Below, piece after piece: positions 1-64,000 of a stretch of DNA of 64,000 nucleotides; position 1 is the stretch's first letter; each line of letters begins with the position of its first letter. The notes below the pieces were generated by a model. That model saw nothing but the letters and a program-made list of their open reading frames with translations. It was not told the origin of the DNA and ran no database searches. The translations under genes were made by a program, and so were the position numbers. The stretch is from Burkholderia plantarii (GTDB taxonomy: Bacteria; Pseudomonadota; Gammaproteobacteria; Burkholderiales; Burkholderiaceae): contig NZ_CP007212.1 of NCBI RefSeq assembly GCF_001411805.1, forward strand, positions 2,046,001-2,110,000, written 5' to 3'.

Positions 1-2
1 CC

Positions 3-101
3 GCGCCGGTGACCACGCCGCCGAAGGCGGCCTGCGGCAACGCCGCGGTCGCCACCGCGAACCTGCATTGCCCGCCCGGCTTCACGGCGCCGAAATCCTG
101 A
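3..101 (+). CDS. C-terminal end of an upstream gene (partial)
   Basis: An open frame enters from the left edge and stops with TGA at 99-101. It gives about 32 residues rich in Ala, Pro and Thr with two cysteines, ending in FTAPKS. Codon use fits a high-GC Burkholderia gene and the stop lies 30 bp before the phospholipase start. Too little is visible to name a family, and it could be chance open frame. Confidence 0.4.
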   Translation, partial: APVTTPPKAACGNAAVATANLHCPPGFTAPKS

Positions 102-131
102 CGTCCGACGATCCATCCATCAGGACCCGAC

Positions 132-2264
132 ATGGTCACCCAATCCCGACGCGATTTTCTGAAGTTCTCCGCCGGCCTGGCCGGCGCCACCGCGGCCACC
201 ACGCTGGTGCCCGACTCGATCCGCCGCGCGCTGGCCATTGAACCGGCCACCGTGACCGGCACGATCCAGGACGTGCAGCACATCGTCGTGTTCATGCAGG
301 AGAACCGCTCGTTCGATCATTACCTCGGCCACCTGAGCGGCGTGCGCGGCTACAACGACCGCTTCCCCGTCACGCTGCCGAACGGCAAGCCGGTGTGGTT
401 CCAGCCGCGCCAGGAAGACGCAACCAAGGTGATCGCGCCGTTCCGCTACGACACCACCAACCCGAACTGGAACGCGCAGTGCATCGGCGGCCTGCCGCAT
501 ACCTGGGTCACCACGCACAGCGCGATCGACCACGGCCGCGCCGGCCAGTGGGCCGCGCAGAAGACCAACATGACGATGGGCTACCATCAGCGCGACGACG
601 TGCCGTTCCACTACGCGCTCGCCGATGCGTTCACCGTCTGCGACCAATACTTCTGCTCGATTCCCGGCAACACCCACCCGAACCGCATGTACCTGATGAC
701 GGGCATGGTCGATCCGCTCGCCACCGGCGGCGGTCCGCTGCTCGACAACATCGACTACATCGACAACCAGTTCGAGCCGACCCAGCTGCGCGCCCCGCTG
801 ACCTGGACCACCTACCCGGAGCGCCTGGAGGCGGCCGGCGTGTCGTGGCAGGTGTACCAGCAAGGCACCGACTTCGACAACTACACGGGCAACTACGGCA
901 CCAACATGCTCGCGGCGTTCCAGAATTTCGTGAACGCCCCGGCCGGCTCGTCGCTGCAGCAGCGCGGCATGAGCACGCGCAACATCGCGCAGCTGAAGGC
1001 CGACGTGCAGGCCGGCGCGCTGCCGCAGGTGTCGTGGCTGCTGCCGCCGGCCGCGTATTCGGAGCATCCGAAGTACACGCCGCTCTACGGCGCGTACTAC
1101 ATCTCGACGATCCTCGACGCGCTGACCTCGAACCCGGACGTCTGGAGCAAGACCGTCCTGTTCATCATGTACGACGAGAACGACGGCTTCTTCGACCACG
1201 TCGTGCCGCCGCAGGCGCCGACCTTCGTCTCGACGCCGCCCGCGAACGTCGGCGCGAGCACGGTGGACATCTCGCTCGAGCGCCACACCGTGGTGCCGGC
1301 GCAGGAGGTGGGCACCTTTACCGCCGACACGCTGCCGTATGGCCTCGGGCCGCGCGTGCCGATGTTCGTGGTGTCGCCGTGGTCGAAGGGCGGCTTCGTC
1401 AGCTCGCAGGTGTTCGATCACACCTCGGTGCTGCAATTCATCGAGCAGCGCTTCGGCGTGAAGGAGCCGAACATCTCGCCGTGGCGTCGCGCCGTATGCG
1501 GCGACCTCACGTCGACGCTCGACTTCACGAAGTCGGACGCCACCTTCCCGAACCTGCCGAGCACCTCGAACTACGTCGCGCAGGCCGACCTGCAGTGCGC
1601 GCGCACCACCGCGCAGACCGCGCCGGCCGCCAGCGCCGCGCCGAGCATCGCCGCGCAGGAGCCGGGCACGCGCCTCGCGCGTCCGACGCCCTACGAGCTG
1701 CACGTGAACGGGCAGCTGACGAACGCCGGCTACACGCTCACGTTCGCGAGCGGCGGCACGCAGGGCGCGCACTTCTGGGTCTATACCAACGATTCGAGCG
1801 CCTTGCCGCGTTCGTACACGGTGGAAGCCGGCAAGCAGCTGTCCGATACCTGGGCGCTCGACGCGGGAAGCGGCTACGCGATCCACGTCTACGGCCCGAA
1901 CGGCTATTTCCGCCGCTTCCTTGGCTCGGCCTCGGGCGAGACCGCCGCGCATCCGGACCTGACGACCTGCTACGACGTGGCCAACGGCAACGTCTACGTG
2001 ACGCTCGCCAACGCCGGCACGCAGCCGATGACGGTGATCGCCACCGATCTCGCCTACGGTCAGGCGCCGCGCACGCTGACGGTGCCGGCCGGGCAGGGCG
2101 TGGAGGCGCATTGGGACCTGTCGTGCAACGGCCAGTGGTACGACCTGCAGTTCACGATCGCCGACAACCCGTCGTGGCTGCGCCGCATCGCCGGGCGCGT
2201 CGAGAACGGCAAGGTGACCATCACCGACCCGGCTGCCACCACGCCCGTCACGACGGCGATCTGA
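132..2264 (+). CDS. phosphocholine-specific phospholipase C, Tat-exported
   Basis: 710 aa, the usual length of the bacterial non-haemolytic phospholipase C / AcpA phosphoesterase family, which splits phosphatidylcholine into diacylglycerol and phosphocholine outside the cytoplasm. The N-terminus has a twin-arginine signal (SRRDFLKFSAG, residues 5-15) and a hydrophobic Ala-rich stretch, so export is probably folded via Tat. The metal/active-site motif QENRSFDHYLG is at residues 56-66 and the second conserved motif YDENDGFFDHV starts near residue 347. The C-terminal third (about 525-705) contains two copies of the beta-rich domain typical of this family (DUF756-like; TPYELHVNGQL and NVYVTLANAG). 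The ATG start puts the Tat motif in the normal place. Function call is by family motifs; substrate specificity is inferred. Confidence 0.93.
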   Translation: MVTQSRRDFLKFSAGLAGATAATTLVPDSIRRALAIEPATVTGTIQDVQHIVVFMQENRSFDHYLGHLSGVRGYNDRFPVTLPNGKPVWFQPRQEDATKVIAPFRYDTTNPNWNAQCIGGLPHTWVTTHSAIDHGRAGQWAAQKTNMTMGYHQRDDVPFHYALADAFTVCDQYFCSIPGNTHPNRMYLMTGMVDPLATGGGPLLDNIDYIDNQFEPTQLRAPLTWTTYPERLEAAGVSWQVYQQGTDFDNYTGNYGTNMLAAFQNFVNAPAGSSLQQRGMSTRNIAQLKADVQAGALPQVSWLLPPAAYSEHPKYTPLYGAYYISTILDALTSNPDVWSKTVLFIMYDENDGFFDHVVPPQAPTFVSTPPANVGASTVDISLERHTVVPAQEVGTFTADTLPYGLGPRVPMFVVSPWSKGGFVSSQVFDHTSVLQFIEQRFGVKEPNISPWRRAVCGDLTSTLDFTKSDATFPNLPSTSNYVAQADLQCARTTAQTAPAASAAPSIAAQEPGTRLARPTPYELHVNGQLTNAGYTLTFASGGTQGAHFWVYTNDSSALPRSYTVEAGKQLSDTWALDAGSGYAIHVYGPNGYFRRFLGSASGETAAHPDLTTCYDVANGNVYVTLANAGTQPMTVIATDLAYGQAPRTLTVPAGQGVEAHWDLSCNGQWYDLQFTIADNPSWLRRIAGRVENGKVTITDPAATTPVTTAI

Positions 2265-2291
2265 GCGCCTGACGCGCAACGTCGCCGAATG

Positions 2292-2331
2292 CCGCACGGC
2301 CGGCCGGGCAGCTCGCCGCCCGGTCGTGCGG
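2292..2331 (+). terminator. GC-rich hairpin after the phospholipase gene
   Basis: CCGCACG at 2292-2298 pairs with CGTGCGG at 2325-2331, with an inner CCGGGC/GCCCGG stem. It lies 28 bp after the stop. There is no T run, so it may act as a 3' stabilising hairpin rather than a classical intrinsic terminator. Confidence 0.4.
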
Positions 2332-2558
2332 ATTCGACCCTTCGATGCAATTTCGCCCGCGCCGCGTCACTCGACGGCGGGCGGCGTTGCGTGAATCCGA
2401 CACCCGAGCCCGCGCCTGGCGGTCTTCACGGCCCGTGGCAGCGGGCTCGCATCGTGATGGGCAGGCTCGGGCCGCGTCGCGCCCCTCGACTCCGGTGCAA
2501 TCCCTAGGTAAAAACCCTATGCTGCGATAGAATGACGCCCTCAAAGGAGGATTGAGGG

Positions 2559-2780
2559 ATGATGCCTCACCGTTTTGTCGTACTTGAAAAGATTGCTTTC
2601 TCGCTGGTCGTGATGTCCGCTGTCGCCTGTACCGCCTTCATTACCTACGAACGCTGCCCCGACGATTTGCGCGACGCGCTCGACGCGGGCAAGGACATGC
2701 TGGCCATGAGCGCGGCCGGTTATTCGATCGCCTGCGCGTCGGCCGATCCGAACGCCTGCATCGGCCTGCCCACGTACTGA
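2559..2780 (+). CDS. small hypothetical protein with one membrane segment
   Basis: 73 aa. A clear Shine-Dalgarno (AAAGGAGG, 2543-2550) lies 8 bp before the first of two adjacent ATG codons. Residues about 9-28 (LEKIAFSLVVMSAVACTAFI) form one hydrophobic segment, so the product is probably a signal-anchored inner-membrane or exported protein. The rest is polar with three further cysteines (positions near 33, 59 and 67). No family recognised. It stands alone, convergent with the CBS gene. The strong ribosome site and codon use support a real gene. Confidence 0.6.
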   Translation: MMPHRFVVLEKIAFSLVVMSAVACTAFITYERCPDDLRDALDAGKDMLAMSAAGYSIACASADPNACIGLPTY

Positions 2781-2934
2781 TCCCGCGCCTCGCCCGCACC
2801 GCGGCCGGCGTCGGCTGCGCCGCAACGCCGGCCATCCCGCCGATCGCAAAAGCTTGCCGCCATTGTCGCGGCGGCCACGCCGGGAGTGCGTCGCGCTACC
2901 GCCCGCGTCGTCGCGCGTCCGTATCAGCCGCGCA

Positions 2935-3363
2935 TCACTGGCCCGGCTGCGAGACGCGTTCGAGCGTGTTCGCCAGTTCGTCCTGCGACGCGCCTTGGGC
3001 GCGCGTGGCGATATCGCCGAGCGACAGCATGCCCACCAGTCGCCCGCCGGCCGTCACCACCGGCGTCCGGCGGATCCGCGCCTCGGCCATGCGCTGCTGG
3101 ACCGCGTCGAGATCGTCGTGCTCGCGGCAGCAGACCGGCCGCGTCGTCGCGATCTCGCCGATCGCCGTGTCGGGGCCGACGTCGTCGGCGAGCACGCGCA
3201 CCGTCAGATCGCGATCGGTCACGATGCCGACGATGCGTCCGCGATCGCACACCGGCAACGCGCCCACGTCGTAATGCGCCATGCACTGCGCCGCGTGCCG
3301 TACCGTGTCGTTCGGCGCGATCGATACCACGTCGCGCGACATCACATCCGCTACCCGAATCAT
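2935..3363 (-). CDS. CBS-domain-pair protein
   Basis: 142 aa containing two tandem CBS motifs and little else: residues about 1-60 (MIRVADVMSRDVVSI...GIVTDRD) and about 72-130 (IGEIATTRP...GMLSLGDIATR). CBS pairs bind adenosine nucleotides and in stand-alone form are usually stress- or energy-sensing modules. The start is set by GGAGGA about 6 bp upstream of ATG at 3363. A longer open frame upstream is rejected because it leaves the CBS fold and overlaps the divergent gene's promoter. Divergently placed to the glycine-rich membrane protein gene; both look like the general-stress genes common in Burkholderia. Ligand unknown. Confidence 0.88.
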   Translation of the reverse strand: MIRVADVMSRDVVSIAPNDTVRHAAQCMAHYDVGALPVCDRGRIVGIVTDRDLTVRVLADDVGPDTAIGEIATTRPVCCREHDDLDAVQQRMAEARIRRTPVVTAGGRLVGMLSLGDIATRAQGASQDELANTLERVSQPGQ

Positions 3364-3541
3364 CCGTTGTCCTCCGTCTGACGTTGTCGGCCCGGACAGC
3401 GCGCAATTCACGTGCCGGCCGCGCGGCAAGGGCGCGACACGCGCGGCTTTCTCCCGTGTGTTCTCCCGGCGCCTCGCGGCACGGCGCTTGCGTGCTTGGA
3501 CGAGCGACGGCACATGCGCCCGATCCCGAGAGGAGAACATC

Positions 3542-4093
3542 ATGACGATGATCGTGACAGGCAACTTCCAGACTTTCGCCGACGCGGAAACGTCCCGGCG
3601 CCGCTTGATGGACCGACAGTTCCGGCGCGACGACGTATCGATCTTCTTCCTGAATCCGCACGGCCAGCACGGGCGCTTTCCGATCGGCGGCGATGTGTAC
3701 GCCGATACGGCCGCCAAGCCGGGCGGGCGCGGCGCGATCGCCGGCACCGTGCGGGGCGTGGCGATCGGCCTGCTGCTCGGGCTGCTGGTCTATGCGATCT
3801 GGCACACCCCGTGGTGGGTGCCCGTCGCGACGACGCTGCTCGGCGCCTATCTGGGCGCGTTCAGCGGCGCGCTGGCAGGCATGCGCGGGCGCGCCGAGGA
3901 GGGCACGGGCACGCTCGAACGCACCGAGCACGGCGTGGTGCTGGCCGCGCACGTCAACGAGGGCAACGCCACCGCGGCCGAGGAAATCCTGCGCTCGACC
4001 GGAGCGATCTCGGTCGAGCGCGTGGACGGCGAATGGCGCGACGGCCGCTGGCAGGATTTCGACCCGACCCGCAGGCCCGACGAGGCGGCGTAA
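3542..4093 (+). CDS. general-stress-type membrane protein, hypothetical
   Basis: 183 aa. The N-terminal 50 residues resemble the small alpha/beta module of general-stress proteins that sits before a membrane hairpin. Two hydrophobic, glycine-rich segments follow (about 68-90, TVRGVAIGLLLGLLVYAIW, and 95-118), then a soluble tail rich in Glu and Arg. GAGGAGAAC lies just upstream of the ATG at 3542. It is divergent from the CBS gene with 178 bp between starts, which must hold both promoters. Likely an inner-membrane stress protein; no specific reaction can be assigned. Confidence 0.7.
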   Translation: MTMIVTGNFQTFADAETSRRRLMDRQFRRDDVSIFFLNPHGQHGRFPIGGDVYADTAAKPGGRGAIAGTVRGVAIGLLLGLLVYAIWHTPWWVPVATTLLGAYLGAFSGALAGMRGRAEEGTGTLERTEHGVVLAAHVNEGNATAAEEILRSTGAISVERVDGEWRDGRWQDFDPTRRPDEAA

Positions 4094-4455
4094 GGTGTCT
4101 TGGCCGTGTCTGCGTTCCGGCGTTGCCGCGCGCAGGCATGTGCCCGGGACGCGGGGTCGAATGCACGTGGCGGTCGGGGAAGATTTGCAAACGCGATGTA
4201 GCGATTGCCGGCATGGAGCCGCGCCGTCGCGCGCAGGCCGCCCGCAGGCCGTCGTCACGGGCCTCGAGGCCGGCACGCATGTTGCATGGATCCATGGACC
4301 CGCCCGCGGCGAACGTGGAGAAGGGATGACGCTCTCGATGCGCCGATTGCTGGCTCGCGCGCGTCGTCGGCGTTCCTTCGCCTTCGTCGACGGCCCAGCC
4401 CACTCAACGCCACCAGCGTCGCCAGGCTCGACCGGCGGCGCGACAAGGAGCCCAT
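4094..4455. other. intergenic, no gene seen
   Basis: 362 bp with open frames on several strands but none with a ribosome site, normal codon bias and a recognisable product. The region just before 4456 (GACAAGGAGCCCAT) supplies the Shine-Dalgarno for the next gene. Confidence 0.5.
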
Positions 4456-5004
4456 ATGTCTGAACAACCGGTCAAATCGAACACCTATCCGCAGCAACAG
4501 CACGAAAAGGCCGGCCAGAGCCCGGTGAAGATGCCGGCGGCCGGCAAGGACCAGCCCGACGCCGGCACGCAGGCGGCCGGCTTTGCGAACAAGCAGACGC
4601 CGGAGTCGATCGCGGGCAAGACGCCCACCGGCCTGCCGCCGATCGAACGCGGTCATCGCGGGCAGCAGCACGACGACCCGGTGCGCCGCGCCGCCGAGCG
4701 CATCACCTCGCTCGACAACGGCAACATGGCAGCCACCGACAACTCGGTGGACGTGGACGGCAAGGGGCTGGAGGCGCGCCGCGAAGCGTCGCCGCTGCAG
4801 GACAACGTGATCCAGTCGAACGCCTCGCTCGACGACGCCACCAGCCCGCCCGTCGAGGGGCTTGGCGGCATCGACAGCCAGCCGCCCGCGGAAGTGACCG
4901 CGCGGCCCGGCTGGCATGTGAAAAATCGCGGCACCGTGACCGTCGAACGTACCAACGGCGAGCGCGCCGAGCGCGTGTTCAGCTTCGAACGTTCGTCGCA
5001 CTGA
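4456..5004 (+). CDS. hydrophilic hypothetical protein (Burkholderia-type, DUF3005-like?)
   Basis: 182 aa, entirely hydrophilic, rich in Gln, Asn, Pro and Ala, with no membrane segment or signal. The first 60 residues look disordered (MSEQPVKSNTYPQQQHEK). The C-terminal half (about 95-182) has a more ordered, conserved look: a run centred on LQDNVIQSNASLDD, then GWHVKNRGTVTVER. It resembles small uncharacterised Burkholderia proteins of the DUF3005 kind, but that match is from memory only. AAGGAG lies 6-7 bp before the ATG. It stands after two stress-type genes, so a stress role is possible but unproven. Confidence 0.65.
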   Translation: MSEQPVKSNTYPQQQHEKAGQSPVKMPAAGKDQPDAGTQAAGFANKQTPESIAGKTPTGLPPIERGHRGQQHDDPVRRAAERITSLDNGNMAATDNSVDVDGKGLEARREASPLQDNVIQSNASLDDATSPPVEGLGGIDSQPPAEVTARPGWHVKNRGTVTVERTNGERAERVFSFERSSH

Positions 5005-5040
5005 AGTTGACGGCCGGCTTGCGGGCCGGCTCGCATGAAC

Positions 5041-5075
5041 GCCGCCGCGTCCGGTCGACTGGCCGGCGCGGCGGC
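5041..5075 (+). terminator. strong GC hairpin after the hydrophilic-protein gene
   Basis: GCCGCCGCG (5041-5049) pairs perfectly with CGCGGCGGC (5067-5075) and the loop contains a further CCGG/CCGG pairing. It starts 36 bp after the stop. No T tract follows, so termination is only likely, not certain. Confidence 0.45.
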
Positions 5076-5306
5076 GCCGTTCCCTCCTCACGGCGCGGAT
5101 TTCGTTTCGTGCTAGGCTTGCGTCCGGCTCACGCCCGACCGGGTGGCCCGTGATCGCGCCCGGCGCGATGCCCGCTGGTTCGGCACGCCGATTTATCCGA
5201 TTGGCGGCGTGAACGAGCGCGCGAATCCCGCGATTCACCCCTCGCACCACGTCTTCCGACCTCGTCAGCCCGGTTGTTCTCTCCGTCACGTTTCGTTTCT
5301 CCGCTC

Positions 5307-6530
5307 ATGTCGACTTTGCCTTCGTCGCCGGTGCGCGCTCCGCGCGTGCTCGACTCCATCAATCCGAAATCGCTCGGCGTCGCGTTGTTGCTCGTCGCGC
5401 TCGGCGCCGTCTATCTCGCGCAGGCCGTCAGCCTCCGGCAGGCCGCGCTGTATCTGGTCGGCGCGCTGCTCGGGATGACGCTCTATCACGCCGCGTTCGG
5501 CTTCACTTCCGCGTGGCGCGTGTTCATCGCCGACCGCCGCGGCGCCGGCCTGCGCGCGCAGATGCTGATGCTCGCGATCGGCGTGCTGCTGTTCTTCCCC
5601 GCGCTGTCGGCCGGCACGCTGTTCGGCCATCCGGTGACCGGCCTCGTCTCGCCGGCCGGCACCTCGGTGATCGTCGGCGCGTTCCTGTTCGGCGTCGGCA
5701 TGCAGCTCGGTGGCGGCTGCGCCTCGGGCACGCTCTACACGGTGGGCGGCGGCAGCACGCGCATGATCGTCACGCTGCTCGCGTTCGTGGTGGGCTCGGT
5801 GGTGGCCACCGCGCACATGCCGTTCTGGACCTCGATGCCGCAACTGAGGCCCGTCTCGCTGGTCCGCGCGTTCGGCGTGCTGCCCGCGCTCGCGCTGAAT
5901 CTCGCGGTGTTCGCCGCGATCGCCGCGCTGACCGTGGCGCTCGAGAAGCGCCGCCACGGCGGCCTGGTGCGCGAGACGCGCGCGCCGCACACCTCGCCGT
6001 GGCTGCATGGCCCGTGGCCGCTGCTGGCCGGCGCCGTCGCGCTGGCCGTGCTCAACTTCGCCACGCTCGCGCTGTCCGGGCGGCCGTGGGGCGTGACCTC
6101 CGCGTTCGCGCTGTGGGGCGCGAAGGGCTTCGCCGCGCTCGGCATCGACGTCGCGAACTGGAAGTACTGGATGGCCGGCCCCAATGCCGCCGCGCTCGCC
6201 GCGCCGGCCAGCCACGACGTGACCACCGTGATGGACATCGGCATCATCCTCGGCGCGATGGCCGCCGCCTCGCTGGCCGGCCGCTACGCGCCCGTCTGGC
6301 GCGTGCCGCCGCGCTCGCTGGTCGCCGCCGTAGTGGGCGGGCTGCTGCTCGGCTACGGCGCGCGGCTCGCGTATGGCTGCAACATCGGTGCCTATTTCAG
6401 CGGGATCGTGTCGGGCAGCCTGCACGGCTGGCTGTGGCTCGTCTGCGCGTTCGCCGGCAACGTGCTCGGCACCCGGCTGCGCCCGTGGTTCGGCCTCGAG
6501 GTGGAACGCGTGAAGAACACCGGCTGCTGA
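5307..6530 (+). CDS. YeeE/YedE-family (TsuA-like) sulfur-compound transporter
   Basis: 407 aa from the ATG at 5307 (an in-frame ATG at 5274 would add 11 residues; neither has a clear ribosome site). About ten hydrophobic segments. The two family signature motifs are present in the right halves: GGGCASGTLYTVG near residues 135-147 and YGCNIGAYFSG near 355-366. In TsuA/YeeE these cysteines relay thiosulfate across the membrane. It is the long, fused-repeat form of the family. No sulfurtransferase (TusA/YeeD) gene adjoins it here. It is followed by a good intrinsic terminator, so it is probably monocistronic. Substrate (thiosulfate or another reduced sulfur compound) is inferred from family. Confidence 0.85.
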   Translation: MSTLPSSPVRAPRVLDSINPKSLGVALLLVALGAVYLAQAVSLRQAALYLVGALLGMTLYHAAFGFTSAWRVFIADRRGAGLRAQMLMLAIGVLLFFPALSAGTLFGHPVTGLVSPAGTSVIVGAFLFGVGMQLGGGCASGTLYTVGGGSTRMIVTLLAFVVGSVVATAHMPFWTSMPQLRPVSLVRAFGVLPALALNLAVFAAIAALTVALEKRRHGGLVRETRAPHTSPWLHGPWPLLAGAVALAVLNFATLALSGRPWGVTSAFALWGAKGFAALGIDVANWKYWMAGPNAAALAAPASHDVTTVMDIGIILGAMAAASLAGRYAPVWRVPPRSLVAAVVGGLLLGYGARLAYGCNIGAYFSGIVSGSLHGWLWLVCAFAGNVLGTRLRPWFGLEVERVKNTGC

Positions 6531-6570
6531 ATTGGCCGGCCGCGCCCGACGGCGCGCGATTCACCCGTCG

Positions 6571-6606
6571 CGCGCGACGCTCCAGCCATGGAGGTCGCGC
6601 GTTTTT
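6571..6606 (+). terminator. intrinsic terminator of the YeeE-type gene
   Basis: CGCGCGA (6571-6577) pairs with TCGCGCG (6595-6601); an inner CTCC/GGAG extends the stem, and TTTTT follows at 6602-6606. It lies 40 bp after the transporter stop. Confidence 0.8.
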
Positions 6607-6827
6607 CATTGGGACGAAGGACGCGCGAAGCCTGCGCGCGTGAGGGCCTGGCGATCGGGGCGCTTCGTGAGGCAGCCCATAATCCGCGCCGGGCGCCGGT
6701 TCACGGCCGATGGCTTTCTGCTACATTACGGCTCGCGCCGATTGCAACGACGGCGCACGGGCCGCGCTGCCGCCGCCGGCGCGCGTGGCGTCCGATCAGA
6801 ACGACATCATCCGCTGAGAGAACAACC

Positions 6828-7256
6828 ATGATCCAACAGGCAGTCCGGCTCGCATCGGCCGGCGCGGTGCTGGCCGCATCGGTCGCGTTGCTGTCGCCCG
6901 TCGCGCACGCGGCTGGTCCGGCAGTCGGGAAGGTCAAGCTCCTTGAACTCTATTCGCGCTACGCGCACGACAACCAGTCCGTCACCGGCCTGCCCGAGTA
7001 CGGCGACGACAAGCGCATCCTGTTCACCGCCGTGGTGGTCGAGCAGTCGCAAGGGTTCACCGGCAACACGCTGCTGGTGGCCGGCGACCCGTCGCGGCCC
7101 GATGAACCGCTCGCGCGCCTGACCGGCTACGACGACAAGGAAACGCGGAAGATGGCGGCGCTGCCGGTGGGCGCGAAGTTCAGCGCGATTTGCGCGATCG
7201 CGCTCACCTCGGGCACCGATTTCCTGGCTCTGCAGGATTGCGTGGTGAAGCGATGA
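6828..7256 (+). CDS. exported hypothetical protein, possible OB-fold
   Basis: 142 aa. Sec signal peptide: positively charged start, hydrophobic core (AGAVLAASVALLS) and AHA-AG cleavage site near residue 27. The mature part has the pattern of small periplasmic OB-fold proteins of the tRNA_anti-like group (beta-strands around ILFTAVVVEQ and the AKFSAICAI motif). The ATG at 6828 is chosen because it begins the signal peptide; the frame is open further upstream but without signal features. The stop overlaps the next gene's ATG (ATGA at 7253-7256), so the two are translationally coupled. Specific role unknown. Confidence 0.7.
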   Translation: MIQQAVRLASAGAVLAASVALLSPVAHAAGPAVGKVKLLELYSRYAHDNQSVTGLPEYGDDKRILFTAVVVEQSQGFTGNTLLVAGDPSRPDEPLARLTGYDDKETRKMAALPVGAKFSAICAIALTSGTDFLALQDCVVKR

Positions 7257-7921
7257 GCGCGCCGCTGAAGTGTCGTGTGGCCGCCGCGCTGGGCGGCGTG
7301 GTGCTGGCCTGCGCGGCGTCGGCCGGCCATGCGGCCGCGAAGGCCGACCCGCGCGCGCTGATCGAGCAGCTCGTGCAATGCCGCGCGTCGTTCGACGATC
7401 TGGCCGGCTTCAACGACAGCGTCGACGCGCATGCCGTGGGCTTTCCCGAGGCGAAGGACATCCCCGGCACGTCCGGCCCGGTATGGACCGTCAAGCCGGC
7501 CGTGAGCGCGCTCGGCACCAGTTCCGACACCGTGCTGTTGAACAGCCGCAGCAGCATGTTCGTGGTGGTCGCCTCGCCGCACGCCGCCGACGACGTGCTC
7601 GCGCTCGGCAAGCGCGAGGGCCTGGACGTGGAGATGAAGATGGACGGCTACGCGATCGTGCGCAAGGATCTGAACCAGCGCGCCATGCGCGCGTTCAACA
7701 TCGACGCCGGGCATTACGCGGCCGGCTGCGTTTACGACGAGCAGGCGTTCGACACGGCACGTGCCGCGCGCAACAACGCGACGCCGCAGCGCCGCGCGCA
7801 GAAGAAGGCACTGGAGAAAGGCGCTGCAGGCAGGGCAGTGAGGCGGGGGGCGGTGGCGAGGTTTGACGCGATGCCGCCGGCTTGGTCGGGGCTTAGTCGG
7901 GACGCTCGAAATCGCGGCTGA
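7253..7921 (+). CDS. exported hypothetical protein, coupled to the preceding gene
   Basis: 222 aa. The ATG overlaps the previous stop as ATGA. N-terminal signal peptide (residues 1-28, core AALGGVVLACAASAGHA). The mature protein has two cysteines, one after the signal (VQCRASF) and one in GCVYDE, possibly a disulfide. The last 45 residues are Arg/Ala rich with a different flavour and overlap the convergent gene's 3' end by 29 bp, so the true protein may once have stopped earlier. The pair looks like a two-gene envelope operon; no function is recognised. Confidence 0.62.
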   Translation: MSAPLKCRVAAALGGVVLACAASAGHAAAKADPRALIEQLVQCRASFDDLAGFNDSVDAHAVGFPEAKDIPGTSGPVWTVKPAVSALGTSSDTVLLNSRSSMFVVVASPHAADDVLALGKREGLDVEMKMDGYAIVRKDLNQRAMRAFNIDAGHYAAGCVYDEQAFDTARAARNNATPQRRAQKKALEKGAAGRAVRRGAVARFDAMPPAWSGLSRDARNRG

Positions 7922-8393
7922 TCCAGCGCGTCGCGCTGGCCTTGTCGAGGCGGAAGCCGGCCTGCACGGTGGCCTGCCCGAGTTGCTCGCCGGCTTCGTC
8001 GAACGCCTTCAGCACGGCGTAGGGCTCGTCGTCGTCGGGCACGATGTCGAGCGTGACCGACACCGCGCGTTCCTCCACATGCACCGTCACTTCCTTGTGC
8101 AGCATCGCCTCGCGCTGCTGCTCGTGGCGGCGCAGCACTTCCGACGCGGTTTTCACCAGCGTGCGAAACGCGGCCGCGTCGAGGGGCTTCGGATTCTTCT
8201 TGTCGCGACCCATCGTCCAGGGGCCGACCAGCGCCGGCTCGGCCTCGCCGTCCTTGATCATCGCGACAGCCCAGCCGTCGTCGTCCTCGTTCTTGATCAC
8301 GCGTGCCGTCCAGCCGTTGTCGTGCCAGAGGCCGTCCTCGTGGATCGGGTTGTCGTCCCGGGCTGCGTCGGTGTCGGTGAGGTGGTCGGTCAT
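7893..8393 (-). CDS. hypothetical cytosolic protein next to CRISPR array 1
   Basis: 166 aa, acidic, soluble, no signal. Residues about 1-75 are Asp/Glu rich with repeated Trp and Gly (LWHDNGWTARVIKNEDDDGWAVAMI is too long to quote in full; see 8180-8345). The C-terminal half has alternating strands (VTVHVEERAVSVTLDIVPD). The reverse frame stays open for another 700 bp across the CRISPR array, giving a false repetitive N-terminus; the real start is the ATG at 8393, before the leader. Family not recognised. Convergent with the preceding gene, divergent from the array. Confidence 0.65.
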   Translation of the reverse strand: MTDHLTDTDAARDDNPIHEDGLWHDNGWTARVIKNEDDDGWAVAMIKDGEAEPALVGPWTMGRDKKNPKPLDAAAFRTLVKTASEVLRRHEQQREAMLHKEVTVHVEERAVSVTLDIVPDDDEPYAVLKAFDEAGEQLGQATVQAGFRLDKASATRWISRDFERPD

Positions 8394-8496
8394 GAGGCTT
8401 CGGCTTCGGTTCGGGGGCTTGGGTGGGCGCGTATTGTAAACGTTTCGATGGGCGGGAATGGGGCGGGGTGACGCGGGTGGTTGGGGTGGTGACCGG

Positions 8497-8629
8497 TGAA
8501 CCCTTTTTTCGGCAGAATGCGCGAAGGGTTGGAAAATCAATGAGTTGGCGAGGGGGGGGAATTTGGGGTGGCGGAGCGGAGTGATGGGAATTCGTTGTTG
8601 AATCAAGGAATTAGGGGATTTTTTGTCCA
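8497..8629 (+). promoter_or_regulatory. leader of CRISPR array 1 with two IHF-type sites
   Basis: AT-richer stretch immediately upstream of the first repeat. It shares AACCCTTTT and AAAATCAATG with the leader of array 2 at the same distance from the first repeat. AATCAATGAGTTG (8535-8547) matches the IHF consensus WATCAANNNNTTR exactly, 82 bp before the first repeat. A second perfect match, AATCAAGGAATTA (8601-8613), lies 16 bp before it. IHF bending of the leader is established for type I-E and I-F adaptation. It would also carry the pre-crRNA promoter. Confidence 0.75.
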
Positions 8630-9378
8630 GTTTGCTGCCGGATAGGCAGCTTAGAAATTCTTGCGCCGGGCCTGTGGCTTGCGCGGTGCGTTTGCTGCCG
8701 GATAGGCAGCTTAGAAAGTAACGATCGTCGTTGCCCTTGATGAACTGATGTTTGCTGCCGGATAGGCAGCTTAGAAATTCATGATGAAGTCGTTGTAGCT
8801 GGGAAGGCCGTTTGCTGCCGGATAGGCAGCTTAGAAAATCCTGCACCTCGCGCGCGAGCAGGGGTGGATGTTTGCTGCCGGATAGGCAGCTTAGAAAGCT
8901 GACGGGCAGACATGAAGCCGATCCCGGGCGTTTGCTGCCGGATAGGCAGCTTAGAAAGCGATGGAGAATCGAAGCTGCATCCAATGGGAGTTTGCTGCCG
9001 GATAGGCAGCTTAGAAAGCGCTCGTGCTCGAGCTTCAGCACGAACGCACGTTTGCTGCCGGATAGGCAGCTTAGAAAGTAACCCGCGCGCGGTCCATCCC
9101 TCAACGAACCGTTTGCTGCCGGATAGGCAGCTTAGAAAATGTCGTACTTGGGAAAAGGGGACTGCTGTCTGTTTGCTGCCGGATAGGCAGCTTAGAAATA
9201 CCGGGCGAATTTCGGTCAGCGCGAGCTGATGTTTGCTGCCGGATAGGCAGCTTAGAAAGACTGGCAATTCTGGCGCGATACGACGCGCGCGTTTGCTGCC
9301 GGATAGGCAGCTTAGAAATTCCGCCACGTCCGGCTCGGGCGCGTCGAATTGTTTGCTACCGGACAGGCAGCGCAAATA
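8630..9378 (+). CRISPR. CRISPR array 1, type I-F, 13 repeats / 12 spacers
   Basis: 28-nt repeats starting GTTTGCTGCC and ending AGCTTAGAAA begin at 8630, 8690, 8750, 8810, 8870, 8930, 8990, 9050, 9111, 9171, 9231 and 9291, with a degenerate thirteenth at 9351-9378. Spacers are 32 nt (one of 33). The stem CTGCC/GGCAG with loop GGATA is the Cas6f hairpin and the 3' AGAAA gives the crRNA 5' handle. Transcription is left to right, since the leader is at the left and the decayed repeat at the right. The last repeat has changes at several places (GTTTGCTACCGGACAGGCAG, then CGCAAATA). All 12 spacers differ; several read as phage-like coding sequence on one strand, but no target could be searched. 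Confidence 0.98.
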
Positions 9379-9388
9379 ACAAAAAGAC
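9351..9388 (+). repeat. array-1 terminal degenerate repeat plus trailer, copy 1
   Basis: The final decayed repeat is followed by ATAACAAAAAGAC (9376-9388). The same 38-bp unit, in the same orientation, recurs at 10408-10445 on the other side of thiM. The last 13 bp are identical, the first 20 bp match at 16 positions. Confidence 0.7.
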
Positions 9389-9601
9389 AACCAGACACAT
9401 CCGGAATCCCCCGTGTGAGGCGGATTAAGAATCAGACCTCGACGTTGAATCGCTCCCGGGTAAAGCAGTGCAAACTGCGTCGTCGGACGTTTCCATTCGT
9501 GCCGGGAGCCGGCCCATTTCGCAACGACGTTGCGCAGGGCCAACCCAATCAGTTTGAGCGGGGCCTGCCCGAACCTTTCCACGCTTTTTCAGGGGATCAA
9601 C

Positions 9602-10387
9602 ATGACTCGGCAACTTTCATGGGCTGACGCAACGGTGCGCGACGAACTGGCGGCACTGCAACGCGCACAACCATTCGTCTACGGCCTGACCAACTACATC
9701 GCGGCCAACCTCAGTGCAAACGTGCTGCTGGCCGTGGGGGCCGCACCCGCGATTGGCGCCGCGCTGGACTGGCCGACCTGCTTCGCTGCCGCCGCAGCCG
9801 GGATGTGGGTCAACGGTGCCGCGCTGATCAGCAGCGCACCGGATACGCTCGAGACGGCCGCCCGGTCGGCACACGAAGCGGGTACGCCGTGGGTGCTCGA
9901 TCCCGTGGCGTTCGGGGCGGGCAGCCCCGGGTACGACGCGGCCATTCAAGCACTGCTGCGCTACAAGCCGGCGGCGATTCGCGGCAATGCAAGCGAACTG
10001 ATCGCGCTCGCGGGCGGCAGTGCCGGTACGAAGGGCGTGGAAAGCACCGCGCGCTCCGACGAGGCGATCGCGGTGATCCAGCACTTCGCGAAAGAGAGCG
10101 GCGCGGTGATCGCCGTCAGCGGGGAGGTGGATTACGTGACCGACGGCGAAACGCTGATTGCCGTCAGCGGCGGCGACGTGCGCCTCACCCGCGTCACCGG
10201 CGCCGGCTGCGCGCTTGGCGCGTTGATCGCGGGCTTGCTGGCGAATGCACGCTCGCCGCTCGAAGCCACGGCTGCGGCGCACGCGATTTACAAGGTCGCG
10301 GCGGAGCGCGCGGCATCGGCACGCGGCACCGGTTCGTTCGCCGTGGCGTTCGTCGACGAACTGTCGTTGCTCGACCCGGCAGCCTGA
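9602..10387 (+). CDS. thiM: hydroxyethylthiazole kinase ThiM, inside the CRISPR locus
   Basis: 261 aa, normal length. ThiM phosphorylates 4-methyl-5-(2-hydroxyethyl)thiazole in thiamine salvage. Family features: YGLTNYIAANLSANVLLAVGA near residues 23-43 (substrate site; quoted in part as LTNYIAANLSANVLL), NASELIALAG near 138-147, and the ATP/anion-hole motif RVTGAGCALGALIAG near 198-212. AGGGGATCAAC precedes the ATG. It lies between CRISPR array 1 and cas1 with no other thiamine gene near, and is bracketed by two copies of the array trailer. I looked for the conserved TPP-riboswitch boxes in the 213-bp leader and did not find them. Confidence 0.93.
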   Translation: MTRQLSWADATVRDELAALQRAQPFVYGLTNYIAANLSANVLLAVGAAPAIGAALDWPTCFAAAAAGMWVNGAALISSAPDTLETAARSAHEAGTPWVLDPVAFGAGSPGYDAAIQALLRYKPAAIRGNASELIALAGGSAGTKGVESTARSDEAIAVIQHFAKESGAVIAVSGEVDYVTDGETLIAVSGGDVRLTRVTGAGCALGALIAGLLANARSPLEATAAAHAIYKVAAERAASARGTGSFAVAFVDELSLLDPAA

Positions 10388-10407
10388 GGGCGGAGCGCGC
10401 GGCGCGC

Positions 10408-10445
10408 GGTTGATACCGCGCAGGCAGTCTGGATAACAAAAAGAC
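10408..10445 (+). repeat. copy 2 of the degenerate CRISPR terminal repeat and trailer
   Basis: GGTTGATACCGCGCAGGCAG followed by TCTGG and ATAACAAAAAGAC. It aligns without gaps to the end of array 1 (9351-9388) and lies 20 bp after the thiM stop and 98 bp before cas1. It suggests that array end and cas1 were once adjacent, or that a segment carrying thiM was inserted with duplication. Confidence 0.65.
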
Positions 10446-10543
10446 CATCTCGACACGCCAACACCAACGCGACCCAAAACCATCACCGCTCCCATCCCCG
10501 ATTCGGCTACGATTCCTCGACACACAAAAATGACGGGGCGCCA

Positions 10544-11536
10544 GTGGAGTCGATCAAGGCATCGGAACTTAAAACCATCCTGCACTCGAAGCGCGCGAAT
10601 CTCTATTATCTGGAGCATTGTCGGGTGCTCGTGAATGGCGGTCGCGTCGAGTATGTGACGGACGCCGGCAAGAAGCGTCTCTACTGGAATATCCCGATCG
10701 CGAACACCTCCAGCATCCTGCTCGGCACCGGCACGTCGATCACGCAGGCGGCGATGCGCGAGCTTGCCAAGGCCGGTGTGCTGGTCGGCTTCTGCGGAGG
10801 CGGCGGCACGCCGTTGTTCAGTGCGAACGAGGTCGATATCGAGGTGGCGTGGATGTCGCCGCAAAGCGAATATCGGCCGACCGAATATTTGCAGGCGTGG
10901 GTGCGATTCTGGTTCGACGACGCGTTACGGCTGCATGCCGCGAAACGCATTCAAACCGCGCGCCTGCATCGGCTTCAGGACGCATGGACCACCCGCGCAT
11001 TGCGGGAGTCGGGCTTCGGCGTCGAGCTCGAACCGTTGCAAGGACTGATCCGGCAATTCGAAAAACACATCGATGACGCGCGCGACGTGACGGCTTTGCT
11101 GACTGACGAGGCACGCCTGACCAAGGCATTGTTCAAACTTGCCGTCGATACCGTGGGCTACGGCGATTTCACGCGCGCAAAGCGCGGCACCGGCACCGAC
11201 GCGGCCAACCGGTTTCTCGATCATGGCAACTATCTGGCCTACGGCCTTGGCGCGACGGCGACCTAGGTGCTCGGGCTGCCGCATGGGCTGGCGGTGCTGC
11301 ACGGCAAGACGCGGCGCGGCGGCCTGGTGTTCGACGCGGCCGATCTGGTCAAGGACGCGATCATCCTGCCGCAGGCGTTCCTGTCCGCGATGCGCGGCGA
11401 CGACGAGCAACAGTTTCGCCGCCAATGCATTGAAGCGCTGACGCGTGACGAATCGCTCGACTTCATCATCGACACGCTCAAGTCGATCGCCGTCGACACG
11501 GCGCGGCTCGCGCAAACGCCGGGAGCCGCATCGTGA
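10544..11536 (+). pseudogene. cas1: cas1 (type I-F) with an in-frame amber stop
   Basis: The reading frame from GTG 10544 gives 240 residues of type I-F Cas1, then TAG at 11264-11266, then 89 more residues in the same frame to TGA 11534-11536. The total of about 330 codons is the normal I-F Cas1 length. The stop replaces a Trp codon position (GLGATAT*VLGLPHG; I-F relatives have W here), so one G-to-A change explains it. The catalytic Glu (E189, DEARLTK) lies before the stop. The other three conserved residues, His253 (LHGKTRRG), Asp264 and Asp267 (FDAADLVKD), lie after it. The truncated product should not integrate spacers. GTG-TGA overlap with cas2-3 is kept. Amber suppression or a sequence error are alternatives. 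Confidence 0.9.
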
Positions 11537-14500
11537 ACGTGCTGTTCGTGTCGCAATGCACGAAACGCGCGCTGACGGAAACCCGCCGCATCCTCGACCA
11601 GTTCGCCGAGCGGCGCGGCGATCGCACCTGGCAAACCCCGATCACGCAAGCCGGGCTCGACACCGTGCGCAAGCTGCTGCGCCAGACCGCGCGCAAGAAC
11701 ACGGCGGTGGCCTGCCACTGGATACGCGGGCGCGATCACAGCGAACTGCTGTGGATCGTCGGCGACGGCCGCCAGTTCAACAGGCAAGGGGCGGTGCCCA
11801 CCAATTCAAGCACCAGCGACGTGCTGCGCGCAGATGACGAAAGCCATTGGCACCGCTTGCCGCTGATTTCGGGCATCACGGCGCTGGCGGCGCTGATGCA
11901 CGATCTCGGCAAGGCCACGCTCGCGTTCCAGAACAAGTTGACGGCACAACGAGGGGCGCCGCGCAGCGACTATCGCCACGAGTGGGTATCGGTGCGGCTC
12001 TTCCAGGCGTTCGTCGGCGAGGCGGCGAACGATGCGGACTGGCTCGCGCGTCTTGCCGCTTGCGCGGACCCGGCAATGGATCCGTCCAGCTTCGAACTGC
12101 AGTGGCTCGATCACGAGGGCGGCCGGCTGCTGCGTGACGGGCGCGACGCGCAAGCCATGGCGCGCCTGCCGTTCGCCGTGCTGCCGCCGTTGGCGCAGGC
12201 TGTCGCGTGGCTGATCCTCACGCACCATCGTTTGCCGTGCAAACCCGTCCGGAACGAGGCTTCCAATCCCGAAGACGACGACCGACGTTTTCACTGGCGA
12301 CGGTTCGGCACCCGCACGCGCGATATCTCCGCCGGCGAACTGCGGCATCTGTTTCGCTGCATCGATCCCGACTGGAATGCGCCGCGCGAACCTTCGCCGC
12401 CGCATGAGTTGGACGCGGATTGGGAGTTTCCGCATGGGTTGCCGGTGATCACGTCGGCATGGAGAAAGCAGGCCGCGCGCCACGCGGGAAAACTTCAAGC
12501 CGTTGCTTCAGAAGCCGTCGCGAGCCATCCGCTTGACGATCCGTTCGTGATGCATGTTTCGCGCATGTGCCTGATGCTTGCCGACCATCACTATTCGAGC
12601 CTCACCGACGAAACGCTGCGCCGCCCGTATCGCAACGAACGTTATCCGCTTTACGCCAACACGCTGCGCAATCGGGATGGCGGCCCGGCGTGCGACGAAC
12701 GCGGCCGGTCACGCTTCAACCAGACGCTCGACGAGCACCTGCTCGGTGTGCAGGCGCATGCTTCGCTCGTCACGCATTCGCTACCGACGCTGGCACGCAG
12801 CCTTCCGGCCTTGCAGAATCATGCCGGCCTGAGGAAACGCAGCCGGAACGCGCGCTTTCAATGGCAGGACAAGGCAGCCGATCTCGCCGCGGGCATTCGC
12901 GCGCGGGCGCAGGAACATGGCGCGTTCATCGTCAACATGGCCTCCACCGGCAGCGGCAAGACGCTCGGCAATGCCCGCATCATGAATGCGCTGGCCGATC
13001 CGCAGCGCGGCATGCGATGTGCCTTCGCGATTGGCTTGCGGACGCTGACCTTGCAGACGGGACGCAGCTTCCGGCGCGACCTCGGCCTCAACGACGAGCA
13101 ACTGGCGATTCAGGTGGGCGGGGCGGTCAGCCGGATGCTGTTCGACTATCGCGAGGCGCAGGCCGAGGCAAGCGGATCGGCGTCGACGCAGGCGCTGCTC
13201 GACGAGGGCGGCCAGATCCTGTTCGATGGCGACGATCGGCATGCCTTGCTGCAACGCGTGACGAGCGATGCGAAGGTGCGCGCGCTGATCGCAGCGCCGC
13301 TGCTCGTCTGTACCGTCGATCATCTGATGCCCGCCACCGAGAGCCTGCGCGGCGGCCACCAGATCGCGCCGACGCTGCGCCTGATGACGGGCGACCTCGT
13401 GCTCGACGAGCCGGACGACTTCGACATCGACGACATACTGGCGCTGACCCGGCTCGTTCACTGGGCAGGCATGCTCGGCTCGCGCGTGTTGCTGTCGTCG
13501 GCCACGCTGCCGCCCGCGCTGGTGCAGGGCCTTTACCTCGCTTACCGGGACGGGCGCGGTTACTTCCAGCGCAATCGCGGCGCCCGGCCCGATGCGCCGC
13601 TTTCTGTTGCCTGCTTGTGGGTGGATGAGTTTGCACAGTCGCATGCCGATTGTGGTGATGGGGACGCGTTCAAGTCCGCCCACGATGCCTTTGTCGATCG
13701 GCGATGCGAACGGCTTGCCGGCGCCGAGGTCCGGCGCAAGGCGCGGCTGGTGTCGATCGATCGTGCCTGGAGTTCGATGGAGAAGCTCGCGCGCCGAGAA
13801 GCGATGTCGCGACTCTTGCTGGACGAAGCGTGGCAGTTGCATCGCGATTCGCAGAATCACGGCGTCGATCCGGCAAGCGGCAAGCGTGTGAGCCTCGGGC
13901 TGATCCGCATGTCGAACATCGATCCGTTGTTCGACGTGGCACTGGCGATGTATCGGCACGGCGCGCCGGCGCCTGACGTGCGTGTCCACCTGTGCGTTTA
14001 TCACTCGCAGTTTCCGCTGCTTGCCCGCTCCGATGTGGAGGCGCAACTGGATGCTGCGTTCGACCGGCGTCCGGCCTCCGGCGGCGTGGACCCGTTGTGG
14101 ACGAACCCGGTGATTCGCGCGCTGCTCGATCGGCATGACGAGCGCGATCACCTGTTCGTGGTGCTGGCGTCGCCGGTCTGTGAGGTGGGGCGCGACTGGG
14201 ATGCGGACTGGGCGATCGCGGAGCCGTCGGCGGTGCGTTCGCTGATCCAGCTTGCCGGCCGTGTGCGGCGACATCGAGTCGGCGCGGTGGCGGCGCCGAA
14301 CCTGGCCGTGCTCGAAACGAACCTGCGATGTTTCGAGCGGCGCGGCAAGGATGACCCGGTGTTCGCCAAGCCCGGATTCGAAATGCGCAAGATGGTGACG
14401 CATGGGAAAGGCGGCGACACGCAGGCGATGTTCCATCTGGAATCGCATAGCCTCGATGACCTGCTCGATTGGGACGAGAGCGGCCGGACCTGGTGCGTCG

Positions 14501-15051
14501 ATTCACGGCCACGAATTCGCAAGGCGGCGAAATTGAATCCGAGGCGCCGGCTTGCCGATCTCGAACACGGCCGAATGTGGGACACGATGCTGGCGCGCGA
14601 TGCGGCCAATCAATGGCGCACGCCGATCACGCGCGACGCGACACGGCATTGGCATGACCGCGATGCGGATGCGCGGCATGTCTGGCTGACGGGAGTCCTG
14701 CCGCAGATTCAGCCGTTTCGATTCGATCCGCAGACGCGTGTGGAAGTCGTGTGGCTGCCGAATGAGGACGAAGATGCGCTACGGCTTTGTCGGATCGAAG
14801 AGGAGAAAGGGGCACCGGCTCGATTCATCGACGATCGCGACATGGTGAGCCGCGTCGTGCCGGATGTGGAATTGGCCGGGCCGGGAATCAGCCCGTGGTG
14901 TCATACCGATCTGCTCGCGCTGCTGCGTCAGTGGGCGGAGGCCCACGGGCAAAGTCTGCTCGATGCCGCGCGGCAGGTGGCGGTGGTCAGTTTGCCGAAG
15001 CAGGATGCCGGGTGGCGGTATCACCCGGCATTAGGGTTCAGCAGGGATTGA
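11533..15051 (+). CDS. cas3: Cas2-3 fusion nuclease-helicase (type I-F)
   Basis: 1172 aa, typical of the fused Cas2-Cas3 of type I-F. Residues about 1-95 are the Cas2-like domain. The HD nuclease motif LMHDLGKATLAF is near 121-132. The SF2 helicase follows, with Walker A STGSGKT near 470-476, motif II DEPD near 624-627 and motif VI QLAGRVRRHR near 913-922. In the complex with Cas1 it serves adaptation; recruited by Csy-bound DNA it unwinds and degrades target DNA. GTG start at 11533 overlaps the cas1 stop (GTGA), so translation is probably coupled and may suffer from the cas1 amber. No internal stop seen. The stop codon is covered by the first degenerate CRISPR-like repeat of the creA-like element. 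Confidence 0.97.
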   Translation: MNVLFVSQCTKRALTETRRILDQFAERRGDRTWQTPITQAGLDTVRKLLRQTARKNTAVACHWIRGRDHSELLWIVGDGRQFNRQGAVPTNSSTSDVLRADDESHWHRLPLISGITALAALMHDLGKATLAFQNKLTAQRGAPRSDYRHEWVSVRLFQAFVGEAANDADWLARLAACADPAMDPSSFELQWLDHEGGRLLRDGRDAQAMARLPFAVLPPLAQAVAWLILTHHRLPCKPVRNEASNPEDDDRRFHWRRFGTRTRDISAGELRHLFRCIDPDWNAPREPSPPHELDADWEFPHGLPVITSAWRKQAARHAGKLQAVASEAVASHPLDDPFVMHVSRMCLMLADHHYSSLTDETLRRPYRNERYPLYANTLRNRDGGPACDERGRSRFNQTLDEHLLGVQAHASLVTHSLPTLARSLPALQNHAGLRKRSRNARFQWQDKAADLAAGIRARAQEHGAFIVNMASTGSGKTLGNARIMNALADPQRGMRCAFAIGLRTLTLQTGRSFRRDLGLNDEQLAIQVGGAVSRMLFDYREAQAEASGSASTQALLDEGGQILFDGDDRHALLQRVTSDAKVRALIAAPLLVCTVDHLMPATESLRGGHQIAPTLRLMTGDLVLDEPDDFDIDDILALTRLVHWAGMLGSRVLLSSATLPPALVQGLYLAYRDGRGYFQRNRGARPDAPLSVACLWVDEFAQSHADCGDGDAFKSAHDAFVDRRCERLAGAEVRRKARLVSIDRAWSSMEKLARREAMSRLLLDEAWQLHRDSQNHGVDPASGKRVSLGLIRMSNIDPLFDVALAMYRHGAPAPDVRVHLCVYHSQFPLLARSDVEAQLDAAFDRRPASGGVDPLWTNPVIRALLDRHDERDHLFVVLASPVCEVGRDWDADWAIAEPSAVRSLIQLAGRVRRHRVGAVAAPNLAVLETNLRCFERRGKDDPVFAKPGFEMRKMVTHGKGGDTQAMFHLESHSLDDLLDWDESGRTWCVDSRPRIRKAAKLNPRRRLADLEHGRMWDTMLARDAANQWRTPITRDATRHWHDRDADARHVWLTGVLPQIQPFRFDPQTRVEVVWLPNEDEDALRLCRIEEEKGAPARFIDDRDMVSRVVPDVELAGPGISPWCHTDLLALLRQWAEAHGQSLLDAARQVAVVSLPKQDAGWRYHPALGFSRD

Positions 15052-15130
15052 GAGGGCTGCCTGTTCGGCAGAAAAGCTGCGACGGGAAATCACTTCTTTA
15101 CTTGAATAAGCTGCCTGTCCGGCAGTGCGG
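15049..15130 (-). ncRNA. creA-like antitoxin guide RNA: degenerate mini-CRISPR
   Basis: Read on the minus strand, 15130-15103 is a 28-nt repeat relative. Its core CTGCCGGACAGGCAGCTTA differs from the array-1 repeat by one base and its ends are decayed. A 26-nt spacer follows (15102-15077, beginning AGTAAAGAAGTGA), then a second, more decayed repeat (15076-15049, core CTGCCGAACAGGCAGC). Both keep the Cas6f stem. The loop GGACA equals that of the decayed last repeat of array 1, suggesting descent from it. The spacer pairs with a site at 15191-15201 flanked by a CC PAM. This matches the architecture of CreA antitoxins or Cas-regulating RNAs, which guide Cascade to repress a nearby promoter. Transcription is not shown by sequence alone. 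Confidence 0.75.
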
Positions 15131-15138
15131 CAAAAATT

Positions 15139-15169
15139 AACATGCTTGGCTGAATGCTGGCTGCGTCAA
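15139..15169 (-). promoter_or_regulatory. candidate promoter of the creA-like RNA
   Basis: On the minus strand TTGACG (15169-15164) is a good -35 box. CATGTT (15144-15139) is a weak -10 box at 19-bp spacing. A start near 15131 would begin the RNA right at the first degenerate repeat. The -10 match is poor, so this is tentative. Confidence 0.4.
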
Positions 15170-15175
15170 ATTACC

Positions 15176-15203
15176 TGCGCCAAAATGCTTACTTCGTTAC
15201 TGG
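15176..15203 (-). promoter_or_regulatory. target site (protospacer) of the creA-like guide, with CC PAM
   Basis: Minus-strand sequence CC then AGTAACGAAGTAA. The CC at 15203-15202 is the type I-F PAM. Guide positions 1-5 and 7-11 match, position 6 is mismatched, 12 is mismatched, 13 matches, and the rest do not. Type I effectors flip out every sixth base, so position 6 mismatches are tolerated. Seed-only pairing is the pattern known for repression without cleavage by CreA-type guides. The site lies about 100 bp upstream of the creT-like mini-ORF. Confidence 0.7.
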
Positions 15204-15314
15204 CTTGGTCGGCGTTAATGTTCCGATCGCTGTACGGACGAGTCAGTCTGTTCAGCTCCGGTAGCGCGTTACATTTCCAAATGCAAGAAGCCTGCTTTGC
15301 AAGGAGGGATGTCG

Positions 15315-15353
15315 ATGGTGAATAACCACAATTTCATAATACGCACCGCATAA
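15315..15353 (+). CDS. creT-like mini-ORF with tandem rare ATA codons
   Basis: 12 codons (M V N N H N F I I R T A, then TAA). AAGGAGGG at 15301-15308 is the strongest Shine-Dalgarno in the locus, 6-7 nt before this ATG. An ATG at 15309 in frame is too close to it. Codons 8 and 9 are ATA ATA; ATA is among the rarest codons in high-GC Burkholderia and needs the CAU-anticodon isoleucine tRNA. Known CreT toxins are small RNAs with a strong ribosome site and a minimal ORF of tandem rare codons that sequester a scarce tRNA. It is followed 15 bp later by a terminator, so the transcript would be short. The toxic activity is inference; the promoter is not clear. Confidence 0.55.
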   Translation: MVNNHNFIIRTA

Positions 15354-15367
15354 AGGCGTAATTCCAC

Positions 15368-15400
15368 GCCCCCACCGTTTGCGCAGACGACGGGGGCTTT
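15368..15400 (+). terminator. terminator between creT-like RNA and csy1
   Basis: GCCCCC (15368-15373) pairs with GGGGGC (15392-15397) and CGT/ACG pair inside. TTT follows at 15398-15400. It sits 15 bp after the mini-ORF stop and 28 bp before csy1, so it would separate a short RNA from the csy operon or attenuate it. Confidence 0.65.
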
Positions 15401-15427
15401 CGTCAAACCCATTCCGAAGGAAACCGA

Positions 15428-16801
15428 ATGTCCGACTCACCAGCAGCACCGGGCAATTCAAGTTTCAGGGCCGCCGTCGATGCATTCCTGCGCTCCCGTC
15501 TCCAGGCAAAACTCGACAAGCTTCCCGATGACGATCCGAAGCGAGCCGACCTGATCGCGGAGCACCAGCGCACCGCATGGATTCCCGACGCCGCGCGGCG
15601 GGTCCGGCAGATCCAGGCCGTGACGCACTCGCTGAAGCCGATCCACCCCGATGCGCGTGGCACGAACCTCCACGTCGCGCCGTCCGATCTGCCCACGCTG
15701 ACGGACCTGGGTAGCCATACGCTCGGTGGCCGCTTCGCGCTGGACGTGGTCGGCAACGCCGCTGCGCTCGACGTGGTCAAGCTGCTCAAGGTCGAACATG
15801 ATGGGCGCACGCTGCTGGATGCGCTCCAGGCTGGTGACGCCGGCGCCTTGAGCGCACTCGCCGACGATACCGTCGAAGCGGCCGCGCTGCGCGATGCGTT
15901 CCTGAACCTGACCGAAGCGCGAGACGGCACGGCCAGCTCTCACGTACTCGCGAAGCAGGTGTACTGGCTGACCGGCGACGATCCGAGCGACGATGCTCAA
16001 TACCACCTGCTCGCGCCGCTTTACCCGACTTCGCTCGTGCAGGCCGTCTACGACGACGTCCACGATGCCCGTTTCGGCGAGGCGAACAAGCTGGCGCGCC
16101 AGGCACGCCGCGAGGGCGCGCCGTTCGACGGGGTCTATCGCGAGTATCGCGATCTCGCCGTGCAGAAACTTGGCGGCACGAAACCGCAAAACATCTCGCA
16201 GCTCAACAGCGAGCGAGGCGGCAACAACTATCTGCTGTCGTCGCTGCCGCCGGTGTGGGACAGCCGCCTCAACCATCTGCCTGCTCATACCGACTCGATC
16301 TTCGATCGCCCGTTCACGGGGCGGCCAGAGGTGCGCCGCACGCTGAACGCGTTGCGCACGTTCCTGAGCGGCGATCCATCCGCGAATCTCGACACGCGGA
16401 CACGTCGGGATGCCTTGCGCGATCGGCTCATCGACGAACTGGTGAGTTATGCCGGCGAGCTACTTCGTCATCCCGCCGGCTGGACGCGCGAAGCGCCGTT
16501 CGCGGATCTGAACGATGACGAAAAGCTCTGGCTCGACCCGCTGCGCGCCGAGTTGCCGGAGGAGCGCGAGTTCGCCGTGCGCTGGCTCGCGATGGAATGG
16601 CCCGAGCGCATCGGCGCGCGTTTCGGCAAATGGTTGAACGCGCAACTGCGGCACGAGTTACCCGACGTCGGCTACCACGAGGCGCGCGAATGGCAGCGCG
16701 CGCTGCTGGGCGACGACAGCAGTTGGCAGGAGCAGTTGCGGCGTATGCGCGACGCGCTCGATCACGTTCACCTCAGCCACGTCTCGACGGAGGGCGCATG
16801 A
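15428..16801 (+). CDS. csy1: Csy1 / Cas8f, large subunit of the I-F surveillance complex
   Basis: 457 aa, family-typical length. In the Csy complex Csy1 with Csy2 holds the crRNA 5' handle and reads the CC PAM. Recognised by position, by size and by conserved patches such as FRAAVDAFLRSRLQAKLDKL near residues 11-30 and VTHSLKPIHPDARGTNL near residues 67-83. GAAGGAAA lies 5-6 bp before the ATG. The stop overlaps csy2 (ATGA at 16798-16801). It is the first gene of csy1-csy2-csy3-cas6f and is separated from cas2-3 by the 376-bp CreTA-like module, so csy expression probably depends on a promoter inside that gap or on read-through. Confidence 0.95.
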   Translation: MSDSPAAPGNSSFRAAVDAFLRSRLQAKLDKLPDDDPKRADLIAEHQRTAWIPDAARRVRQIQAVTHSLKPIHPDARGTNLHVAPSDLPTLTDLGSHTLGGRFALDVVGNAAALDVVKLLKVEHDGRTLLDALQAGDAGALSALADDTVEAAALRDAFLNLTEARDGTASSHVLAKQVYWLTGDDPSDDAQYHLLAPLYPTSLVQAVYDDVHDARFGEANKLARQARREGAPFDGVYREYRDLAVQKLGGTKPQNISQLNSERGGNNYLLSSLPPVWDSRLNHLPAHTDSIFDRPFTGRPEVRRTLNALRTFLSGDPSANLDTRTRRDALRDRLIDELVSYAGELLRHPAGWTREAPFADLNDDEKLWLDPLRAELPEEREFAVRWLAMEWPERIGARFGKWLNAQLRHELPDVGYHEAREWQRALLGDDSSWQEQLRRMRDALDHVHLSHVSTEGA

Positions 16802-17847
16802 GCGATATCGAGGCGCTGCTGGTCCTGCCTCATCTGCAGATCCAGAACGCGAATGCGATCTCGAGCCCGCTGACCCACGGCTTTCCTTCCATCACGGCGA
16901 TGACGGGGTTGATGTGGGCGCTGCAACGCAAGCTTGCCGGCGCGGGGATTCCGTTGAAGCTGCGGCGCGTGGGCGTGATCTGCCATGACTTCGATGAGCA
17001 GGTCCAGGACGGCTACGTGAAGACGTTCCGCCTGACGCGCAACCCGGTGGACAAGGACGGCGCAACGGCGGCGATTGTCGAGCAAGGGCGCATGCATCTG
17101 GACCTCACGCTGCTGTTCGACGTCGTGGATGCCGGAACGGCGGGAGACGCGCCGTCGTCCGGCCTGCGCGACGACACTGGCCGCAACGAATGGGCCACGA
17201 GGATCGGCGAGATTGTCGCCGGGATGCGCGTGGCCGGTGGATCCGTTTTACCGGGCCGTGCGATTCCGGGCCGGCGCACGCGGCCGTGGATCGCGACGCT
17301 GCCGGACGACTATGAGGAACAGCTTCGGCTGTTTGCGCGCTGGCGGCGGCAATGGTTGCCCGGGTACGCGCTGGTGGGCCGCGACCACTTGCTGGCTGAG
17401 CGACATCGCCTGCTGCGCGAGCAAGGCGACGACGCGAGCCTGCTCGACGCGTGGCTGCATGCGGCACGCTTCAACCACCAACCGCTGCCCGACGAGTCGG
17501 CCGGCAGCGGCGCCGACGCCGCGAAGCGCTTGCGTTGGGGCGACCCGTTGCGCCCGCGCGGCAGCGGCTGGATCGTACCGATCCCGGTGGGTTATGCGGC
17601 GTTGACGAAGCCGCATGCGCCCGGTGCGGTCGCGAATACGCGCGATGCGGCGACGCCGTTTGTCTGGGTCGAATCGATCTATTCACTCGGGCAGTGGATC
17701 AGCCCGCACCGCGTCACGCACTGGCACGAACTGCTCTGGCAGCCGGAAACCGACGGCAAGGCGGGGCTTTACCGCTGCCGCAGCGGTTACCAGGGGCCGG
17801 CGGGCGCGAACGAGCCGGGCGACGACGATCTTCCCGATTTCGATTGA
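16798..17847 (+). CDS. csy2: Csy2 / Cas5f
   Basis: 349 aa. Cas5f pairs with Csy1 at the crRNA 5' end in the type I-F complex. The typical N-terminus is [20 protein letters not shown] (about residues 7-26), with a second conserved patch [19 protein letters not shown] just after it. ATG overlaps the csy1 stop (ATGA). A 70-bp gap, with its own weak ribosome site, follows before csy3. No lesion seen. Confidence 0.95.
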
Positions 17848-17917
17848 GTTTGTATTACGAGTGGACAACCCGGCCGGGTTGTTCGTTTGTCTCTACCCAA
17901 ATCTCAGGATGGCTTTT

Positions 17918-18934
17918 ATGTCGGAAAAACTGACCACCGCGACCGTGCTCGCGTTCGAACGCAAACTGGACCCGTCCGACGCGATCTTCCACGCGGGGCA
18001 TTGGGATGACCATGACAAGGCGTCGGCTTGGACGCCGGTGGAGATTCGCGAGAAATCGGTGCGCGGCACGATCTCGAACCGCCTGAAGACGAAGGAGCAG
18101 GATCCCGCGAAGCTCGACGCCGCGATCGAGAAGCCGAATCTGCAAACCGTCGATGTGGCGACGCTGCCGTCGGATGCCGACACCTTGCGCGTGCAATTCA
18201 CGCTGCGGGTGCTGTCCGGCGCGGGCACGCCGTCGGCCTGCAACAGCGCGGCTTACCGCGCGAAGCTATCGAGCGTGGTGAGTGCTTATGTCGAGCAGCA
18301 TGGTTTCGCCGAACTCGCGAATCGCTATGCAGCCAATCTGGCCAACGGACGCTTCCTCTGGCGCAACCGGATCGGCGCGGAGAGCGTGCGGGTGGAGATT
18401 GCGCGGCTGCGCAAGGGAGCCGCCGAACGGACCTGGACGTTCGACGCGCTGTCGCTGAACCTGCGCTCCATCGAGACGCCCGATGCGCCGCTTGCCGAGC
18501 TTGGCGAATTGATTGCAGACGGGCTGGCTGGTCGTACCGACGTGCTGCTGCAGGTCACTGCGTATGTGCGCCTTGGACGAGGGCAGGAGGTGTTTCCGTC
18601 GCAGGAACTGATTCTCGACAAAGGCTCGAGCCGCAAGAGCAAGACGCTTTATCAGGTGCGCGATATCGCGGCGATTCACTCACAAAAGATCGGCAACGCG
18701 ATCCGGACCATCGATAGCTGGTATGAGGGCGCGGACGAGCTTGGGCCGATCGCCGTCGAGCCGTATGGCTCCGTGACGACGCAGGGCAAGGCGTATCGGC
18801 AGCCGAAGCAGAAACAGGACTTTTATACGCTGCTCGACGATTGGCTGCTGAAGGACCGGATTCCGCCCGTCGAGCAGCAGCATTTCGTGCTGGCGGTGCT
18901 GATTCGCGGCGGCGTGTTCGGCGACGCGAGCTGA
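17918..18934 (+). CDS. csy3: Csy3 / Cas7f backbone subunit
   Basis: 338 aa; six copies form the helical backbone of the I-F complex on the crRNA. Very strong family match: [14 protein letters not shown] near residues 11-24, [15 protein letters not shown] near 45-59, [12 protein letters not shown] near 227-238 and [20 protein letters not shown] near 280-299. An in-frame ATG at 17909 would add three residues; the start at 17918 matches the usual N-terminus. Intact. Confidence 0.97.
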
Positions 18935-18939
18935 CCGCC

Positions 18940-19506
18940 ATGACGACACATTTCATCGATATCAGGCTGCTGCCTGATCCTGAATTCAGTCAGGTGCATG
19001 TATTTGGTGCGTTGGTGTCGAAACTGCATCGAGTGCTGGTGCAGATGCGTCGCGACGACATCGGCATCAGCTTTCCGGAATACAGCTTGCGACCACGCTC
19101 GGTCGGAACGGTGCTGCGGCTGCATGGTGGAGATGTGGGTTTGCGCGAACTGATGGCGCAGCCATGGTTGCAGGGGATGCGCGATCACGTTGTGGTGGCC
19201 GAAGCGGCGCCGGTGCCGGCGGGGGCGACGCACCGGGTTGTGCGGCGGCGCCAGTTCAAGACCAATGCCGAGCGCTTGCGCCGCCGCCGGATGCAGCGCA
19301 AGGGGGAAACCGCCGAGCAGGCCGCGGCGCATATTCCCGATAGCGTCGAGCGGCGGCCGGATCTGCCTTATGTGCAATTGCGCAGCACGAGCACTGGGCA
19401 GGGGTTTTGCCTGTTTGTTGAGCAGGGGAATGAGGGGCGGGAGGCGGTAGCGGGAGCGTTCAACAGTTACGGGTTGAGTCAGGGCGCGACGGTGCCGTGG
19501 TTTTAA
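18940..19506 (+). CDS. cas6f: Cas6f / Csy4 crRNA-processing endonuclease
   Basis: 188 aa, close to the size of Pseudomonas Csy4. It cleaves pre-crRNA at the base of the repeat hairpin and stays bound to it. The catalytic His is H30 (SKLHRVLVQ), equivalent to His29. The arginine-rich RNA-binding helix (ERLRRRRMQRKG) is near residues 110-121 and the family C-terminus GLSQGATVPWF is present. It starts 5 bp after csy3. Its stop directly abuts the leader of array 2. It must process both repeat variants, which share the stem. Confidence 0.97.
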   Translation: MTTHFIDIRLLPDPEFSQVHVFGALVSKLHRVLVQMRRDDIGISFPEYSLRPRSVGTVLRLHGGDVGLRELMAQPWLQGMRDHVVVAEAAPVPAGATHRVVRRRQFKTNAERLRRRRMQRKGETAEQAAAHIPDSVERRPDLPYVQLRSTSTGQGFCLFVEQGNEGREAVAGAFNSYGLSQGATVPWF

Positions 19507-19635
19507 CCCTTTTCCGTGGCCGGAAAAGGAGGCTTTAAAAATCAATGGGTTAGCGAGGAAGCGAAAATTTGGGTGTTTCGCTTCCTTGGCAGAGTTTTGC
19601 TTTTGGAAACATGGGGTTGGGTGGTTGGGAGGGTA
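19507..19635 (+). promoter_or_regulatory. leader of CRISPR array 2
   Basis: 129 bp starting right after cas6f. AATCAATGGGTTA (19540-19552) is a perfect IHF consensus, 83 bp before the first repeat, the same spacing as in leader 1. It shares AACCCTTTT and GCGAGG with leader 1. The second, repeat-proximal IHF site of leader 1 is absent here. Confidence 0.75.
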
Positions 19636-20924
19636 GTTCGCTGCCGCGTAGGCAGCTTAGAAAGTCGACGTCCGGCAACTCAGGGCCGAGTTCGCGTTCG
19701 CTGCCGCGTAGGCAGCTTAGAAACGAGATCGCTGCTCGCATGCTGGCCGAGCGCTGGTTCGCTGCCGCGTAGGCAGCTTAGAAAACCACGCCAGAATGCT
19801 CGGTGGAACGACAAGGGTTCGCTGCCGCGTAGGCAGCTTAGAAATCGTTGCGGATCATCGAGGAAGCAAATGCGCAGTTCGCTGCCGCGTAGGCAGCTTA
19901 GAAATGAGACCACACCATGAAGCCATATGTGTTCAGGTTCGCTGCCGCGTAGGCAGCTTAGAAAACGTCCAGCTGCTTCGCGGTGAGCCAGCCGGTGTTC
20001 GCTGCCGCGTAGGCAGCTTAGAAAATATTGGAGACGGTATTGGGGGTTCTCCAATAGTTCGCTGCCGCGTAGGCAGCTTAGAAAAATGCGGCCGGACGAC
20101 GAGACGGTCAAGGCCAGTTCGCTGCCGCGTAGGCAGCTTAGAAATGGCCGCCGGCATCGATCACGACGTGGTCATAGTTCGCTGCCGCGTAGGCAGCTTA
20201 GAAAACGCATGCGGCTGTATCTGGCGGCCGGCCGACGTTCGCTGCCGCGTAGGCAGCTTAGAAATTCGTACTTGCGCTCCCACGCCATCTGACGCATGTT
20301 CGCTGCCGCGTAGGCAGCTTAGAAATCGCAGATGTCGGGTGAATGGGTTGCTGCGCCGTTCGCTGCCGCGTAGGCAGCTTAGAAATATGAGGCTTGCAAG
20401 CGCATCCGCGAAGTGCTGTTCGCTGCCGCGTAGGCAGCTTAGAAATTCCAGTCCTGGCGCCCTTTGCGCTCTTCCTCGTTCGCTGCCGCGTAGGCAGCTT
20501 AGAAATAGATCCTGCATTCCTATTCACGTTCCTACGCGTTCGCTGCCGCGTAGGCAGCTTAGAAATCGATGCTCGCTACTTGATCGGTTGGATCGGGTTC
20601 GCTGCCGCGTAGGCAGCTTAGAAAGAGCACCAGCAGATAAACGAAGCAGACGCCGAGTTCGCTGCCGCGTAGGCAGCTTAGAAACATGTCGAACCATTCT
20701 TCCGGGCCGCTCATGCGTTCGCTGCCGCGTAGGCAGCTTAGAAATTGCCGACGATCAGCCAGTAGTGGCTCGTCTTGTTCGCTGCCGCGTAGGCAGCTTA
20801 GAAATCGCCGGCCAGCCATGCCGCGTCACGCCCCTCGTTCGCTGCCGCGTAGGCAGCTTAGAAATTCAGCCACATTGCACGCCGCCACCCACGCACGTTC
20901 GCTGCCGCATAGGCAGCTTAGAAA
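19636..20924 (+). CRISPR. CRISPR array 2, type I-F, 22 repeats / 21 spacers
   Basis: 28-nt repeats starting GTTCGCTGCC and ending AGCTTAGAAA begin at 19636, 19696, 19757, 19817, 19877, 19937, 19997, 20057, 20117, 20177, 20237, 20298, 20358, 20418, 20478, 20538, 20597, 20657, 20717, 20777, 20837 and 20897. Spacers are 31-33 nt. The repeat differs from array 1 at position 4 (C for T) and in the hairpin loop (GCGTA for GGATA); the stem is the same. Only the last repeat is altered (loop GCATA), marking the old end. Transcribed left to right from the leader after cas6f. All spacers differ from each other and from array 1. Confidence 0.98.
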
Positions 20925-21046
20925 ATATCGAATGGCCGATTCCAAAAACTTGGATGATGGACGCCACCTGCACTGGCTGACCTACAGCACCGGCTACGTG
21001 CATAGCCTGCAGTTGGGCATGGCAAGGCTGGCTGCGTGAACAAACC

Positions 21047-21469
21047 CTAATGCGCGCCAGCATCGTCGAAGCTGAGCTTGCGCGCGATCGTGAGCCCGGC
21101 CGGCGAGCTGAAATCGAGCCGCACCAGCCACACGCCCGGCATTTCGAGCGCGAGGCGGGCGTGGTAGACGCCCGGGTCCGCATCCGGCACGGCCGCCACC
21201 GGCGTCACGTTGTGCGCCATCGGCATCGACGGCATGTCGGCGCTCACCGTGAAGCGCGCGTCGCGCAGCGGCGCGCCGCCGGGCGCGGCGAGGCGAATCG
21301 TGCAGTCATAGGCGCCGTCGCCGCCCGCGCGCGAGCAGCCGATGCGTGCCGCGGGCGGCGCCGTGGCCGCATTCGCGAACAGCGGCGCGATCACGAGCGC
21401 AATCGCCACGATTGATTCGAACAGCGCAACGAGCAGACGGCGCGCACGCGCGCGGCGGGATGATTTCAT
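21047..21469 (-). CDS. FixH/YtkA-like exported protein, last gene of the ABC operon
   Basis: 140 aa. N-terminal hydrophobic segment (about 12-35, ending ANA) as signal peptide or anchor. The mature part carries the YtkA/FixH pattern: CTIRLAAPGGAPLRDARFTV, then SADMPSMPMAHN and PGVYHARLALEMPGVWLVRL, an Ig-like beta-sandwich with a Met/His stretch that in relatives is linked to copper handling or oxidase assembly. Its ATG overlaps the livM stop (ATGA, 21466-21469), so it is translationally coupled to a transporter operon, an unusual partner. Role here unknown. Confidence 0.75.
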   Translation of the reverse strand: MKSSRRARARRLLVALFESIVAIALVIAPLFANAATAPPAARIGCSRAGGDGAYDCTIRLAAPGGAPLRDARFTVSADMPSMPMAHNVTPVAAVPDADPGVYHARLALEMPGVWLVRLDFSSPAGLTIARKLSFDDAGAH

Positions 21470-22512
21470 GCCTTCTCCGTATCGGTGGGGGTGGGGGGCG
21501 AAGCCGCCTGCGTGGCGGAACGTGAAGCGGAATGTGAAGCGGAATGTGCGGTGGCATGTGAAGCCGGACGCGGGATCGAACGTGCAACGGGACTGACCGA
21601 AGCGAGCGACGCGGGCGCGGCCGACACGTGCCGCGGCCTCGGCCAGAGGCCGCCGAGCCGTGCCACCAGCGCCTCGTCGATGAGCCCGCGCGGGCGCACC
21701 ACCAGCACGCCGGCCACGAGCCCGCCGAACGCGATCATCCGGTAGCCGTGGAAGAAGCGCGTGCCCTCCAGCAGGCCGAGGTCGAGCGCGACCCCGAGCA
21801 GCGGCCCGAACGGCGAGCCGAGCCCGCCGATCAGCGCATACGACAGGCCGTGGATGCCGATCATCACGTCGAAGTTGTCGGGTTCAATATAGGTGCTGCA
21901 ATGCGCGTAGAGCGCGCCGCCGAGCGCGGCGACGGCGCCCGCCAGCGTGGCGGCCGCGAGCTTGGCGCGCCGCGCGTCGATGCCGAGCGCGGCGGCCAGC
22001 GCGGGATCCTCGCCCACCATGCGCCAGGCGCGGCCGCGGCGCGTGCGCTCGAACCCGGTCAGCGCGACGAGCACCAGCGCGAGCGTGACCCAGACGATCA
22101 GCGCGACCTGGGCCGGCGTCATGCCGTGCTCGAACACGTAACGGATGCCCGCGAAGCCCTCGTCGCCGCCTGGGCCGATCGGCTCGCCGTCCGGCCCCGG
22201 GCGCTGCAGGCGAATCAGCAGCAGCACCTGGCGGATCGTCTCGGCGGCGGCCAGCATCGCCAGCGAGAAGCGCAGCCCCGACAGCCGCAGCGTGGCCGCG
22301 CGCAGCAGCCAGCCCGACAGCGCGCCGGCGGCCGCGGCCACCGCGAGCGCCGCGCCGAGCGGCCAGTCGCCCAGCACCGTGGCCGACGCGCCCACGTAGG
22401 CGCCGATCGCGAACAGCGCCTGCTGGCCGAACGAGAAATCGCCGGCGATCGCCAGCACGTAGGCCGACAGCGCGAGGAACGACAGCAGGCCGAGATTGGT
22501 AATCAGCGTCAT
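21466..22512 (-). CDS. LivM-type ABC permease
   Basis: 348 aa, about eight to nine membrane segments. Branched-chain amino acid (HAAT) permease family: SFGQQALFAIGAYVGA near residues 28-43, the EAA-like patch GEDPALAAALGIDARRAKL near 188-206, and IGGLGSPFGPLLGVAL near 255-270. The C-terminal 50 residues after WPRPRH are a low-complexity Ala/Ser/His tail not usual in LivM. The ATG at 22512 overlaps the livH stop; the frame is open upstream only as antisense-like sequence. Works with LivH as inner-membrane channel. Confidence 0.88.
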   Translation of the reverse strand: MTLITNLGLLSFLALSAYVLAIAGDFSFGQQALFAIGAYVGASATVLGDWPLGAALAVAAAAGALSGWLLRAATLRLSGLRFSLAMLAAAETIRQVLLLIRLQRPGPDGEPIGPGGDEGFAGIRYVFEHGMTPAQVALIVWVTLALVLVALTGFERTRRGRAWRMVGEDPALAAALGIDARRAKLAAATLAGAVAALGGALYAHCSTYIEPDNFDVMIGIHGLSYALIGGLGSPFGPLLGVALDLGLLEGTRFFHGYRMIAFGGLVAGVLVVRPRGLIDEALVARLGGLWPRPRHVSAAPASLASVSPVARSIPRPASHATAHSASHSASRSATQAASPPTPTDTEKA

Positions 22513-23450
22513 GGGCGGGCGGCTCCGTCGGCCGGCGCGGCGCGGTCTGAGCGGCCTGCGCGATGACCACGGTCGCGAACCCGCGCGAGCGGCAGCAGCG
22601 AGGCGAGGCCGCCCGGCCACGCGCAGAGCGCCACGAACAGCAGCAGGTCGCCGCCGAGGTCGCGTGCCTGCGCGCCGAACAGCGCCTGCAGCGCCGCCTC
22701 GATCAGCCCCAGCGCGAGCCCGCCCGCCACCGCGCCCGGCAGCGAGCCGAAGCCGCCCAGCACGGCCGCCGCGAGCCCCTTGAGCGTGGCCCACATCGCG
22801 AACATCGCGCTGACCTGGCCATGGATGCCCGCGATCAGGCAGCCGGCCAGCGCGCCGAGCGCGGCCGACAGCGCCACCACGCGCGCCGAGACGCGCCGCA
22901 CGTCCACGCCCGAGAGCGTCGCGGCGGCGCGGTCGTCGACGATCGCGCGCACCGCGAGCCCGAAGCGCGTGTGGCCGATCAGGCGCCGGCAGCCGAACGT
23001 GACGAGCGCCGCGCAGCCGAGCGCCACCCCATGCTCGGCGCGCAGCGGCAGCGCCTGCCAGCTCGCCGGCAGGCTCGCGAACGGCGAGGGCCACGGGTTG
23101 GCATGCGCGCTGAGCAGGTGCGCGCCGGCTTCCTCGATCTGCATCCAGACCGCGAAGCTCGCCGCCATCGCGGTGACGCCCGAGCCGTCACGATGCGGCG
23201 CGAAGCAGAGCAGGTCGACATAGCGGTTCGCGAGGATCGTCACGGCTACGGCGACCAGCGGCGCGACCAGGAACGCCCCCACCGGCGGCAGCGCGGCGGT
23301 GGCGCGAATCGCCACGTAGAGGCCGAACATCACCGTCGCGCCGTAGGCGAGGTTGACGCGCCCGAGCACCCCGAACACCAGCGTGAAGCCGCTGGCCAGC
23401 AGGGCGTAGGCGGCGCCGAGCGCGAGCGCGTCGAACAGCAGCGCCAGCAT
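22509..23450 (-). CDS. LivH-type ABC permease
   Basis: 313 aa from ATG 23450 (a GTG at 23459 would add three residues and overlap livG). About eight membrane segments; typical LivH features FDALALGAAYALLASGFTLVFG near the N-terminus (quoted from 23420 to 23380), DDRAAATLSGVDVRRVSARV as cytoplasmic coupling loop and AVLGGFGSLPGAVAGG near residues 235-250. The last 25 residues (RVRDRGHRAGRSDRAAP) are a polar tail. Stop overlaps livM start (ATGA). Second half of the importer channel. Confidence 0.88.
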   Translation of the reverse strand: MLALLFDALALGAAYALLASGFTLVFGVLGRVNLAYGATVMFGLYVAIRATAALPPVGAFLVAPLVAVAVTILANRYVDLLCFAPHRDGSGVTAMAASFAVWMQIEEAGAHLLSAHANPWPSPFASLPASWQALPLRAEHGVALGCAALVTFGCRRLIGHTRFGLAVRAIVDDRAAATLSGVDVRRVSARVVALSAALGALAGCLIAGIHGQVSAMFAMWATLKGLAAAVLGGFGSLPGAVAGGLALGLIEAALQALFGAQARDLGGDLLLFVALCAWPGGLASLLPLARVRDRGHRAGRSDRAAPADGAARP

Positions 23451-23451
23451 C

Positions 23452-24219
23452 TCAGGCACGCGCGCCCGGGCCGGTGCCCGAGGCGTTCGTTTCGTTTGGG
23501 GTAGCCGGTGCCGCCGACGGCTCCGACGGCGCGGATCCGCCGAGCCAGGCGCGCTGCACGGCCGGGTCGGCCAGCACGCGCGAGGGCGTGCCTTCGGTCA
23601 GCACGCGGCCGTTCTCGAGCACCACGATGCGCTCGGCCAGCGCCGCGACGAAGCCGATCCGGTGCTCGACCACCACGATCGCCACGCCGCGCGCGCGCAG
23701 CTCGGCGAGCCGCGTGCGCAGCTCGGCGATCTCGGCCTCGTCGAGGCCGGAGGCCGGCTCGTCGACCAGCAGCACGCGCGGCCGGGTGGTCAGCGCGCGC
23801 GCCAGTTCGAGGCGGCGCCGCTCCGAGAACGTCAGCGTAGCGGCCAGCGCGCGGCGCCGGTGCGCGAGCCCGGCGAACGCGAGCGCGGCGTCGGCCGCGG
23901 CGCGCCCCCCGGCGGCGAGGTTGGCCTCGACCGTGAGGCGCGTGAACACGCGCGGCTGCTGCCAGGTCCAGGCGATGCCGTGCGCCACGCGTCGCCAGGC
24001 CGGCTCGCGCGTGACGTCCGCGCCGTCGATGCGGATCGATCCCGCGCTCGGCCTCAGCGTGCCCGCCACGATGCCGAGCGTGGTGCTCTTGCCCGAGCCG
24101 TTCGGCCCGATCAGGCCGAGCGTCTCGCCGGCACGGATCGTCAGGTCGAGGCCGGCGAGCGCGTCGAGCGCGCCATAGCGCCGGCCCACGCCGCGCAGTT
24201 CCACCAGCGGCCGCGTCAC
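23452..24219 (-). CDS. LivG-type ABC ATPase
   Basis: 255 aa. Walker A GPNGSGKST near residues 38-46, Q-loop WTWQQPRVF, Walker B VLLVDEP near 147-153 with SGLD, and switch His in VVVEHRIGF. The signature motif is altered (TFSERRRLELARAL in place of LSGGQ..), which is unusual even for LivG, where it is normally SYGQQRRLEIARAL. GTG start at 24219 overlaps the binding-protein stop. No second ATPase (LivF) follows, so this ATPase would have to act as a homodimer or borrow LivF from elsewhere. Confidence 0.9.
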   Translation of the reverse strand: MTRPLVELRGVGRRYGALDALAGLDLTIRAGETLGLIGPNGSGKSTTLGIVAGTLRPSAGSIRIDGADVTREPAWRRVAHGIAWTWQQPRVFTRLTVEANLAAGGRAAADAALAFAGLAHRRRALAATLTFSERRRLELARALTTRPRVLLVDEPASGLDEAEIAELRTRLAELRARGVAIVVVEHRIGFVAALAERIVVLENGRVLTEGTPSRVLADPAVQRAWLGGSAPSEPSAAPATPNETNASGTGPGARA

Positions 24220-25469
24220 GGCTGGCGCGCGGCCGGGCCGTTGCTGGCCACGTCGTTGTGCGCGGCGGGCCGCTCGATCACCTTCCAGACGTTGTTGTGC
24301 GCCTGCACCAGCACGAACGGCTTGACCGATTCGCGCTCGGCGGTGCGGCCCACCGGGCCGAGCAGGCCGTCGGCGGTGTGGATGTCGGTCAGGCCCTCGC
24401 GCAGCTTCTCGCGATCGGCCTGCACGCTGTCCGGCCTGGCCAGCACGCCCCGCGTCTCGATCGCCGTCTTGATCATGTAGAGGATCTCGTAGGCCGCCAT
24501 GCTGTGCAGGTCCGCGTAGCCGCCGTAGCCGGCCGTCTCCTTCGCGGCGCGTTCGGCGCGCGCGTTGATCGGCGCAAAGCTGGTCGGAATCACCATGCCC
24601 TCGGCGGCCGGGCCGCAGATCTTCAGCAGTTCCGGCGTCGAGCTACTGGTCAGGCCCACCAGCACCTTCGGGTGGACATCCTGGCGCTGCAATTCCTTCA
24701 GCACGCCGCAGGCCGAGTACGGGTGCGCCGAGATCACCACCACGTCGGCGTTCTTCTGCTTGATGTCGCGCACCTGATCGGCGAAGTTGGTGTCGTCGAG
24801 CAGCCAGCGCGTCTCGCCGAGCACCTCGAAACCGGCCGCCTGCGCACGCGGCTTCATCACCTGGTACCAGGTCTGGTTCGAATGCACGAAGTTCTGCTCG
24901 ACGCCGCCGTAGAGCGTGTGGACGTCCGGATGCTCGCGGCGCACCCAGTTGAACACGTCGGTGTACATCGCGTTCTCGTCGGGGATGTTGCGGAACGACC
25001 AGTCCGAGGTCTTGGCCAGCCCGATCTTCATCGCCACGTCGGTGAACACCGGGAACTGCAGGCCCGAGTCGGTCGCGTCGCCGGCCTTCTTCTGCAGCGA
25101 GCCGAACACCGCCTGGACCACCGGGGAGCAGGTGGTGCCCACCGCGATCAGCGCGTCGGTCTGCGCGAGGCGGCGCACCACGTCCACGCCTTCGGTCGGC
25201 GTGCAGTTGTCGTCGTGATAGCTGATTTCGATCTTGCCGCGCGCGCCGTCACCGAGCTTCACGCCGCCCGCGTCGTTGATCTCCTTGGCCGCCGCGCGCA
25301 GCGCCGCCTCGCTGTTGGCGCCGAACGGGCGCAGCACGCCCGATTCCGCGCCGAAGCCGTCGATCCTCACCACCCGCTGCGCGTCCGACGCGCCGGCGGC
25401 CGCGCTCGCGGCGCCGGCGAGCGCCGAAAAAACGAGTGCAAGGGCAAGCGCTACCTTCGTGTTCTTCAT
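24216..25469 (-). CDS. periplasmic branched-chain-amino-acid-type binding protein
   Basis: 417 aa with a Sec signal peptide (ALALALVFSALAGAASAAAGA, cleavage near residue 25; 21 aa span at 25455-25395). Type I periplasmic-binding fold: NDAGGVKLGD, DALIAVGTTCSPVVQAVF, the paired cysteines in DDNCTPT and GTTCSP forming the usual disulfide, and a hinge near ALHSMAAYEILYMIKTA. It is the first gene of a five-gene overlapping operon. Ligand not determinable; relatives bind leucine-type amino acids, urea or aromatic compounds. Confidence 0.87.
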   Translation of the reverse strand: MKNTKVALALALVFSALAGAASAAAGASDAQRVVRIDGFGAESGVLRPFGANSEAALRAAAKEINDAGGVKLGDGARGKIEISYHDDNCTPTEGVDVVRRLAQTDALIAVGTTCSPVVQAVFGSLQKKAGDATDSGLQFPVFTDVAMKIGLAKTSDWSFRNIPDENAMYTDVFNWVRREHPDVHTLYGGVEQNFVHSNQTWYQVMKPRAQAAGFEVLGETRWLLDDTNFADQVRDIKQKNADVVVISAHPYSACGVLKELQRQDVHPKVLVGLTSSSTPELLKICGPAAEGMVIPTSFAPINARAERAAKETAGYGGYADLHSMAAYEILYMIKTAIETRGVLARPDSVQADREKLREGLTDIHTADGLLGPVGRTAERESVKPFVLVQAHNNVWKVIERPAAHNDVASNGPAARQP

Positions 25470-25558
25470 CGTGACATTCCTCCAGGGAGCAGCCCCGGCG
25501 CACGCGGCACGATGCCGGCACCGTGCGGGACCGTCGTTGAGATGTTCACGATTTCACT

Positions 25559-25588
25559 AGCTGGTAGGCGTGGCGACAACTACCAGCT
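25559..25588. promoter_or_regulatory. perfect inverted repeat upstream of the ABC operon
   Basis: AGCTGGTAG (25559-25567) and CTACCAGCT (25580-25588) form a 9-bp perfect dyad with a 12-bp gap, about 90 bp before the binding-protein start. A third TGGTAG follows at 25590. It suits a LysR-type operator better than a terminator because no T run follows. Confidence 0.5.
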
Positions 25589-25620
25589 TTGGTAGAGGCG
25601 GGGGAGAGGGCGATGCGGCG

Positions 25621-26544
25621 TCAACCCGCCGGATCCATCTCGCCACCCGATCGCGTCGCCGCGAGAATCCAGTCGATCACCGCGCGCACGTCCTCGCGCG
25701 GCGCCAGCTCGGCCTGATGGAGCCAGTAGGCGTGGCCGCTCGCGCGCGGCGCGCCGGCGTCGCCGATCGCCACCAGCCGGCCGTCGGCGAGCAGCGGCTC
25801 GACCAGCGCGATACGCCCGAGCGCGATGCCGCGCCCGGACAGCGCGGCCTGGATCACTTGGTCGTACTGGTTGAAGCGCAGCATGCCGCGCGCATGCGCG
25901 GCGTCGAGGCCGAGCGCGCCGAGGTGGTCGGCCCATTGCAGCAGCGGACGCCGCGCGCCGTCGAATTCGAGCAGCACGTGGCGCGCCAGCGTGTCGGCGT
26001 CGAGCGTCGTGACGCCGAGCGAGGGCGGCGCGACCGGCACGATGGTCTCGTCGAACAGCCGCACCGAGGTGGCCGGCGCATGGTCGGCCGCCGCGTAGCG
26101 GATCGCCAGGTCGATGCCCTCGGCGCGCAGGTCGAGCAGCTTGTCGGTGGCCGCCACGCGCAGATCGACGCCGGGGTGGATGCGCTGCAGCTCGCCGAGC
26201 CGCGGCAGCAGCCACAGGCTCGCCACGCCGATGCTGGCCGTGATCGTCACGGGCTGGCGCACCTTCGGATGGGTCAGCGCCTCGATGGTGTCCTGCAACT
26301 GGCGCACCGCGCCGTCGGCCGCGCGAAACAGCCGCTCGCCCTCGGGCGTAAACGAGATCGAACGATAGCCGCGATGGAACAGGCGGATGCCGAGCGCTTC
26401 CTCCAGCGCGTTGACCTGCCGGCTCACGGCCGATTGCGTGAGGCACAGATCCTGGGCGGCGAGCGTGATGCTCATGCGGCGGCCGACGGCCACGTAGCCG
26501 CGCATCAAATCGAGCGAAGGAAGTTTGATGAGCTGGGCTGTCAT
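25621..26544 (-). CDS. LysR-type transcriptional regulator
   Basis: 307 aa, GcvA-like. The N-terminal winged helix-turn-helix (about 10-70) contains MSITLAAQDLCLTQSAVSRQVNALEEALG, the standard LysR recognition helix, followed by LFHRGYRSISFTPEG. The substrate-binding domain runs from about 98 to 295 (ITASIGVASLWLLPRL...). The gene lies upstream of, and in the same direction as, the ABC operon, 151 bp before it, and divergent from the hydrolase gene. Probably regulates one of these; the inverted repeat at 25559-25588 is a candidate site. Confidence 0.92.
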   Translation of the reverse strand: MTAQLIKLPSLDLMRGYVAVGRRMSITLAAQDLCLTQSAVSRQVNALEEALGIRLFHRGYRSISFTPEGERLFRAADGAVRQLQDTIEALTHPKVRQPVTITASIGVASLWLLPRLGELQRIHPGVDLRVAATDKLLDLRAEGIDLAIRYAAADHAPATSVRLFDETIVPVAPPSLGVTTLDADTLARHVLLEFDGARRPLLQWADHLGALGLDAAHARGMLRFNQYDQVIQAALSGRGIALGRIALVEPLLADGRLVAIGDAGAPRASGHAYWLHQAELAPREDVRAVIDWILAATRSGGEMDPAG

Positions 26545-26651
26545 GCGTGTGCCTCATCCGAGTGATGCGAGAAGATTGATTGAGTTATCCGGGGTGGTCA
26601 AGTGCAATAACGGTCAGGAAGCCTGCCCCGATTGATCGGAATAGGCTCGAC

Positions 26652-27719
26652 ATGCACCCGATGCATGTGATGGAAACAACCGCCCCGATTGGACATATGC
26701 ACGACATGGATACCTCCCCTGCAGGCCCCGAAGCGGTCACCATCACCGCCGCCGACGGTTATCCGATCCGCGGTTTCGTCTGGCGCCACAGCGCGGCGCC
26801 GGACCCGATCGCGCCGCGCCCGGTGGTGATCGTCAACGCGGCCACCTCGGTGCGCTGCCGCTACTACTTTCGTTTCGCGGCCTGGCTGTTCAGCCATGAC
26901 TGCGACGCCGTGGTCTACGACTATCGCGGGATCGGCGAATCGCGCCCGCGCGCGCTGCACCGGCTCGACGCGAGCTGGCTCGACTGGGGCGAGCGCGATA
27001 CCGAGGCGGTGCTCGGCTACGTGGCGGCCGCGTTTCCGGAGCAGCCGATCGACGTGGTGGCGCACAGCATCGGCGGCTTCGCGCTCGGGCTCGCGCCGTC
27101 GAACCACCTGGTGCGCCGCGTCTTCACGATGGGCGCGCAGTACGCGCACTGGCGCGATTACGCGCCGCGCAGCATGGTGTCGATGCTCTGGAAGTGGCAT
27201 GTGGTGATGCCGCTGCTGACCGCGCTGTGCGGTTATTTCCCGGCGCGCCGGCTCGGCTGGATGGAGGACACGCCGCGCGGCGTGGCGCTGTCGTGGAGCC
27301 GCAGCCGCGGCGCGTTCGAGGAAACCTACCGGCACGCGCCGATCTGGCGCAGCGACGCCGAGCGCGGCGCGCTGGTGCGGCGCTTCGCGGCGCTGCGCGC
27401 GCCGATTCTGGCGGTCAGCGTCAGCGACGACCCGTTCGGCACGATCGCGGCGATCGAACGACTGCTGCGTTATTTCACGCACAGCCGCGTCACGCACCTG
27501 CGTCTCACGCCGGCGCTGGCCGGCGAAACCGCGATCGGCCATTTCGCGTTCTTCCACAGCCGCTTCGAGGCGAAGCTCTGGCCGCTCGTGCTCGAATGGC
27601 TCAAGTGCGGCCGGCTCGCGGCCGAGGTGCCGGGCCGCATCGTGTCCGAGCGCGAGGCGGCCGGCGTGGGCGACGAGGACGGGCCGGCGACGGCCAAGCA
27701 CGAGGTGGTGTTGCTGTGA
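26652..27719 (+). CDS. alpha/beta hydrolase (COG4757-like)
   Basis: 355 aa from ATG 26652; ATG codons at 26670, 26697 and 26706 are alternatives and the Met/His-rich first 20 residues (MHPMHVMETTAPIGHMHDMD) may not be translated. Core: strand VTITAADGYPIRGFVW, DAVVYDYRGIGES, the nucleophile elbow AHSIGG near residue 165 and a late His in AIGHFAFF. It resembles predicted hydrolases with an N-terminal ITAADG motif. Divergent from the LysR gene. Substrate unknown. Confidence 0.78.
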   Translation: MHPMHVMETTAPIGHMHDMDTSPAGPEAVTITAADGYPIRGFVWRHSAAPDPIAPRPVVIVNAATSVRCRYYFRFAAWLFSHDCDAVVYDYRGIGESRPRALHRLDASWLDWGERDTEAVLGYVAAAFPEQPIDVVAHSIGGFALGLAPSNHLVRRVFTMGAQYAHWRDYAPRSMVSMLWKWHVVMPLLTALCGYFPARRLGWMEDTPRGVALSWSRSRGAFEETYRHAPIWRSDAERGALVRRFAALRAPILAVSVSDDPFGTIAAIERLLRYFTHSRVTHLRLTPALAGETAIGHFAFFHSRFEAKLWPLVLEWLKCGRLAAEVPGRIVSEREAAGVGDEDGPATAKHEVVLL

Positions 27720-28213
27720 GGGGGGAGGAGAGGGGAGAACTGGGCGGGCATCGGCGTTGGCGAGACGCCGTGGGCAACATGCTGACGTCGCGCGTCCCGA
27801 CGTGCGTGCGGGCGGCGGTGCGGTGACCCCTTTGCCCGGGTGGCCGCCGGCGCGGCGGCCTGAGGCAGGATGCGATGTCAGGCCGGCCGCAGCCCGCGCC
27901 ATGCAGCAGGCTGCGGACCCGGGCCGCGGCGAGCCCGACGACTGCGACCTCGAGTATTCCGGTCAGGTCGGCGCGTTCCAGCGCGAATAGCGGATCTTGT
28001 TTGGGCAGGTGGAAAATCGCCTGTCGATGGTCGTCCTGAAAGCCGAACCGGATGCGGCTCAGCGCCAGCGCGCCGTTCGGGGGCCGCGTCGCGGCCGGAC
28101 GCTGCGACGGGGCGTGGGAAGCGGCCGTGTGATGGAAATCGACAGCTCGGCCGATTTTGCCGGCGTCGTGACGTCGCAAGGTATCAGCCGATGAACGGCG
28201 AGGGCGCTGCGGC
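27720..28213. other. intergenic, degraded; start of accessory island
   Basis: No intact gene. A reverse-strand open stretch around 28090-27850 (SRIRFGFQDDHRQAIFHLPK) has protein-like composition but no start, no ribosome site and no recognised family. It may be a remnant. The sequence then passes into phage-derived fragments. Confidence 0.4.
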
Positions 28214-28410
28214 ATGATCGGGGTGAACGCCACTACGGGCCGCTCGCTGCCCGGGCTCGACAACCTCTATCAATCGATCGACAAGATTCTGACCACGCCG
28301 CTCGCGGCGTGCGCGCCGCGCCGCGCCGCGCGTTCGGCCCGGAACTCTCGGATCTGGTCGGTCAACCGGACAATGGCGCTATCCGAACCCGCCTGTATGC
28401 GGCGGTGGCC
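28214..28410 (+). pseudogene. prophage baseplate assembly protein W (gpW/gp25-like), 5' fragment
   Basis: Begins MIGVNATTGRSLPGLDNLYQ and goes on to SIDKILTTPL, the characteristic start of P2-type baseplate W. After a frameshift near 28305-28320 the next frame continues with the expected RRAFGPELSDLVGQPDNGA and RTRLYAAVA. Homology stops there (about 28410) without the rest of the gene. No other phage late gene lies beside it, so this is a deletion scar of a lost prophage. Confidence 0.6.
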
Positions 28411-28715
28411 ATGCACGCCGACCCAGGCGAGCATGTCGGCCGGCGTGACGTCGGGCGCGTCGGGATCGGGCTCGGGCTCGAGAGTGGGAACGACCGATGA
28501 CAGCTCCGGCGCTGCGCTGGTTCGGCAACGGCCGGAGCGTGAGCGTCGATTTCGGCGGCGGCGCTGGCGCCACGCAGGCGCAGCAGTTCGATCCGATGCC
28601 AGGGAATCGGCGAACGGCCGGCTATCCAGTTACGGACACTGCGGGAGCAACAACGAAGGATTGCCGCGATAGCTGCGATGGACAGGCCGTCCGCAGCATT
28701 GAGGAAGCTGGCGTG
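28411..28715 (-). pseudogene. phage-type regulator fragment (helix-turn-helix-like), frameshifted
   Basis: The minus strand encodes FLNAADGLSIAAIAAILR, then RSVRNWIAGRSPIPWHRIEL (about 28700-28580), a helix-turn-helix pattern of small phage regulators. In another frame it encodes EPDPDAPDVTPADMLAWVG (about 28465-28410). There is no in-frame start and at least one frameshift. It abuts the gpW fragment tail to tail. TTGACA (28762) and the dyad ATAAT-N4-ATTAT (28767-28780) just upstream may be its old promoter/operator. Family assignment is tentative. Confidence 0.35.
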
Positions 28716-28793
28716 GCATGAACGTTACAGGACGGAGACCGTCCGGTTGGCAAACTTCTATTTGACATAATATGAATTATCGACAATTTGCAT

Positions 28794-30478
28794 TGTAGCG
28801 GCTAAGTTGTAATGTCCGCTTCTGGCTAAGTTCAAATGTCCGCTTTTCGACCCATCGTAAGCTGACCGGCCGCTGGGAATCCAGCGCTGGAGGCTGCGAT
28901 GGCTGCAACGGGACGGATCACGATGACGATGCGCGAGCTGGACAGGTACAAGGTGATTCAGGACGTGGCGGACGGCAAGCTTCAGCCGTGGCGCGCGGCC
29001 GAACGACTCGGGCTGACGACGCGACAGATCCGGCGATTGGTCGGCCGCTTGCGTGAGCACGGGCCGCAAGGTCTCGTGTCGCTACGGCGCGCGAAGCCCA
29101 GCAACAACCGACTGGATAGCATGACGACTGATCGGGTGCTGTCGATCATCAGGGATCGCTACGCCGATTTCGGACCGACGCTGGCCTGCGAGAAGCTATA
29201 CGAGTGCCACGACATTCGGCTGGCCAAGGAAACGGTTCGCAAGCTGATGACCGACGCTGGCCTATGGGTGCCGCGCCGGCAACGCCCGCCCAAGGTCTAT
29301 CAGCCGCGCGCACGACGCGCGTGCCTGGGCGAACTGATCCAGATCGACGGCTGCGATCATCGGTGGTTCGAGGAACGGGCGCCGGCCTGCACGCTGCTGG
29401 TGTATGTGGACGACGCGACGAGCCGGCTGATGGGGCTGCACTTTACGCAGACCGAATCGACCTTCAGCTACTTCGAGGCGACGCGTGCGTACATCGAGCG
29501 CCATGGCAAGCCGAGTGCGTTCTATAGCGACAAGTACAGCGTGTTCCGCAATACAACGCCGGGCAAGACTGGCAATCGGGTGACGCATTTCGGTCGAGCA
29601 ATGTACGAGCTGAACATCGACACGTTTTGCGCAAACAGTAGCCCGGCCAAGGGGCGAGTCGAACGAGCCCATCTGACGTTGCAGGATCGCTTGGTCAAGG
29701 AGATGCGACTACGCGGGATCAACACGGTGGCCGACGCGAACGCTTACGCGCCCTCCTTCATGGCCGCTTACAACGCGCGCTTCGCAAAGCCGCCGAAGAG
29801 CGACTTCAATGCACACCGGCCGCTGCGCGCCGATGAGAATCTCGACTTGGTGCTGACGTGGCGCGAGCCGCGGAAAGTCACGAAGTCGCTGACGGTGCAG
29901 TACGACCGAGTGATGTATTTGCTGGACGATACGCAGGAGAATCGGAAGCTGATCGATCGAACGATCGAGGTTTGGGAGTACCCGGACGGGCGCATCGAAC
30001 TCCGAACAGAGGGTCGCGTGTTGCCCTGCAGACAGTACGACCGGCTGGCCGAGATCGATCAAGCCGCTGTTGTCGAACACAAGCGCCTGAGTCACGTGCT
30101 CCAGGTTGCGCAGGCGATCCAGGCGCAACGCGATAACAGCAGGATCGGTAAAGCTCCATCCAGAACGCATCGAGGCGACTCGACTAAGACGAACCGCAAC
30201 ACCTCTCAGCCGAACAAAAAGAAGCAGCGTGAGTTCACGCAGGCGGACGTCGAGAAAGTGATCGTGGATCTCGCCGAACGCAGACAGGCGCAACAGCCCG
30301 CGTGCAAACCTGGCCGACGGTCTGCGAAGACCAACGCAGTAAACGTAAGCACCCTGCCCGTTCAGGATCCACTCTTCGACACTGCGTGATCTGTAACCCA
30401 AGAGAAACAAACCTCAAGCCCGTAAACCCGGACATTTCAATTTAGCTGGGAAGCGGACATTTGAATCTGGTCTCGACA
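28794..30478 (+). mobile_element. ISNCY-type insertion sequence, apparently complete
   Basis: About 1.68 kb. The left end starts TGTAGCGGC and contains ATGTCCGCTT at 28812 and 28836. The right end, inverted, starts TGTCGAGAC and contains the same box (AAGCGGACAT at 30451, CGGACAT at 30429). Such doubled internal boxes at both ends are typical of this group. A single full-length transposase fills the element. No clear target duplication was found. It has landed in the prophage scar. Confidence 0.8.
28899..30389 (+). CDS. ISNCY-family transposase
   Basis: 496 aa. N-terminal helix-turn-helix (about 12-60; AAERLGLTTRQIRRLVGRL), then a DDE integrase-like core: first Asp in ELIQIDGCDHRWFE near residue 149, the second in the FYSDKYSVF patch near 210, and Glu in SSPAKGRVERAHLTLQDR near 255. 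The C-terminal 110 residues are basic and Gln/Lys/Asn rich. Start at the ATG 28899; an ATG at 28923 in the same frame is also possible. No stop or frameshift inside, so the element may be active. Confidence 0.9.
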   Translation: MAATGRITMTMRELDRYKVIQDVADGKLQPWRAAERLGLTTRQIRRLVGRLREHGPQGLVSLRRAKPSNNRLDSMTTDRVLSIIRDRYADFGPTLACEKLYECHDIRLAKETVRKLMTDAGLWVPRRQRPPKVYQPRARRACLGELIQIDGCDHRWFEERAPACTLLVYVDDATSRLMGLHFTQTESTFSYFEATRAYIERHGKPSAFYSDKYSVFRNTTPGKTGNRVTHFGRAMYELNIDTFCANSSPAKGRVERAHLTLQDRLVKEMRLRGINTVADANAYAPSFMAAYNARFAKPPKSDFNAHRPLRADENLDLVLTWREPRKVTKSLTVQYDRVMYLLDDTQENRKLIDRTIEVWEYPDGRIELRTEGRVLPCRQYDRLAEIDQAAVVEHKRLSHVLQVAQAIQAQRDNSRIGKAPSRTHRGDSTKTNRNTSQPNKKKQREFTQADVEKVIVDLAERRQAQQPACKPGRRSAKTNAVNVSTLPVQDPLFDTA

Positions 30479-30649
30479 TGTCGTGTTCTGGCTACTTAAT
30501 CGACGGAACAAAAATGTGGGTGGTAATCCAGGCTGTTTGTACAGAAATCAGGGTGGAAATGACAGAAAGAGGCAGTTTCGTCTCTTTCCATAACGATTTC
30601 TGTCCATCAATGAATCTGCCGACATTTCCCTCCTCATTTCTGTGCGTCA

Positions 30650-30790
30650 GTACGCCGGAGCTGGCTGTACAGGTCAGGAGGCCTGTTGTTCAGTTCGACG
30701 AGCAGCGCGGCGATGGCGCGATTGGCTTCGTCGAGGCTGAACAACCGCTGGTTGCGCAGCCGGGCGAGAATCCAGCAGTGCGCCGGAGCA
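30650..30790 (-). pseudogene. IS21-family istA transposase, C-terminal fragment
   Basis: The minus strand reads [20 protein letters not shown] then [20 protein letters not shown] before a stop. This is the conserved C-terminal region of IstA (RLR..FFSL.ELN.AI..LL..LN.RP). Nothing upstream continues the gene and no istB follows, so it is a remnant. Confidence 0.6.
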
Positions 30791-31030
30791 TAAATGTGCG
30801 GTTTGCCGTCGAAAGTACCATGACCACCTATCTATGCTCCGAACGCACTACAACCGCATACGATTGCTCCGGCTATGAACTAGTGGGCGAAAACCGAATG
30901 CCCATGCTCCGGCGCACCAAATCGCGGATACCTTGATAGTCCGCTGGGAAAGCTGCGATCTAACGACTAGCTCGCGCGCGCCGGAGCATCGGCATGTGGA
31001 TTAACGTCACCGGGACAGGAACCGTATAGC
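30780..31030. repeat. interspersed CGCCGGAGCAT motif
   Basis: GCGCCGGAGCAT occurs near 30780 and 30978 and its reverse complement ATGCTCCGGCGC near 30904, with partial copies near 30834 (ATGCTCCG) and 30866 (TGCTCCGG). Multiple short terminal repeats are usual at IS21-type ends, so this may be the end of the element that left the istA fragment. No gene is seen in 30791-31135. Confidence 0.4.
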
Positions 31031-31135
31031 TATGCTCTGTTCCGGGGTGCTCGTTACCGCCAACTTCTGTGACCAAGTAACTCAAAGTTGGGGGGTTGCC
31101 CGCTGTACTACCCCGTTCTTGGGACGAACACTACC

Positions 31136-32569
31136 TTATTGGCCCGCGCGCGTCTCATGGGCCACACTTTTTGCCAGATCCTCCATAACGCGCTGCACAA
31201 CCGAAGCGTCAAATGAGAGAAAACCGAGCGGCACAGGTATCCCATTGTTCGCCTTGATCGGTGCGTGCACCAGCACTGCGGCAACCAGACCCGGAATTAA
31301 AAAAACCTCGACGGACGGTGCAAGTGCGGCTTGTTCGGCGAGGAACTGATGGTGATCAAAAGCCTCTGCGAGGTAGCGCGGCAGCGGTTTGCGACTTATC
31401 GCGATTGCACCGACCTGTTGAGCTTCGGCGTCTCCCGAAGGCTGTGGCATCAGCAGATGCGCAATGCTGTTCAGTGTGGCAGGAAGAGCCCTTGTATGAC
31501 CCCAACGTACCTCCGGGACTATCCATTGGATTTCCGGAATTGGTGGTTTGCCTGCGCACCTTTCGAGTGCATATCTGACTGCACTGTGCAGACGCTCATT
31601 GTTTGCCGAAGTAAATAGCGTTCCCAGCAGCGGAACCGTTGGCCGATCGGAACGTAGCTCCCCTGCCCGGGCCGCCGCCGTGTGAAAATACCGTTCGACC
31701 GCGAGCCCGTCGCGACGCATGAATTCCCGAAGAAAGTCGGGCGCCCATGTCGTGAGTAGCTGATAACTCTGAATATCGTCCGGTCGCTTGCTGACTTTCA
31801 GCGTCTCCATGAACGCGGTGACGGACTCCACCACGGTATATCGATCCTCGAGTTGCTGAGCCTCTCGCCAGTTAGACAGGTCAGCTTCAGCTGCATGAGG
31901 TCGGCCAGTCGAGGCGGTGACGGTGATTGGAACGATCGTCGAAAATCGGTCTCCGGCAGCCACATGATCGATTGAATAGAGCGTTGGCTTTTTGCTTGCG
32001 AGTTTCCGGTCCGACAGGAACAGCTCGGAAAAATGCGTCCGAAATGCTTTGGGCACACGTTGTCTTGCGTTTGCGACCACCTCGACGTCCAGGACCGGGA
32101 GTTCATCGAGCTTCATGGCGAACACGCCAAGTCCGCGAAGTTCGACCGGACACAGAGAAAGCAAATCGAACGAGACGCTCTCCGTCCGCTTTTCGACTGC
32201 GTAAATTGCCGGTGACTGCTGATCTTCGAGAAAGAGGCTTTGTCCAGAAGGTGTGAGCCACGCTTGTCCGTTTGAGCGGGACACGTAGTCACGCGACGTA
32301 ACCTCTTCGAGCACAAAAGACAATTCCCGTTGGTTGAATCCGAAGAAGCTGGCTATGTCGGCTTCCAGAATGCCGTCCGCAGCGTGCAGCAGACGAAGCA
32401 GGAACTCGCTTGTTGGTGATATCGAACCACGCTCAGATACCTTGAACGACACAGTAAAGCGACGGCAGGGAAGCAGCACATCGATCGAGTCCAGGACGAT
32501 AACCTGTTCGCCCACGGACCCGGTAGAGCGGGACGGTAGCTTGAGGATCGGGCGATTTGTCTGTGTCAT
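31136..32569 (-). CDS. putative defence-operon protein with winged-helix domain
   Basis: 477 aa, no recognised family. Residues about 50-115 (SEFLLRLLHAADGI...ASFFGFNQRELSFVLEEV...WLTPSGQSLF) look like a winged helix-turn-helix: helix-helix-recognition helix then a wing ending in the LTPSG turn. The rest is mixed alpha/beta with several Trp and conserved-looking IVPEVRWGHT near residue 350. No signal or membrane segment. ATG overlaps the stop of the large kinase-helicase gene (ATGA, 32566-32569), so it is the last gene of the operon and translationally coupled. Could be a target sensor, adaptor or regulator. Confidence 0.65.
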   Translation of the reverse strand: MTQTNRPILKLPSRSTGSVGEQVIVLDSIDVLLPCRRFTVSFKVSERGSISPTSEFLLRLLHAADGILEADIASFFGFNQRELSFVLEEVTSRDYVSRSNGQAWLTPSGQSLFLEDQQSPAIYAVEKRTESVSFDLLSLCPVELRGLGVFAMKLDELPVLDVEVVANARQRVPKAFRTHFSELFLSDRKLASKKPTLYSIDHVAAGDRFSTIVPITVTASTGRPHAAEADLSNWREAQQLEDRYTVVESVTAFMETLKVSKRPDDIQSYQLLTTWAPDFLREFMRRDGLAVERYFHTAAARAGELRSDRPTVPLLGTLFTSANNERLHSAVRYALERCAGKPPIPEIQWIVPEVRWGHTRALPATLNSIAHLLMPQPSGDAEAQQVGAIAISRKPLPRYLAEAFDHHQFLAEQAALAPSVEVFLIPGLVAAVLVHAPIKANNGIPVPLGFLSFDASVVQRVMEDLAKSVAHETRAGQ

Positions 32570-35500
32570 TGCGCGCCCCCCTTCACAGGCCTACGCGAAC
32601 GTCCGGATGACGCCGCAGAATGCTGAACAGTGTCCGTCTCTCTCAACCCCCTGTACTCAACCCCATCGATTTCCCGGGCATCGCGCCGGTTCATCTGCGT
32701 TGCGAATTCCCTGCGAACTTGCCCCATGGGACCAGCGGATCGCCATCCTCGCATAGCGCCAACTAACACCAGCCGATCCATCGCACGGCTGACGGCGACA
32801 TTCAGTCTGTTGGGGCGTGACATGAAACCCTCGCGAATAGTGTTCGCTCCAGCTTCCACTCTCCCGTCGCAGTTGTTTCGCACCAACGAAAGGATGACTA
32901 CAGGATTCTCTTTGCCCTGATAGCTGTCAACGGTATCAATCTTGATTGTCGAACGCATGCCGTCGCTTATAAAGGCACTGCGGAGTTTTTGACGAACCAG
33001 TTCACACTGCGCGCGATAGGTGCAGATGATACCGATGGCATGCGCGTGCTCGGTCTGTGTCTCAATCCATTCGCGAAACGCGGTGTGTTGATCCCATTCC
33101 TTAACCAGATCAACGATCAGTTCCGCTTCAATGGGGTTGTTGATGGCATATTTGCGACTGTCGGGTTCGTTTTGATGAGCAAGTTCACCAAACTTATCAG
33201 TCGTGAACCACGCTAACGGCTTATCGAGTGTAGTTGGAAGACATTCCGTCGGAATAATAAGATCGGTTCTACCGTGCGTCAGCGTACCGCCGTAGAACGC
33301 TTCCGAGGCGATGCTCCCGATCGGCGATAGCATACGATACTGTTCGGTGAGTGTGTGGCCTGCCGCAGTGCCGTAACCTGAACTGAAAACTCGTTCGAAG
33401 TCGCTCATGACAACCTGACGTTCGTTGGTCGAGATTATCTTTGCTACATGCTTTACCACCTCTGGACGGTGTGTCGGTTCGAGCTGGCAATGATCCCCCA
33501 CGAGAACGATCCAACGCCCGGCCTGCAGCGGAACTGCCAGTTCGCTTGCGGTGCATCGCGCGGCCTCGTCCACGACGACCAGGTCGAAGGAAGTGGACGT
33601 CAACCCTAGCGAGGATCGCCCCAATCCGACACAAGTACCGACGACAATTTGCCTGGTGCCGGCAAGAAACGTCTCAAAGGTTCTCTCCCGAGTCGAGACG
33701 CTGCCGACAAAGTCGCGCGCGAGGTTCGCTATATCCCGGAAATGTTCCAACTTTGAGGCGTTTGTAAATCCAGCCTGGCCTGCGATATCGAGCGCTACAT
33801 CAACGAGGTCGTCCGATGCGACGATGTCCTTGATGTCGAGCGGATGCGCGAGCTTCCCGACCAGCAATTCGAGAGTTTGACGCAGGCCCGATTCGCGCGG
33901 ATCTGCAGACGAGTCTGACGATTCACCCTGGATTTGTTCCAGACGCTCAACGACTGGCCGAATGAGCGTCTCGAGAATGATCAGTTGCTCAAGGAGGTTA
34001 TCTGGAATTCCGAGTACGCTACCGGCCAGACGCAGACGAACCGACTGATCCGCCCGAAACCGGTCCTTGAAAAGACCTTCGACCTTTCCCGTGTGGTAAG
34101 CCAGCAATCGGTCCGAGACATTACTCTCATGCCCTACTCTTAACAGGCTTGGCGTTTCTCCCGCCTCATGAAAAAGCTTAACCACCGCTTCGGCTGCACC
34201 ATTCACAGCCTCGTGTGACTGGCTGGCGACGAGCACGTTGCGAGCCAATCCCTGTGTGAGAGCGAAGTGCACCAGAGCTCCTATGAATCGCGTCTTTCCA
34301 GTTCCGGGAGGACCCTGGAGCAAACCGACCGGCCGCGTTTCAAGGAGTTTCGAGAGCGCTTCTGCCTGGACCTTATTCAGCCCGTACCGCGCAGCCAGGT
34401 CAGATGGTTCGGCCGCCACGGGGCGTCTGGCTACGGAGTCCGCGCTTCTCTTATCGAAGACATCAATAAGGTCAGGGTACCGCGCCTCGCGGGAGAGCAA
34501 TCGCATGGTAGCGTCCCGGCGCCGCGAGCGGCTCGTGATCTCAAAGTGACTTTCGAACTTCAACCGTTGCCCGTCGGCCACTAACCCTTCCCCTGTCTTC
34601 CCGCCCCACTTGCGGACATCAATCTCAAGCAGGTTCGCCGTAGACGTGATCAGGTCAAGCTGTCCAATGCGCGTCCATCGACCGCCTTTGTCCAATCGGC
34701 AGACTGTAACTGTGTCTTCCCGGCCGAACTCAAACGTCCCGGAGTCCAGATCGAATGAAACAATGTGTCGTTGCGTCTGAGGCTTATAAGCGCTTGGACC
34801 GGTCGCCTCACCCTCGATGACAAATTCCGCTTCCGAATCGATCAGGTGACGCCAAAGCGCCTGGACGTTAAGTTGTCCTGACTCGGACTGGGACGAAATC
34901 TTCTCTTCAAGCTCGTCAGCTGAAACTTCAGACGGGGGCTCAGCGTCTTCGCTGACATCGTCCCCGGCGGATGTCTGACGGTCGGCCTCGGTATTTAGCG
35001 CCAGTCCGTAGGCCGCATCCCATGCCTCCGCGATATCCTTGTCGGACAAGACATTCTCGAGATCGCTGAAATCGTCTCGATCCGCAGCTACAAGCGTGAG
35101 CTCCGCAGAAATTGCTGCGAATTCCCATCGCGCGATACTCGTGATCTGTTTCTGGTCAATGGATTCCCGGCGTACGGAAACTGCTTGCCTCCGGCCGTCC
35201 AGCTGAAAGATCAGTTGTTCGACTGCACCGCGAATACGTAACTGCCTTCCGCCGGGCGTAACCCGGAATGCCAGGGATCCCTCGTCCGAGAGGAATGGAC
35301 GTGTATCAGTTGCGCAAACACGCAGGGCAATCTCACGGACAGCGTTGTCGGTGGTTGTGTCGAGAATGAAATCGAGCGCCTCTGCAAGCGGCAGTAGTGT
35401 TCCATTCTTCGGCGACTCGGTGCGGATCTTCACAATGGCTTCGTTAAGCCTCGCCAATCCGCCGGCTGCCATGTTTGCACCGGCGACAACTTCCTCGACA

Positions 35501-37569
35501 ATACATGTTACGGCGTAACAGTCTCGCTCGAAGCGCCCCCCTGTCATTGGGGCATATGCCCGCGATATTTTCTCTCCGTCATCGATGTGGACAAAATCAA
35601 GAAGATCCACGAGAAGCGGCCGCGGCGATTCTTCAGCGATAACGAGGATGTTTTCAGGCTTAATGTCACCGTGGGCGATCTTTTTCTCGTGAAGGGACAC
35701 CACCGTAGCAATGAACGATCGCAGGAAGGCAAGCCCAAACTCAGCCTCCGTCCACGGAAGATCGGAGGTTGACATGGATTGGGCGAGATTTGGGCTGTCG
35801 ACAAAATCCTGAATCAGTACAACCGCATCACCAAGCCAAATGGCTCGCAGAATTCCTGCGCATCCCGCGGGGCGCTCGATGATCATGCTTTCCGCCTGCT
35901 CAAGGAACCCCAACAACCTTGGCGCCTCGCGAGTCTGGTCGCCCCACCCTTCGCGCTTCCACATTTTCACAAGGACCGACTTCCCTTCAGAAACGCTTCG
36001 CCACATCGCAATATTCGCGTCATCTCTGATGTCTTCGACGACGGGATACTCACGCACGAGCTTCATTTGTGACGATATCGTGCGGAATCGATCGAGCCCT
36101 TTCAGAACCTCCGCAGCTGAGGGTTTGGATTCCAGAGCTAGATTGAGCGCTTCGAGCATCGTGGACGCGTCGGCGTATCGATCGTCCGCAGACCACGCGA
36201 GCGAACGCTCAAACCAATTGTGCAGGGTTTCGAATGCATCATCCTTGTCCACTGACGCGTCCCATTCGGGAGGATTGTCAGCGGTCGCTACAGGAGGACA
36301 GGCAAAGAGCAATCGATGAGCAACACACCCCAGCAGAAAAACGTCTTTCGTTCGGGAGTCGACGTCGAGTCCGAACGCGTCTTCCGGGAGTCTCACCGTA
36401 GACAGGAACTGATAGCGGTGACTGCCGAGGGATTTCACGTCTTGAAAGCTCGCGGACATCAGATGCGACAGCCGAACAAGGGACGGTGGTTCTATCCAGA
36501 CGCTGTGCGCGCCGATATCAAGGTGTGATGCGTTAAGACGGTGCATCAACGCGGCCCTGTGTACGATCTGGCGAACAAGCTCGATCCGCGTTTCACGCGG
36601 GAACTCGCAAATCTGGTTGCGACTCAGATCCAGAAGACGCTGCAACCTCTTTCGACGGTCGAAGACCTCCCAATATTCGATGCCTTTTTCATCATCGTCG
36701 GTGCGGGGCTGCAGAATCGAGGTTTCAAATTCAGCATTTCGATCGTTAAGCCAGGCGATGATTTCGCGTTCGCGTCCCGCAATCTCACGGCGACCTTCCT
36801 CGTTCTGGAATCGTGTCTCCGCCTTTGTAAAGTCCCAGCGTCGCAATAGTCCTGTTGCACCACCGGCTGCGTTATCTGCGACATCGTATTCACGATAAAT
36901 CTGCTTTGGATGTTCGAACGTGTAGGCATCCGACAAAGCCTGAAAGCTTCCGTACCGGCGACTTGATGGCTTGAAGTATCCCTCTTTCACGTTAAAAAAC
37001 TGCTGCCACAGGTTCCGCCACGGGTCGGTCGTCAGATCCTTTGAGTGGAATGCAGCAGGAACCCCAGCAAGCATCGCAACCCGTTGCTTCGGGTCTTGAA
37101 GCGCCTTGATGAAAGCATCGAGACAAAATACGCGGTTAATTTCCGTGAGGGCTATTCCTGAACGGTCGTTTGTTCCCGTCAACACCACACAGCCGTCGAC
37201 CTTGGGACACGTTGTCAATCCGTTCAGTTTCGCTCGTGCTGCGGGCGTCTTCAGATAGCGCTGCAGCATCAGATACAGTTCCCGTGAGTTCGAAAGGATC
37301 TTTTCAACCGGAGACCCACCTTCACGAGCGTTTCCGTTTACGCTCCAGGCTCCCCCGGAACTCGTAATCTTGCCGCGCCAATCTTTCAGGTCTACCGCGA
37401 GTACTCGATCTTCGATCACAAGTATTACGTCGATTTCACGACCGCCATAGGGTAGCGCAAGCTCCAGGTTGGTGAACGCCATCCACCCGCTGGGCAGGTC
37501 AGTCTGCAGTCGGTTGATACCATGTATCTCGCGATCGTGGATGCCACGGCCCTTGTTATAGATTTTCAA
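32566..37569 (-). CDS. NERD nuclease - tandem kinase - SF1 helicase fusion (defence protein)
   Basis: 1667 aa. Order: NERD nuclease-like domain at about 25-165 (GGREIDVILVIEDRVLAVDLKDW holds the E/D/K core at residues 45-62; shown here as positions 42-64). A kinase-like domain about 235-475 has a degenerate loop (HLDIGAHSVWI for HRDxxxxN). A second kinase domain about 500-770 has HGDIKPENILV and VDLLDF in place of DFG. A beta-rich linker follows. The superfamily 1 helicase runs from about 1085 with Walker A LLQGPPGTGKT, motif II VVVDEAARC, then GDHCQLEP, DTVDSYQGKE and NVAVSRAMDRLVLVG. Genes of this COG1112-type helicase with kinase or nuclease domains occur in antiphage systems such as Mokosh; this exact architecture I cannot assign. 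Start overlaps the small upstream gene. Confidence 0.88.
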   Translation of the reverse strand: MKIYNKGRGIHDREIHGINRLQTDLPSGWMAFTNLELALPYGGREIDVILVIEDRVLAVDLKDWRGKITSSGGAWSVNGNAREGGSPVEKILSNSRELYLMLQRYLKTPAARAKLNGLTTCPKVDGCVVLTGTNDRSGIALTEINRVFCLDAFIKALQDPKQRVAMLAGVPAAFHSKDLTTDPWRNLWQQFFNVKEGYFKPSSRRYGSFQALSDAYTFEHPKQIYREYDVADNAAGGATGLLRRWDFTKAETRFQNEEGRREIAGREREIIAWLNDRNAEFETSILQPRTDDDEKGIEYWEVFDRRKRLQRLLDLSRNQICEFPRETRIELVRQIVHRAALMHRLNASHLDIGAHSVWIEPPSLVRLSHLMSASFQDVKSLGSHRYQFLSTVRLPEDAFGLDVDSRTKDVFLLGCVAHRLLFACPPVATADNPPEWDASVDKDDAFETLHNWFERSLAWSADDRYADASTMLEALNLALESKPSAAEVLKGLDRFRTISSQMKLVREYPVVEDIRDDANIAMWRSVSEGKSVLVKMWKREGWGDQTREAPRLLGFLEQAESMIIERPAGCAGILRAIWLGDAVVLIQDFVDSPNLAQSMSTSDLPWTEAEFGLAFLRSFIATVVSLHEKKIAHGDIKPENILVIAEESPRPLLVDLLDFVHIDDGEKISRAYAPMTGGRFERDCYAVTCIVEEVVAGANMAAGGLARLNEAIVKIRTESPKNGTLLPLAEALDFILDTTTDNAVREIALRVCATDTRPFLSDEGSLAFRVTPGGRQLRIRGAVEQLIFQLDGRRQAVSVRRESIDQKQITSIARWEFAAISAELTLVAADRDDFSDLENVLSDKDIAEAWDAAYGLALNTEADRQTSAGDDVSEDAEPPSEVSADELEEKISSQSESGQLNVQALWRHLIDSEAEFVIEGEATGPSAYKPQTQRHIVSFDLDSGTFEFGREDTVTVCRLDKGGRWTRIGQLDLITSTANLLEIDVRKWGGKTGEGLVADGQRLKFESHFEITSRSRRRDATMRLLSREARYPDLIDVFDKRSADSVARRPVAAEPSDLAARYGLNKVQAEALSKLLETRPVGLLQGPPGTGKTRFIGALVHFALTQGLARNVLVASQSHEAVNGAAEAVVKLFHEAGETPSLLRVGHESNVSDRLLAYHTGKVEGLFKDRFRADQSVRLRLAGSVLGIPDNLLEQLIILETLIRPVVERLEQIQGESSDSSADPRESGLRQTLELLVGKLAHPLDIKDIVASDDLVDVALDIAGQAGFTNASKLEHFRDIANLARDFVGSVSTRERTFETFLAGTRQIVVGTCVGLGRSSLGLTSTSFDLVVVDEAARCTASELAVPLQAGRWIVLVGDHCQLEPTHRPEVVKHVAKIISTNERQVVMSDFERVFSSGYGTAAGHTLTEQYRMLSPIGSIASEAFYGGTLTHGRTDLIIPTECLPTTLDKPLAWFTTDKFGELAHQNEPDSRKYAINNPIEAELIVDLVKEWDQHTAFREWIETQTEHAHAIGIICTYRAQCELVRQKLRSAFISDGMRSTIKIDTVDSYQGKENPVVILSLVRNNCDGRVEAGANTIREGFMSRPNRLNVAVSRAMDRLVLVGAMRGWRSAGPMGQVRREFATQMNRRDAREIDGVEYRGLRETDTVQHSAASSGRSRRPVKGGAQ

Positions 37570-37973
37570 TTGGCTTTTCTCTCAAATTCCAATTCGATTG
37601 CGACAGCCCGATCTGCACTCGGAGAACGCATGCTGGCCGCGATGATTGTTTTGTGCAGGCGCGCATGCGTAAATCCGCGTGGTCCCGATCGCCAGACGTC
37701 GTGATCCAGATAGTTGACCGCCCTTCCAGGCAATGCGCACAAACCGCCGGCTGCCAGCCGGCCCGCGCAACGAGTCACCCATGTAAACGCGTTGTCGACC
37801 GCTGATGGGTATGCGCATTCACGTAGAGACACTGCTCGTACGACGAGGTCCAACGGATCGTTTTTGCCCCTTTGCCAGATTACGACAGCATATCGGCAAC
37901 TTCGAAACAGATCTTGAGTGCAATTTCGCATGGCGCCAACCTGCAAGGCATGTGGCAGCGGTGCCGCAGTCAC
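37566..37973 (-). CDS. small protein of the defence operon
   Basis: 135 aa from GTG 37973, 5 bp after the stop of the large upstream gene; its own stop overlaps the kinase-helicase ATG (ATGA, 37566-37569). Basic, with five cysteines (NCTQDLF, RSCRYAV, LRECAYP, TRCAGRL, LCALPGR), so metal binding is possible, but no classical zinc motif spacing is seen. No family recognised. The tight spacing on both sides is the main evidence that it is real. Internal Met starts would shorten it. Confidence 0.5.
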   Translation of the reverse strand: MTAAPLPHALQVGAMRNCTQDLFRSCRYAVVIWQRGKNDPLDLVVRAVSLRECAYPSAVDNAFTWVTRCAGRLAAGGLCALPGRAVNYLDHDVWRSGPRGFTHARLHKTIIAASMRSPSADRAVAIELEFERKAN

Positions 37974-37978
37974 AAAGA

Positions 37979-40900
37979 TCAGGACCTCAACCGCCTCTTC
38001 GCTGCCTCAACGTTAAACTCACTGGCCATCTGTCGCCACGACGCGGCGATCTTTCGACACAACTGCTTGGCCCTTTGCCAACGCTCGGGAAGCGCCTGCG
38101 CCCGGAGCAGCCATTCTTCGGAAAGCTGTTCCTCGAGTGCGCCACCATCGAACACCCCCCGTGTCGTAACACCTCGACTGTTGACGACTTCCATGGCCAG
38201 ACCATCCTCAATCTGGCGCGAACCCAGTTTTTCGAGAGCACCGGCCAGCACATCGCCTGGCCAGCGGCCATCGCGCTCAGGCGGGCTGTGCAATAGCACG
38301 GCTCCGATATACTGGTCAGCGACGGCCGCTCTGTCCGACTGCTCAGCAAGTGAGCGAGCCTCGGTTATCCACTCCATCAACAACGGCGTTTGCATCTCGC
38401 CTGCCGCGTTCAGGCCGGGGGGCGTGCGCCAGGTACGAAGGACACGCCAGGCAATAGTGGCATTCGCCTGCTCCAAAGGGTCTGGTGAGTCCTTCTCGGC
38501 ATGCTCGTCCGCCCGGTTCGCGGGCGCATACGCGGCGCAAATTACAGCGATAAACTCATGAGGTTTCTGAGCCATGGTCCGATGAAAGGACAACTGCTCC
38601 CCTTCCCCCAATTCACCCAGAAGGAAAGGAAGGCAACGTAACTCCAGGCTGTCGAGCGCTTCCTGCGATACGTCGTTTTGCTTGCGCAACCAGCTGATGG
38701 TCTCTTTGACGTTGTACCCCAGCATCGGAATCGATTCCCACTTTTCCGCCAGTTGACTCAGCGCTGCGTTCATCACGTCGATCGCAATCCCGGTACTCAA
38801 CATCTTCATGCTCTGGTTAACCAGCTCGGCTGCCCGCCCATGGGCAACAAGCGCGACTGCGATCTCGTCACTGAGTGACTTGTCAGTAGAACGAATGTAT
38901 TGACTTCGCGTCGCCCAATAACGCGATACCGCTGAAGGCGGCTTGTCCTTCAGACTGTCTATTAGCGTCCGGCTGTCTGCCATGTCCGCCAGACAAAGTC
39001 CGAGAGACCATTCCGGCCAGTCACGCGAGACAGTCGCGTCTGAAAGCTGTCTCATCCAGTCGTCACCCGCGAGAGCAAGGCGCGTCGCACAAAGAACCGG
39101 TACGCCCCGTTCGTCACGAGAGGATAGTCGTCCAAACCACCGGTCGAGCAAGGCAAAGATCCCTTCAGTATCCTGAATGCTCTCGGCCGCCTGCTGCGCC
39201 ACGAGATACGGCTGGCGTGCCTTGCAGAACAGATCGTCCACCGCGCCAACACCGCTTTCCAGCACTTTGCGAAGTGCCTGGTCGCGCAATGCCTTTACCT
39301 TCTCCGAAGCCACATTGATGTCAGGTTCAACATCCGCCAGGTCCGGAAGAAATTCGTCGAACAGCCACCTGACTTCCTCCACTACTGTAGAACCCCGGAA
39401 TTCTTGGCCCACTGCGTCCAGCGCGTCAGTTTCGACGGCCGGCATCGCCCAAACTGCGTTCGAAAACCTGCGATGTCTGGCTACCAGCTGCCGTATCCCT
39501 TCTAGGATACCTTCCCTTGTGGACGGAGCGAGATTCGGTGCCCTCGCTGTAGTCGTCAATTGCGTCCGCAGCATCGCGCGATGTTCCGGAGAAAACATCG
39601 GATAGTGGTCGATGAGGATCAGTTGACGCTCGGGAGCGGAATCACTCAAGGTAAGTGCAAAATCGATATAGGCCAGGAACGCTTCCCGTCTGTGTTCATC
39701 GGTCAACGGCGCACGAGTAGACCGTCCAAAGTCTTTCCACACCGGCTCCTGCGTGGGGAAGTTAGTGTCCGAGTTTCGCGGCAGGATAGCCACTGCAAGT
39801 CGCCATGCTACTGTCGGGAATGTTTCTGCAAGGCTGTTCAGGGCGTCCAGGCGCTGGGATAGCGTCGCACTAGTGCCAGGACTCCACGCTAGGAAGATAG
39901 AACGGAGGCTGTTTGATGGCCTGTTCACAATCCTGCCGTCACCTTCGTACTCTACGAGACGCGCAAGCAGGATAGCGATGCGGGTGAGATACGTTGGCTC
40001 CCACGCGAGGCATTCAAGTGCGGATAGAAGTCCCGTATGAAGTACTGGCCCAAAAAAGCCTTTGTCCTCGAATAACGGCTGCAATGTTGCAGGAGAGCCC
40101 TGGAGGGCCTGCTCCAGGGCTTCAACAAAAGGGATAGGTGCCGCCTCAGCCATCGTCGGAAGATTGGATGATAGTGCAGCGAAAAAGCGTGGCTCATCGC
40201 GGAACATCGCAATTCTCCCGACCATCTTGTCCACGAATGCCTGACAACCTCCATACTCGTACGCGATGTGTTCGCTATCCAGCACCTCTTTGAAGGCAGA
40301 AATGCGCAGTATGGTTTCGAGCAAACCATCCCGAAGCCAGTTGGAATGGTCCTGCACCATCACCTCTGCTGGAAGCGTGAGCGGGCCGTCCCACGCGGGA
40401 ACGATCGTCGGATCGATTTGCGCGAAGACAGTTTCGATACATTGCTCCAGCGTCTTCAGGAGAGGCTGCGGTATGCGCTTCGCCGAGAGTGCAAAAGCGA
40501 CTGTCGGCGCAACCACGGAGAGCACGCTGTCCACCCGCTCCAGAAAGGGTGGATCGCTGCGCATGTGGAGACCGATCTCCTGAACAAATGTTTGATAGTC
40601 GACACCGCTCAGGGTCTGGAGAATCTCCTTGTCTTCCGTGGCTCGCTCATCCCACCCCGACGCGAGAACCGCGGGCAGTGTCCTTGCCAGGTGCCCCGGC
40701 TCGCACCACTGCGGCGCGTTCGCGAGGGCATTGCCTTCATGCCGATTCCAGACCGACCAGACAGAAACGCTAGCCCCGCAGGTTCGTGCCTCCTGCTCAG
40801 CACGTTCAGCCTCCATACCCATCGACTGCTGGAGCGCTTCCGCAAAATCCCTTCGAAGTGCGCGCCTGATCGTGACAGGCTTGTGGCTCGGTACAGCATA

Positions 40901-41797
40901 CCCAATAGCGTTCACAACATAATGTCCAGCGTTAGCCAGGATAAACGCTGCTTCGTTGGCGGGCGGCAAAAGGACTGTCACCGGAAGTTGTGTGTCCGCG
41001 ACAGGTTGAAGCGCCAGGATCTTTGCGGCGTCCAGTGACGAAACGACGAGTGAGTTACTAAGCGCGTTCTCAGCCCCCTCCCTCTCGCCCCGCTGTTTGA
41101 GATATGCATAGAGATATCCGGCCGTTTCCGCGGCCGAGTCCGTCAACAGCGTGAGGGTCTGCCCTCTCTGTGGCCGGAACAGCTCATCCGTCGCCTTAGC
41201 GGGTCGCCCTGCCGTAACGAGTTCAGTAGATATCGGGGGACGGTGCTGCGTCGACCAGTTCCACCAGAAAGTCTCCAGCGATACGCCGTACACGCCAGTA
41301 CCAATCTCGAGATGTTCCGCACACCATGCTTCAACGGCGGGGCATTTCTCGATCCACTGCGCTAACGCCGGTGCATCGATGACGTAGACTCGGCCCCAGG
41401 TGTTGCCTGGCAGGTTCGATATTTCCCTCTCCAGCTTTCTGACGTCCTGCAACTTTCTCAACGTCACCGCAACGTATGCAGTTCTACTCTTGTCCCAACC
41501 GTCCGGAACCTCCCTGCGAAAAGACTTTTTCACATCCTTGAGGATCTTGCTTCGGGTCGCATTTTGCGTGCTCAACTCCCAAAGGGCGTTGAACGCCGGC
41601 TCTCCTTCTGTCGCCCGCAGTTGCACATGTCCGTCCCAGCCAGAAAGATTATTCGCGGTTCCGGAATGAAATCCGATCGTCGCGAGCCGATTGGGCACCC
41701 AGCAATATATCAACCGGCGGATAAGCTCACCCAGGAGAGTCGGGCCCCGTTCTGCAGTTGCAAATCGTTCCAGGTCTTCAGTTTTGACCGTTGCCAT
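37979..41797 (-). CDS. PD-(D/E)XK-like, STAND-like large protein, first gene of the defence operon
   Basis: 1272 aa. N-terminal region (about 40-160) has the Mrr-like nuclease pattern: SGWDGHV with Asp55, WELST with Glu74, and Lys84/Lys87 in SKILKDVKK. Such a domain often serves as a DNA-cutting effector. Next is a region like an NTPase start in which the P-loop is degraded (LTLLTDSAAETAGYLYAY, about 214-231, lacks GxxGxGK[ST]). The remaining 1000 residues are helical, repeat-like and Leu/Trp rich, as in sensor arms of STAND defence proteins. No membrane segment. ATG at 41797, ribosome site weak. Head of a four-gene operon with 5-bp or overlapping junctions. Defence role is inference from domains and context. 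Confidence 0.72.
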   Translation of the reverse strand: MATVKTEDLERFATAERGPTLLGELIRRLIYCWVPNRLATIGFHSGTANNLSGWDGHVQLRATEGEPAFNALWELSTQNATRSKILKDVKKSFRREVPDGWDKSRTAYVAVTLRKLQDVRKLEREISNLPGNTWGRVYVIDAPALAQWIEKCPAVEAWCAEHLEIGTGVYGVSLETFWWNWSTQHRPPISTELVTAGRPAKATDELFRPQRGQTLTLLTDSAAETAGYLYAYLKQRGEREGAENALSNSLVVSSLDAAKILALQPVADTQLPVTVLLPPANEAAFILANAGHYVVNAIGYAVPSHKPVTIRRALRRDFAEALQQSMGMEAERAEQEARTCGASVSVWSVWNRHEGNALANAPQWCEPGHLARTLPAVLASGWDERATEDKEILQTLSGVDYQTFVQEIGLHMRSDPPFLERVDSVLSVVAPTVAFALSAKRIPQPLLKTLEQCIETVFAQIDPTIVPAWDGPLTLPAEVMVQDHSNWLRDGLLETILRISAFKEVLDSEHIAYEYGGCQAFVDKMVGRIAMFRDEPRFFAALSSNLPTMAEAAPIPFVEALEQALQGSPATLQPLFEDKGFFGPVLHTGLLSALECLAWEPTYLTRIAILLARLVEYEGDGRIVNRPSNSLRSIFLAWSPGTSATLSQRLDALNSLAETFPTVAWRLAVAILPRNSDTNFPTQEPVWKDFGRSTRAPLTDEHRREAFLAYIDFALTLSDSAPERQLILIDHYPMFSPEHRAMLRTQLTTTARAPNLAPSTREGILEGIRQLVARHRRFSNAVWAMPAVETDALDAVGQEFRGSTVVEEVRWLFDEFLPDLADVEPDINVASEKVKALRDQALRKVLESGVGAVDDLFCKARQPYLVAQQAAESIQDTEGIFALLDRWFGRLSSRDERGVPVLCATRLALAGDDWMRQLSDATVSRDWPEWSLGLCLADMADSRTLIDSLKDKPPSAVSRYWATRSQYIRSTDKSLSDEIAVALVAHGRAAELVNQSMKMLSTGIAIDVMNAALSQLAEKWESIPMLGYNVKETISWLRKQNDVSQEALDSLELRCLPFLLGELGEGEQLSFHRTMAQKPHEFIAVICAAYAPANRADEHAEKDSPDPLEQANATIAWRVLRTWRTPPGLNAAGEMQTPLLMEWITEARSLAEQSDRAAVADQYIGAVLLHSPPERDGRWPGDVLAGALEKLGSRQIEDGLAMEVVNSRGVTTRGVFDGGALEEQLSEEWLLRAQALPERWQRAKQLCRKIAASWRQMASEFNVEAAKRRLRS

Positions 41798-42326
41798 AAT
41801 GTTTGATACCAGTGACTAACCATTCCACGGCGGGTGAACAACGGCGACGCCGCCGATCTCTTGCAACGTACGCGCGGAAGGCTGTTTTTGGATTGTGCGA
41901 CCGGCCAAGATCAGGCTGACGCTGCAGACGACCCCACATGTGGTCCAATCTGGAAATGCCTCGACCTCCCGCGGGAGTCGTTGAGCGCGCCCGGAAAAAC
42001 ACGCTTGCGCATGCGGAGCATATCAGCGGGTCAGAAACATTGCATCTGGGTCGCTTGCCATTCAAAATGCAGTTAGCATGACAAACAAGTTACGGACGTG
42101 GCAGTGGCATTTTCGGACACTGACGAACGTGAGCCGGACACAAGAAGATCGCTCTGTCTAAACGACTGGTGAGATTGTCGGTGCCTGTGCTGCCCGTGGC
42201 CGAAAAGCACAAACCCGAATCGTGGGGCGTGCAGTCGTTGTGAACTACCCCGCGATATCGCAGGCACGGGTATCTGGGCACGGCGATCACGATTGCACGT
42301 TACCCGGTACGCAATGAGGAAACGAA
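41798..42326. other. intergenic region upstream of the defence operon
   Basis: 529 bp, GC lower than the core genome. It must contain the divergent promoters for the defence operon and the 88-aa gene. Open frames here lack ribosome sites or recognisable products. No tRNA, integrase or attachment repeat seen. Confidence 0.5.
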
Positions 42327-42593
42327 ATGAAGCTTGACGAGTACATCGAGCATCTCCAGCGCCTGCAGAAGCAGTATGCGGGGCTAGACATTGAGGTCGC
42401 CCAGAGAAATCCGAGAGTGAACACGGACGCCGGACTCTATGTCGTGCCGGCGAATGCCCCTCGTGTTTGGCCCGTGAAAACAGAGGATTCCCACTTTCAT
42501 TTGATACCACTCGGCGCACAACCACTTGACCCGAACACAAAGCCGGATGGCCTGGGTCCACACGGCGTCATCCTGGTGCTCGACGCGGAATGA
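42327..42593 (+). CDS. small hypothetical protein at the island edge
   Basis: 88 aa. GAGGAAACGAA lies just before the ATG. Soluble, with an N-terminal amphipathic helix (MKLDEYIEHLQRLQKQYAGL, 1-20) followed by a beta/loop region containing HFHLIPLG and a Pro/Gly-rich end. No family recognised; small cargo proteins of this look are common in islands. Divergent from the defence operon; 64 bp before the truncated transporter. Confidence 0.6.
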   Translation: MKLDEYIEHLQRLQKQYAGLDIEVAQRNPRVNTDAGLYVVPANAPRVWPVKTEDSHFHLIPLGAQPLDPNTKPDGLGPHGVILVLDAE

Positions 42594-42657
42594 TTGCTTA
42601 CCAGTCGCTTACCAGCGGCTGGGTGTTTGATGAGTAGAGTTGACCAACGCACAACAA

Positions 42658-43728
42658 TCAGTTGACTCCGGATATCGCGATCACGCTGGCGACCACGTTC
42701 CCCTGGCTGAAGGTCCACCACACCGGGAACGCGAGCGCGAGCTGCAGCCACGCGAACAGGCGATACACGCGCACGCGGCCGTAGCGGTCGCTCAACCACC
42801 CCGTCAGCGGCACGGTGCAGGAGCCCACGGTCGCCGCGCACACCAGCGCGAACGCGCCGATCGGCCCTTTCATCCCGATCACGCCCGCCAGATAGCTGAC
42901 GGCGAGCGCCTGATAGATCGACGAGCCGCCGTTCTCGGCCATCCGCAGGCCGATGCCGATCCGCAGCGCGGGCCGCGAATGTTGCAAGGCGCTCTTGAGC
43001 GGATTGGTCGCCAGCTGCGCGCGCTTTTCGAGCCGCACGAAGGTCGGCGACTCGTGCAGGCGAATCCGCATGTACAACCCGACCGCGACGATCACGGCGC
43101 TGAGCAGGAACGGCACGCGCCAGCTCCAGCCGTCCGTGACGTGGTCGAGATTCGCGAGCAGTCCGAAATAGACGGCCGCGGCCAGGACCGTGCCGAGCTG
43201 GATGCCGAGGAACGGCAGCGACGCATAGAGGCCGCGCTTGCCGGGCGGCGCGTATTCGGTCATCAGCACCGCGGCGCCGGCCTGCTCCGCTCCGGCGCCG
43301 AGCCCCTGCAGGATGCGCAGCATCACCAGCAGCGCGGGCGCCCAGTAGCCGGCCGTCTCGAAGGTCGGCAGCACGCCGATCAGCGTGCTCGCGACGCCCA
43401 TCAGCAACACCGTCGCGGTCAGCACGAACTTGCGGCCGAGCCGGTCGCCGAGCACGCCGAACACGCATCCGCCGAGCGGACGCACCGCGAAGCCGACGAA
43501 GTAGGTGCCGAAACTCGCGATCAGCCGCATCTGCGTGGTTTGCGACGGGAAGAACAGCGGCCCGAACACCAGGGCCGAGGCGAGCGTATACAACGCGAAA
43601 TCGTAGTATTCGAGCGCGCTGCCGAGCGAGCAGGTCCAGGCCGCGCGGTTCAGCTGCCGGGTATCGACGCCGCGGCGTGCGCCGCCCTCTGCATCGTGCC
43701 GCGCGGGCGGCGGGGGAATGCGATCCAT
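42658..43728 (-). pseudogene. MHS-family (metabolite:H+ symporter) transporter, 3' truncated
   Basis: 356 aa against about 430 for the family. The N-terminal part is perfect: SLGSALEYYDFALYTL, GTYFVGFAVRPLGGCVFG, GDRLGRK, then RILQGLGAGAEQAGA. About nine to ten membrane segments are visible. The sequence runs into VVASVIAISGVN and a stop exactly where relatives continue for about 70 residues through the last two helices. The start at 43728 has AGGAGACA upstream. The loss coincides with the island edge at about 42657, so the gene was cut by insertion or deletion. Likely non-functional. Confidence 0.8.
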
Positions 43729-44108
43729 CGTGGTTGTCTCCTGTCTCCTGCTTCCGTTCCTCAACCCGTTCGCGCGGCGCGCGGCGGGACGTCGGCCCGC
43801 TCATGCGGCGGGTGCTTTCGGGAATGCGAGGGCCGAGCGTGGAACCCGCCGCGGCGGCTGTCGCGGCGAGGCTCGTGTGATCGGCTGTCGGTATGTTGGG
43901 GCGCCTGTCGCGGGCCGCGCCAATAGTCTTTTTTGATTCGGTGATCACGACGGCTGATTACCGCACACGCCAGTAGCGGGTGTGGTCGCGATTGCATGCG
44001 GATCGCGATGCGGTGGGAACGGGGGCGAATGGATCAGCGCCCGGTGGGCGCCGCGATGGAGAGGATGACGGGGATTGAACGGGAACGGCCGGCGTACCGG
44101 CCATCGCG

Positions 44109-44990
44109 CTATGGCAGCGAATCGCAGGCGCCGGCGGTGTGTTCGACGTAGCGCTGCACGTTCTGGAGCATGGCGTCGCAAGCCGGGATCAGTTGCGCCT
44201 GCTGCTTGCGAATCGGATTGAACTCCCCTTTCAAGCCGCCGTTCTTGCGCAGAACGACCGCCGCGTACTCGGTGGCGAAGGCCGGACACGATTTGGTCAG
44301 GCGTTGCCAGTCCGCGCCGGGCCCGGTCCCCACCACGTCACTGGTGGCGTCCGGGCATTTCGGGTTCTGGCTCTTCCGGATCTTGCAGGACAGCTTGCCT
44401 TTGAACTGATCCAGCATGCAACCGTCCTGACTCGCCGTGTATTTCTGGAACAGCGTCTCGAGCGAGGGATCGGCTCGCCGCGCGCCGTAGGAGGTTTGGA
44501 ACAGTCCGGCTTCGGCGCTGCCGGGATCGTTGAAGCACTGGCTCACGTCGCGCCCTTCGCAATATTTTCCCGAACTCTCGCGCATACCCAGGCCGAGCAG
44601 CAGCAGATAGGTGTGCCGCAAGGTGTCCACGCCCGACTGTTCGTTGCGCATGCCGAGTTGCTTGAAGATGGCGTCGTAGGCGGCCAGCCCGTCGGTTTTC
44701 TCGTGCTCGAGCGAGGCGGCGCTGGATGCGACCACGACATCGGCGTTCGCCGGATGACAGACGGAACGCGCGAACACCAGCGACAGGCCGACGACGTAGG
44801 ACTTCGGGGCGAGGCCGCGATCGCGCCAGTCAATGCTTCGGCAGGATGACGCGGAGACGATGTTGGTGATCGCCGCGACAGAATCAGTGGGAGCGGCCAG
44901 CGCGCCGGCCTGAGCGCTCGCGGTGACCGAATAGATCTGCAGAAACGCGGCACCAAATGCGGTGACGGCCAGGCCATTGACTCGTTTCAC
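44109..44990 (-). CDS. exported lysozyme-like protein
   Basis: 293 aa. Signal peptide ending SVTASAQA-GA near residue 28. The central region has the lysozyme/transglycosylase pattern LLLLGLGMRESSGKYCEGRD with catalytic-type Glu in GMRESSG near residue 137, then AEAGLFQTSYGARR, which is the conserved AGLxQ strand. Eight or more cysteines suggest disulfides. It may be a secreted glycan hydrolase acting on bacterial or host walls. No neighbour in the same operon. Family call is by motif only. Confidence 0.65.
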   Translation of the reverse strand: MKRVNGLAVTAFGAAFLQIYSVTASAQAGALAAPTDSVAAITNIVSASSCRSIDWRDRGLAPKSYVVGLSLVFARSVCHPANADVVVASSAASLEHEKTDGLAAYDAIFKQLGMRNEQSGVDTLRHTYLLLLGLGMRESSGKYCEGRDVSQCFNDPGSAEAGLFQTSYGARRADPSLETLFQKYTASQDGCMLDQFKGKLSCKIRKSQNPKCPDATSDVVGTGPGADWQRLTKSCPAFATEYAAVVLRKNGGLKGEFNPIRKQQAQLIPACDAMLQNVQRYVEHTAGACDSLP

Positions 44991-45120
44991 GTTCCACCCC
45001 CTGTTTGTTCGTATCTTTTTTTCGACGGCCTGGATGTGTTTGCAAGATGAAATCTAGCAGAAATGATTGGGAAAGCAACGCCGTTCGCGCACTCCGATCC
45101 GATCCGGCGCCCGCCTCTCT

Positions 45121-45611
45121 TTACCGATGAATCCGCGCAACGCTCACGAGGCTCGACATCAGCGTCACCGCCGCCGCCAACCCGAAGGCCAGTCGCGTGA
45201 ACGCCGTGCCCGGCACGCCGGCGCCGCCCCCAGCGCGGCGCCCAGCGACTGCCCCATGGTCTTCGCGGTCGACGGCACGCCCGACGCAAACAACGAGCGC
45301 GCCTTCGGGACGTTGCCGAGCATTCCGCTGTTGTTCGGCGGCAGGAACAGGCCGTACCCGGTCCCGCACCGGCAGAGGCGCCACAACAGGATCGTGCCGA
45401 TCGACGCCGGCGAAGGCATGCAGGCACTCAGCGCGAGACCGGTGGCCATCACGATCACGCCCGCCGACGACGACAGCGTGCCATTGATGCGCCCCGCCAG
45501 CTTGCCGGCCAGCGGCGCGACCACCACCACCGCGAGCGGCCACGCCGTGAAGATGAAGGCCGACTCCAGCACGCCGTAGCCATAGGCCGACGGCGACCGT
45601 GGGGCCGTCAC
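45121..45611 (-). pseudogene. EmrB/QacA-type (DHA2) MFS transporter, C-terminal remnant
   Basis: Two minus-strand frames together read VLESAFIFTAWPLAVVVVAPLAG (in part), GYGLFLPPNNSGMLGNVPKARS, TMGQSLGAALG and, after a frameshift near 45210, TAFTRLAFGLAAAVTLMSSL to a stop. This is the last four helices of a 14-helix drug/H+ antiporter; the N-terminal two-thirds are missing. It sits next to cfa with no promoter of its own. Confidence 0.65.
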
Positions 45612-45698
45612 CGGCCGGGCTTTCGGTCGATCCCGGCCGGCGACATCGATGGCGCGCGGCGCGCCACCGTGATGCGCGCCTCGTGGCGCGCTTCCGGC

Positions 45699-46877
45699 CT
45701 ACGGCCGGTGATACCCGCCCACCACCCCGCGCGGCGACAGCACCCACTGCCACAGCTGGATCTCGCGCGCGCGAAAGCCGCCCGCGCACGACAGCAGGTA
45801 GTAGCGCCACATCCGGCGGAACGTCTCGCCCTTCTCGGCAGCGAAGCGCGGCCAGGCCGCGTCGAAGTTCCGGTACCAGGCCATCAACGTCCGGTCGTAG
45901 TCGGCGCCAAAGTTGTGAAGATCCTCGACCACGAACAGCCCTTCGAGCGCTTCCGTCACATGCGCGAGCGCCGGGATTTCGCCGTTCGGGAAAATGTAGC
46001 GGTCGATCCACGGATCGGGCGTGGTCTCGCGGCGGTTCTTGCCGATCGTGTGCAGCAGGAACAGCCCGTCGTCGGCGAGGCAGCGCTGCGCGACTTCCAT
46101 GTAGGTTCGATAGTTGCGCGCGCCGACGTGCTCGAACATGCCGACGCTGGCGATCCGGTCGAAGCGTTCGTCCACGTCGCGGTAGTCGGTCAGGCGAAAC
46201 TCGATCGGCAGGTGCGCATAGCGCTTCGCGCCCCAGGCCGCCTGCTCCTTCGAAATCGTCACGCCGACGCACGACACGCCGTAGCGCTCCGCCGCGTAAC
46301 CCATCAGGCTGCCCCAGCCGCAGCCGATGTCGAGCAGCCGCATGCCGGGCTTGAGCCCGAGTTTCCGGCAGATCAGGTCGAGCTTGTGCTCCTGGGCCTG
46401 ATCCAGCGTCGTCGCGCCGTCGCCCCAGTAGCCGCAGGTGTAGGTCATGCGCCGGTCGAGCATGGCCTCGTAGAACGCGTTGCCGATGTCGTAGTGCTGC
46501 TCGCCCACCTGCCACGCGCGGCGCGCGGTCTGGCGATTGGTCCAGCGTGCCCGCAGCGCCTGCCAGATCAGCCGCGTGCCATGCACCTGCTCGTCCACCC
46601 GCGCCATCAGGATGCGGCGGAACAGTTCGTCGAGCTGGTCGCACTCCCACTGCCCCTGCATGTAGGCTTCGCCGAAGCCGAGGTTGCCGTAGGCGAGCAC
46701 GCGCTCGGGTACCTTGGGGTCGAGAAGCCGGATGTCCCACGGGCGTGAACCGTCGAGACGGACGTCGGCGCGCGACAGCAGTTCCTCGACAAGCCGATAG
46801 GCGGCGGACGTATGCACCTCCGCCTGCACGGGTTCGACGCGATCTTCCGGTTGTGTGGCCACGGTCGCTGCCTCCAT
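45699..46877 (-). CDS. cfa: cyclopropane-fatty-acyl-phospholipid synthase
   Basis: 392 aa from ATG 46877. It adds a methylene from S-adenosylmethionine across the cis double bond of membrane lipid acyl chains, a stationary-phase and acid-stress response. N-terminal lipid-binding region, then the SAM-binding motif LLDIGCGWGSLMGYAAERYG near residues 177-196, VGVTISKEQ, and the lipid-site motifs HYDIGNAFY near 124-132 and YTCGYW near 143-148. C-terminal GFRAREIQLWQWVLS is typical. Frame is open upstream to 46982 but without a ribosome site. Confidence 0.95.
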   Translation of the reverse strand: MEAATVATQPEDRVEPVQAEVHTSAAYRLVEELLSRADVRLDGSRPWDIRLLDPKVPERVLAYGNLGFGEAYMQGQWECDQLDELFRRILMARVDEQVHGTRLIWQALRARWTNRQTARRAWQVGEQHYDIGNAFYEAMLDRRMTYTCGYWGDGATTLDQAQEHKLDLICRKLGLKPGMRLLDIGCGWGSLMGYAAERYGVSCVGVTISKEQAAWGAKRYAHLPIEFRLTDYRDVDERFDRIASVGMFEHVGARNYRTYMEVAQRCLADDGLFLLHTIGKNRRETTPDPWIDRYIFPNGEIPALAHVTEALEGLFVVEDLHNFGADYDRTLMAWYRNFDAAWPRFAAEKGETFRRMWRYYLLSCAGGFRAREIQLWQWVLSPRGVVGGYHRP

Positions 46878-47390
46878 TCTCAGGTTGGCCGAATTCGAAC
46901 ATCCATCGCTGCGCCCGATGCCGCGCTGCTCCGCATTCGTGCCGTCAGGACGGAAACGATACCATTGCGGAAAGCGGGCCATGGGCAGTCGTCACTTCCG
47001 GGGATCGACCCGGAGCGCGAAAATGAAAATACTACGTTCCGTTGCCTGCTGCATTGATTCGTGCGTGCGCAAAGACTTCTACGCCCGACGCAATAATCCT
47101 GCCGCCGCGCATTAATCTGCTTACGCAAAGCTGTCATTTTTGAAAGCCGCGAAGTGCTCGTGCGCTTTCGTTTTACCAGTCCCGTTTACCGGTCCCTATC
47201 GATTTCTTTTGATTGGCATTCGACAGTAACGCGGCGGCCCGGTACGGAGAGCAGCAACGAGGCGGATCGCGGGCGCGGCGCGTCGTGAGCGGACAGACGC
47301 GGGGCCGGAAAACCGGCCGGCAGGAATCGGGATGCAGGACGGGCCGGCTCAATCGCCAACGCCGTCACCAAGACAAACGTACCGCGCGCC
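46878..47390. other. intergenic, no gene seen
   Basis: 513 bp between cfa and an 85-aa gene, both leftward. It should hold the cfa promoter. AT-richer patches occur at 47015-47060 and 47105-47190. No conserved element recognised. Confidence 0.45.
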
Positions 47391-47648
47391 TCACACCGCC
47401 GGCGGGCTGCCGGAAGCCACCAGCGCCGTCAGCCGCGCGCGGTCGGCCGTGTAGTCCGCCGTATGGAACGCGGCCAGATCGGTGGCCAGCGCATCCCACA
47501 GCGAGAGCGCGCCAAGCGCCGCCCCGCGCGAGAGCGCCTGATCGATGGTGTCGTCGCCGGCATGATCGACGGCCGCGCGCTGGAGATAGTAGTGGATCTC
47601 CAGTTCGGCGCGCGCCGTGATATCGGCATAGGTCAAATGTTTGGGCAC
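47391..47648 (-). CDS. small hypothetical protein
   Basis: 85 aa from GTG 47648 with AGAAGGG about 8 bp upstream. Helical, acidic, soluble; begins PKHLTYADITARAELEIHYY and contains GALSLWDALATDL. No known domain recognised. It lies 133 bp downstream of the HPr-like gene in the same direction and may share its transcript. Confidence 0.55.
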   Translation of the reverse strand: MPKHLTYADITARAELEIHYYLQRAAVDHAGDDTIDQALSRGAALGALSLWDALATDLAAFHTADYTADRARLTALVASGSPPAV

Positions 47649-47781
47649 GGCAAAACCCTTCTGCTGCCGCCGCGCTTCCTGGAGAAACGAGCGGCGTGAC
47701 GTTCGATTGTCCCGGGCGCTGCCGGCAGGCCGTCGAACGGTTCCCTGAATCTTCTCGCTGGCGGCGCCGCACGGCGCCCGC

Positions 47782-48036
47782 TCAGTGTGCCTGCAGCAAC
47801 GATAGCAGGTCGCGTACCGCCGCTTCCTCGTCGTGCCCGTCCACCAGCAGTTGCACCAGCGAACCCGCGCGCAGGCGCGATGCCGCCGGAGCCTTCGCAT
47901 CGATCTCGCGGCCGTCCGCGATCAGCCGGATGTCGCTGCCGAAGCGCCGCGCGCATTCGGCGAGCGCCGCGCCGCAGGCGCCGGTTGCCGAGAAGTCCCG
48001 CGTCGTCGCGAGCCTCACCTCCACCCAAATTGCCAT
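47782..48036 (-). CDS. HPr-like protein lacking the phospho-histidine
   Basis: 84 aa, HPr size. The C-terminal two-thirds fit HPr: ARRFGSDIRLIADGREIDAK, the RLRAGSLVQLLVDGHDEEAA turn and final helix VRDLLSLL. The usual GLHARPA active site near residue 15 is replaced by RDFSATGAC, so His15 and its Arg are gone. It therefore cannot be a normal phosphocarrier. GGAG lies 7-8 bp before the ATG at 48036; the frame is open upstream to 48228 without signals. Divergent from yjdM. Confidence 0.6.
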   Translation of the reverse strand: MAIWVEVRLATTRDFSATGACGAALAECARRFGSDIRLIADGREIDAKAPAASRLRAGSLVQLLVDGHDEEAAVRDLLSLLQAH

Positions 48037-48254
48037 GACATCTCCGAGGGGCGCGAGCGGCACGAACGCCTGCCGCGCGCCTGCCGGTTCCTCCCCCGAC
48101 AAGCCCGGCGGGACATGCAAACCAGCGGGGAAAAACGGCAATGCCGACGTTATCTCGATATCATCATAGCATGTGTCGTGCATTATAATGAAACGCACAT
48201 TCACGTCGTGCCGCCCTCGCGCGGCCACCCCGCCACCCCTCGACCGGACCCCTC

Positions 48255-48599
48255 ATGTCAGCCCTGCCCGCATGCCCGCAATGCGCGATGAACAACACCT
48301 ATCCCGACGGCGAACTCGTCGTCTGCGCGGACTGCGGTCACGAGTGGTCGCCCGGGGCGAACGCCGACGAGCCGGCGGCGCCCGCCGAGGCGGTGGTGAA
48401 GGACGCGCACGGCAGCGTGCTCGCGAACGGCGATTCGGTGGTGCTGATCAAGGACCTGCGGGTCAAGGGCTCGTCGATCACGCTGAAGGTCGGCACGCGG
48501 ATCAAGGGCATTCGCCTCGCCAGCGGCGATCACGAAGTGGACTGCCGCACCGACGCCGGCAATTTCATGTTGAAGGCGTGCTACCTGCGCAAGGCCTGA
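48255..48599 (+). CDS. yjdM: YjdM/PhnA-type zinc-ribbon protein
   Basis: 114 aa. N-terminal zinc ribbon CPQCAMNNTY...CADCGHEW with cysteines at residues 8, 11, 24 and 27. The conserved C-terminal PhnA domain has VKDAHGSVLANGDSVVLIKD near 47-66, then LKVGTRIKGIRL and MLKACYLRKA at the end. Normal family length. Despite its old name it is not part of the phosphonate lyase pathway; role uncertain. Stands alone, followed by a methyltransferase-fold gene 24 bp on. Confidence 0.92.
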   Translation: MSALPACPQCAMNNTYPDGELVVCADCGHEWSPGANADEPAAPAEAVVKDAHGSVLANGDSVVLIKDLRVKGSSITLKVGTRIKGIRLASGDHEVDCRTDAGNFMLKACYLRKA

Positions 48600-48623
48600 C
48601 GCGGATCCTTTTTGGGGAGGACG

Positions 48624-49472
48624 ATGACGGATCGGAAGACGGCGTGGGACGCGTTCGCGGCGGTGTTCGCCGCGTCGCTTGGGGGCAGCAAGCCGATCGT
48701 GCTGGAGACGCGGCGCACGGTGTCGCTGCATTTCGATCTGTCGGCGGCGCAGAGCTTCATGTCGCTGACCGAACCCGAGCGGCTGGTGCTCGAGTACACG
48801 CGCAGCATGATGGGTTTCGTGCTGCTGGCGCCCGCGCCGGCGCATATCCTGATGATCGGGCTTGGCGGCGGTTCGCTGGCGAAGTACTGCCATCGGCACC
48901 TGCCCGCCGCCGCGATCACCGCGGTCGAGATCAATCCCGACGTGATCGCGCTGCGCGAACGCTTCCACCTGCCCGCCGACGGCGACCGCTTCGAGGTGAT
49001 CTGCGCGGACGGTGCCCACTACATGCGCCGCCCCGAGGTTTCGGCGGACGTGATCCTGCTCGACGCCTTCGAGGCGCAGGGCATGTCGCCCCAATGCGCG
49101 AGCCAGGCGTTTCTTGAAGCGTGCCGCGAACGGCTGCGCGAGCACGGCGTATTGGTGGCGAATTTCGTCGATGACGATCCGGGACTGCCGGTTTATCTGG
49201 GGCGCGTGGAAGCCGTGTTCGGCACGGCACGCTCGGTATTGATGTCGAATAACGGCGGCAATTGCATCGTGTTCGCGTGGAACGGCGTCAGTGCGCTGCC
49301 GCATGCCGCCGTGCTGTTCAAACGGGCCGGCGGTTTCGATTTCTCGGCGGCGCTCGACTTGCACGAACTGGCGGCCCGGATCAAGCGGGGCCAGCGTTTC
49401 GAGATCGGGCAACTGAAGTGGAGCGAGTGCGGTCGGCCCCACTGGAAAATCGAAAAAATAAACGCGGAATAA
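48624..49472 (+). CDS. spermidine-synthase-like aminopropyl/methyltransferase-fold protein
   Basis: 282 aa from ATG 48624, with GGGGAGG 5-11 bp upstream (TTG at 48612 lies in that site and is rejected). The Rossmann core is HILMIGLGGGSLAKYCHRHL near residues 73-92, ITAVEINPDVIALRE near 97-111, ICADGAHYM and DVILLDAFEAQGM near 142-154. This is the spermidine synthase fold of the SpeE-like group often annotated as spermine/spermidine synthase domain protein. The N-terminal beta domain is short, so true spermidine synthase activity is doubtful. Convergent with the RHH gene. Confidence 0.8.
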   Translation: MTDRKTAWDAFAAVFAASLGGSKPIVLETRRTVSLHFDLSAAQSFMSLTEPERLVLEYTRSMMGFVLLAPAPAHILMIGLGGGSLAKYCHRHLPAAAITAVEINPDVIALRERFHLPADGDRFEVICADGAHYMRRPEVSADVILLDAFEAQGMSPQCASQAFLEACRERLREHGVLVANFVDDDPGLPVYLGRVEAVFGTARSVLMSNNGGNCIVFAWNGVSALPHAAVLFKRAGGFDFSAALDLHELAARIKRGQRFEIGQLKWSECGRPHWKIEKINAE

Positions 49473-49484
49473 CGCGGCGCCCGA

Positions 49485-49682
49485 TTATTTGTCGCGTCGC
49501 GTGGCGCGTTCGGCGGCCATGCTCGCGGTTTCGTATTTCACGTCGTGCTGCGCCAGATACTCGCGGATCAATTGCCGGACGACCTGCGACGGCGTGATGT
49601 CCTGTTCTGCACAGAGCCTCTCGAATGCCGCCTTTTTCGCGGGGTCGATCAGGATGGTCAATCGTGCAGTCTTGGTTTCCAT
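49485..49682 (-). CDS. ribbon-helix-helix protein
   Basis: 65 aa. TKTARLTILIDPAKKAAFER then TPSQVVRQLIREYLA is the classical MetJ/Arc (CopG-like) fold: one beta-strand for DNA contact and two helices. No toxin gene adjoins, so it is probably a stand-alone regulator rather than an antitoxin. Its 3' end is 12 bp from the convergent gene. Confidence 0.78.
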   Translation of the reverse strand: METKTARLTILIDPAKKAAFERLCAEQDITPSQVVRQLIREYLAQHDVKYETASMAAERATRRDK

Positions 49683-49799
49683 TTGCAGGCAGAGGCCGGG
49701 TTGATATGTTAATCAGATTGTAATCGATTCATCGACCGGCACAGCCTAACCGAATGTCGGGCGTTCGTCTCGTGACGGCCGGTAGCGGCCCGCTCGCGG

Positions 49800-50873
49800 T
49801 CAGCGGCCGGTGCCTCGCGGCGGCGCTGTCGAGGCGCGCACCACGAGCCGCGGCTCGCCGGCCACGCGCATGAGCGGCGCGTCGTGCCTGTCGCCTTCCG
49901 CGCCCTGATCGCCATGACCACCCTGCCCCCCCGAACCGTTCAGGCCCACCAGCTCCGCGAGCAGCGCGACGGCCAGCGCGGCCGCCCCGGCGGTCGGCAC
50001 CGCGACGGTGGACAGCGCGGGACGCGACTGCGCGGCCAGCTGGATGTCGGTGATGCCGACCACCGACAGGTCGTGCGGCACGCGCAGGCCGGCGTCGGCC
50101 GCCGCGTGCATCGCGCCGAGCGCGGGCAGGTCGTTGGTGGCGAACAGCGCCGTGAGGTCCGGATGCGCGGCGAGCAGTTCGCGCGCGGCCGCGTAGCCGC
50201 CTTCGATCGTGTCGGGCGCATGGCGCACCGGCGCGCTCGCGCTGGCCAGGCCCGCCGCGTCGAGCGCGGCGACGAAGCCGTCGTAGCGCGCCGCATGGAT
50301 GCCCGACGCCTTGCTGCCGACCAGTGCGCCGATCCGGCGATGGCCGAGCGCGAGCAGATGCGCGGCCGCCAGTTCGCCCGCGAGGCGGAAGTCCACCGCG
50401 ACGCAAGGCAGCCCCGGCGGCAGCTCGGGCCGCTCCCACATGCACAGCACTACCGGCGTGCCGCGCGCCACGGTGGCGTGCAGGTCGTCGAGATCGAGAT
50501 TGGCGTTCATCACCAGCACGCCCTCCGACAGCGTGCCGGCGATCTGCTCCAGGTAGCCGCGGCCGATGGCGGGATCGTTCTCGGTGTTGCAGATGATCAG
50601 GTAGCGGCCGCTGCGGCGCAGCGCGTTCTCCACCGCTAGTGCGAACTCCGGATAGAACGGGTTGGCGATGCTCGATACCATCAACGCGATGGTCGGCGCC
50701 CGCCCTTCCGCGAGCGCGCGCGCGGCCAGGTGCGGCCGGTAGCCGAGCGCCTCGACGGCGGCCAGTACGCGTTCGCGCGTGAGCGCCCCGACCCGGCCGC
50801 GGTTGCGCAGCACGTTCGAGACGGTGGCGGGCGTCACGCCCGCGGCTTGGGCGACTTCGGCAAGCGTCGGCAT
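49800..50873 (-). CDS. LacI-family repressor of the oligosaccharide locus
   Basis: 357 aa. N-terminal helix-turn-helix TLAEVAQAAGVTPATVSNVLRN with hinge helix LAARALAEGR (residues 3-59), then a periplasmic-binding-like sensor domain (PTIALMVSSIANPFYPEFA near 60-78; VVGITDIQLAAQSRPALSTV near 272-291). The Gly-rich insertion GSGGQGGHGDQGAEGD near residue 315 is unusual. Divergent from the MalK-type ATPase gene; likely represses it and itself through the sites in 50873-51019. Confidence 0.92.
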   Translation of the reverse strand: MPTLAEVAQAAGVTPATVSNVLRNRGRVGALTRERVLAAVEALGYRPHLAARALAEGRAPTIALMVSSIANPFYPEFALAVENALRRSGRYLIICNTENDPAIGRGYLEQIAGTLSEGVLVMNANLDLDDLHATVARGTPVVLCMWERPELPPGLPCVAVDFRLAGELAAAHLLALGHRRIGALVGSKASGIHAARYDGFVAALDAAGLASASAPVRHAPDTIEGGYAAARELLAAHPDLTALFATNDLPALGAMHAAADAGLRVPHDLSVVGITDIQLAAQSRPALSTVAVPTAGAAALAVALLAELVGLNGSGGQGGHGDQGAEGDRHDAPLMRVAGEPRLVVRASTAPPRGTGR

Positions 50874-50903
50874 TGTCTCAATAGATGAAATCTTGTCTCA
50901 ATA
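50873..50903. promoter_or_regulatory. direct repeats over the LacI-type gene start
   Basis: TTGTCTCAATA occurs at 50873-50883, touching the start codon, and at 50893-50903, exactly 20 bp (two helical turns) apart on the same strand. This spacing suggests cooperative protein binding, possibly autoregulation. Confidence 0.45.
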
Positions 50904-51007
50904 TTTGCTGGCGGCGCCGGCCCGTTGCATGATGGGCCGATATCAGAAGGAAAAACGGAGACGACCTGCCCCGATCGCCACGGCGATCGTTTCTCGTGGC
51001 TCGCAGG

Positions 51008-51019
51008 TTAAGCGCTTAA
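51008..51019. promoter_or_regulatory. LacI-family operator palindrome
   Basis: TTAAGCGCTTAA is a perfect 12-bp palindrome with the central CG usual in LacI/GalR operators, 39 bp before the ATPase start and in the region between the divergent repressor and transport genes. Confidence 0.7.
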
Positions 51020-51057
51020 TCTCCGCGATTCTGCGATTAAAACATGGAGACGCAGCG

Positions 51058-52221
<1,164 letters not shown>

Positions 52222-52320
52222 GGCGGGCGCCCGATTCGTTCATCGACATTCACCGAAGCGCGCGCCCGCCGCCGGGCCGCCAAAACCCACGAGCCCCACC
52301 CAACGATCGAGGATCGACCG

Positions 52321-54324
52321 ATGCGCCTTGGAGTCTGTTACTACCCCGAGCACTGGCCCGAAGCCATGTGGAACGACGACGCCGCGCGCATGAAGGCGCT
52401 CGGCATCGAGCAGGTGCGGATCGCCGAATTCGCCTGGAGCCGGATCGAGCCGCAGCCGGGCGAATACGACTGGGGCTGGCTCGACCGCGCGATCGAGGTG
52501 CTCGGCGCGGCCGGCCTGCAGGTCGTGATGTGTACGCCCACCGCCACGCCGCCGAAGTGGCTGATCGACCGGCATCCCGACATCCTGCCGGTGGGCGCGG
52601 ACGGCCGGCCGCGCGCGTTCGGCTCGCGCCGCCACTACGATTTCTCGTCGCCGAGCTACTTCGAGGCGTCGCGGCGCATCTGCGAGGCGGTGGCGCAACG
52701 CTACGGCGCCCACCCCGCCGTCGCCTACTGGCAGACCGACAACGAATACGGCTGCCACCAGACCGTGGTCAGCTATTCGCCGGCCGCACAGGCGCGCTTT
52801 CGCGACTGGCTGCGCGCGCGCTACGGCACCATCGAGGCACTCAACACGGCCTGGGGCACGGTGTTCTGGAGCATGGAGTACCGCGGCTTCGACGAGATCG
52901 ACGCGCCGGTCGGCACGGTCACCGAGGCGCATCCGTCGCATCGGCTCGACTATCGCCGCTTCGCCTCGGACGAAGTGCGCCGCTACAACCGGATGCAGGT
53001 CGAGATCATTCGCGCGCATTCGCCGGGCCGGCCAATCGCGCACAACTTCATGCAGCTGTTCACCGAGTTCGACCACTATCCGGTGGCGGCCGACCTCGAC
53101 GTGGCGAGCTGGGACAGCTACCCGCTCGGCGCGCTCGAGGAGCAGTGGTACGCGCCGGACGTGAAGGCGCGCTACCTGCGCACCGGCCACCCCGATTTCG
53201 CCGCGTTCAACCACGACCTCTACCGCGGCATGTCGCGGCTGCCTTTCTGGGTGATGGAGCAGCAGCCGGGGCCGGTGAACTGGGCGCACTGGAACCCGGC
53301 GCCGCTGCCGGGCATGGTGCGGCTCTGGAGCTGGGAGGCGTTCGCCCACGGCGCCGGCTGCGTGTCGTATTTCCGCTGGCGCCAGGCGCCGTTCGCGCAG
53401 GAGCAGATGCACGCGGGCCTGAACACGCCCGACAACCGGCTCGATATCGGCGGCAGCGAGGCCGCCGCGGTGGCCGGCGAGCTGCGCGCGCTGCTCGCCG
53501 ATGCCGAGGCCGACGCCACCGCGCCGGTCCGCTCGCGCGTGGCGCTGCTGTTCGACTACACGGCGAAGTGGCTGTTCGAGGTGCATCCGCAAGGTGCCGA
53601 TTTCCACTATCCGCGCTTCGTGGTGGAGTATTACTCGGCGCTGCGCTCGCTCGGCTTCGACGTGGACGTGGTGGCCGCCGACGCGCCGCTCGACGGCTAC
53701 CAGCTGGTGGTGGTGCCGCCGCTGCCGATCGTCTCCGAGGCGCTGGCGCAGCGGCTCGCCAGCTGCGGCGCGCAGGTCGTGCTCGGCCCGCGCACGGGCT
53801 CGAAGACGCCCGACCTGCAGATTCCCGCGAACCTGCCGCCGGGCCCGCTCGCGGCGCATCTGCCGGTCCGCGTCTGGCGCGTGGAGTCGCTGCGGCCGAC
53901 GCTCGCCGAGACCGTGCAGGTTGCCGCCGGCGGCGACGCCGCCGCGTTCGAGACGCAGGCGCGCCACTGGCGTGACCTGATCGAGGTCGACGCCGCGCGG
54001 GCGGACTCGGTCGAGATCCGCGCGCGCTTTCACGACGGTCATCCCGCCTATCTGCGGCACGGCGTGTTCCACTACTTCGCGAGCCTGTTCGACGAGGCCG
54101 GCACGGCCGCGCTGCTGGCGCGCGTCGCGCGCGAGGCCGGGCTCGCGCCCGTCGCGCTCGGCGACGCGGTGCGCGTGAGCCGGCGCGGCGCGCTGACCTG
54201 GGTGTTCAACTACGGCCCGCAGCCGTACCGGATCGACGCCGCGATTCCCGACGCGGCGATCCTGGTCGGCACGCGCTGCATCGAGGCGGCCGGCGTCGCC
54301 GCGTATCGCACGGCGGCCGGTTGA
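52321..54324 (+). CDS. beta-galactosidase, glycoside hydrolase family 42
   Basis: 667 aa, standard GH42 length. N-terminal TIM barrel from [17 protein letters not shown]; acid/base Glu142 in [11 protein letters not shown] and nucleophile Glu313 in [14 protein letters not shown] trimerisation domain follows (about 400-600; [13 protein letters not shown]) and a small C-terminal beta domain. No signal peptide, so it acts in the cytoplasm on an imported beta-galactoside, fitting an importer-hydrolase operon. GATCGAGGATCGACCG precedes the ATG. Confidence 0.94.
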
Positions 54325-54419
54325 GTTTTCACGGCGCGTCGGTGGTCCGGTCGCGCCGTTCGATTTCGTTGTTTCGCAGTTCCGCAGTTCCGACAAAAAC
54401 CGAAACCAGGAGACAGCAG

Positions 54420-55673
54420 ATGAACACTCAACCCCGCTTCCGGCGCGGCCTCGCCGCGCTTGCCGTGGCCGCGCTGGCCGGCCTGTCGGCGACGGCCGCG
54501 TTGGCCGGCACGCTGAGCGTCAACATCGCGTTCAAGGGCGCGAGCCAGCGCGCGGTGTGGACCCAGGTGGTCGATCAGTTCAAGCAATCGCACCCCGGCA
54601 CCGACGTCAAGCTCGCGTTCGTCGACGAGGAAGCCTACAAGGTGCAGTTGCCGAACTGGCTGACCACGGCGCCGCCCGACATCATCAACTGGCACGACGG
54701 CGAGCGCATGGCCTACTACGCCAAGCGCGGGCTGTTCGAGGATCTCTCCGCCGACTGGCAGAAGAACCACTGGGACACGATGTACGCCTCGACCAAGGAG
54801 GCCTCGTCGTACCAGGGCAAGCCTTACGCGGCGCCCACCGTCTACTACGCGTGGGGGATGTTCTATCGCAAGAACCTGTTCAGGAAGGTGGGCATCGCCG
54901 CCGAGCCGACCACCTGGGCCGAGTTTCTCGACGACTGCAAGAAGCTCAAGGCCGCCGGCATCACGCCGATCGCGGTGGGCGGCCGCGATGCGTGGACGCT
55001 GGCCGGCTGGTTCGACTACCTCGACCTGCGCCTGAACGGCAACGCGTTCCACCAGCAGCTGATGGCCGGCCAGATCGCCTACACCGACGCGCGCGTGAAG
55101 AAGGTCTACACCACCTGGAAGCAGCTGATCGACGCCGGCTACTTCATCGACAACGCGCTGTCCTACGATCTCGACGCGGCCCAGCCGTTCCTGTTCCAGG
55201 ACAAGGCGGCGATGATGCTGATGGGCACCTTCATCACCGGCGGCTTCACGCCGGCGGTGCGGCAGGACATGGGCTTCTTCCGCTTCCCGGTGATCGACGC
55301 GAACGTGCCGACCGCCGAGGACGGCCCGGTGGAGTCGCTGCACATCCCCGCCAGGGCGAAGAACAAGGCCGACGCGCGCGCGTTCCTCGCGTTCGTCGAG
55401 ACGCCGGCGATCGGCGCGCAACTGGCCAGGGGGCTCGGCTCGCTGTCGGCCAACAGCCAGTCGCCGGAGCCCGACGACGCGATCTCGAAGGTCGCCTTCC
55501 ACATCCTCGCCGATACCAAGGGCGGCATCGCGCAGTTCTACGATCGCGACATGACCAAGGAAATGGCCGACGAGGGGATGAAGGGCATGCAGCAGTTCCT
55601 CGCCGACCCGGGCAAGCTCGACGCGGTGCTCGCGCAGCTCGAGGCCGCGCGCCAGCGCATCTACCGGAAGTGA
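54420..55673 (+). CDS. sugar-binding protein of the ABC importer
   Basis: 417 aa. Sec signal peptide (RRGLAALAVAALAGLSATAALA, cleavage near 29; given by position 54444-54507). Extracellular solute-binding family 1 (CUT1): VWTQVVDQFKQSHPGTDVKL near 47-66, PPDIINWHDGERMAYYAK, YAWGMFYRKNLFRKVGI. AGGAGACAGCAG lies upstream of the ATG. Delivers an oligosaccharide to the permeases that follow. Ligand probably a beta-galactoside, by linkage to GH42. Confidence 0.92.
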   Translation: MNTQPRFRRGLAALAVAALAGLSATAALAGTLSVNIAFKGASQRAVWTQVVDQFKQSHPGTDVKLAFVDEEAYKVQLPNWLTTAPPDIINWHDGERMAYYAKRGLFEDLSADWQKNHWDTMYASTKEASSYQGKPYAAPTVYYAWGMFYRKNLFRKVGIAAEPTTWAEFLDDCKKLKAAGITPIAVGGRDAWTLAGWFDYLDLRLNGNAFHQQLMAGQIAYTDARVKKVYTTWKQLIDAGYFIDNALSYDLDAAQPFLFQDKAAMMLMGTFITGGFTPAVRQDMGFFRFPVIDANVPTAEDGPVESLHIPARAKNKADARAFLAFVETPAIGAQLARGLGSLSANSQSPEPDDAISKVAFHILADTKGGIAQFYDRDMTKEMADEGMKGMQQFLADPGKLDAVLAQLEAARQRIYRK

Positions 55674-55793
55674 CGCGGGAAATGAGCCCGCAGTGAATCC
55701 GCAGTGAGCGGGACCGGCGGCAGCGGCGCCGGGCGGGCTGGACGCCGCCCGTGCCGCCGCTGCCGCCGCCCGCGACGATCAAGGAGATCCGCC

Positions 55794-56804
55794 GTGTCAC
55801 GTATCGTGCTTTCCTCGCCGCCGGCACCGGCCGCCGCGCAGCGCACCGACCCCGGCGGCGAGCCCGGCGGCACCGCCGGCGCGGGCCGCGAGGCGCCGCC
55901 GGCCCGGCCCCGGGCATCGACGCCGCGGCCGAAGCCGCGCCGGCGCGCCTCGCCGACCGAACGCCGCCAGCGGCTCGCCGCGGCACTGTTCCTCGCGCCG
56001 GCCTGCCTGATGTTCGCGCTCTACGTGGTGTGGCCGGTGGTATCCACCATCCGGCTGTCGTTCTACCACTGGGACGGCATGAGCGAGCCCGACTTCATCG
56101 GCCTCGCGAACTACGCCGAGCTGGTCCATAGCGACACGTTCTACACCGCGCTGAAGAACAACCTGATCTGGCTGCTGCTGTTCCTGCTCGCGCCGCCGCT
56201 GGGCCTCGCGATCGCGCTGTACCTGAACCAGGCGGTGGCCGGCATGCGCGTGGTGAAGTCGTTGTTCTTCGCGCCGTTCGTGCTGTCGGGCGTGGTGGTC
56301 GGGCTGATCTATTCGTGGTTCTACGATCCGACCTTCGGCCTGCTCAAGCTGCTGATCGGGCACGGCATCCCGGTGCTCGGCGATCCGCGCTACGCCACGC
56401 CCGGCATCATCTTCGCCGCGCTGTGGCCGCAGACGGCCTACTGCATGATCCTCTACCTGACCGGCCTGACCACGCTGAACGCCGAGCAGATCGAGGCCGC
56501 CCGCATGGAGGGCGCGCGCGGCTGGACGCTGCTGTGGCACGTGATCCTGCCGCAGCTGCGGCCCACCACGTTCATGGCGATCGTGGTGACCGTGATCGGC
56601 GCGCTGCGCAGCTTCGACCTGATCTCGGTGATGACCTCGGGCGGCCCGTTCGACAGTTCCACCGTGCTTGCCTATTACATGTACGACCAGGCCATCAAGT
56701 ACTTCCGCTTCGGCTATTCGTCGGCGATCGCGGTGGTGCTGTTCGCGATCATGATGCTCTACATCGTCTACCACCTGCGCCATCTGCTGCGCAGCGAACA
56801 CTGA
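55794..56804 (+). CDS. sugar ABC permease (MalF/UgpA type)
   Basis: 336 aa from GTG 55794, preceded by AAGGAGATCC. The first 60 residues are a long Pro/Arg/Ala-rich cytoplasmic extension not usual for the family. Six membrane segments follow (first: LAAALFLAPACLMFALYVVW). EAA loop EAARMEGARGWTLLWHVILP near residues 232-251 contacts the ATPase. 121 bp after the binding protein; pairs with the next gene. Confidence 0.9.
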   Translation: MSRIVLSSPPAPAAAQRTDPGGEPGGTAGAGREAPPARPRASTPRPKPRRRASPTERRQRLAAALFLAPACLMFALYVVWPVVSTIRLSFYHWDGMSEPDFIGLANYAELVHSDTFYTALKNNLIWLLLFLLAPPLGLAIALYLNQAVAGMRVVKSLFFAPFVLSGVVVGLIYSWFYDPTFGLLKLLIGHGIPVLGDPRYATPGIIFAALWPQTAYCMILYLTGLTTLNAEQIEAARMEGARGWTLLWHVILPQLRPTTFMAIVVTVIGALRSFDLISVMTSGGPFDSSTVLAYYMYDQAIKYFRFGYSSAIAVVLFAIMMLYIVYHLRHLLRSEH

Positions 56805-56826
56805 CCGTCCGACAGGAGACGCCCGC

Positions 56827-57678
56827 ATGTTTCCGATGCCGATCGACCGCTGGAAACCGGCCTCGCGCCGGCTCTACAAGCTCACGCTGCCGCTCGCGCT
56901 GCTGCTGTGGCTGCTGCCGCTCGTCGCCGTGCTGATCACCTCGGTGCGCTCCACCGAGGAGCTGAACGCCGGCCATTACTGGGGCTGGCCGCAACACTTC
57001 GCCCTGGTCGAGAACTATCGCGAGGCGCTGAGCGCGTCGCCGATGCTGCATTACCTCTGGAACAGCGTGCTGATCACGCTGCCCTCGGTGGCCGGCGCCA
57101 TCGCGCTGGCGGCGATGGCGGGCTTCGCGCTCGCCGTCTACCGGTTCCCCGGCAACGCGGCGCTGTTCGGCACCTTCGTGGCGGGCAACTTCGTGCCGAT
57201 CCAGGTGCTGATGATCCCGGTGCGCGACCTCACGCTGAAGCTCGGCCTCTACAACAGCGTGGAGGGGCTGATCCTGTTCCACCTGTCGTTCCAGACCGGT
57301 TTCTGCGCGCTGTTCCTGCGCAACTTCATCAAGCAGCTGCCGTTCGAGCTGATCGAGGCCGCGCGCATCGAGGGCGCGGGCGAATGGACGGTGTTCTGGC
57401 GCATCGTCGTGCCGCTGATCCGCCCCGCCCTCGCGGCGCTCGCGATCCTCGTGTTCACGTTCGTCTGGAACGACTATTTCTGGGCGCTGTGCCTGACCCA
57501 GGGCGACGACGCGGCGCCGATCACGGTCGGCGTGGCCGCGCTGAAGGGGCAGTGGACCACGTCGTGGAATCTCGTCTCGGCGGGCTCGATCCTGGCGGCG
57601 CTGCCGTCGGTGGCGATGTTCTTCCTGATGCAGAAGCACTTCGTGGCGGGCTTGACGTTCGGGGCGACGAAGGGGTGA
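56827..57678 (+). CDS. sugar ABC permease (MalG/UgpE type)
   Basis: 283 aa, six membrane segments. Typical N-terminal LLPLVAVLITSVRSTEEL, EAA loop IEAARIEGAGEWTVFWRIVVP near 177-197, and the C-terminal KHFVAGLTFGATKG. ACAGGAGACGCCC precedes the ATG; 22 bp after the partner permease. Completes the CUT1 importer. Confidence 0.93.
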   Translation: MFPMPIDRWKPASRRLYKLTLPLALLLWLLPLVAVLITSVRSTEELNAGHYWGWPQHFALVENYREALSASPMLHYLWNSVLITLPSVAGAIALAAMAGFALAVYRFPGNAALFGTFVAGNFVPIQVLMIPVRDLTLKLGLYNSVEGLILFHLSFQTGFCALFLRNFIKQLPFELIEAARIEGAGEWTVFWRIVVPLIRPALAALAILVFTFVWNDYFWALCLTQGDDAAPITVGVAALKGQWTTSWNLVSAGSILAALPSVAMFFLMQKHFVAGLTFGATKG

Positions 57679-57724
57679 CGGCGCGGCAGCGGCGACGGTG
57701 ATCCGCCGCCCGCCCCTCACCGCC

Positions 57725-58540
57725 TCACGCCGCCCCCATCCAGCGCAGCACCTGCTGCCAGCGCGGCGCCGTCATCGCGTCGAACCAGGTGTCGTGGTTC
57801 GCCTCCGGCAGCAGCATCAGGCGGCTGCCGGGATGCGCGCTCGCCAGACGTTCGGCGTGCGCCACCGGGATCAGCGTGTCGCGCTGCGAGCCGATGATCA
57901 CGAGCGGGCCGCGGTAGGCGGCGGTCGCCGCGATCGAATCGAACGGGTCGTGCAGCAGCCAGCGCACCGGAAACGCCGGATATTGCTCGCGCGCCACCGA
58001 GGCGAGCGTGTCCCACGGCGTGATCAGCGCGACGCCGGCCAGCGCCTGCTCGTTGCCCTGCACTACCCGCGCGGCCATGCCGGCGCCGAGCGATTCGCCC
58101 ACCAGCCAGACCTCGCCGGGCCAGCTCGCGAGCGTCTGCGCGAGCGCGTCGCGCGAGGCGGCCAGCGCCGCGTGCAGCGTGCGCGGGCCGGCGCGCCGGC
58201 CGTGGCCCGGATACTCGGCGATCACCACGCGGTAGCCCGCGTGCACGAACACGTCCGCGAGCGGCAGCTTGGTCTCCGACGATTCCTCGTTGCCGTGATA
58301 GACGATCACGGTACCGCGCGGCGCCGGGCCGTCCGGCGTGACGACGTAGCCGGCATAGTCGCCGCGGATCTGCCAGCGCTCGATGCGCTCGCCCGGATGC
58401 GGCAGGTCGCGCGGATCGGCGACACCGGGCGTCGTCGGCAGCAGCATGCGGTCCTGCATCAGGTACAGCGCGGCGGCCGCGGCCAGGTAGACACCGGCGG
58501 CGATCAGGCAGCCGGCCATGACGATCCGTTTGACAGACAT
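57725..58540 (-). CDS. membrane-anchored alpha/beta hydrolase
   Basis: 271 aa from ATG 58540. N-terminal membrane anchor (MAGCLIAAGVYLAAAAALYL, residues 7-26). Core: GTVIVYHGNEESSE, VIAEYPGHGRR, nucleophile Ser in VWLVGESLGAGMAAR near 146-160, and His in LLPEANHDTWFD near 250. Resembles the YfhR/BEM46-like group. The frame is open to 58756 but with no signal; the hydrophobic anchor right after this Met decides the start. Convergent with the permease gene. Substrate unknown. Confidence 0.82.
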   Translation of the reverse strand: MSVKRIVMAGCLIAAGVYLAAAAALYLMQDRMLLPTTPGVADPRDLPHPGERIERWQIRGDYAGYVVTPDGPAPRGTVIVYHGNEESSETKLPLADVFVHAGYRVVIAEYPGHGRRAGPRTLHAALAASRDALAQTLASWPGEVWLVGESLGAGMAARVVQGNEQALAGVALITPWDTLASVAREQYPAFPVRWLLHDPFDSIAATAAYRGPLVIIGSQRDTLIPVAHAERLASAHPGSRLMLLPEANHDTWFDAMTAPRWQQVLRWMGAA

Positions 58541-58769
58541 TGCGCGTCGGAGCTTCGAAATGAGGATGCGCCAGTATAAGGAGCCGGCCGGCGGCGTGCG
58601 CGGCCGATGCGCATCGCGGCAAGCCAAGGCGAAGCGCGCGCGCGGCGGGCGCGCCGGCTCCAGACCTGACGGCGGCGCGCGAACCGGCCCGACCCTTCGG
58701 CCGGCGGGCCGAGCGCGCCGCCGGCATGACGGCGAGCCGGCGGCCGGCAGCGGCAACCGGACCGGGCGC

Positions 58770-59327
58770 CTACTGCGCCGTCATCCGCAGCAGCGAGGTG
58801 TCGTAGCCGAGTTCCGCCGCGCGCGCGACGAGCTGCTGGCGCAGCAGCGTGGACGGATGCGCCTCGCGCGTCAGCAGCCAGAGAAAGCGCCCCGACGGCT
58901 CGCCGACGATCGACCAGCTGTAGTCGTCCGCGTGGTCGAGCACCCAGTAATCGCCGATATAGAACGGGCCGAAGAACGACACCTTGAGCTTCGCGCCGTC
59001 GCTGTCGGCTACCGGTTTCGCGCGGCCCTTCGAGACGCGCGGCGCGCCGTGCGCATCGCGCGCGCAGGCGTTGACGACGTCGATCAGCCCGTCCGCGCGC
59101 CGCGCGTAATCGGCGGTCACGCCGTCGCAATCGCGCTCGAAGCGGTTCTCGTAGCGCGCGAACTCGTACCAGCGGCCGAGATAGCGATCGAGATCGACGG
59201 GCCTGGCCGGTTGCGGCACCGCCGCGTTGCCGCGCTTGCCGCCGATCAGGCCGCAGCCGTTGAGCAGCAGCGCGGCGCCCGTTACGGCGACGGTCAGCGC
59301 GGCGAGGCGTACCAGGGAGCGATTCAT
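58770..59327 (-). CDS. blc: outer-membrane lipocalin (Blc-like lipoprotein)
   Basis: 185 aa. Lipoprotein signal with lipobox LLNGC (Cys25). Lipocalin motif 1 is DLDRYLGRWYEFARYENRFE near 45-64; FYIGDYWVLDHADDYSWSIVG near 122-142 and LLTREAH follow in the normal order. Bacterial Blc binds lysophospholipids and helps membrane maintenance. CAAGGAAACCC lies before the ATG. 229 bp upstream of the hydrolase gene and in the same direction. Confidence 0.92.
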   Translation of the reverse strand: MNRSLVRLAALTVAVTGAALLLNGCGLIGGKRGNAAVPQPARPVDLDRYLGRWYEFARYENRFERDCDGVTADYARRADGLIDVVNACARDAHGAPRVSKGRAKPVADSDGAKLKVSFFGPFYIGDYWVLDHADDYSWSIVGEPSGRFLWLLTREAHPSTLLRQQLVARAAELGYDTSLLRMTAQ

Positions 59328-59740
59328 TCGGGTTTCCTTGTCATTAGACGAATTCAGATACGGCAAGCAGGTTCGATACCACCCGCGCGCAGGCGCTCGC
59401 CATCACGCGGCGCCGCCCGCCCGGGCTACGGGCTTCGGCGCCTCGCGCCTGCCGCGCCGCAGCCGCTGAACGCGGCCCCAGAGCGGCACGAACGCGGCCA
59501 ATATTGCAAGCCGGTCGTGCCCGGTTTGTAGTATTTACCGGCCGCTTTTCCCGTGACATGTCGCGGCGCGGGCGAGCCGTCGCGACGCGCGATCCTGCCG
59601 GCGCGAGCGCGCGGCGCGAATCACCGGAGCTGGCGCGGCAATTGCATGGTGAACGGGCCGCCGGCACGGTTCGCCGTACACGGCGTCGAGCTTCGACATT
59701 TCAAGCATCCACTACTTTCAACTCTCGGGAGCCAATCGCC

Positions 59741-59917
59741 ATGCTCAAATGGGCCTTGATTTTCGCGGTGATCGCCATCGTCGCAGGACTGTTCGGATTC
59801 ACCGGCATCGCCGCCGGCTCGGCCGCGATCGCCAAGTTCCTGTTCGGCCTGTTCCTCGTGCTCTGCATCATCTTCCTGGTGATCGGCGTGGTGGTGGCCA
59901 AGCGCGTCGTCAAATAG
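59741..59917 (+). CDS. DUF1328 (YtjA-like) small membrane protein
   Basis: 58 aa, two hydrophobic helices: LKWALIFAVIAIVAGLFGFT and AKFLFGLFLVLCIIFLVIGV, with the family signature GIAAGSAAIAK between them. Inner-membrane stress-associated family. CTCTCGGGAGCC lies upstream of the ATG. Monocistronic. Confidence 0.93.
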   Translation: MLKWALIFAVIAIVAGLFGFTGIAAGSAAIAKFLFGLFLVLCIIFLVIGVVVAKRVVK

Positions 59918-60064
59918 CGCATCGTCCGGGGACGAGGCGCGAGGCGCCGCCCGATTCCCGGGCGCGGCTCGCGCAAGCGGCTTCGAGATCAGGCACGGCG
60001 GGCTCGGCGAGCCCGCCCCGATCCGTCTGGCAGGCCTCGCGCGGCGACACGCTTCGCGCCGCGC

Positions 60065-61093
60065 TCACTGCTGGCGGATCTCCGCCGGCCCCTTGCCGGT
60101 CCAGCGCTTCAGCGCGCGGCGGAAGTTGGCGGTGTCGCTGAAGCCGACCAGCATCGCCACGTCCTCGGTACTCATCTTCGTGGTCCGCAGATACTCGGTG
60201 GCGAGCGAGCAGCGCACGTCGTCGACGATCGCCACGAACGAAGTGCCCTCCGCCTCGAGCCGGCGCCGCAGCGTGCGGCTCGTCATCTTCAGCGCGACGG
60301 CCACGGCCTCCATGTTCGGAAACTCGCCGGGCTTGCGCATCAACTCCTGATACACCTCGCCGGACGCGCCGAACGACGTCTTGTCCTGGCCGATCAGGCG
60401 ATCGCAGGTCTCCTGCAGCAGCGCCGCCGAATGCCGGTGCGCCAGTTGCGGCCGGAACTCGAGGATCGCGCTGTCGTAGCTGAGCTCGCAGCGCGCGGCG
60501 TCGAACTCGCACGGGCAACCGAGATAGTCGCTGTAGACGGCCGCGTGCGGCGGCGCCGGATAGGCGAAGCGCGCGACGAGCGGCGGGCAGCTGCGCCCGG
60601 CCACGTCCTGCAGATGCGTGACGTGCTGCGTGTACTGCTGCTCCAGCAGGAAGCGTTGCACCTCGTGGGGCAGGTTCGAGGCGAACGCGTCGGGAAAGGT
60701 CCAGACGGCCCGGTCCGGATACTCGTGCCATTCGATCGTCAGCGTCGGCGTGGCGAGCCGGTGATATTTGACGCCGAGCCGGAAGTAGTCGCGCAGCGAC
60801 AGGCACGACATCAGCGCGTAGCCGTACATGCCGTAGGCGGCCAGATGCAGGCGCGCGCCGGTGCGAAACGGCGTGGCCGGGTCGGTCGAGAGCCGCACCG
60901 CGTTCGCGCAGACGGCCGCGTACTGGCGCACCGAGGTCAGCACCGACGCGTCGTCGATCTGCCCGGGCTCGACGCCGCTGCCCTGCAGGCTGTCCGCCAC
61001 GGCGATGCCCTGCTCCGCGAGCACCTCGACCAGCGCCGCGATCTTGTACGGCGCGTAGACGCGCTCGTTGAGCAACGGATATTTCGACGGCAT
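60065..61093 (-). CDS. AraC-family regulator (arabinose-binding-domain-2 type)
   Basis: 342 aa. N-terminal PF12625-like sensor domain (about 20-205), C-terminal AraC DNA-binding domain from about 240: MEAVAVALKMTSRTLRRRLEAEGTSF and MSTEDVAMLVGFSDTANFRRALKRWTGKGPAEIR, the latter being the conserved second HTH. GGGAGGGGACGCG precedes the ATG at 61093. Divergent from the BKACE gene, which it probably activates. Confidence 0.9.
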   Translation of the reverse strand: MPSKYPLLNERVYAPYKIAALVEVLAEQGIAVADSLQGSGVEPGQIDDASVLTSVRQYAAVCANAVRLSTDPATPFRTGARLHLAAYGMYGYALMSCLSLRDYFRLGVKYHRLATPTLTIEWHEYPDRAVWTFPDAFASNLPHEVQRFLLEQQYTQHVTHLQDVAGRSCPPLVARFAYPAPPHAAVYSDYLGCPCEFDAARCELSYDSAILEFRPQLAHRHSAALLQETCDRLIGQDKTSFGASGEVYQELMRKPGEFPNMEAVAVALKMTSRTLRRRLEAEGTSFVAIVDDVRCSLATEYLRTTKMSTEDVAMLVGFSDTANFRRALKRWTGKGPAEIRQQ

Positions 61094-61462
61094 CGCGTCC
61101 CCTCCCGGATGTCCGCCGGGGACACCACTCTGTCCGAAATTGACCTTACGCGGCGGATCGTATCTCACTATTATCGGATCAACAAGACACGGGGCGGCGG
61201 CTCGTCGGCCGCCCCGGACCGATACCGGAGACACGCATGAATGCCCTCTTCCTCGCATGGCGCGGCGGCCCGCGCGCGCCGCATGCATGGCGATCGCATC
61301 GACGGCCCCGGCCCGGATGCTGACGCGCTGACTCAGCGGCGTCGGCCCGCTCCTGTCCGATGCCACCCGAACCGCCTACGCGCCGCGCGCGCCCTTCCCG
61401 GCGCGCGCGCCTGCCCACGGACGCCCGCCGCCGCGCGCGCCCGGCTTTCCAAGGACCGCTCC
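61094..61462. promoter_or_regulatory. divergent promoter region between AraC regulator and BKACE genes
   Basis: 369 bp without a convincing gene. TTGACC at about 61140 and the AT-rich TCTCACTATTATCGGATCA near 61164-61182 are the only promoter-like stretch and lie close to the regulator. Candidate AraC binding sites could not be fixed by eye. Confidence 0.4.
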
Positions 61463-62401
61463 ATGAACACCCCGAACCGCAAGGTCATCATCACCTGCGC
61501 CGTGACCGGCTCCGCGCACGTTCCGTCGATGTCGGACTACCTGCCGATCACACCCGCGCAGATCGAGGCGCAGGCCGTGGAGGCGGCCGAGGCCGGCGCG
61601 GCGATCCTGCACCTGCATGCGCGCGACCCGGCCGACGGCCGTCCCACGCCCTCGCCCGAGGTGTTCCGGCAGTTCGTGCCGGCCATCGCGGCGCGCACCG
61701 ATGCCGTGATCAACATCTCGACGGGCGGCAGCACGCGCATGACGCTCGACGAACGGCTCGCCTACGCGCGCGTGGCCAAGCCCGAGATGTGCTCGCTCAA
61801 CATGGGCTCGATGAACTTCTCGCTGCACCCGGTGGCGGCGCGCATCGCGTCGTGGCGCTTCGACTGGGAGAAGGACTATCTGGAAGGCATGGAGGACATG
61901 ATCTTCCGTAACACGTTCCGCGACATCCGCAACATCCTCACCGAGTTCCGCGACCACGGCACGCGCTTCGAGTTCGAGTGCTACGACGTCGGGCACCTCT
62001 ACAGCCTGGCGCATTTCGTCGACGCGGGGCTGCTCGAGCCGCCGTTCTTCATCCAGTCGGTGGTCGGCATCCTCGGCGGGATCGGCGCCGATCCCGAGAA
62101 CCTCAACGTGATGCGCGCCACCGCCGACCGCCTGTTCGGCCGCGATCACTATGCCTTCTCGGTGCTCGGCGCGGGGCGCCACCAGATGTCGCTCGTCACG
62201 CTCGGCGCGATCCTCGGCGGCAACGTGCGGGTCGGGCTCGAGGACAGCGTCTACCTCGCGCGCGGCGTGAAGGCGAAGTCCAACGCCGAGCAGGTGCGCA
62301 AGATCCGCCGCATCCTCGAGGAGCTGTCGTTTGAGATCGCGACGCCGGACGAGGCGCGCGCGATGCTCGGGCTCAAGGGCCGCGAGCGCGTGTCGCTGTA
62401 G
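61463..62401 (+). CDS. beta-keto acid cleavage enzyme (BKACE, DUF849)
   Basis: 312 aa. BKACE family: Zn-dependent condensation of a beta-keto acid with acetyl-CoA to give acetoacetate and a new CoA ester. Zn-binding His pair in ILHLHARDP near residues 47-55, the substrate patch VINISTGGSTRMT near 78-90, SLNMGSMNF near 112-120, and the CoA-side motif GGNVRVGLEDSVYL near 253-266 with the conserved Glu. AAGGACCGCTCC lies before the ATG. With an ACS transporter and an SDR it forms a catabolic operon; the particular keto acid (for example dehydrocarnitine in some relatives) cannot be told. Confidence 0.92.
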   Translation: MNTPNRKVIITCAVTGSAHVPSMSDYLPITPAQIEAQAVEAAEAGAAILHLHARDPADGRPTPSPEVFRQFVPAIAARTDAVINISTGGSTRMTLDERLAYARVAKPEMCSLNMGSMNFSLHPVAARIASWRFDWEKDYLEGMEDMIFRNTFRDIRNILTEFRDHGTRFEFECYDVGHLYSLAHFVDAGLLEPPFFIQSVVGILGGIGADPENLNVMRATADRLFGRDHYAFSVLGAGRHQMSLVTLGAILGGNVRVGLEDSVYLARGVKAKSNAEQVRKIRRILEELSFEIATPDEARAMLGLKGRERVSL

Positions 62402-62539
62402 CGGCCATTGCACCAGGCCGCGCGCATTGCCGTCGGCGATCCACACCACGACACCACGACACCACAGCCCGCGGCCGCCGCGTTCGCCCCGCTTGCGCGC
62501 CGGACATACAACCCTCGCGGGCCCTTTACCGGAGACACC

Positions 62540-63886
62540 ATGACCACCCCGACCGTCGACGCCGTACCCGGCGAGCTGCATCGCCGCGCCACCCGCCGCG
62601 CCATGGCGCGGCTACTGCCGCTGATGTGCCTGATCTATTTCCTGTCGTTCATCGACCGCACCAACGTCGCGCTCGCCAAGGCCGCGCTGGCCAGCGATCT
62701 CGGCATCGGCGCGGCCGCCTACGGGCTCGGCGCGGGCATCTTCTTCATCGGCTACGCGCTGCTGGAGGTGCCGAGCAACCTGGCCGCGCATCGCGTCGGG
62801 CCGCGCCGCTGGATCGCGCGGATCGCCGTGAGCTGGGGCGTGCTGTCCACGGCGATGATGTTCGTGCAGGGCCCGGCGTCGTTCTACCTGCTGCGCGTGC
62901 TGCTCGGCATCGCCGAGGCCGGGCTGTTCCCGGCGCTGATGTACATGGTCACGCTCTGGTTCGCGCCGCGCGACCGCGCGGTGGCGGTGGGCTGGATCTA
63001 CACCGCGCCGTCGCTCGCGCTGATCATCGGCAGCCCGCTCGGCGCGGCGCTGATGCAGCTGGGCGGCACGGCCGGCCTGCGCGGCTGGCAGTGGATGTTC
63101 CTGCTCGAAGGCCTGCCGACCATCGTGGCCGGCGTGGTGCTCTACTTCGTGCTGCCGGACCGGCCCGGCGCCGTCGCGTGGCTCGCGCCCGACGAGGCGC
63201 GCGCGCTCGAAACGCATGCCGTGATCACCACCCAGGGCCACGCGCGCCATGCGCCCGCCGACTGGTTCGCCGCGATCCGGCGGCCCACCACGGTGCTGAT
63301 CGCGCTGATCTACTTCCTCAACCAGGTGGCGTTCGTCGGGCTCTACTTCTTCACGCCCGCGATCGTCGCGCAGATGCACGTGAGTTCGCCGCTGCTGGTG
63401 GGTCTGCTGTCGAGCAGCGTCGGCTTCGGCTTCCTGGTGGGCGTGCTGGTGCTGCCGCGCCTGCACCGGCGCGTGAGCGGTGATTGCGCGTTCCTCGGCG
63501 CGCTGACGGCCGGGCTGGTGGCGAGCGGCGGCGCGTTCATCGCCACCCGCGACCAGACCGTGCAGATCCTGCTGCTCGGCGTGACCGGCCTGTTCGCGGG
63601 CGGCATCCTGCCGTCGTACTGGGCAGTGGCGATGAAGCGGCTGCAGGGCATCCAGGCCGCCGCCGGGCTCGCCTTCATCAACACGGTCGGCCTGCTCGGC
63701 GGCTTCGCCGGCCCCTACCTGTTCGGCCTCGTGGAGGCCTGGACCCATCGCAGCGACGCGGGCTTCAAGGTGATCGTGGCGGCCTCGGTGGCGGGGCTCT
63801 GCCTGGTGCCGCTGCTGGCGCGCGCGATCCGCGCCGAGGACCGCCCCGCCGCCGCGCTGCCGGACGCGGCACCGCGCTTTCATTGA
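62540..63886 (+). CDS. ACS-family MFS transporter (anion:cation symporter)
   Basis: 448 aa, twelve membrane segments. ACS motifs: LCLIYFLSFIDRTNVALAK near residues 31-50 (quoted in part), FFIGYALLEVPSNL, GIAEAGLFPALMYMVTLWF, FINTVGLLGGFAGPYLFG. Relatives carry tartrate, phthalate, glucarate or similar organic anions. ACCGGAGACACC precedes the ATG. It follows the BKACE gene by 138 bp and probably imports its precursor. Confidence 0.92.
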   Translation: MTTPTVDAVPGELHRRATRRAMARLLPLMCLIYFLSFIDRTNVALAKAALASDLGIGAAAYGLGAGIFFIGYALLEVPSNLAAHRVGPRRWIARIAVSWGVLSTAMMFVQGPASFYLLRVLLGIAEAGLFPALMYMVTLWFAPRDRAVAVGWIYTAPSLALIIGSPLGAALMQLGGTAGLRGWQWMFLLEGLPTIVAGVVLYFVLPDRPGAVAWLAPDEARALETHAVITTQGHARHAPADWFAAIRRPTTVLIALIYFLNQVAFVGLYFFTPAIVAQMHVSSPLLVGLLSSSVGFGFLVGVLVLPRLHRRVSGDCAFLGALTAGLVASGGAFIATRDQTVQILLLGVTGLFAGGILPSYWAVAMKRLQGIQAAAGLAFINTVGLLGGFAGPYLFGLVEAWTHRSDAGFKVIVAASVAGLCLVPLLARAIRAEDRPAAALPDAAPRFH

Positions 63887-63959
63887 CATCGCTGCCCGGC
63901 GCACCCGCCTCGACGAATTCATGACTCGACGAACCCACTCATCATCAACGGAACCCCGG

Positions 63960-64000
63960 ATGCGATTGAACGACAAGCTGGCCATCATCACCGGCGCGGG
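63960..64000 (+). CDS. short-chain dehydrogenase/reductase, N-terminal end (partial)
   Basis: The last 41 bases encode MRLNDKLAIITGAG, the start of an SDR with the first half of the TGxxxGxG cofactor motif. 73 bp after the transporter stop. Likely the oxidoreductase step of the same pathway. Cut by the window edge. Confidence 0.75.
   Translation, partial: MRLNDKLAIITGA

What the first reader, a model, noticed from the sequence alone, without database searches (positions are those of the whole stretch)
15049..15400. CreTA-like RNA toxin-antitoxin module between cas2-3 and csy1
The 376-bp gap between cas2-3 and csy1 is far larger than the other cas junctions. It contains, divergently arranged, a leftward degenerate mini-CRISPR (guide), a target site for that guide, and a rightward short RNA with a strong Shine-Dalgarno, a 12-codon ORF with tandem rare codons and a terminator. 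This is the full parts list of a CRISPR-regulated toxin-antitoxin pair: Csy complex plus guide would repress the toxin RNA, so loss of csy1-csy2-csy3-cas6f would be punished. Here cas1 is broken but all csy genes are intact, just what such an addiction module predicts. An alternative is a Cas-regulating RNA that tunes the csy promoter. I know of no description for this Burkholderia locus.
Basis: partly seen in the sequence, partly recalled or inferred. Interest (0 to 1): 0.95.

Follow-up and report, generated by a model that had tools for sequence, protein, structure and literature searches.

The report
CRISPR-guarded rare-codon RNA toxin pair
Between two CRISPR genes this bacterium (likely a Burkholderia) carries a degenerate mini-CRISPR next to a DNA site that its guide matches and a tiny reading frame with two rare codons in a row; the CRISPR complex is predicted to keep that frame's RNA, a likely toxin, switched off, so losing the complex would likely poison the cell.

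Summary
In the 376-bp cas2-3/csy1 gap a leftward two-repeat mini-CRISPR (19/28 and 18/28 like the arrays' repeats) carries a guide that matches a CC-PAM site at positions 1-5 and 7-11, with the flipped-out base 6 mismatched. A strong Shine-Dalgarno, a 12-codon ORF with ATA-ATA and a stem-loop follow. The anatomy recurs: 28 of 63 scanned csy1 loci have such a mini-CRISPR, and 25 of the 28 have a significant CC-flanked target; bases 6 and 12 match in only 4 and 6 of 25. Nine of 28 carry a tandem-rare-codon mini-ORF (ATA once, AGA five times, TTA three times) against 41 of 28,000 shuffles. A published Acinetobacter CreTA is recovered by the same scripts. Best reading: a type I-F CreTA (type VIII toxin-antitoxin) whose CreT combines the tandem rare codons of haloarchaeal CreT with a start-codon hairpin like that of Acinetobacter CreT. 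Toxicity, transcription and repression are untested; the window's promoter was not found. Ten other loci place the target 5-113 nt before csy1 without such an ORF (autorepressor-like); the types interleave on the Csy1 tree. New variant of a known kind.

The parts
11533..15051 (+). cas2-3 (Cas3f), left boundary of the gap
   Evidence: TIGR02562, E=0, residues 1-1169 of 1172
15049..15076 (-). psiR2, second degenerate repeat of the mini-CRISPR; its low-coordinate end overlaps the cas2-3 stop codon
   Evidence: 18/28 to array repeat R1, exact CTGCC/GGCAG stem; RF01317 18.6 bits, below gathering score
15072..15102 (-). spacer-like guide (psiS) of creA, read leftward, up to the psiR2 stem
   Evidence: between the two stems
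15103..15130 (-). psiR1, first degenerate repeat, ending in an 8-nt handle-like CTTATTCA
   Evidence: 19/28 to array repeat R1; RF01317 23.1 bits, below gathering score
15185..15203 (-). target of the guide with CC PAM (15203-15202); positions 1-5 and 7-11 match, 6 and 12 do not
   Evidence: seed 10/10, p=0.002; also the best site without any PAM rule
15301..15308 (+). strong Shine-Dalgarno AAGGAGGG of creT
   Evidence: sequence; scan
15315..15353 (+). creT mini-ORF, 12 codons and stop, with ATA ATA at codons 8-9 (15336-15341); nt 2-5 can pair with nt 11-14, so the start codon is partly in a stem
15368..15397 (+). GC-rich stem-loop downstream of the mini-ORF, weak as an intrinsic terminator
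   Evidence: fold -18.7 kcal/mol; not reported by the terminator scan
15428..16801 (+). csy1 (cas8f), right boundary of the gap
   Evidence: TIGR02564, E=4.3e-109
16798..17847 (+). csy2 (cas5f)
   Evidence: TIGR02565, E=1.6e-77
17918..18934 (+). csy3 (cas7f)
   Evidence: TIGR02566, E=6.5e-137
18940..19506 (+). cas6f (csy4), predicted processor of creA
   Evidence: TIGR02563, E=4.2e-56
10544..11266 (+). cas1 N-terminal part, ended by an in-frame stop; the same frame continues 11267-11536
   Evidence: both pieces match TIGR03637 when searched apart
8630..9378 (+). CRISPR array 1, 12 perfect repeats and one degenerate
19636..20924 (+). CRISPR array 2, 22 repeats (21 perfect)

Best explanation
The cas2-3/csy1 gap carries a leftward degenerate mini-CRISPR whose guide matches a CC-flanked site upstream of a short ORF with tandem rare codons, and together they are predicted to act as a type I-F CRISPR-regulated toxin-antitoxin (CreTA). 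Inferred steps: Cas6f would process the leftward RNA at its two stems into CreA; the Csy complex would carry CreA to the site, pairing essentially over the seed only so that Cas2-3 likely does not cut, and block transcription of creT. If the Csy complex is lost or inhibited, creT RNA would be made and efficiently initiated (strong SD, start codon in or beside a small hairpin); ribosomes would likely stall on the two AUA codons and tie up the scarce tRNA-Ile(CAU), arresting growth. Cells would thus be addicted to csy1-csy2-csy3-cas6f but not to cas1. Shown: sequence anatomy, statistics and recurrence. Not shown: transcripts, processing, repression, toxicity. The confidence given is for a CreTA module of either toxic mechanism; the sequestration step alone I put at about 0.5.
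For: Guide-target: 10/10 seed, CC PAM, p=0.002. Across 28 loci with a leftward mini-CRISPR, 25 have a CC target at p<=0.006; per-position matches in those 25 are 25,24,24,25,25 / 4 / 23,24,23,24,21 / 6 for positions 1-5 / 6 / 7-11 / 12, the flipped-base pattern of type I crRNAs. Without a PAM rule 25 of 28 best sites have CC; 25 of 28 own scores are >=10 against 5 of 756 swapped guides. Tandem ATA/AGA/TTA mini-ORF after an SD of >=6 nt: 9 of 28, 0 of 28 antisense, 41 of 28,000 shuffles, 0 of 35 loci without a mini-CRISPR, though many of those 35 have short gaps. Rare pair at codons 8-9 in 6 of the 9; start codon pairs with codon 5 in 6 of the 9, also in the variant L057 and in Acinetobacter LoGeW2-3, as AUG-CAU, GUG-CAC or GUG-CGC. 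ATA is 0.79/1000 in 37 GC3-filtered genes (rank 3 of 61 from the rarest; TTA 1, AGA 4). Two elongator-type CAU tRNA genes were seen, so probably one for Ile. Positive control recovered.
Against: No sigma70-like promoter at the window's target (p=0.58). The nearest same-genus locus has no detectable mini-CRISPR. The window's stem-loop lacks a T-run and is not strong against shuffles; only 5 of 10 loci tested have a stem-loop beyond all 200 shuffles, so creT may read into csy1. In the published Acinetobacter CreT, with AGA AGG at the same codons, toxicity was traced to a start-codon hairpin and likely rRNA pairing, not to rare codons (PMC10097628), so the sequestration step may be wrong even if the module is right. 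Without the GC3 filter ATA is 3.38/1000, rank 9. The rare-codon set and the mini-CRISPR cut-off were fixed after first seeing data. Three of 28 loci lack a significant target; L012 has a TTA-TTA ORF but no target; six of 14 far-target loci have no tandem identical rare pair.
Confidence: 0.8

Rival explanations
1. CreR-like autorepressor: the guide lets the Csy complex repress the transcript that reads into csy1-cas6f, and the mini-ORF is only a harmless leader.
For: Ten loci have the target 5-113 nt before csy1 with no rare-codon ORF; in L004 and L005 it overlaps the -35 of TTGACT-N17-TATGCT facing csy1 (p=0.003 and 0.010). The window's stem-loop is a poor terminator, so read-through into csy1 is plausible. 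CreR is published for type I systems (review PMC12737573, passages).
Against: In the window the target lies 226 nt upstream, with a strong SD, a tandem-rare-codon ORF and a stem-loop between; such ORFs occur in 8 of 14 far-target loci and 0 of 10 near-target loci. The ORF needs the space, so this split is partly built in.
Confidence: 0.12
2. CreTA as above, but the toxin works like Acinetobacter CreT: the start-codon hairpin interferes with translation initiation or rRNA, and the rare codons are accessory (a sub-version of the best explanation, counted inside its 0.8).
For: Start codon pairs with codon 5 in 8 of 12 ORFs examined: L006, L011, L034, L038, L057, L059, L060 and the published LoGeW2-3; SD plus codon-5 pairing plus short ORF in 7 of 31 regions vs 31 of 9,300 shuffles. 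Synonymous changes at codons 2, 3 or 5 and certain stem and loop changes abolished Acinetobacter toxicity (PMC10097628, passages).
Against: In the window the outermost pair is missing, in L037 the pairing partner is codon 4, and in L012 and Vitreoscilla the codon-5 pairing is absent, while the rare pair is kept. The pair changes between ATA, AGA and TTA, all among the rarest codons, which a pure hairpin model does not predict.
Confidence: 0.3
3. Attenuator leader: ribosome stalling at the rare codons controls the downstream stem-loop and thereby csy expression.
For: A stem-loop starts 14 nt after the mini-ORF and csy1 lies 74 nt after its stop codon.
Against: The amino acid is not conserved (Ile, Arg, Leu), only rarity; it does not explain the guide-target pair. 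No antiterminator was sought.
Confidence: 0.04
4. Relic: a degraded mini-array with a chance match and a chance ORF.
For: The repeats are degenerate, no promoter was recognised, and the same-genus locus lacks the element.
Against: Flipped-base pattern, PAM, shuffles, swaps and recurrence.
Confidence: 0.03

Closest known systems
Acinetobacter type I-F CreTA (WCHA45, LoGeW2-3, ANC3789; PMC10097628: abstract, sections 6 and 15, and passages seen)
   Same: Same place (cas3-csy1 gap of about 400 bp), two psiR leftward, CC-PAM target, divergent mini-ORF with SD. The LoGeW2-3 ORF has 11 codons with stop, codon 5 pairing to the start and two Arg codons AGA AGG at 8-9, as in several loci here; its guide also matches at 1-5 and 7-11.
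   Different: Published toxicity is a start-codon hairpin with likely rRNA pairing, not tandem rare codons; [quoted passage not shown] The window's gap has no blastn match in the plasmid collection, which holds the LoGeW2-3 record.
Halobacterium hubeiense CreTA (type I-B; PMC8501985: abstract and passages seen)
   Same: Two degenerate repeats, seed pairing 1-5 and 7-11 beside a PAM, mini-ORF with two consecutive AUA codons, downstream stem-loop, tRNA-Ile(CAU) as the target.
   Different: Archaeal, type I-B, upstream of the cas operon, leaderless six-codon ORF without SD.
CreR, RNA-based cas autoregulation (Cell Host Microbe 2023, not held; seen only through passages of reviews PMC12737573 and PMC12948488)
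   Same: Mini-CRISPR-like guide lets the effector repress the cas promoter; the near-target loci here look like this.
   Different: CreR is generally not coupled to a toxin; the window has a candidate toxin ORF between target and csy1.
Phage lambda bar minigenes (passage in PMC8012679)
   Same: Tiny ORF whose AUA codon depletes free tRNA through peptidyl-tRNA.
   Different: Start codon, AUA, stop; no CRISPR control; [quoted passage not shown]
CrePA (CRISPR-repressed protein toxin; passages of review PMC12737573)
   Same: Toxin kept off by the CRISPR effector.
   Different: Toxin is a protein; here the candidate toxin is an RNA with a mini-ORF.

Membership tests
CreTA (type VIII toxin-antitoxin) | Lies in a class 1 CRISPR-Cas locus with an effector complex | tested here: met
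   I-F cas genes identified; csy1-3 and cas6f frames intact
CreTA (type VIII toxin-antitoxin) | creA: crRNA-like gene with one or two degenerate repeats and a spacer-like guide | tested here: met
   pair score 1.77 vs shuffled maximum 1.30 of 40; sub-threshold RF01317 at both
CreTA (type VIII toxin-antitoxin) | Guide partly complementary (seed) to a PAM-flanked site by creT | tested here: met
   10/10 seed, CC PAM, p=0.002
CreTA (type VIII toxin-antitoxin) | Target lies at or just after the creT promoter | tested here: inconclusive
   No promoter recognised in the window; in 13 of 24 loci the best promoter-like -35 starts within 6 nt of the target's PAM edge, 7 of these at p<=0.05
CreTA (type VIII toxin-antitoxin) | creT: short RNA with strong initiation signals, mini-ORF and stem-loop | tested here: met
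   SD AAGGAGGG and 12-codon ORF; stem-loop present but weak; sequence features only
CreTA (type VIII toxin-antitoxin) | creT RNA is toxic and is repressed by effector plus CreA | not testable with these tools
   needs expression experiments
tRNA-sequestering CreT subgroup | Two consecutive minor codons read by a scarce tRNA | tested here: met
   ATA ATA; 14 of 757 Ile codons in 37 GC3-filtered genes (less rare without the filter); two elongator-type CAU tRNA genes seen
tRNA-sequestering CreT subgroup | Toxicity relieved by extra cognate tRNA or by common codons | not testable with these tools
   needs expression experiments
Acinetobacter-type hairpin CreT | Start codon inside a short hairpin stem | tested here: inconclusive
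   Window: nt 2-5 can pair with 11-14, nt 1 and 15 cannot; eight of 12 ORFs examined pair start with codon 5
CreR (cas autorepressor) | Target in the promoter of the cas operon, no toxin gene between | tested here: not met
   Target 226 nt upstream with SD, ORF and stem-loop between

The most novel reading that the evidence does not exclude
The cas2-3/csy1 gap of type I-F loci is a switchable safety slot: one Csy-guided repression site that in different lineages controls either a suicide RNA or the csy operon itself, and the suicide RNA is one bacterial CreT family with an exchangeable warhead (AGA-AGA, AUA-AUA or UUA-UUA) on a shared start-codon hairpin, uniting the Acinetobacter and haloarchaeal CreT mechanisms and adding a leucine-tRNA version.
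Probability: 0.45. Interest if true: 0.85.

Novelty: new variant of a known kind. Interest (0 to 1): 0.72.

Why it matters
CreTA modules offer an explanation for how costly CRISPR systems are kept, but the characterised bacterial one acts differently from the archaeal ones, and their small size hinders discovery. This gives a simple search recipe (gap before csy1, leftward mini-CRISPR, 1-5/7-11 seed beside CC, tandem rare codons) that finds the module in genomes of the window's family, order and class, links the two CreT mechanisms into one testable family, and suggests that autorepression and addiction are alternative states of one site. It makes directly testable whether anti-CRISPR proteins, by freeing creT, would arrest such I-F hosts.

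Tried and rejected
Promoter search at the window's target: nothing above chance. DNA-level search of the gap in plasmids: no match. Csy1 patterns in viral contigs gave no relative; tblastn in phages gave two weak Acinetobacter phage records, not followed; the one genome-contig scan gave a single relative, Paraburkholderia sp. Ac-20340. The same scan missed Vitreoscilla's psiR1 (4-nt loop); it was found by eye and its target then checked. L044 (score 1.41, rightward) was dropped before the counts as the only rightward hit over the cut; the cut of 1.4 was set after seeing scores. Left out of the 63 as duplicates or fragments: L015, L017-L020, L024-L033, L052-L055 (L020 is replaced by L021, L015 by L022). 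L012's tandem ORF counts among the 9 although it has no target; L057 (TCA ATA) is among the 28 but not the 9; the Acinetobacter and Vitreoscilla records are outside the 28. The tree holds 54 of the 63, rows under 330 residues dropped, plus two named records. Rejected: ordinary array fragment (opposite strand, degenerate, seed-only match beside the locus); 'cas1 broken, csy intact' as proof of addiction (n=1). Not examined: supplementary tables of PMC10097628, whose methods mention 19 further modules, and the Science 2021 and Cell Host Microbe 2023 papers, not held; so a prior listing of some of these loci cannot be excluded. Paper searches, rows shown of rows found: CreTA terms 17 of 17, CreR 20 of 135, Burkholderia with CreTA 5 of 5, cas3-csy1/crRNA-resembling 20 of 719, mini-CRISPR/tRNA-sequestering 30 of 115, Burkholderia with type I-F CRISPR 10 of 37, B. 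glumae PG1 with CRISPR 7 of 7, CreT with csy1 or Burkholderiales 10 of 33: none of the rows shown, by title and start of abstract, describes this Burkholderia module.
Full report
What is there. The window lies in an 8.08-Mb genome of three contigs. A 20-kb stretch of its third contig (197 kb) is about 86% identical over 80% of its length to Burkholderia glumae plasmids, and the 4.14 + 3.74 + 0.197 Mb layout resembles the published B. plantarii KACC 18964 genome (4.20 + 3.73 + 0.194 Mb; PMC11153758, passages); genus and species are inference. A type I-F locus runs from a CRISPR array (12 perfect repeats plus one degenerate) through thiM, cas1, cas2-3, the gap, csy1, csy2, csy3 and cas6f to a second array of 22 repeats. 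cas1 is cut by one in-frame stop; the other cas frames are intact and match their families.

The gap. In 376 bp, the minus strand holds two repeat-like hairpins with the array's stem, with a 31-nt guide up to the second stem. The guide matches a site nearer csy1 on the same strand, beside CC, at positions 1-5 and 7-11 but not 6 or 12. The plus strand then has AAGGAGGG, a 12-codon ORF with ATA ATA at codons 8-9, and a GC stem-loop that starts 14 nt after the stop. No sigma70-like promoter was recognised.

Survey. Csy1 was sought in six genome searches of 398, 65, 58, 399, 144 and 369 genomes, which overlap; 15, 2, 9, 20, 4 and 32 genomes had matches. Sixty-three loci, duplicates and fragments left out, went into one script. 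In 28 a two-repeat mini-CRISPR scored at least 1.4 on the minus strand; one further hit, rightward in L044, was dropped. With a score that ignores positions 6 and 12, 25 of 28 guides have a CC-flanked site at p<=0.006 (500 shuffles each; 24 leftward, one, L045, on the other strand); matches at positions 6 and 12 are 4 and 6 of 25, near the chance quarter, while positions 1-5 and 7-11 match in 21 to 25. With no PAM rule 25 of 28 best sites carry CC. Guides tried on other loci's gaps reached 10 or more in 5 of 756 cases, two of them between the near-identical guides of L004 and L005, against 25 of 28 for their own gap. The three without a significant CC site are L007, L012 and L013; L013 has a long match beside CT.

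Toxin-like ORFs. An SD of at least 6 nt followed by an ORF of at most 45 codons with tandem ATA, AGA or TTA occurs in 9 of 28 mini-CRISPR loci (window ATA; L006, L011, L038, L059, L060 AGA; L012, L034, L037 TTA), in 0 of 28 antisense, in 41 of 28,000 Markov shuffles, and in 0 of 35 loci without a mini-CRISPR, many of which have short gaps. The codon set was chosen after seeing the first ORFs, so these numbers lean in favour. Of the 24 loci with a leftward target, 14 have it 185-535 nt and 10 have it 5-113 nt before csy1; the eight tandem ORFs with a target all fall in the first group (chance 0.004, though the ORF itself needs space). The other six of the 14 have no such pair; one of them, L057, has TCA ATA in the same place. 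The rare pair sits at codons 8-9 in 6 of 9. In L006, L011, L034, L038, L057, L059 and L060, and in the published Acinetobacter LoGeW2-3 ORF, the start codon pairs with codon 5, as GUG-CAC, GUG-CGC or AUG-CAU; in the window the outermost pair is missing but nt 2-5 can pair with 11-14; L012, L037 and Vitreoscilla do not pair in this register. A search for SD plus codon-5 pairing plus short ORF found 7 of 31 regions against 31 of 9,300 shuffles. LoGeW2-3 has AGA AGG at codons 8-9, so published and new ORFs share one layout. Downstream stem-loops beat all 200 shuffles in 5 of 10 loci tested (L011, L037, L038, L057, L060); in the window p=0.105 on a 77-nt stretch.

Promoters. In 13 of 24 loci with a leftward target the best promoter-like -35 starts within 6 nt of the target's PAM edge, 7 of these at p<=0.05 (L004, L005, L034, L059, L061, L065, L084); the window's best site is elsewhere and not above chance (p=0.58).

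Controls and named relatives. The scripts recover the published LoGeW2-3 module (mini-CRISPR 1.86, CC target, p=0.003, 203 nt from csy1) and a similar one in Acinetobacter sp. ANC 7970; Methylobacter sp. YRD-M1 looks near-type (66 nt), while in Methylomonas koyamae the script found no significant pair and in Vitreoscilla it missed it.

Codons and tRNA. In 37 long genes of the window's genome filtered for GC3>=0.80, ATA is 0.79 per thousand (14 of 757 Ile codons, rank 3 of 61), TTA rank 1 and AGA rank 4; without the filter (145 ORFs) ATA is 3.38 per thousand, rank 9, and ATA-ATA occurs twice in 64,948 pairs. The genome has 61 tRNA places; ARAGORN on the stretches covering them gave four CAU genes, two initiator-like and two elongator-like, of which L092 is nearer E. 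coli Ile2. So probably one gene reads AUA; copies with identical flanks were merged in that count.

Evolution. On a Csy1 tree of 56 rows, loci of the near-target (7 rows), AGA (6) and TTA (3) kinds are interleaved; well-supported branches force at least 5, 4 and 3 changes. Taken singly these labels are not clearly clustered (102, 500 and 500 of 500 shuffles as low); all nine labels together are somewhat (9 of 200). So the state of the gap seems to change often, or the module moves. The only other same-genus locus found has a 394-bp gap but no detectable mini-CRISPR, which counts against conservation within the genus.

Interpretation. The parts and their order match CreTA as described for haloarchaea and Acinetobacter (PMC8501985, PMC10097628; passages and two sections seen). 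Differences: a bacterial I-F system with tandem identical rare codons on or beside a start-codon hairpin. Which of the two toxic principles acts here cannot be told from sequence: the swapping of three rare codons favours tRNA sequestration, the conserved pairing of the start favours the Acinetobacter mechanism. In near-target loci the same device most likely autorepresses the csy operon, as in CreR. In the window, read-through past the weak stem-loop could give both effects.

Noticed in passing
window 9530-10387, with repeat-like ends at 9351-9388 and 10408-10445: A hydroxyethylthiazole kinase gene (thiM, PF02110) sits between CRISPR array 1 and cas1, flanked by two degenerate repeats both followed by the same TAACAAAAAGAC, as if inserted at a duplicated array end.
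   Followed up: partly
window 11264-11266: In-frame stop in cas1; the same frame continues with Cas1f similarity.
   Followed up: partly
window 8630-9378 and 19636-20924: The two arrays use different repeat variants (GTTTGCTGCCGGATAGG.. and GTTCGCTGCCGCGTAGG..) beside one cas operon.
   Followed up: no
L159 471-1505; L165 1018-1780; L036 3224-3661: The same cas3-csy1 gap holds protein toxin-antitoxin-like genes elsewhere: VapC and XRE genes in Vitreoscilla, GNAT plus DUF1778 in Methylomonas koyamae, an HTH protein in L036: a possible hotspot for addiction modules.
   Followed up: partly
L065, about 80-86 nt before csy1: An ORF GTG TTT GGC AAG CAC TAA (in frame with an ATG two codons upstream) keeps a start/codon-5 pairing but stops before any rare pair (ORF; pairing seen by eye).
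   Followed up: no
L021 (same genus, G399): 394-bp cas2-3/csy1 gap without a recognisable mini-CRISPR; what fills it is unknown.
   Followed up: no
L037: Two CC-flanked sites for one guide, 8/10 seed matches each, by a TTA-TTA ORF.
   Followed up: no
G000, tRNA stretches L086-L115 and L136-L155: ARAGORN listed no tRNA with anticodon UAA among the 53 distinct tRNAs of the window's genome; probably a missed gene, not checked.
   Followed up: no
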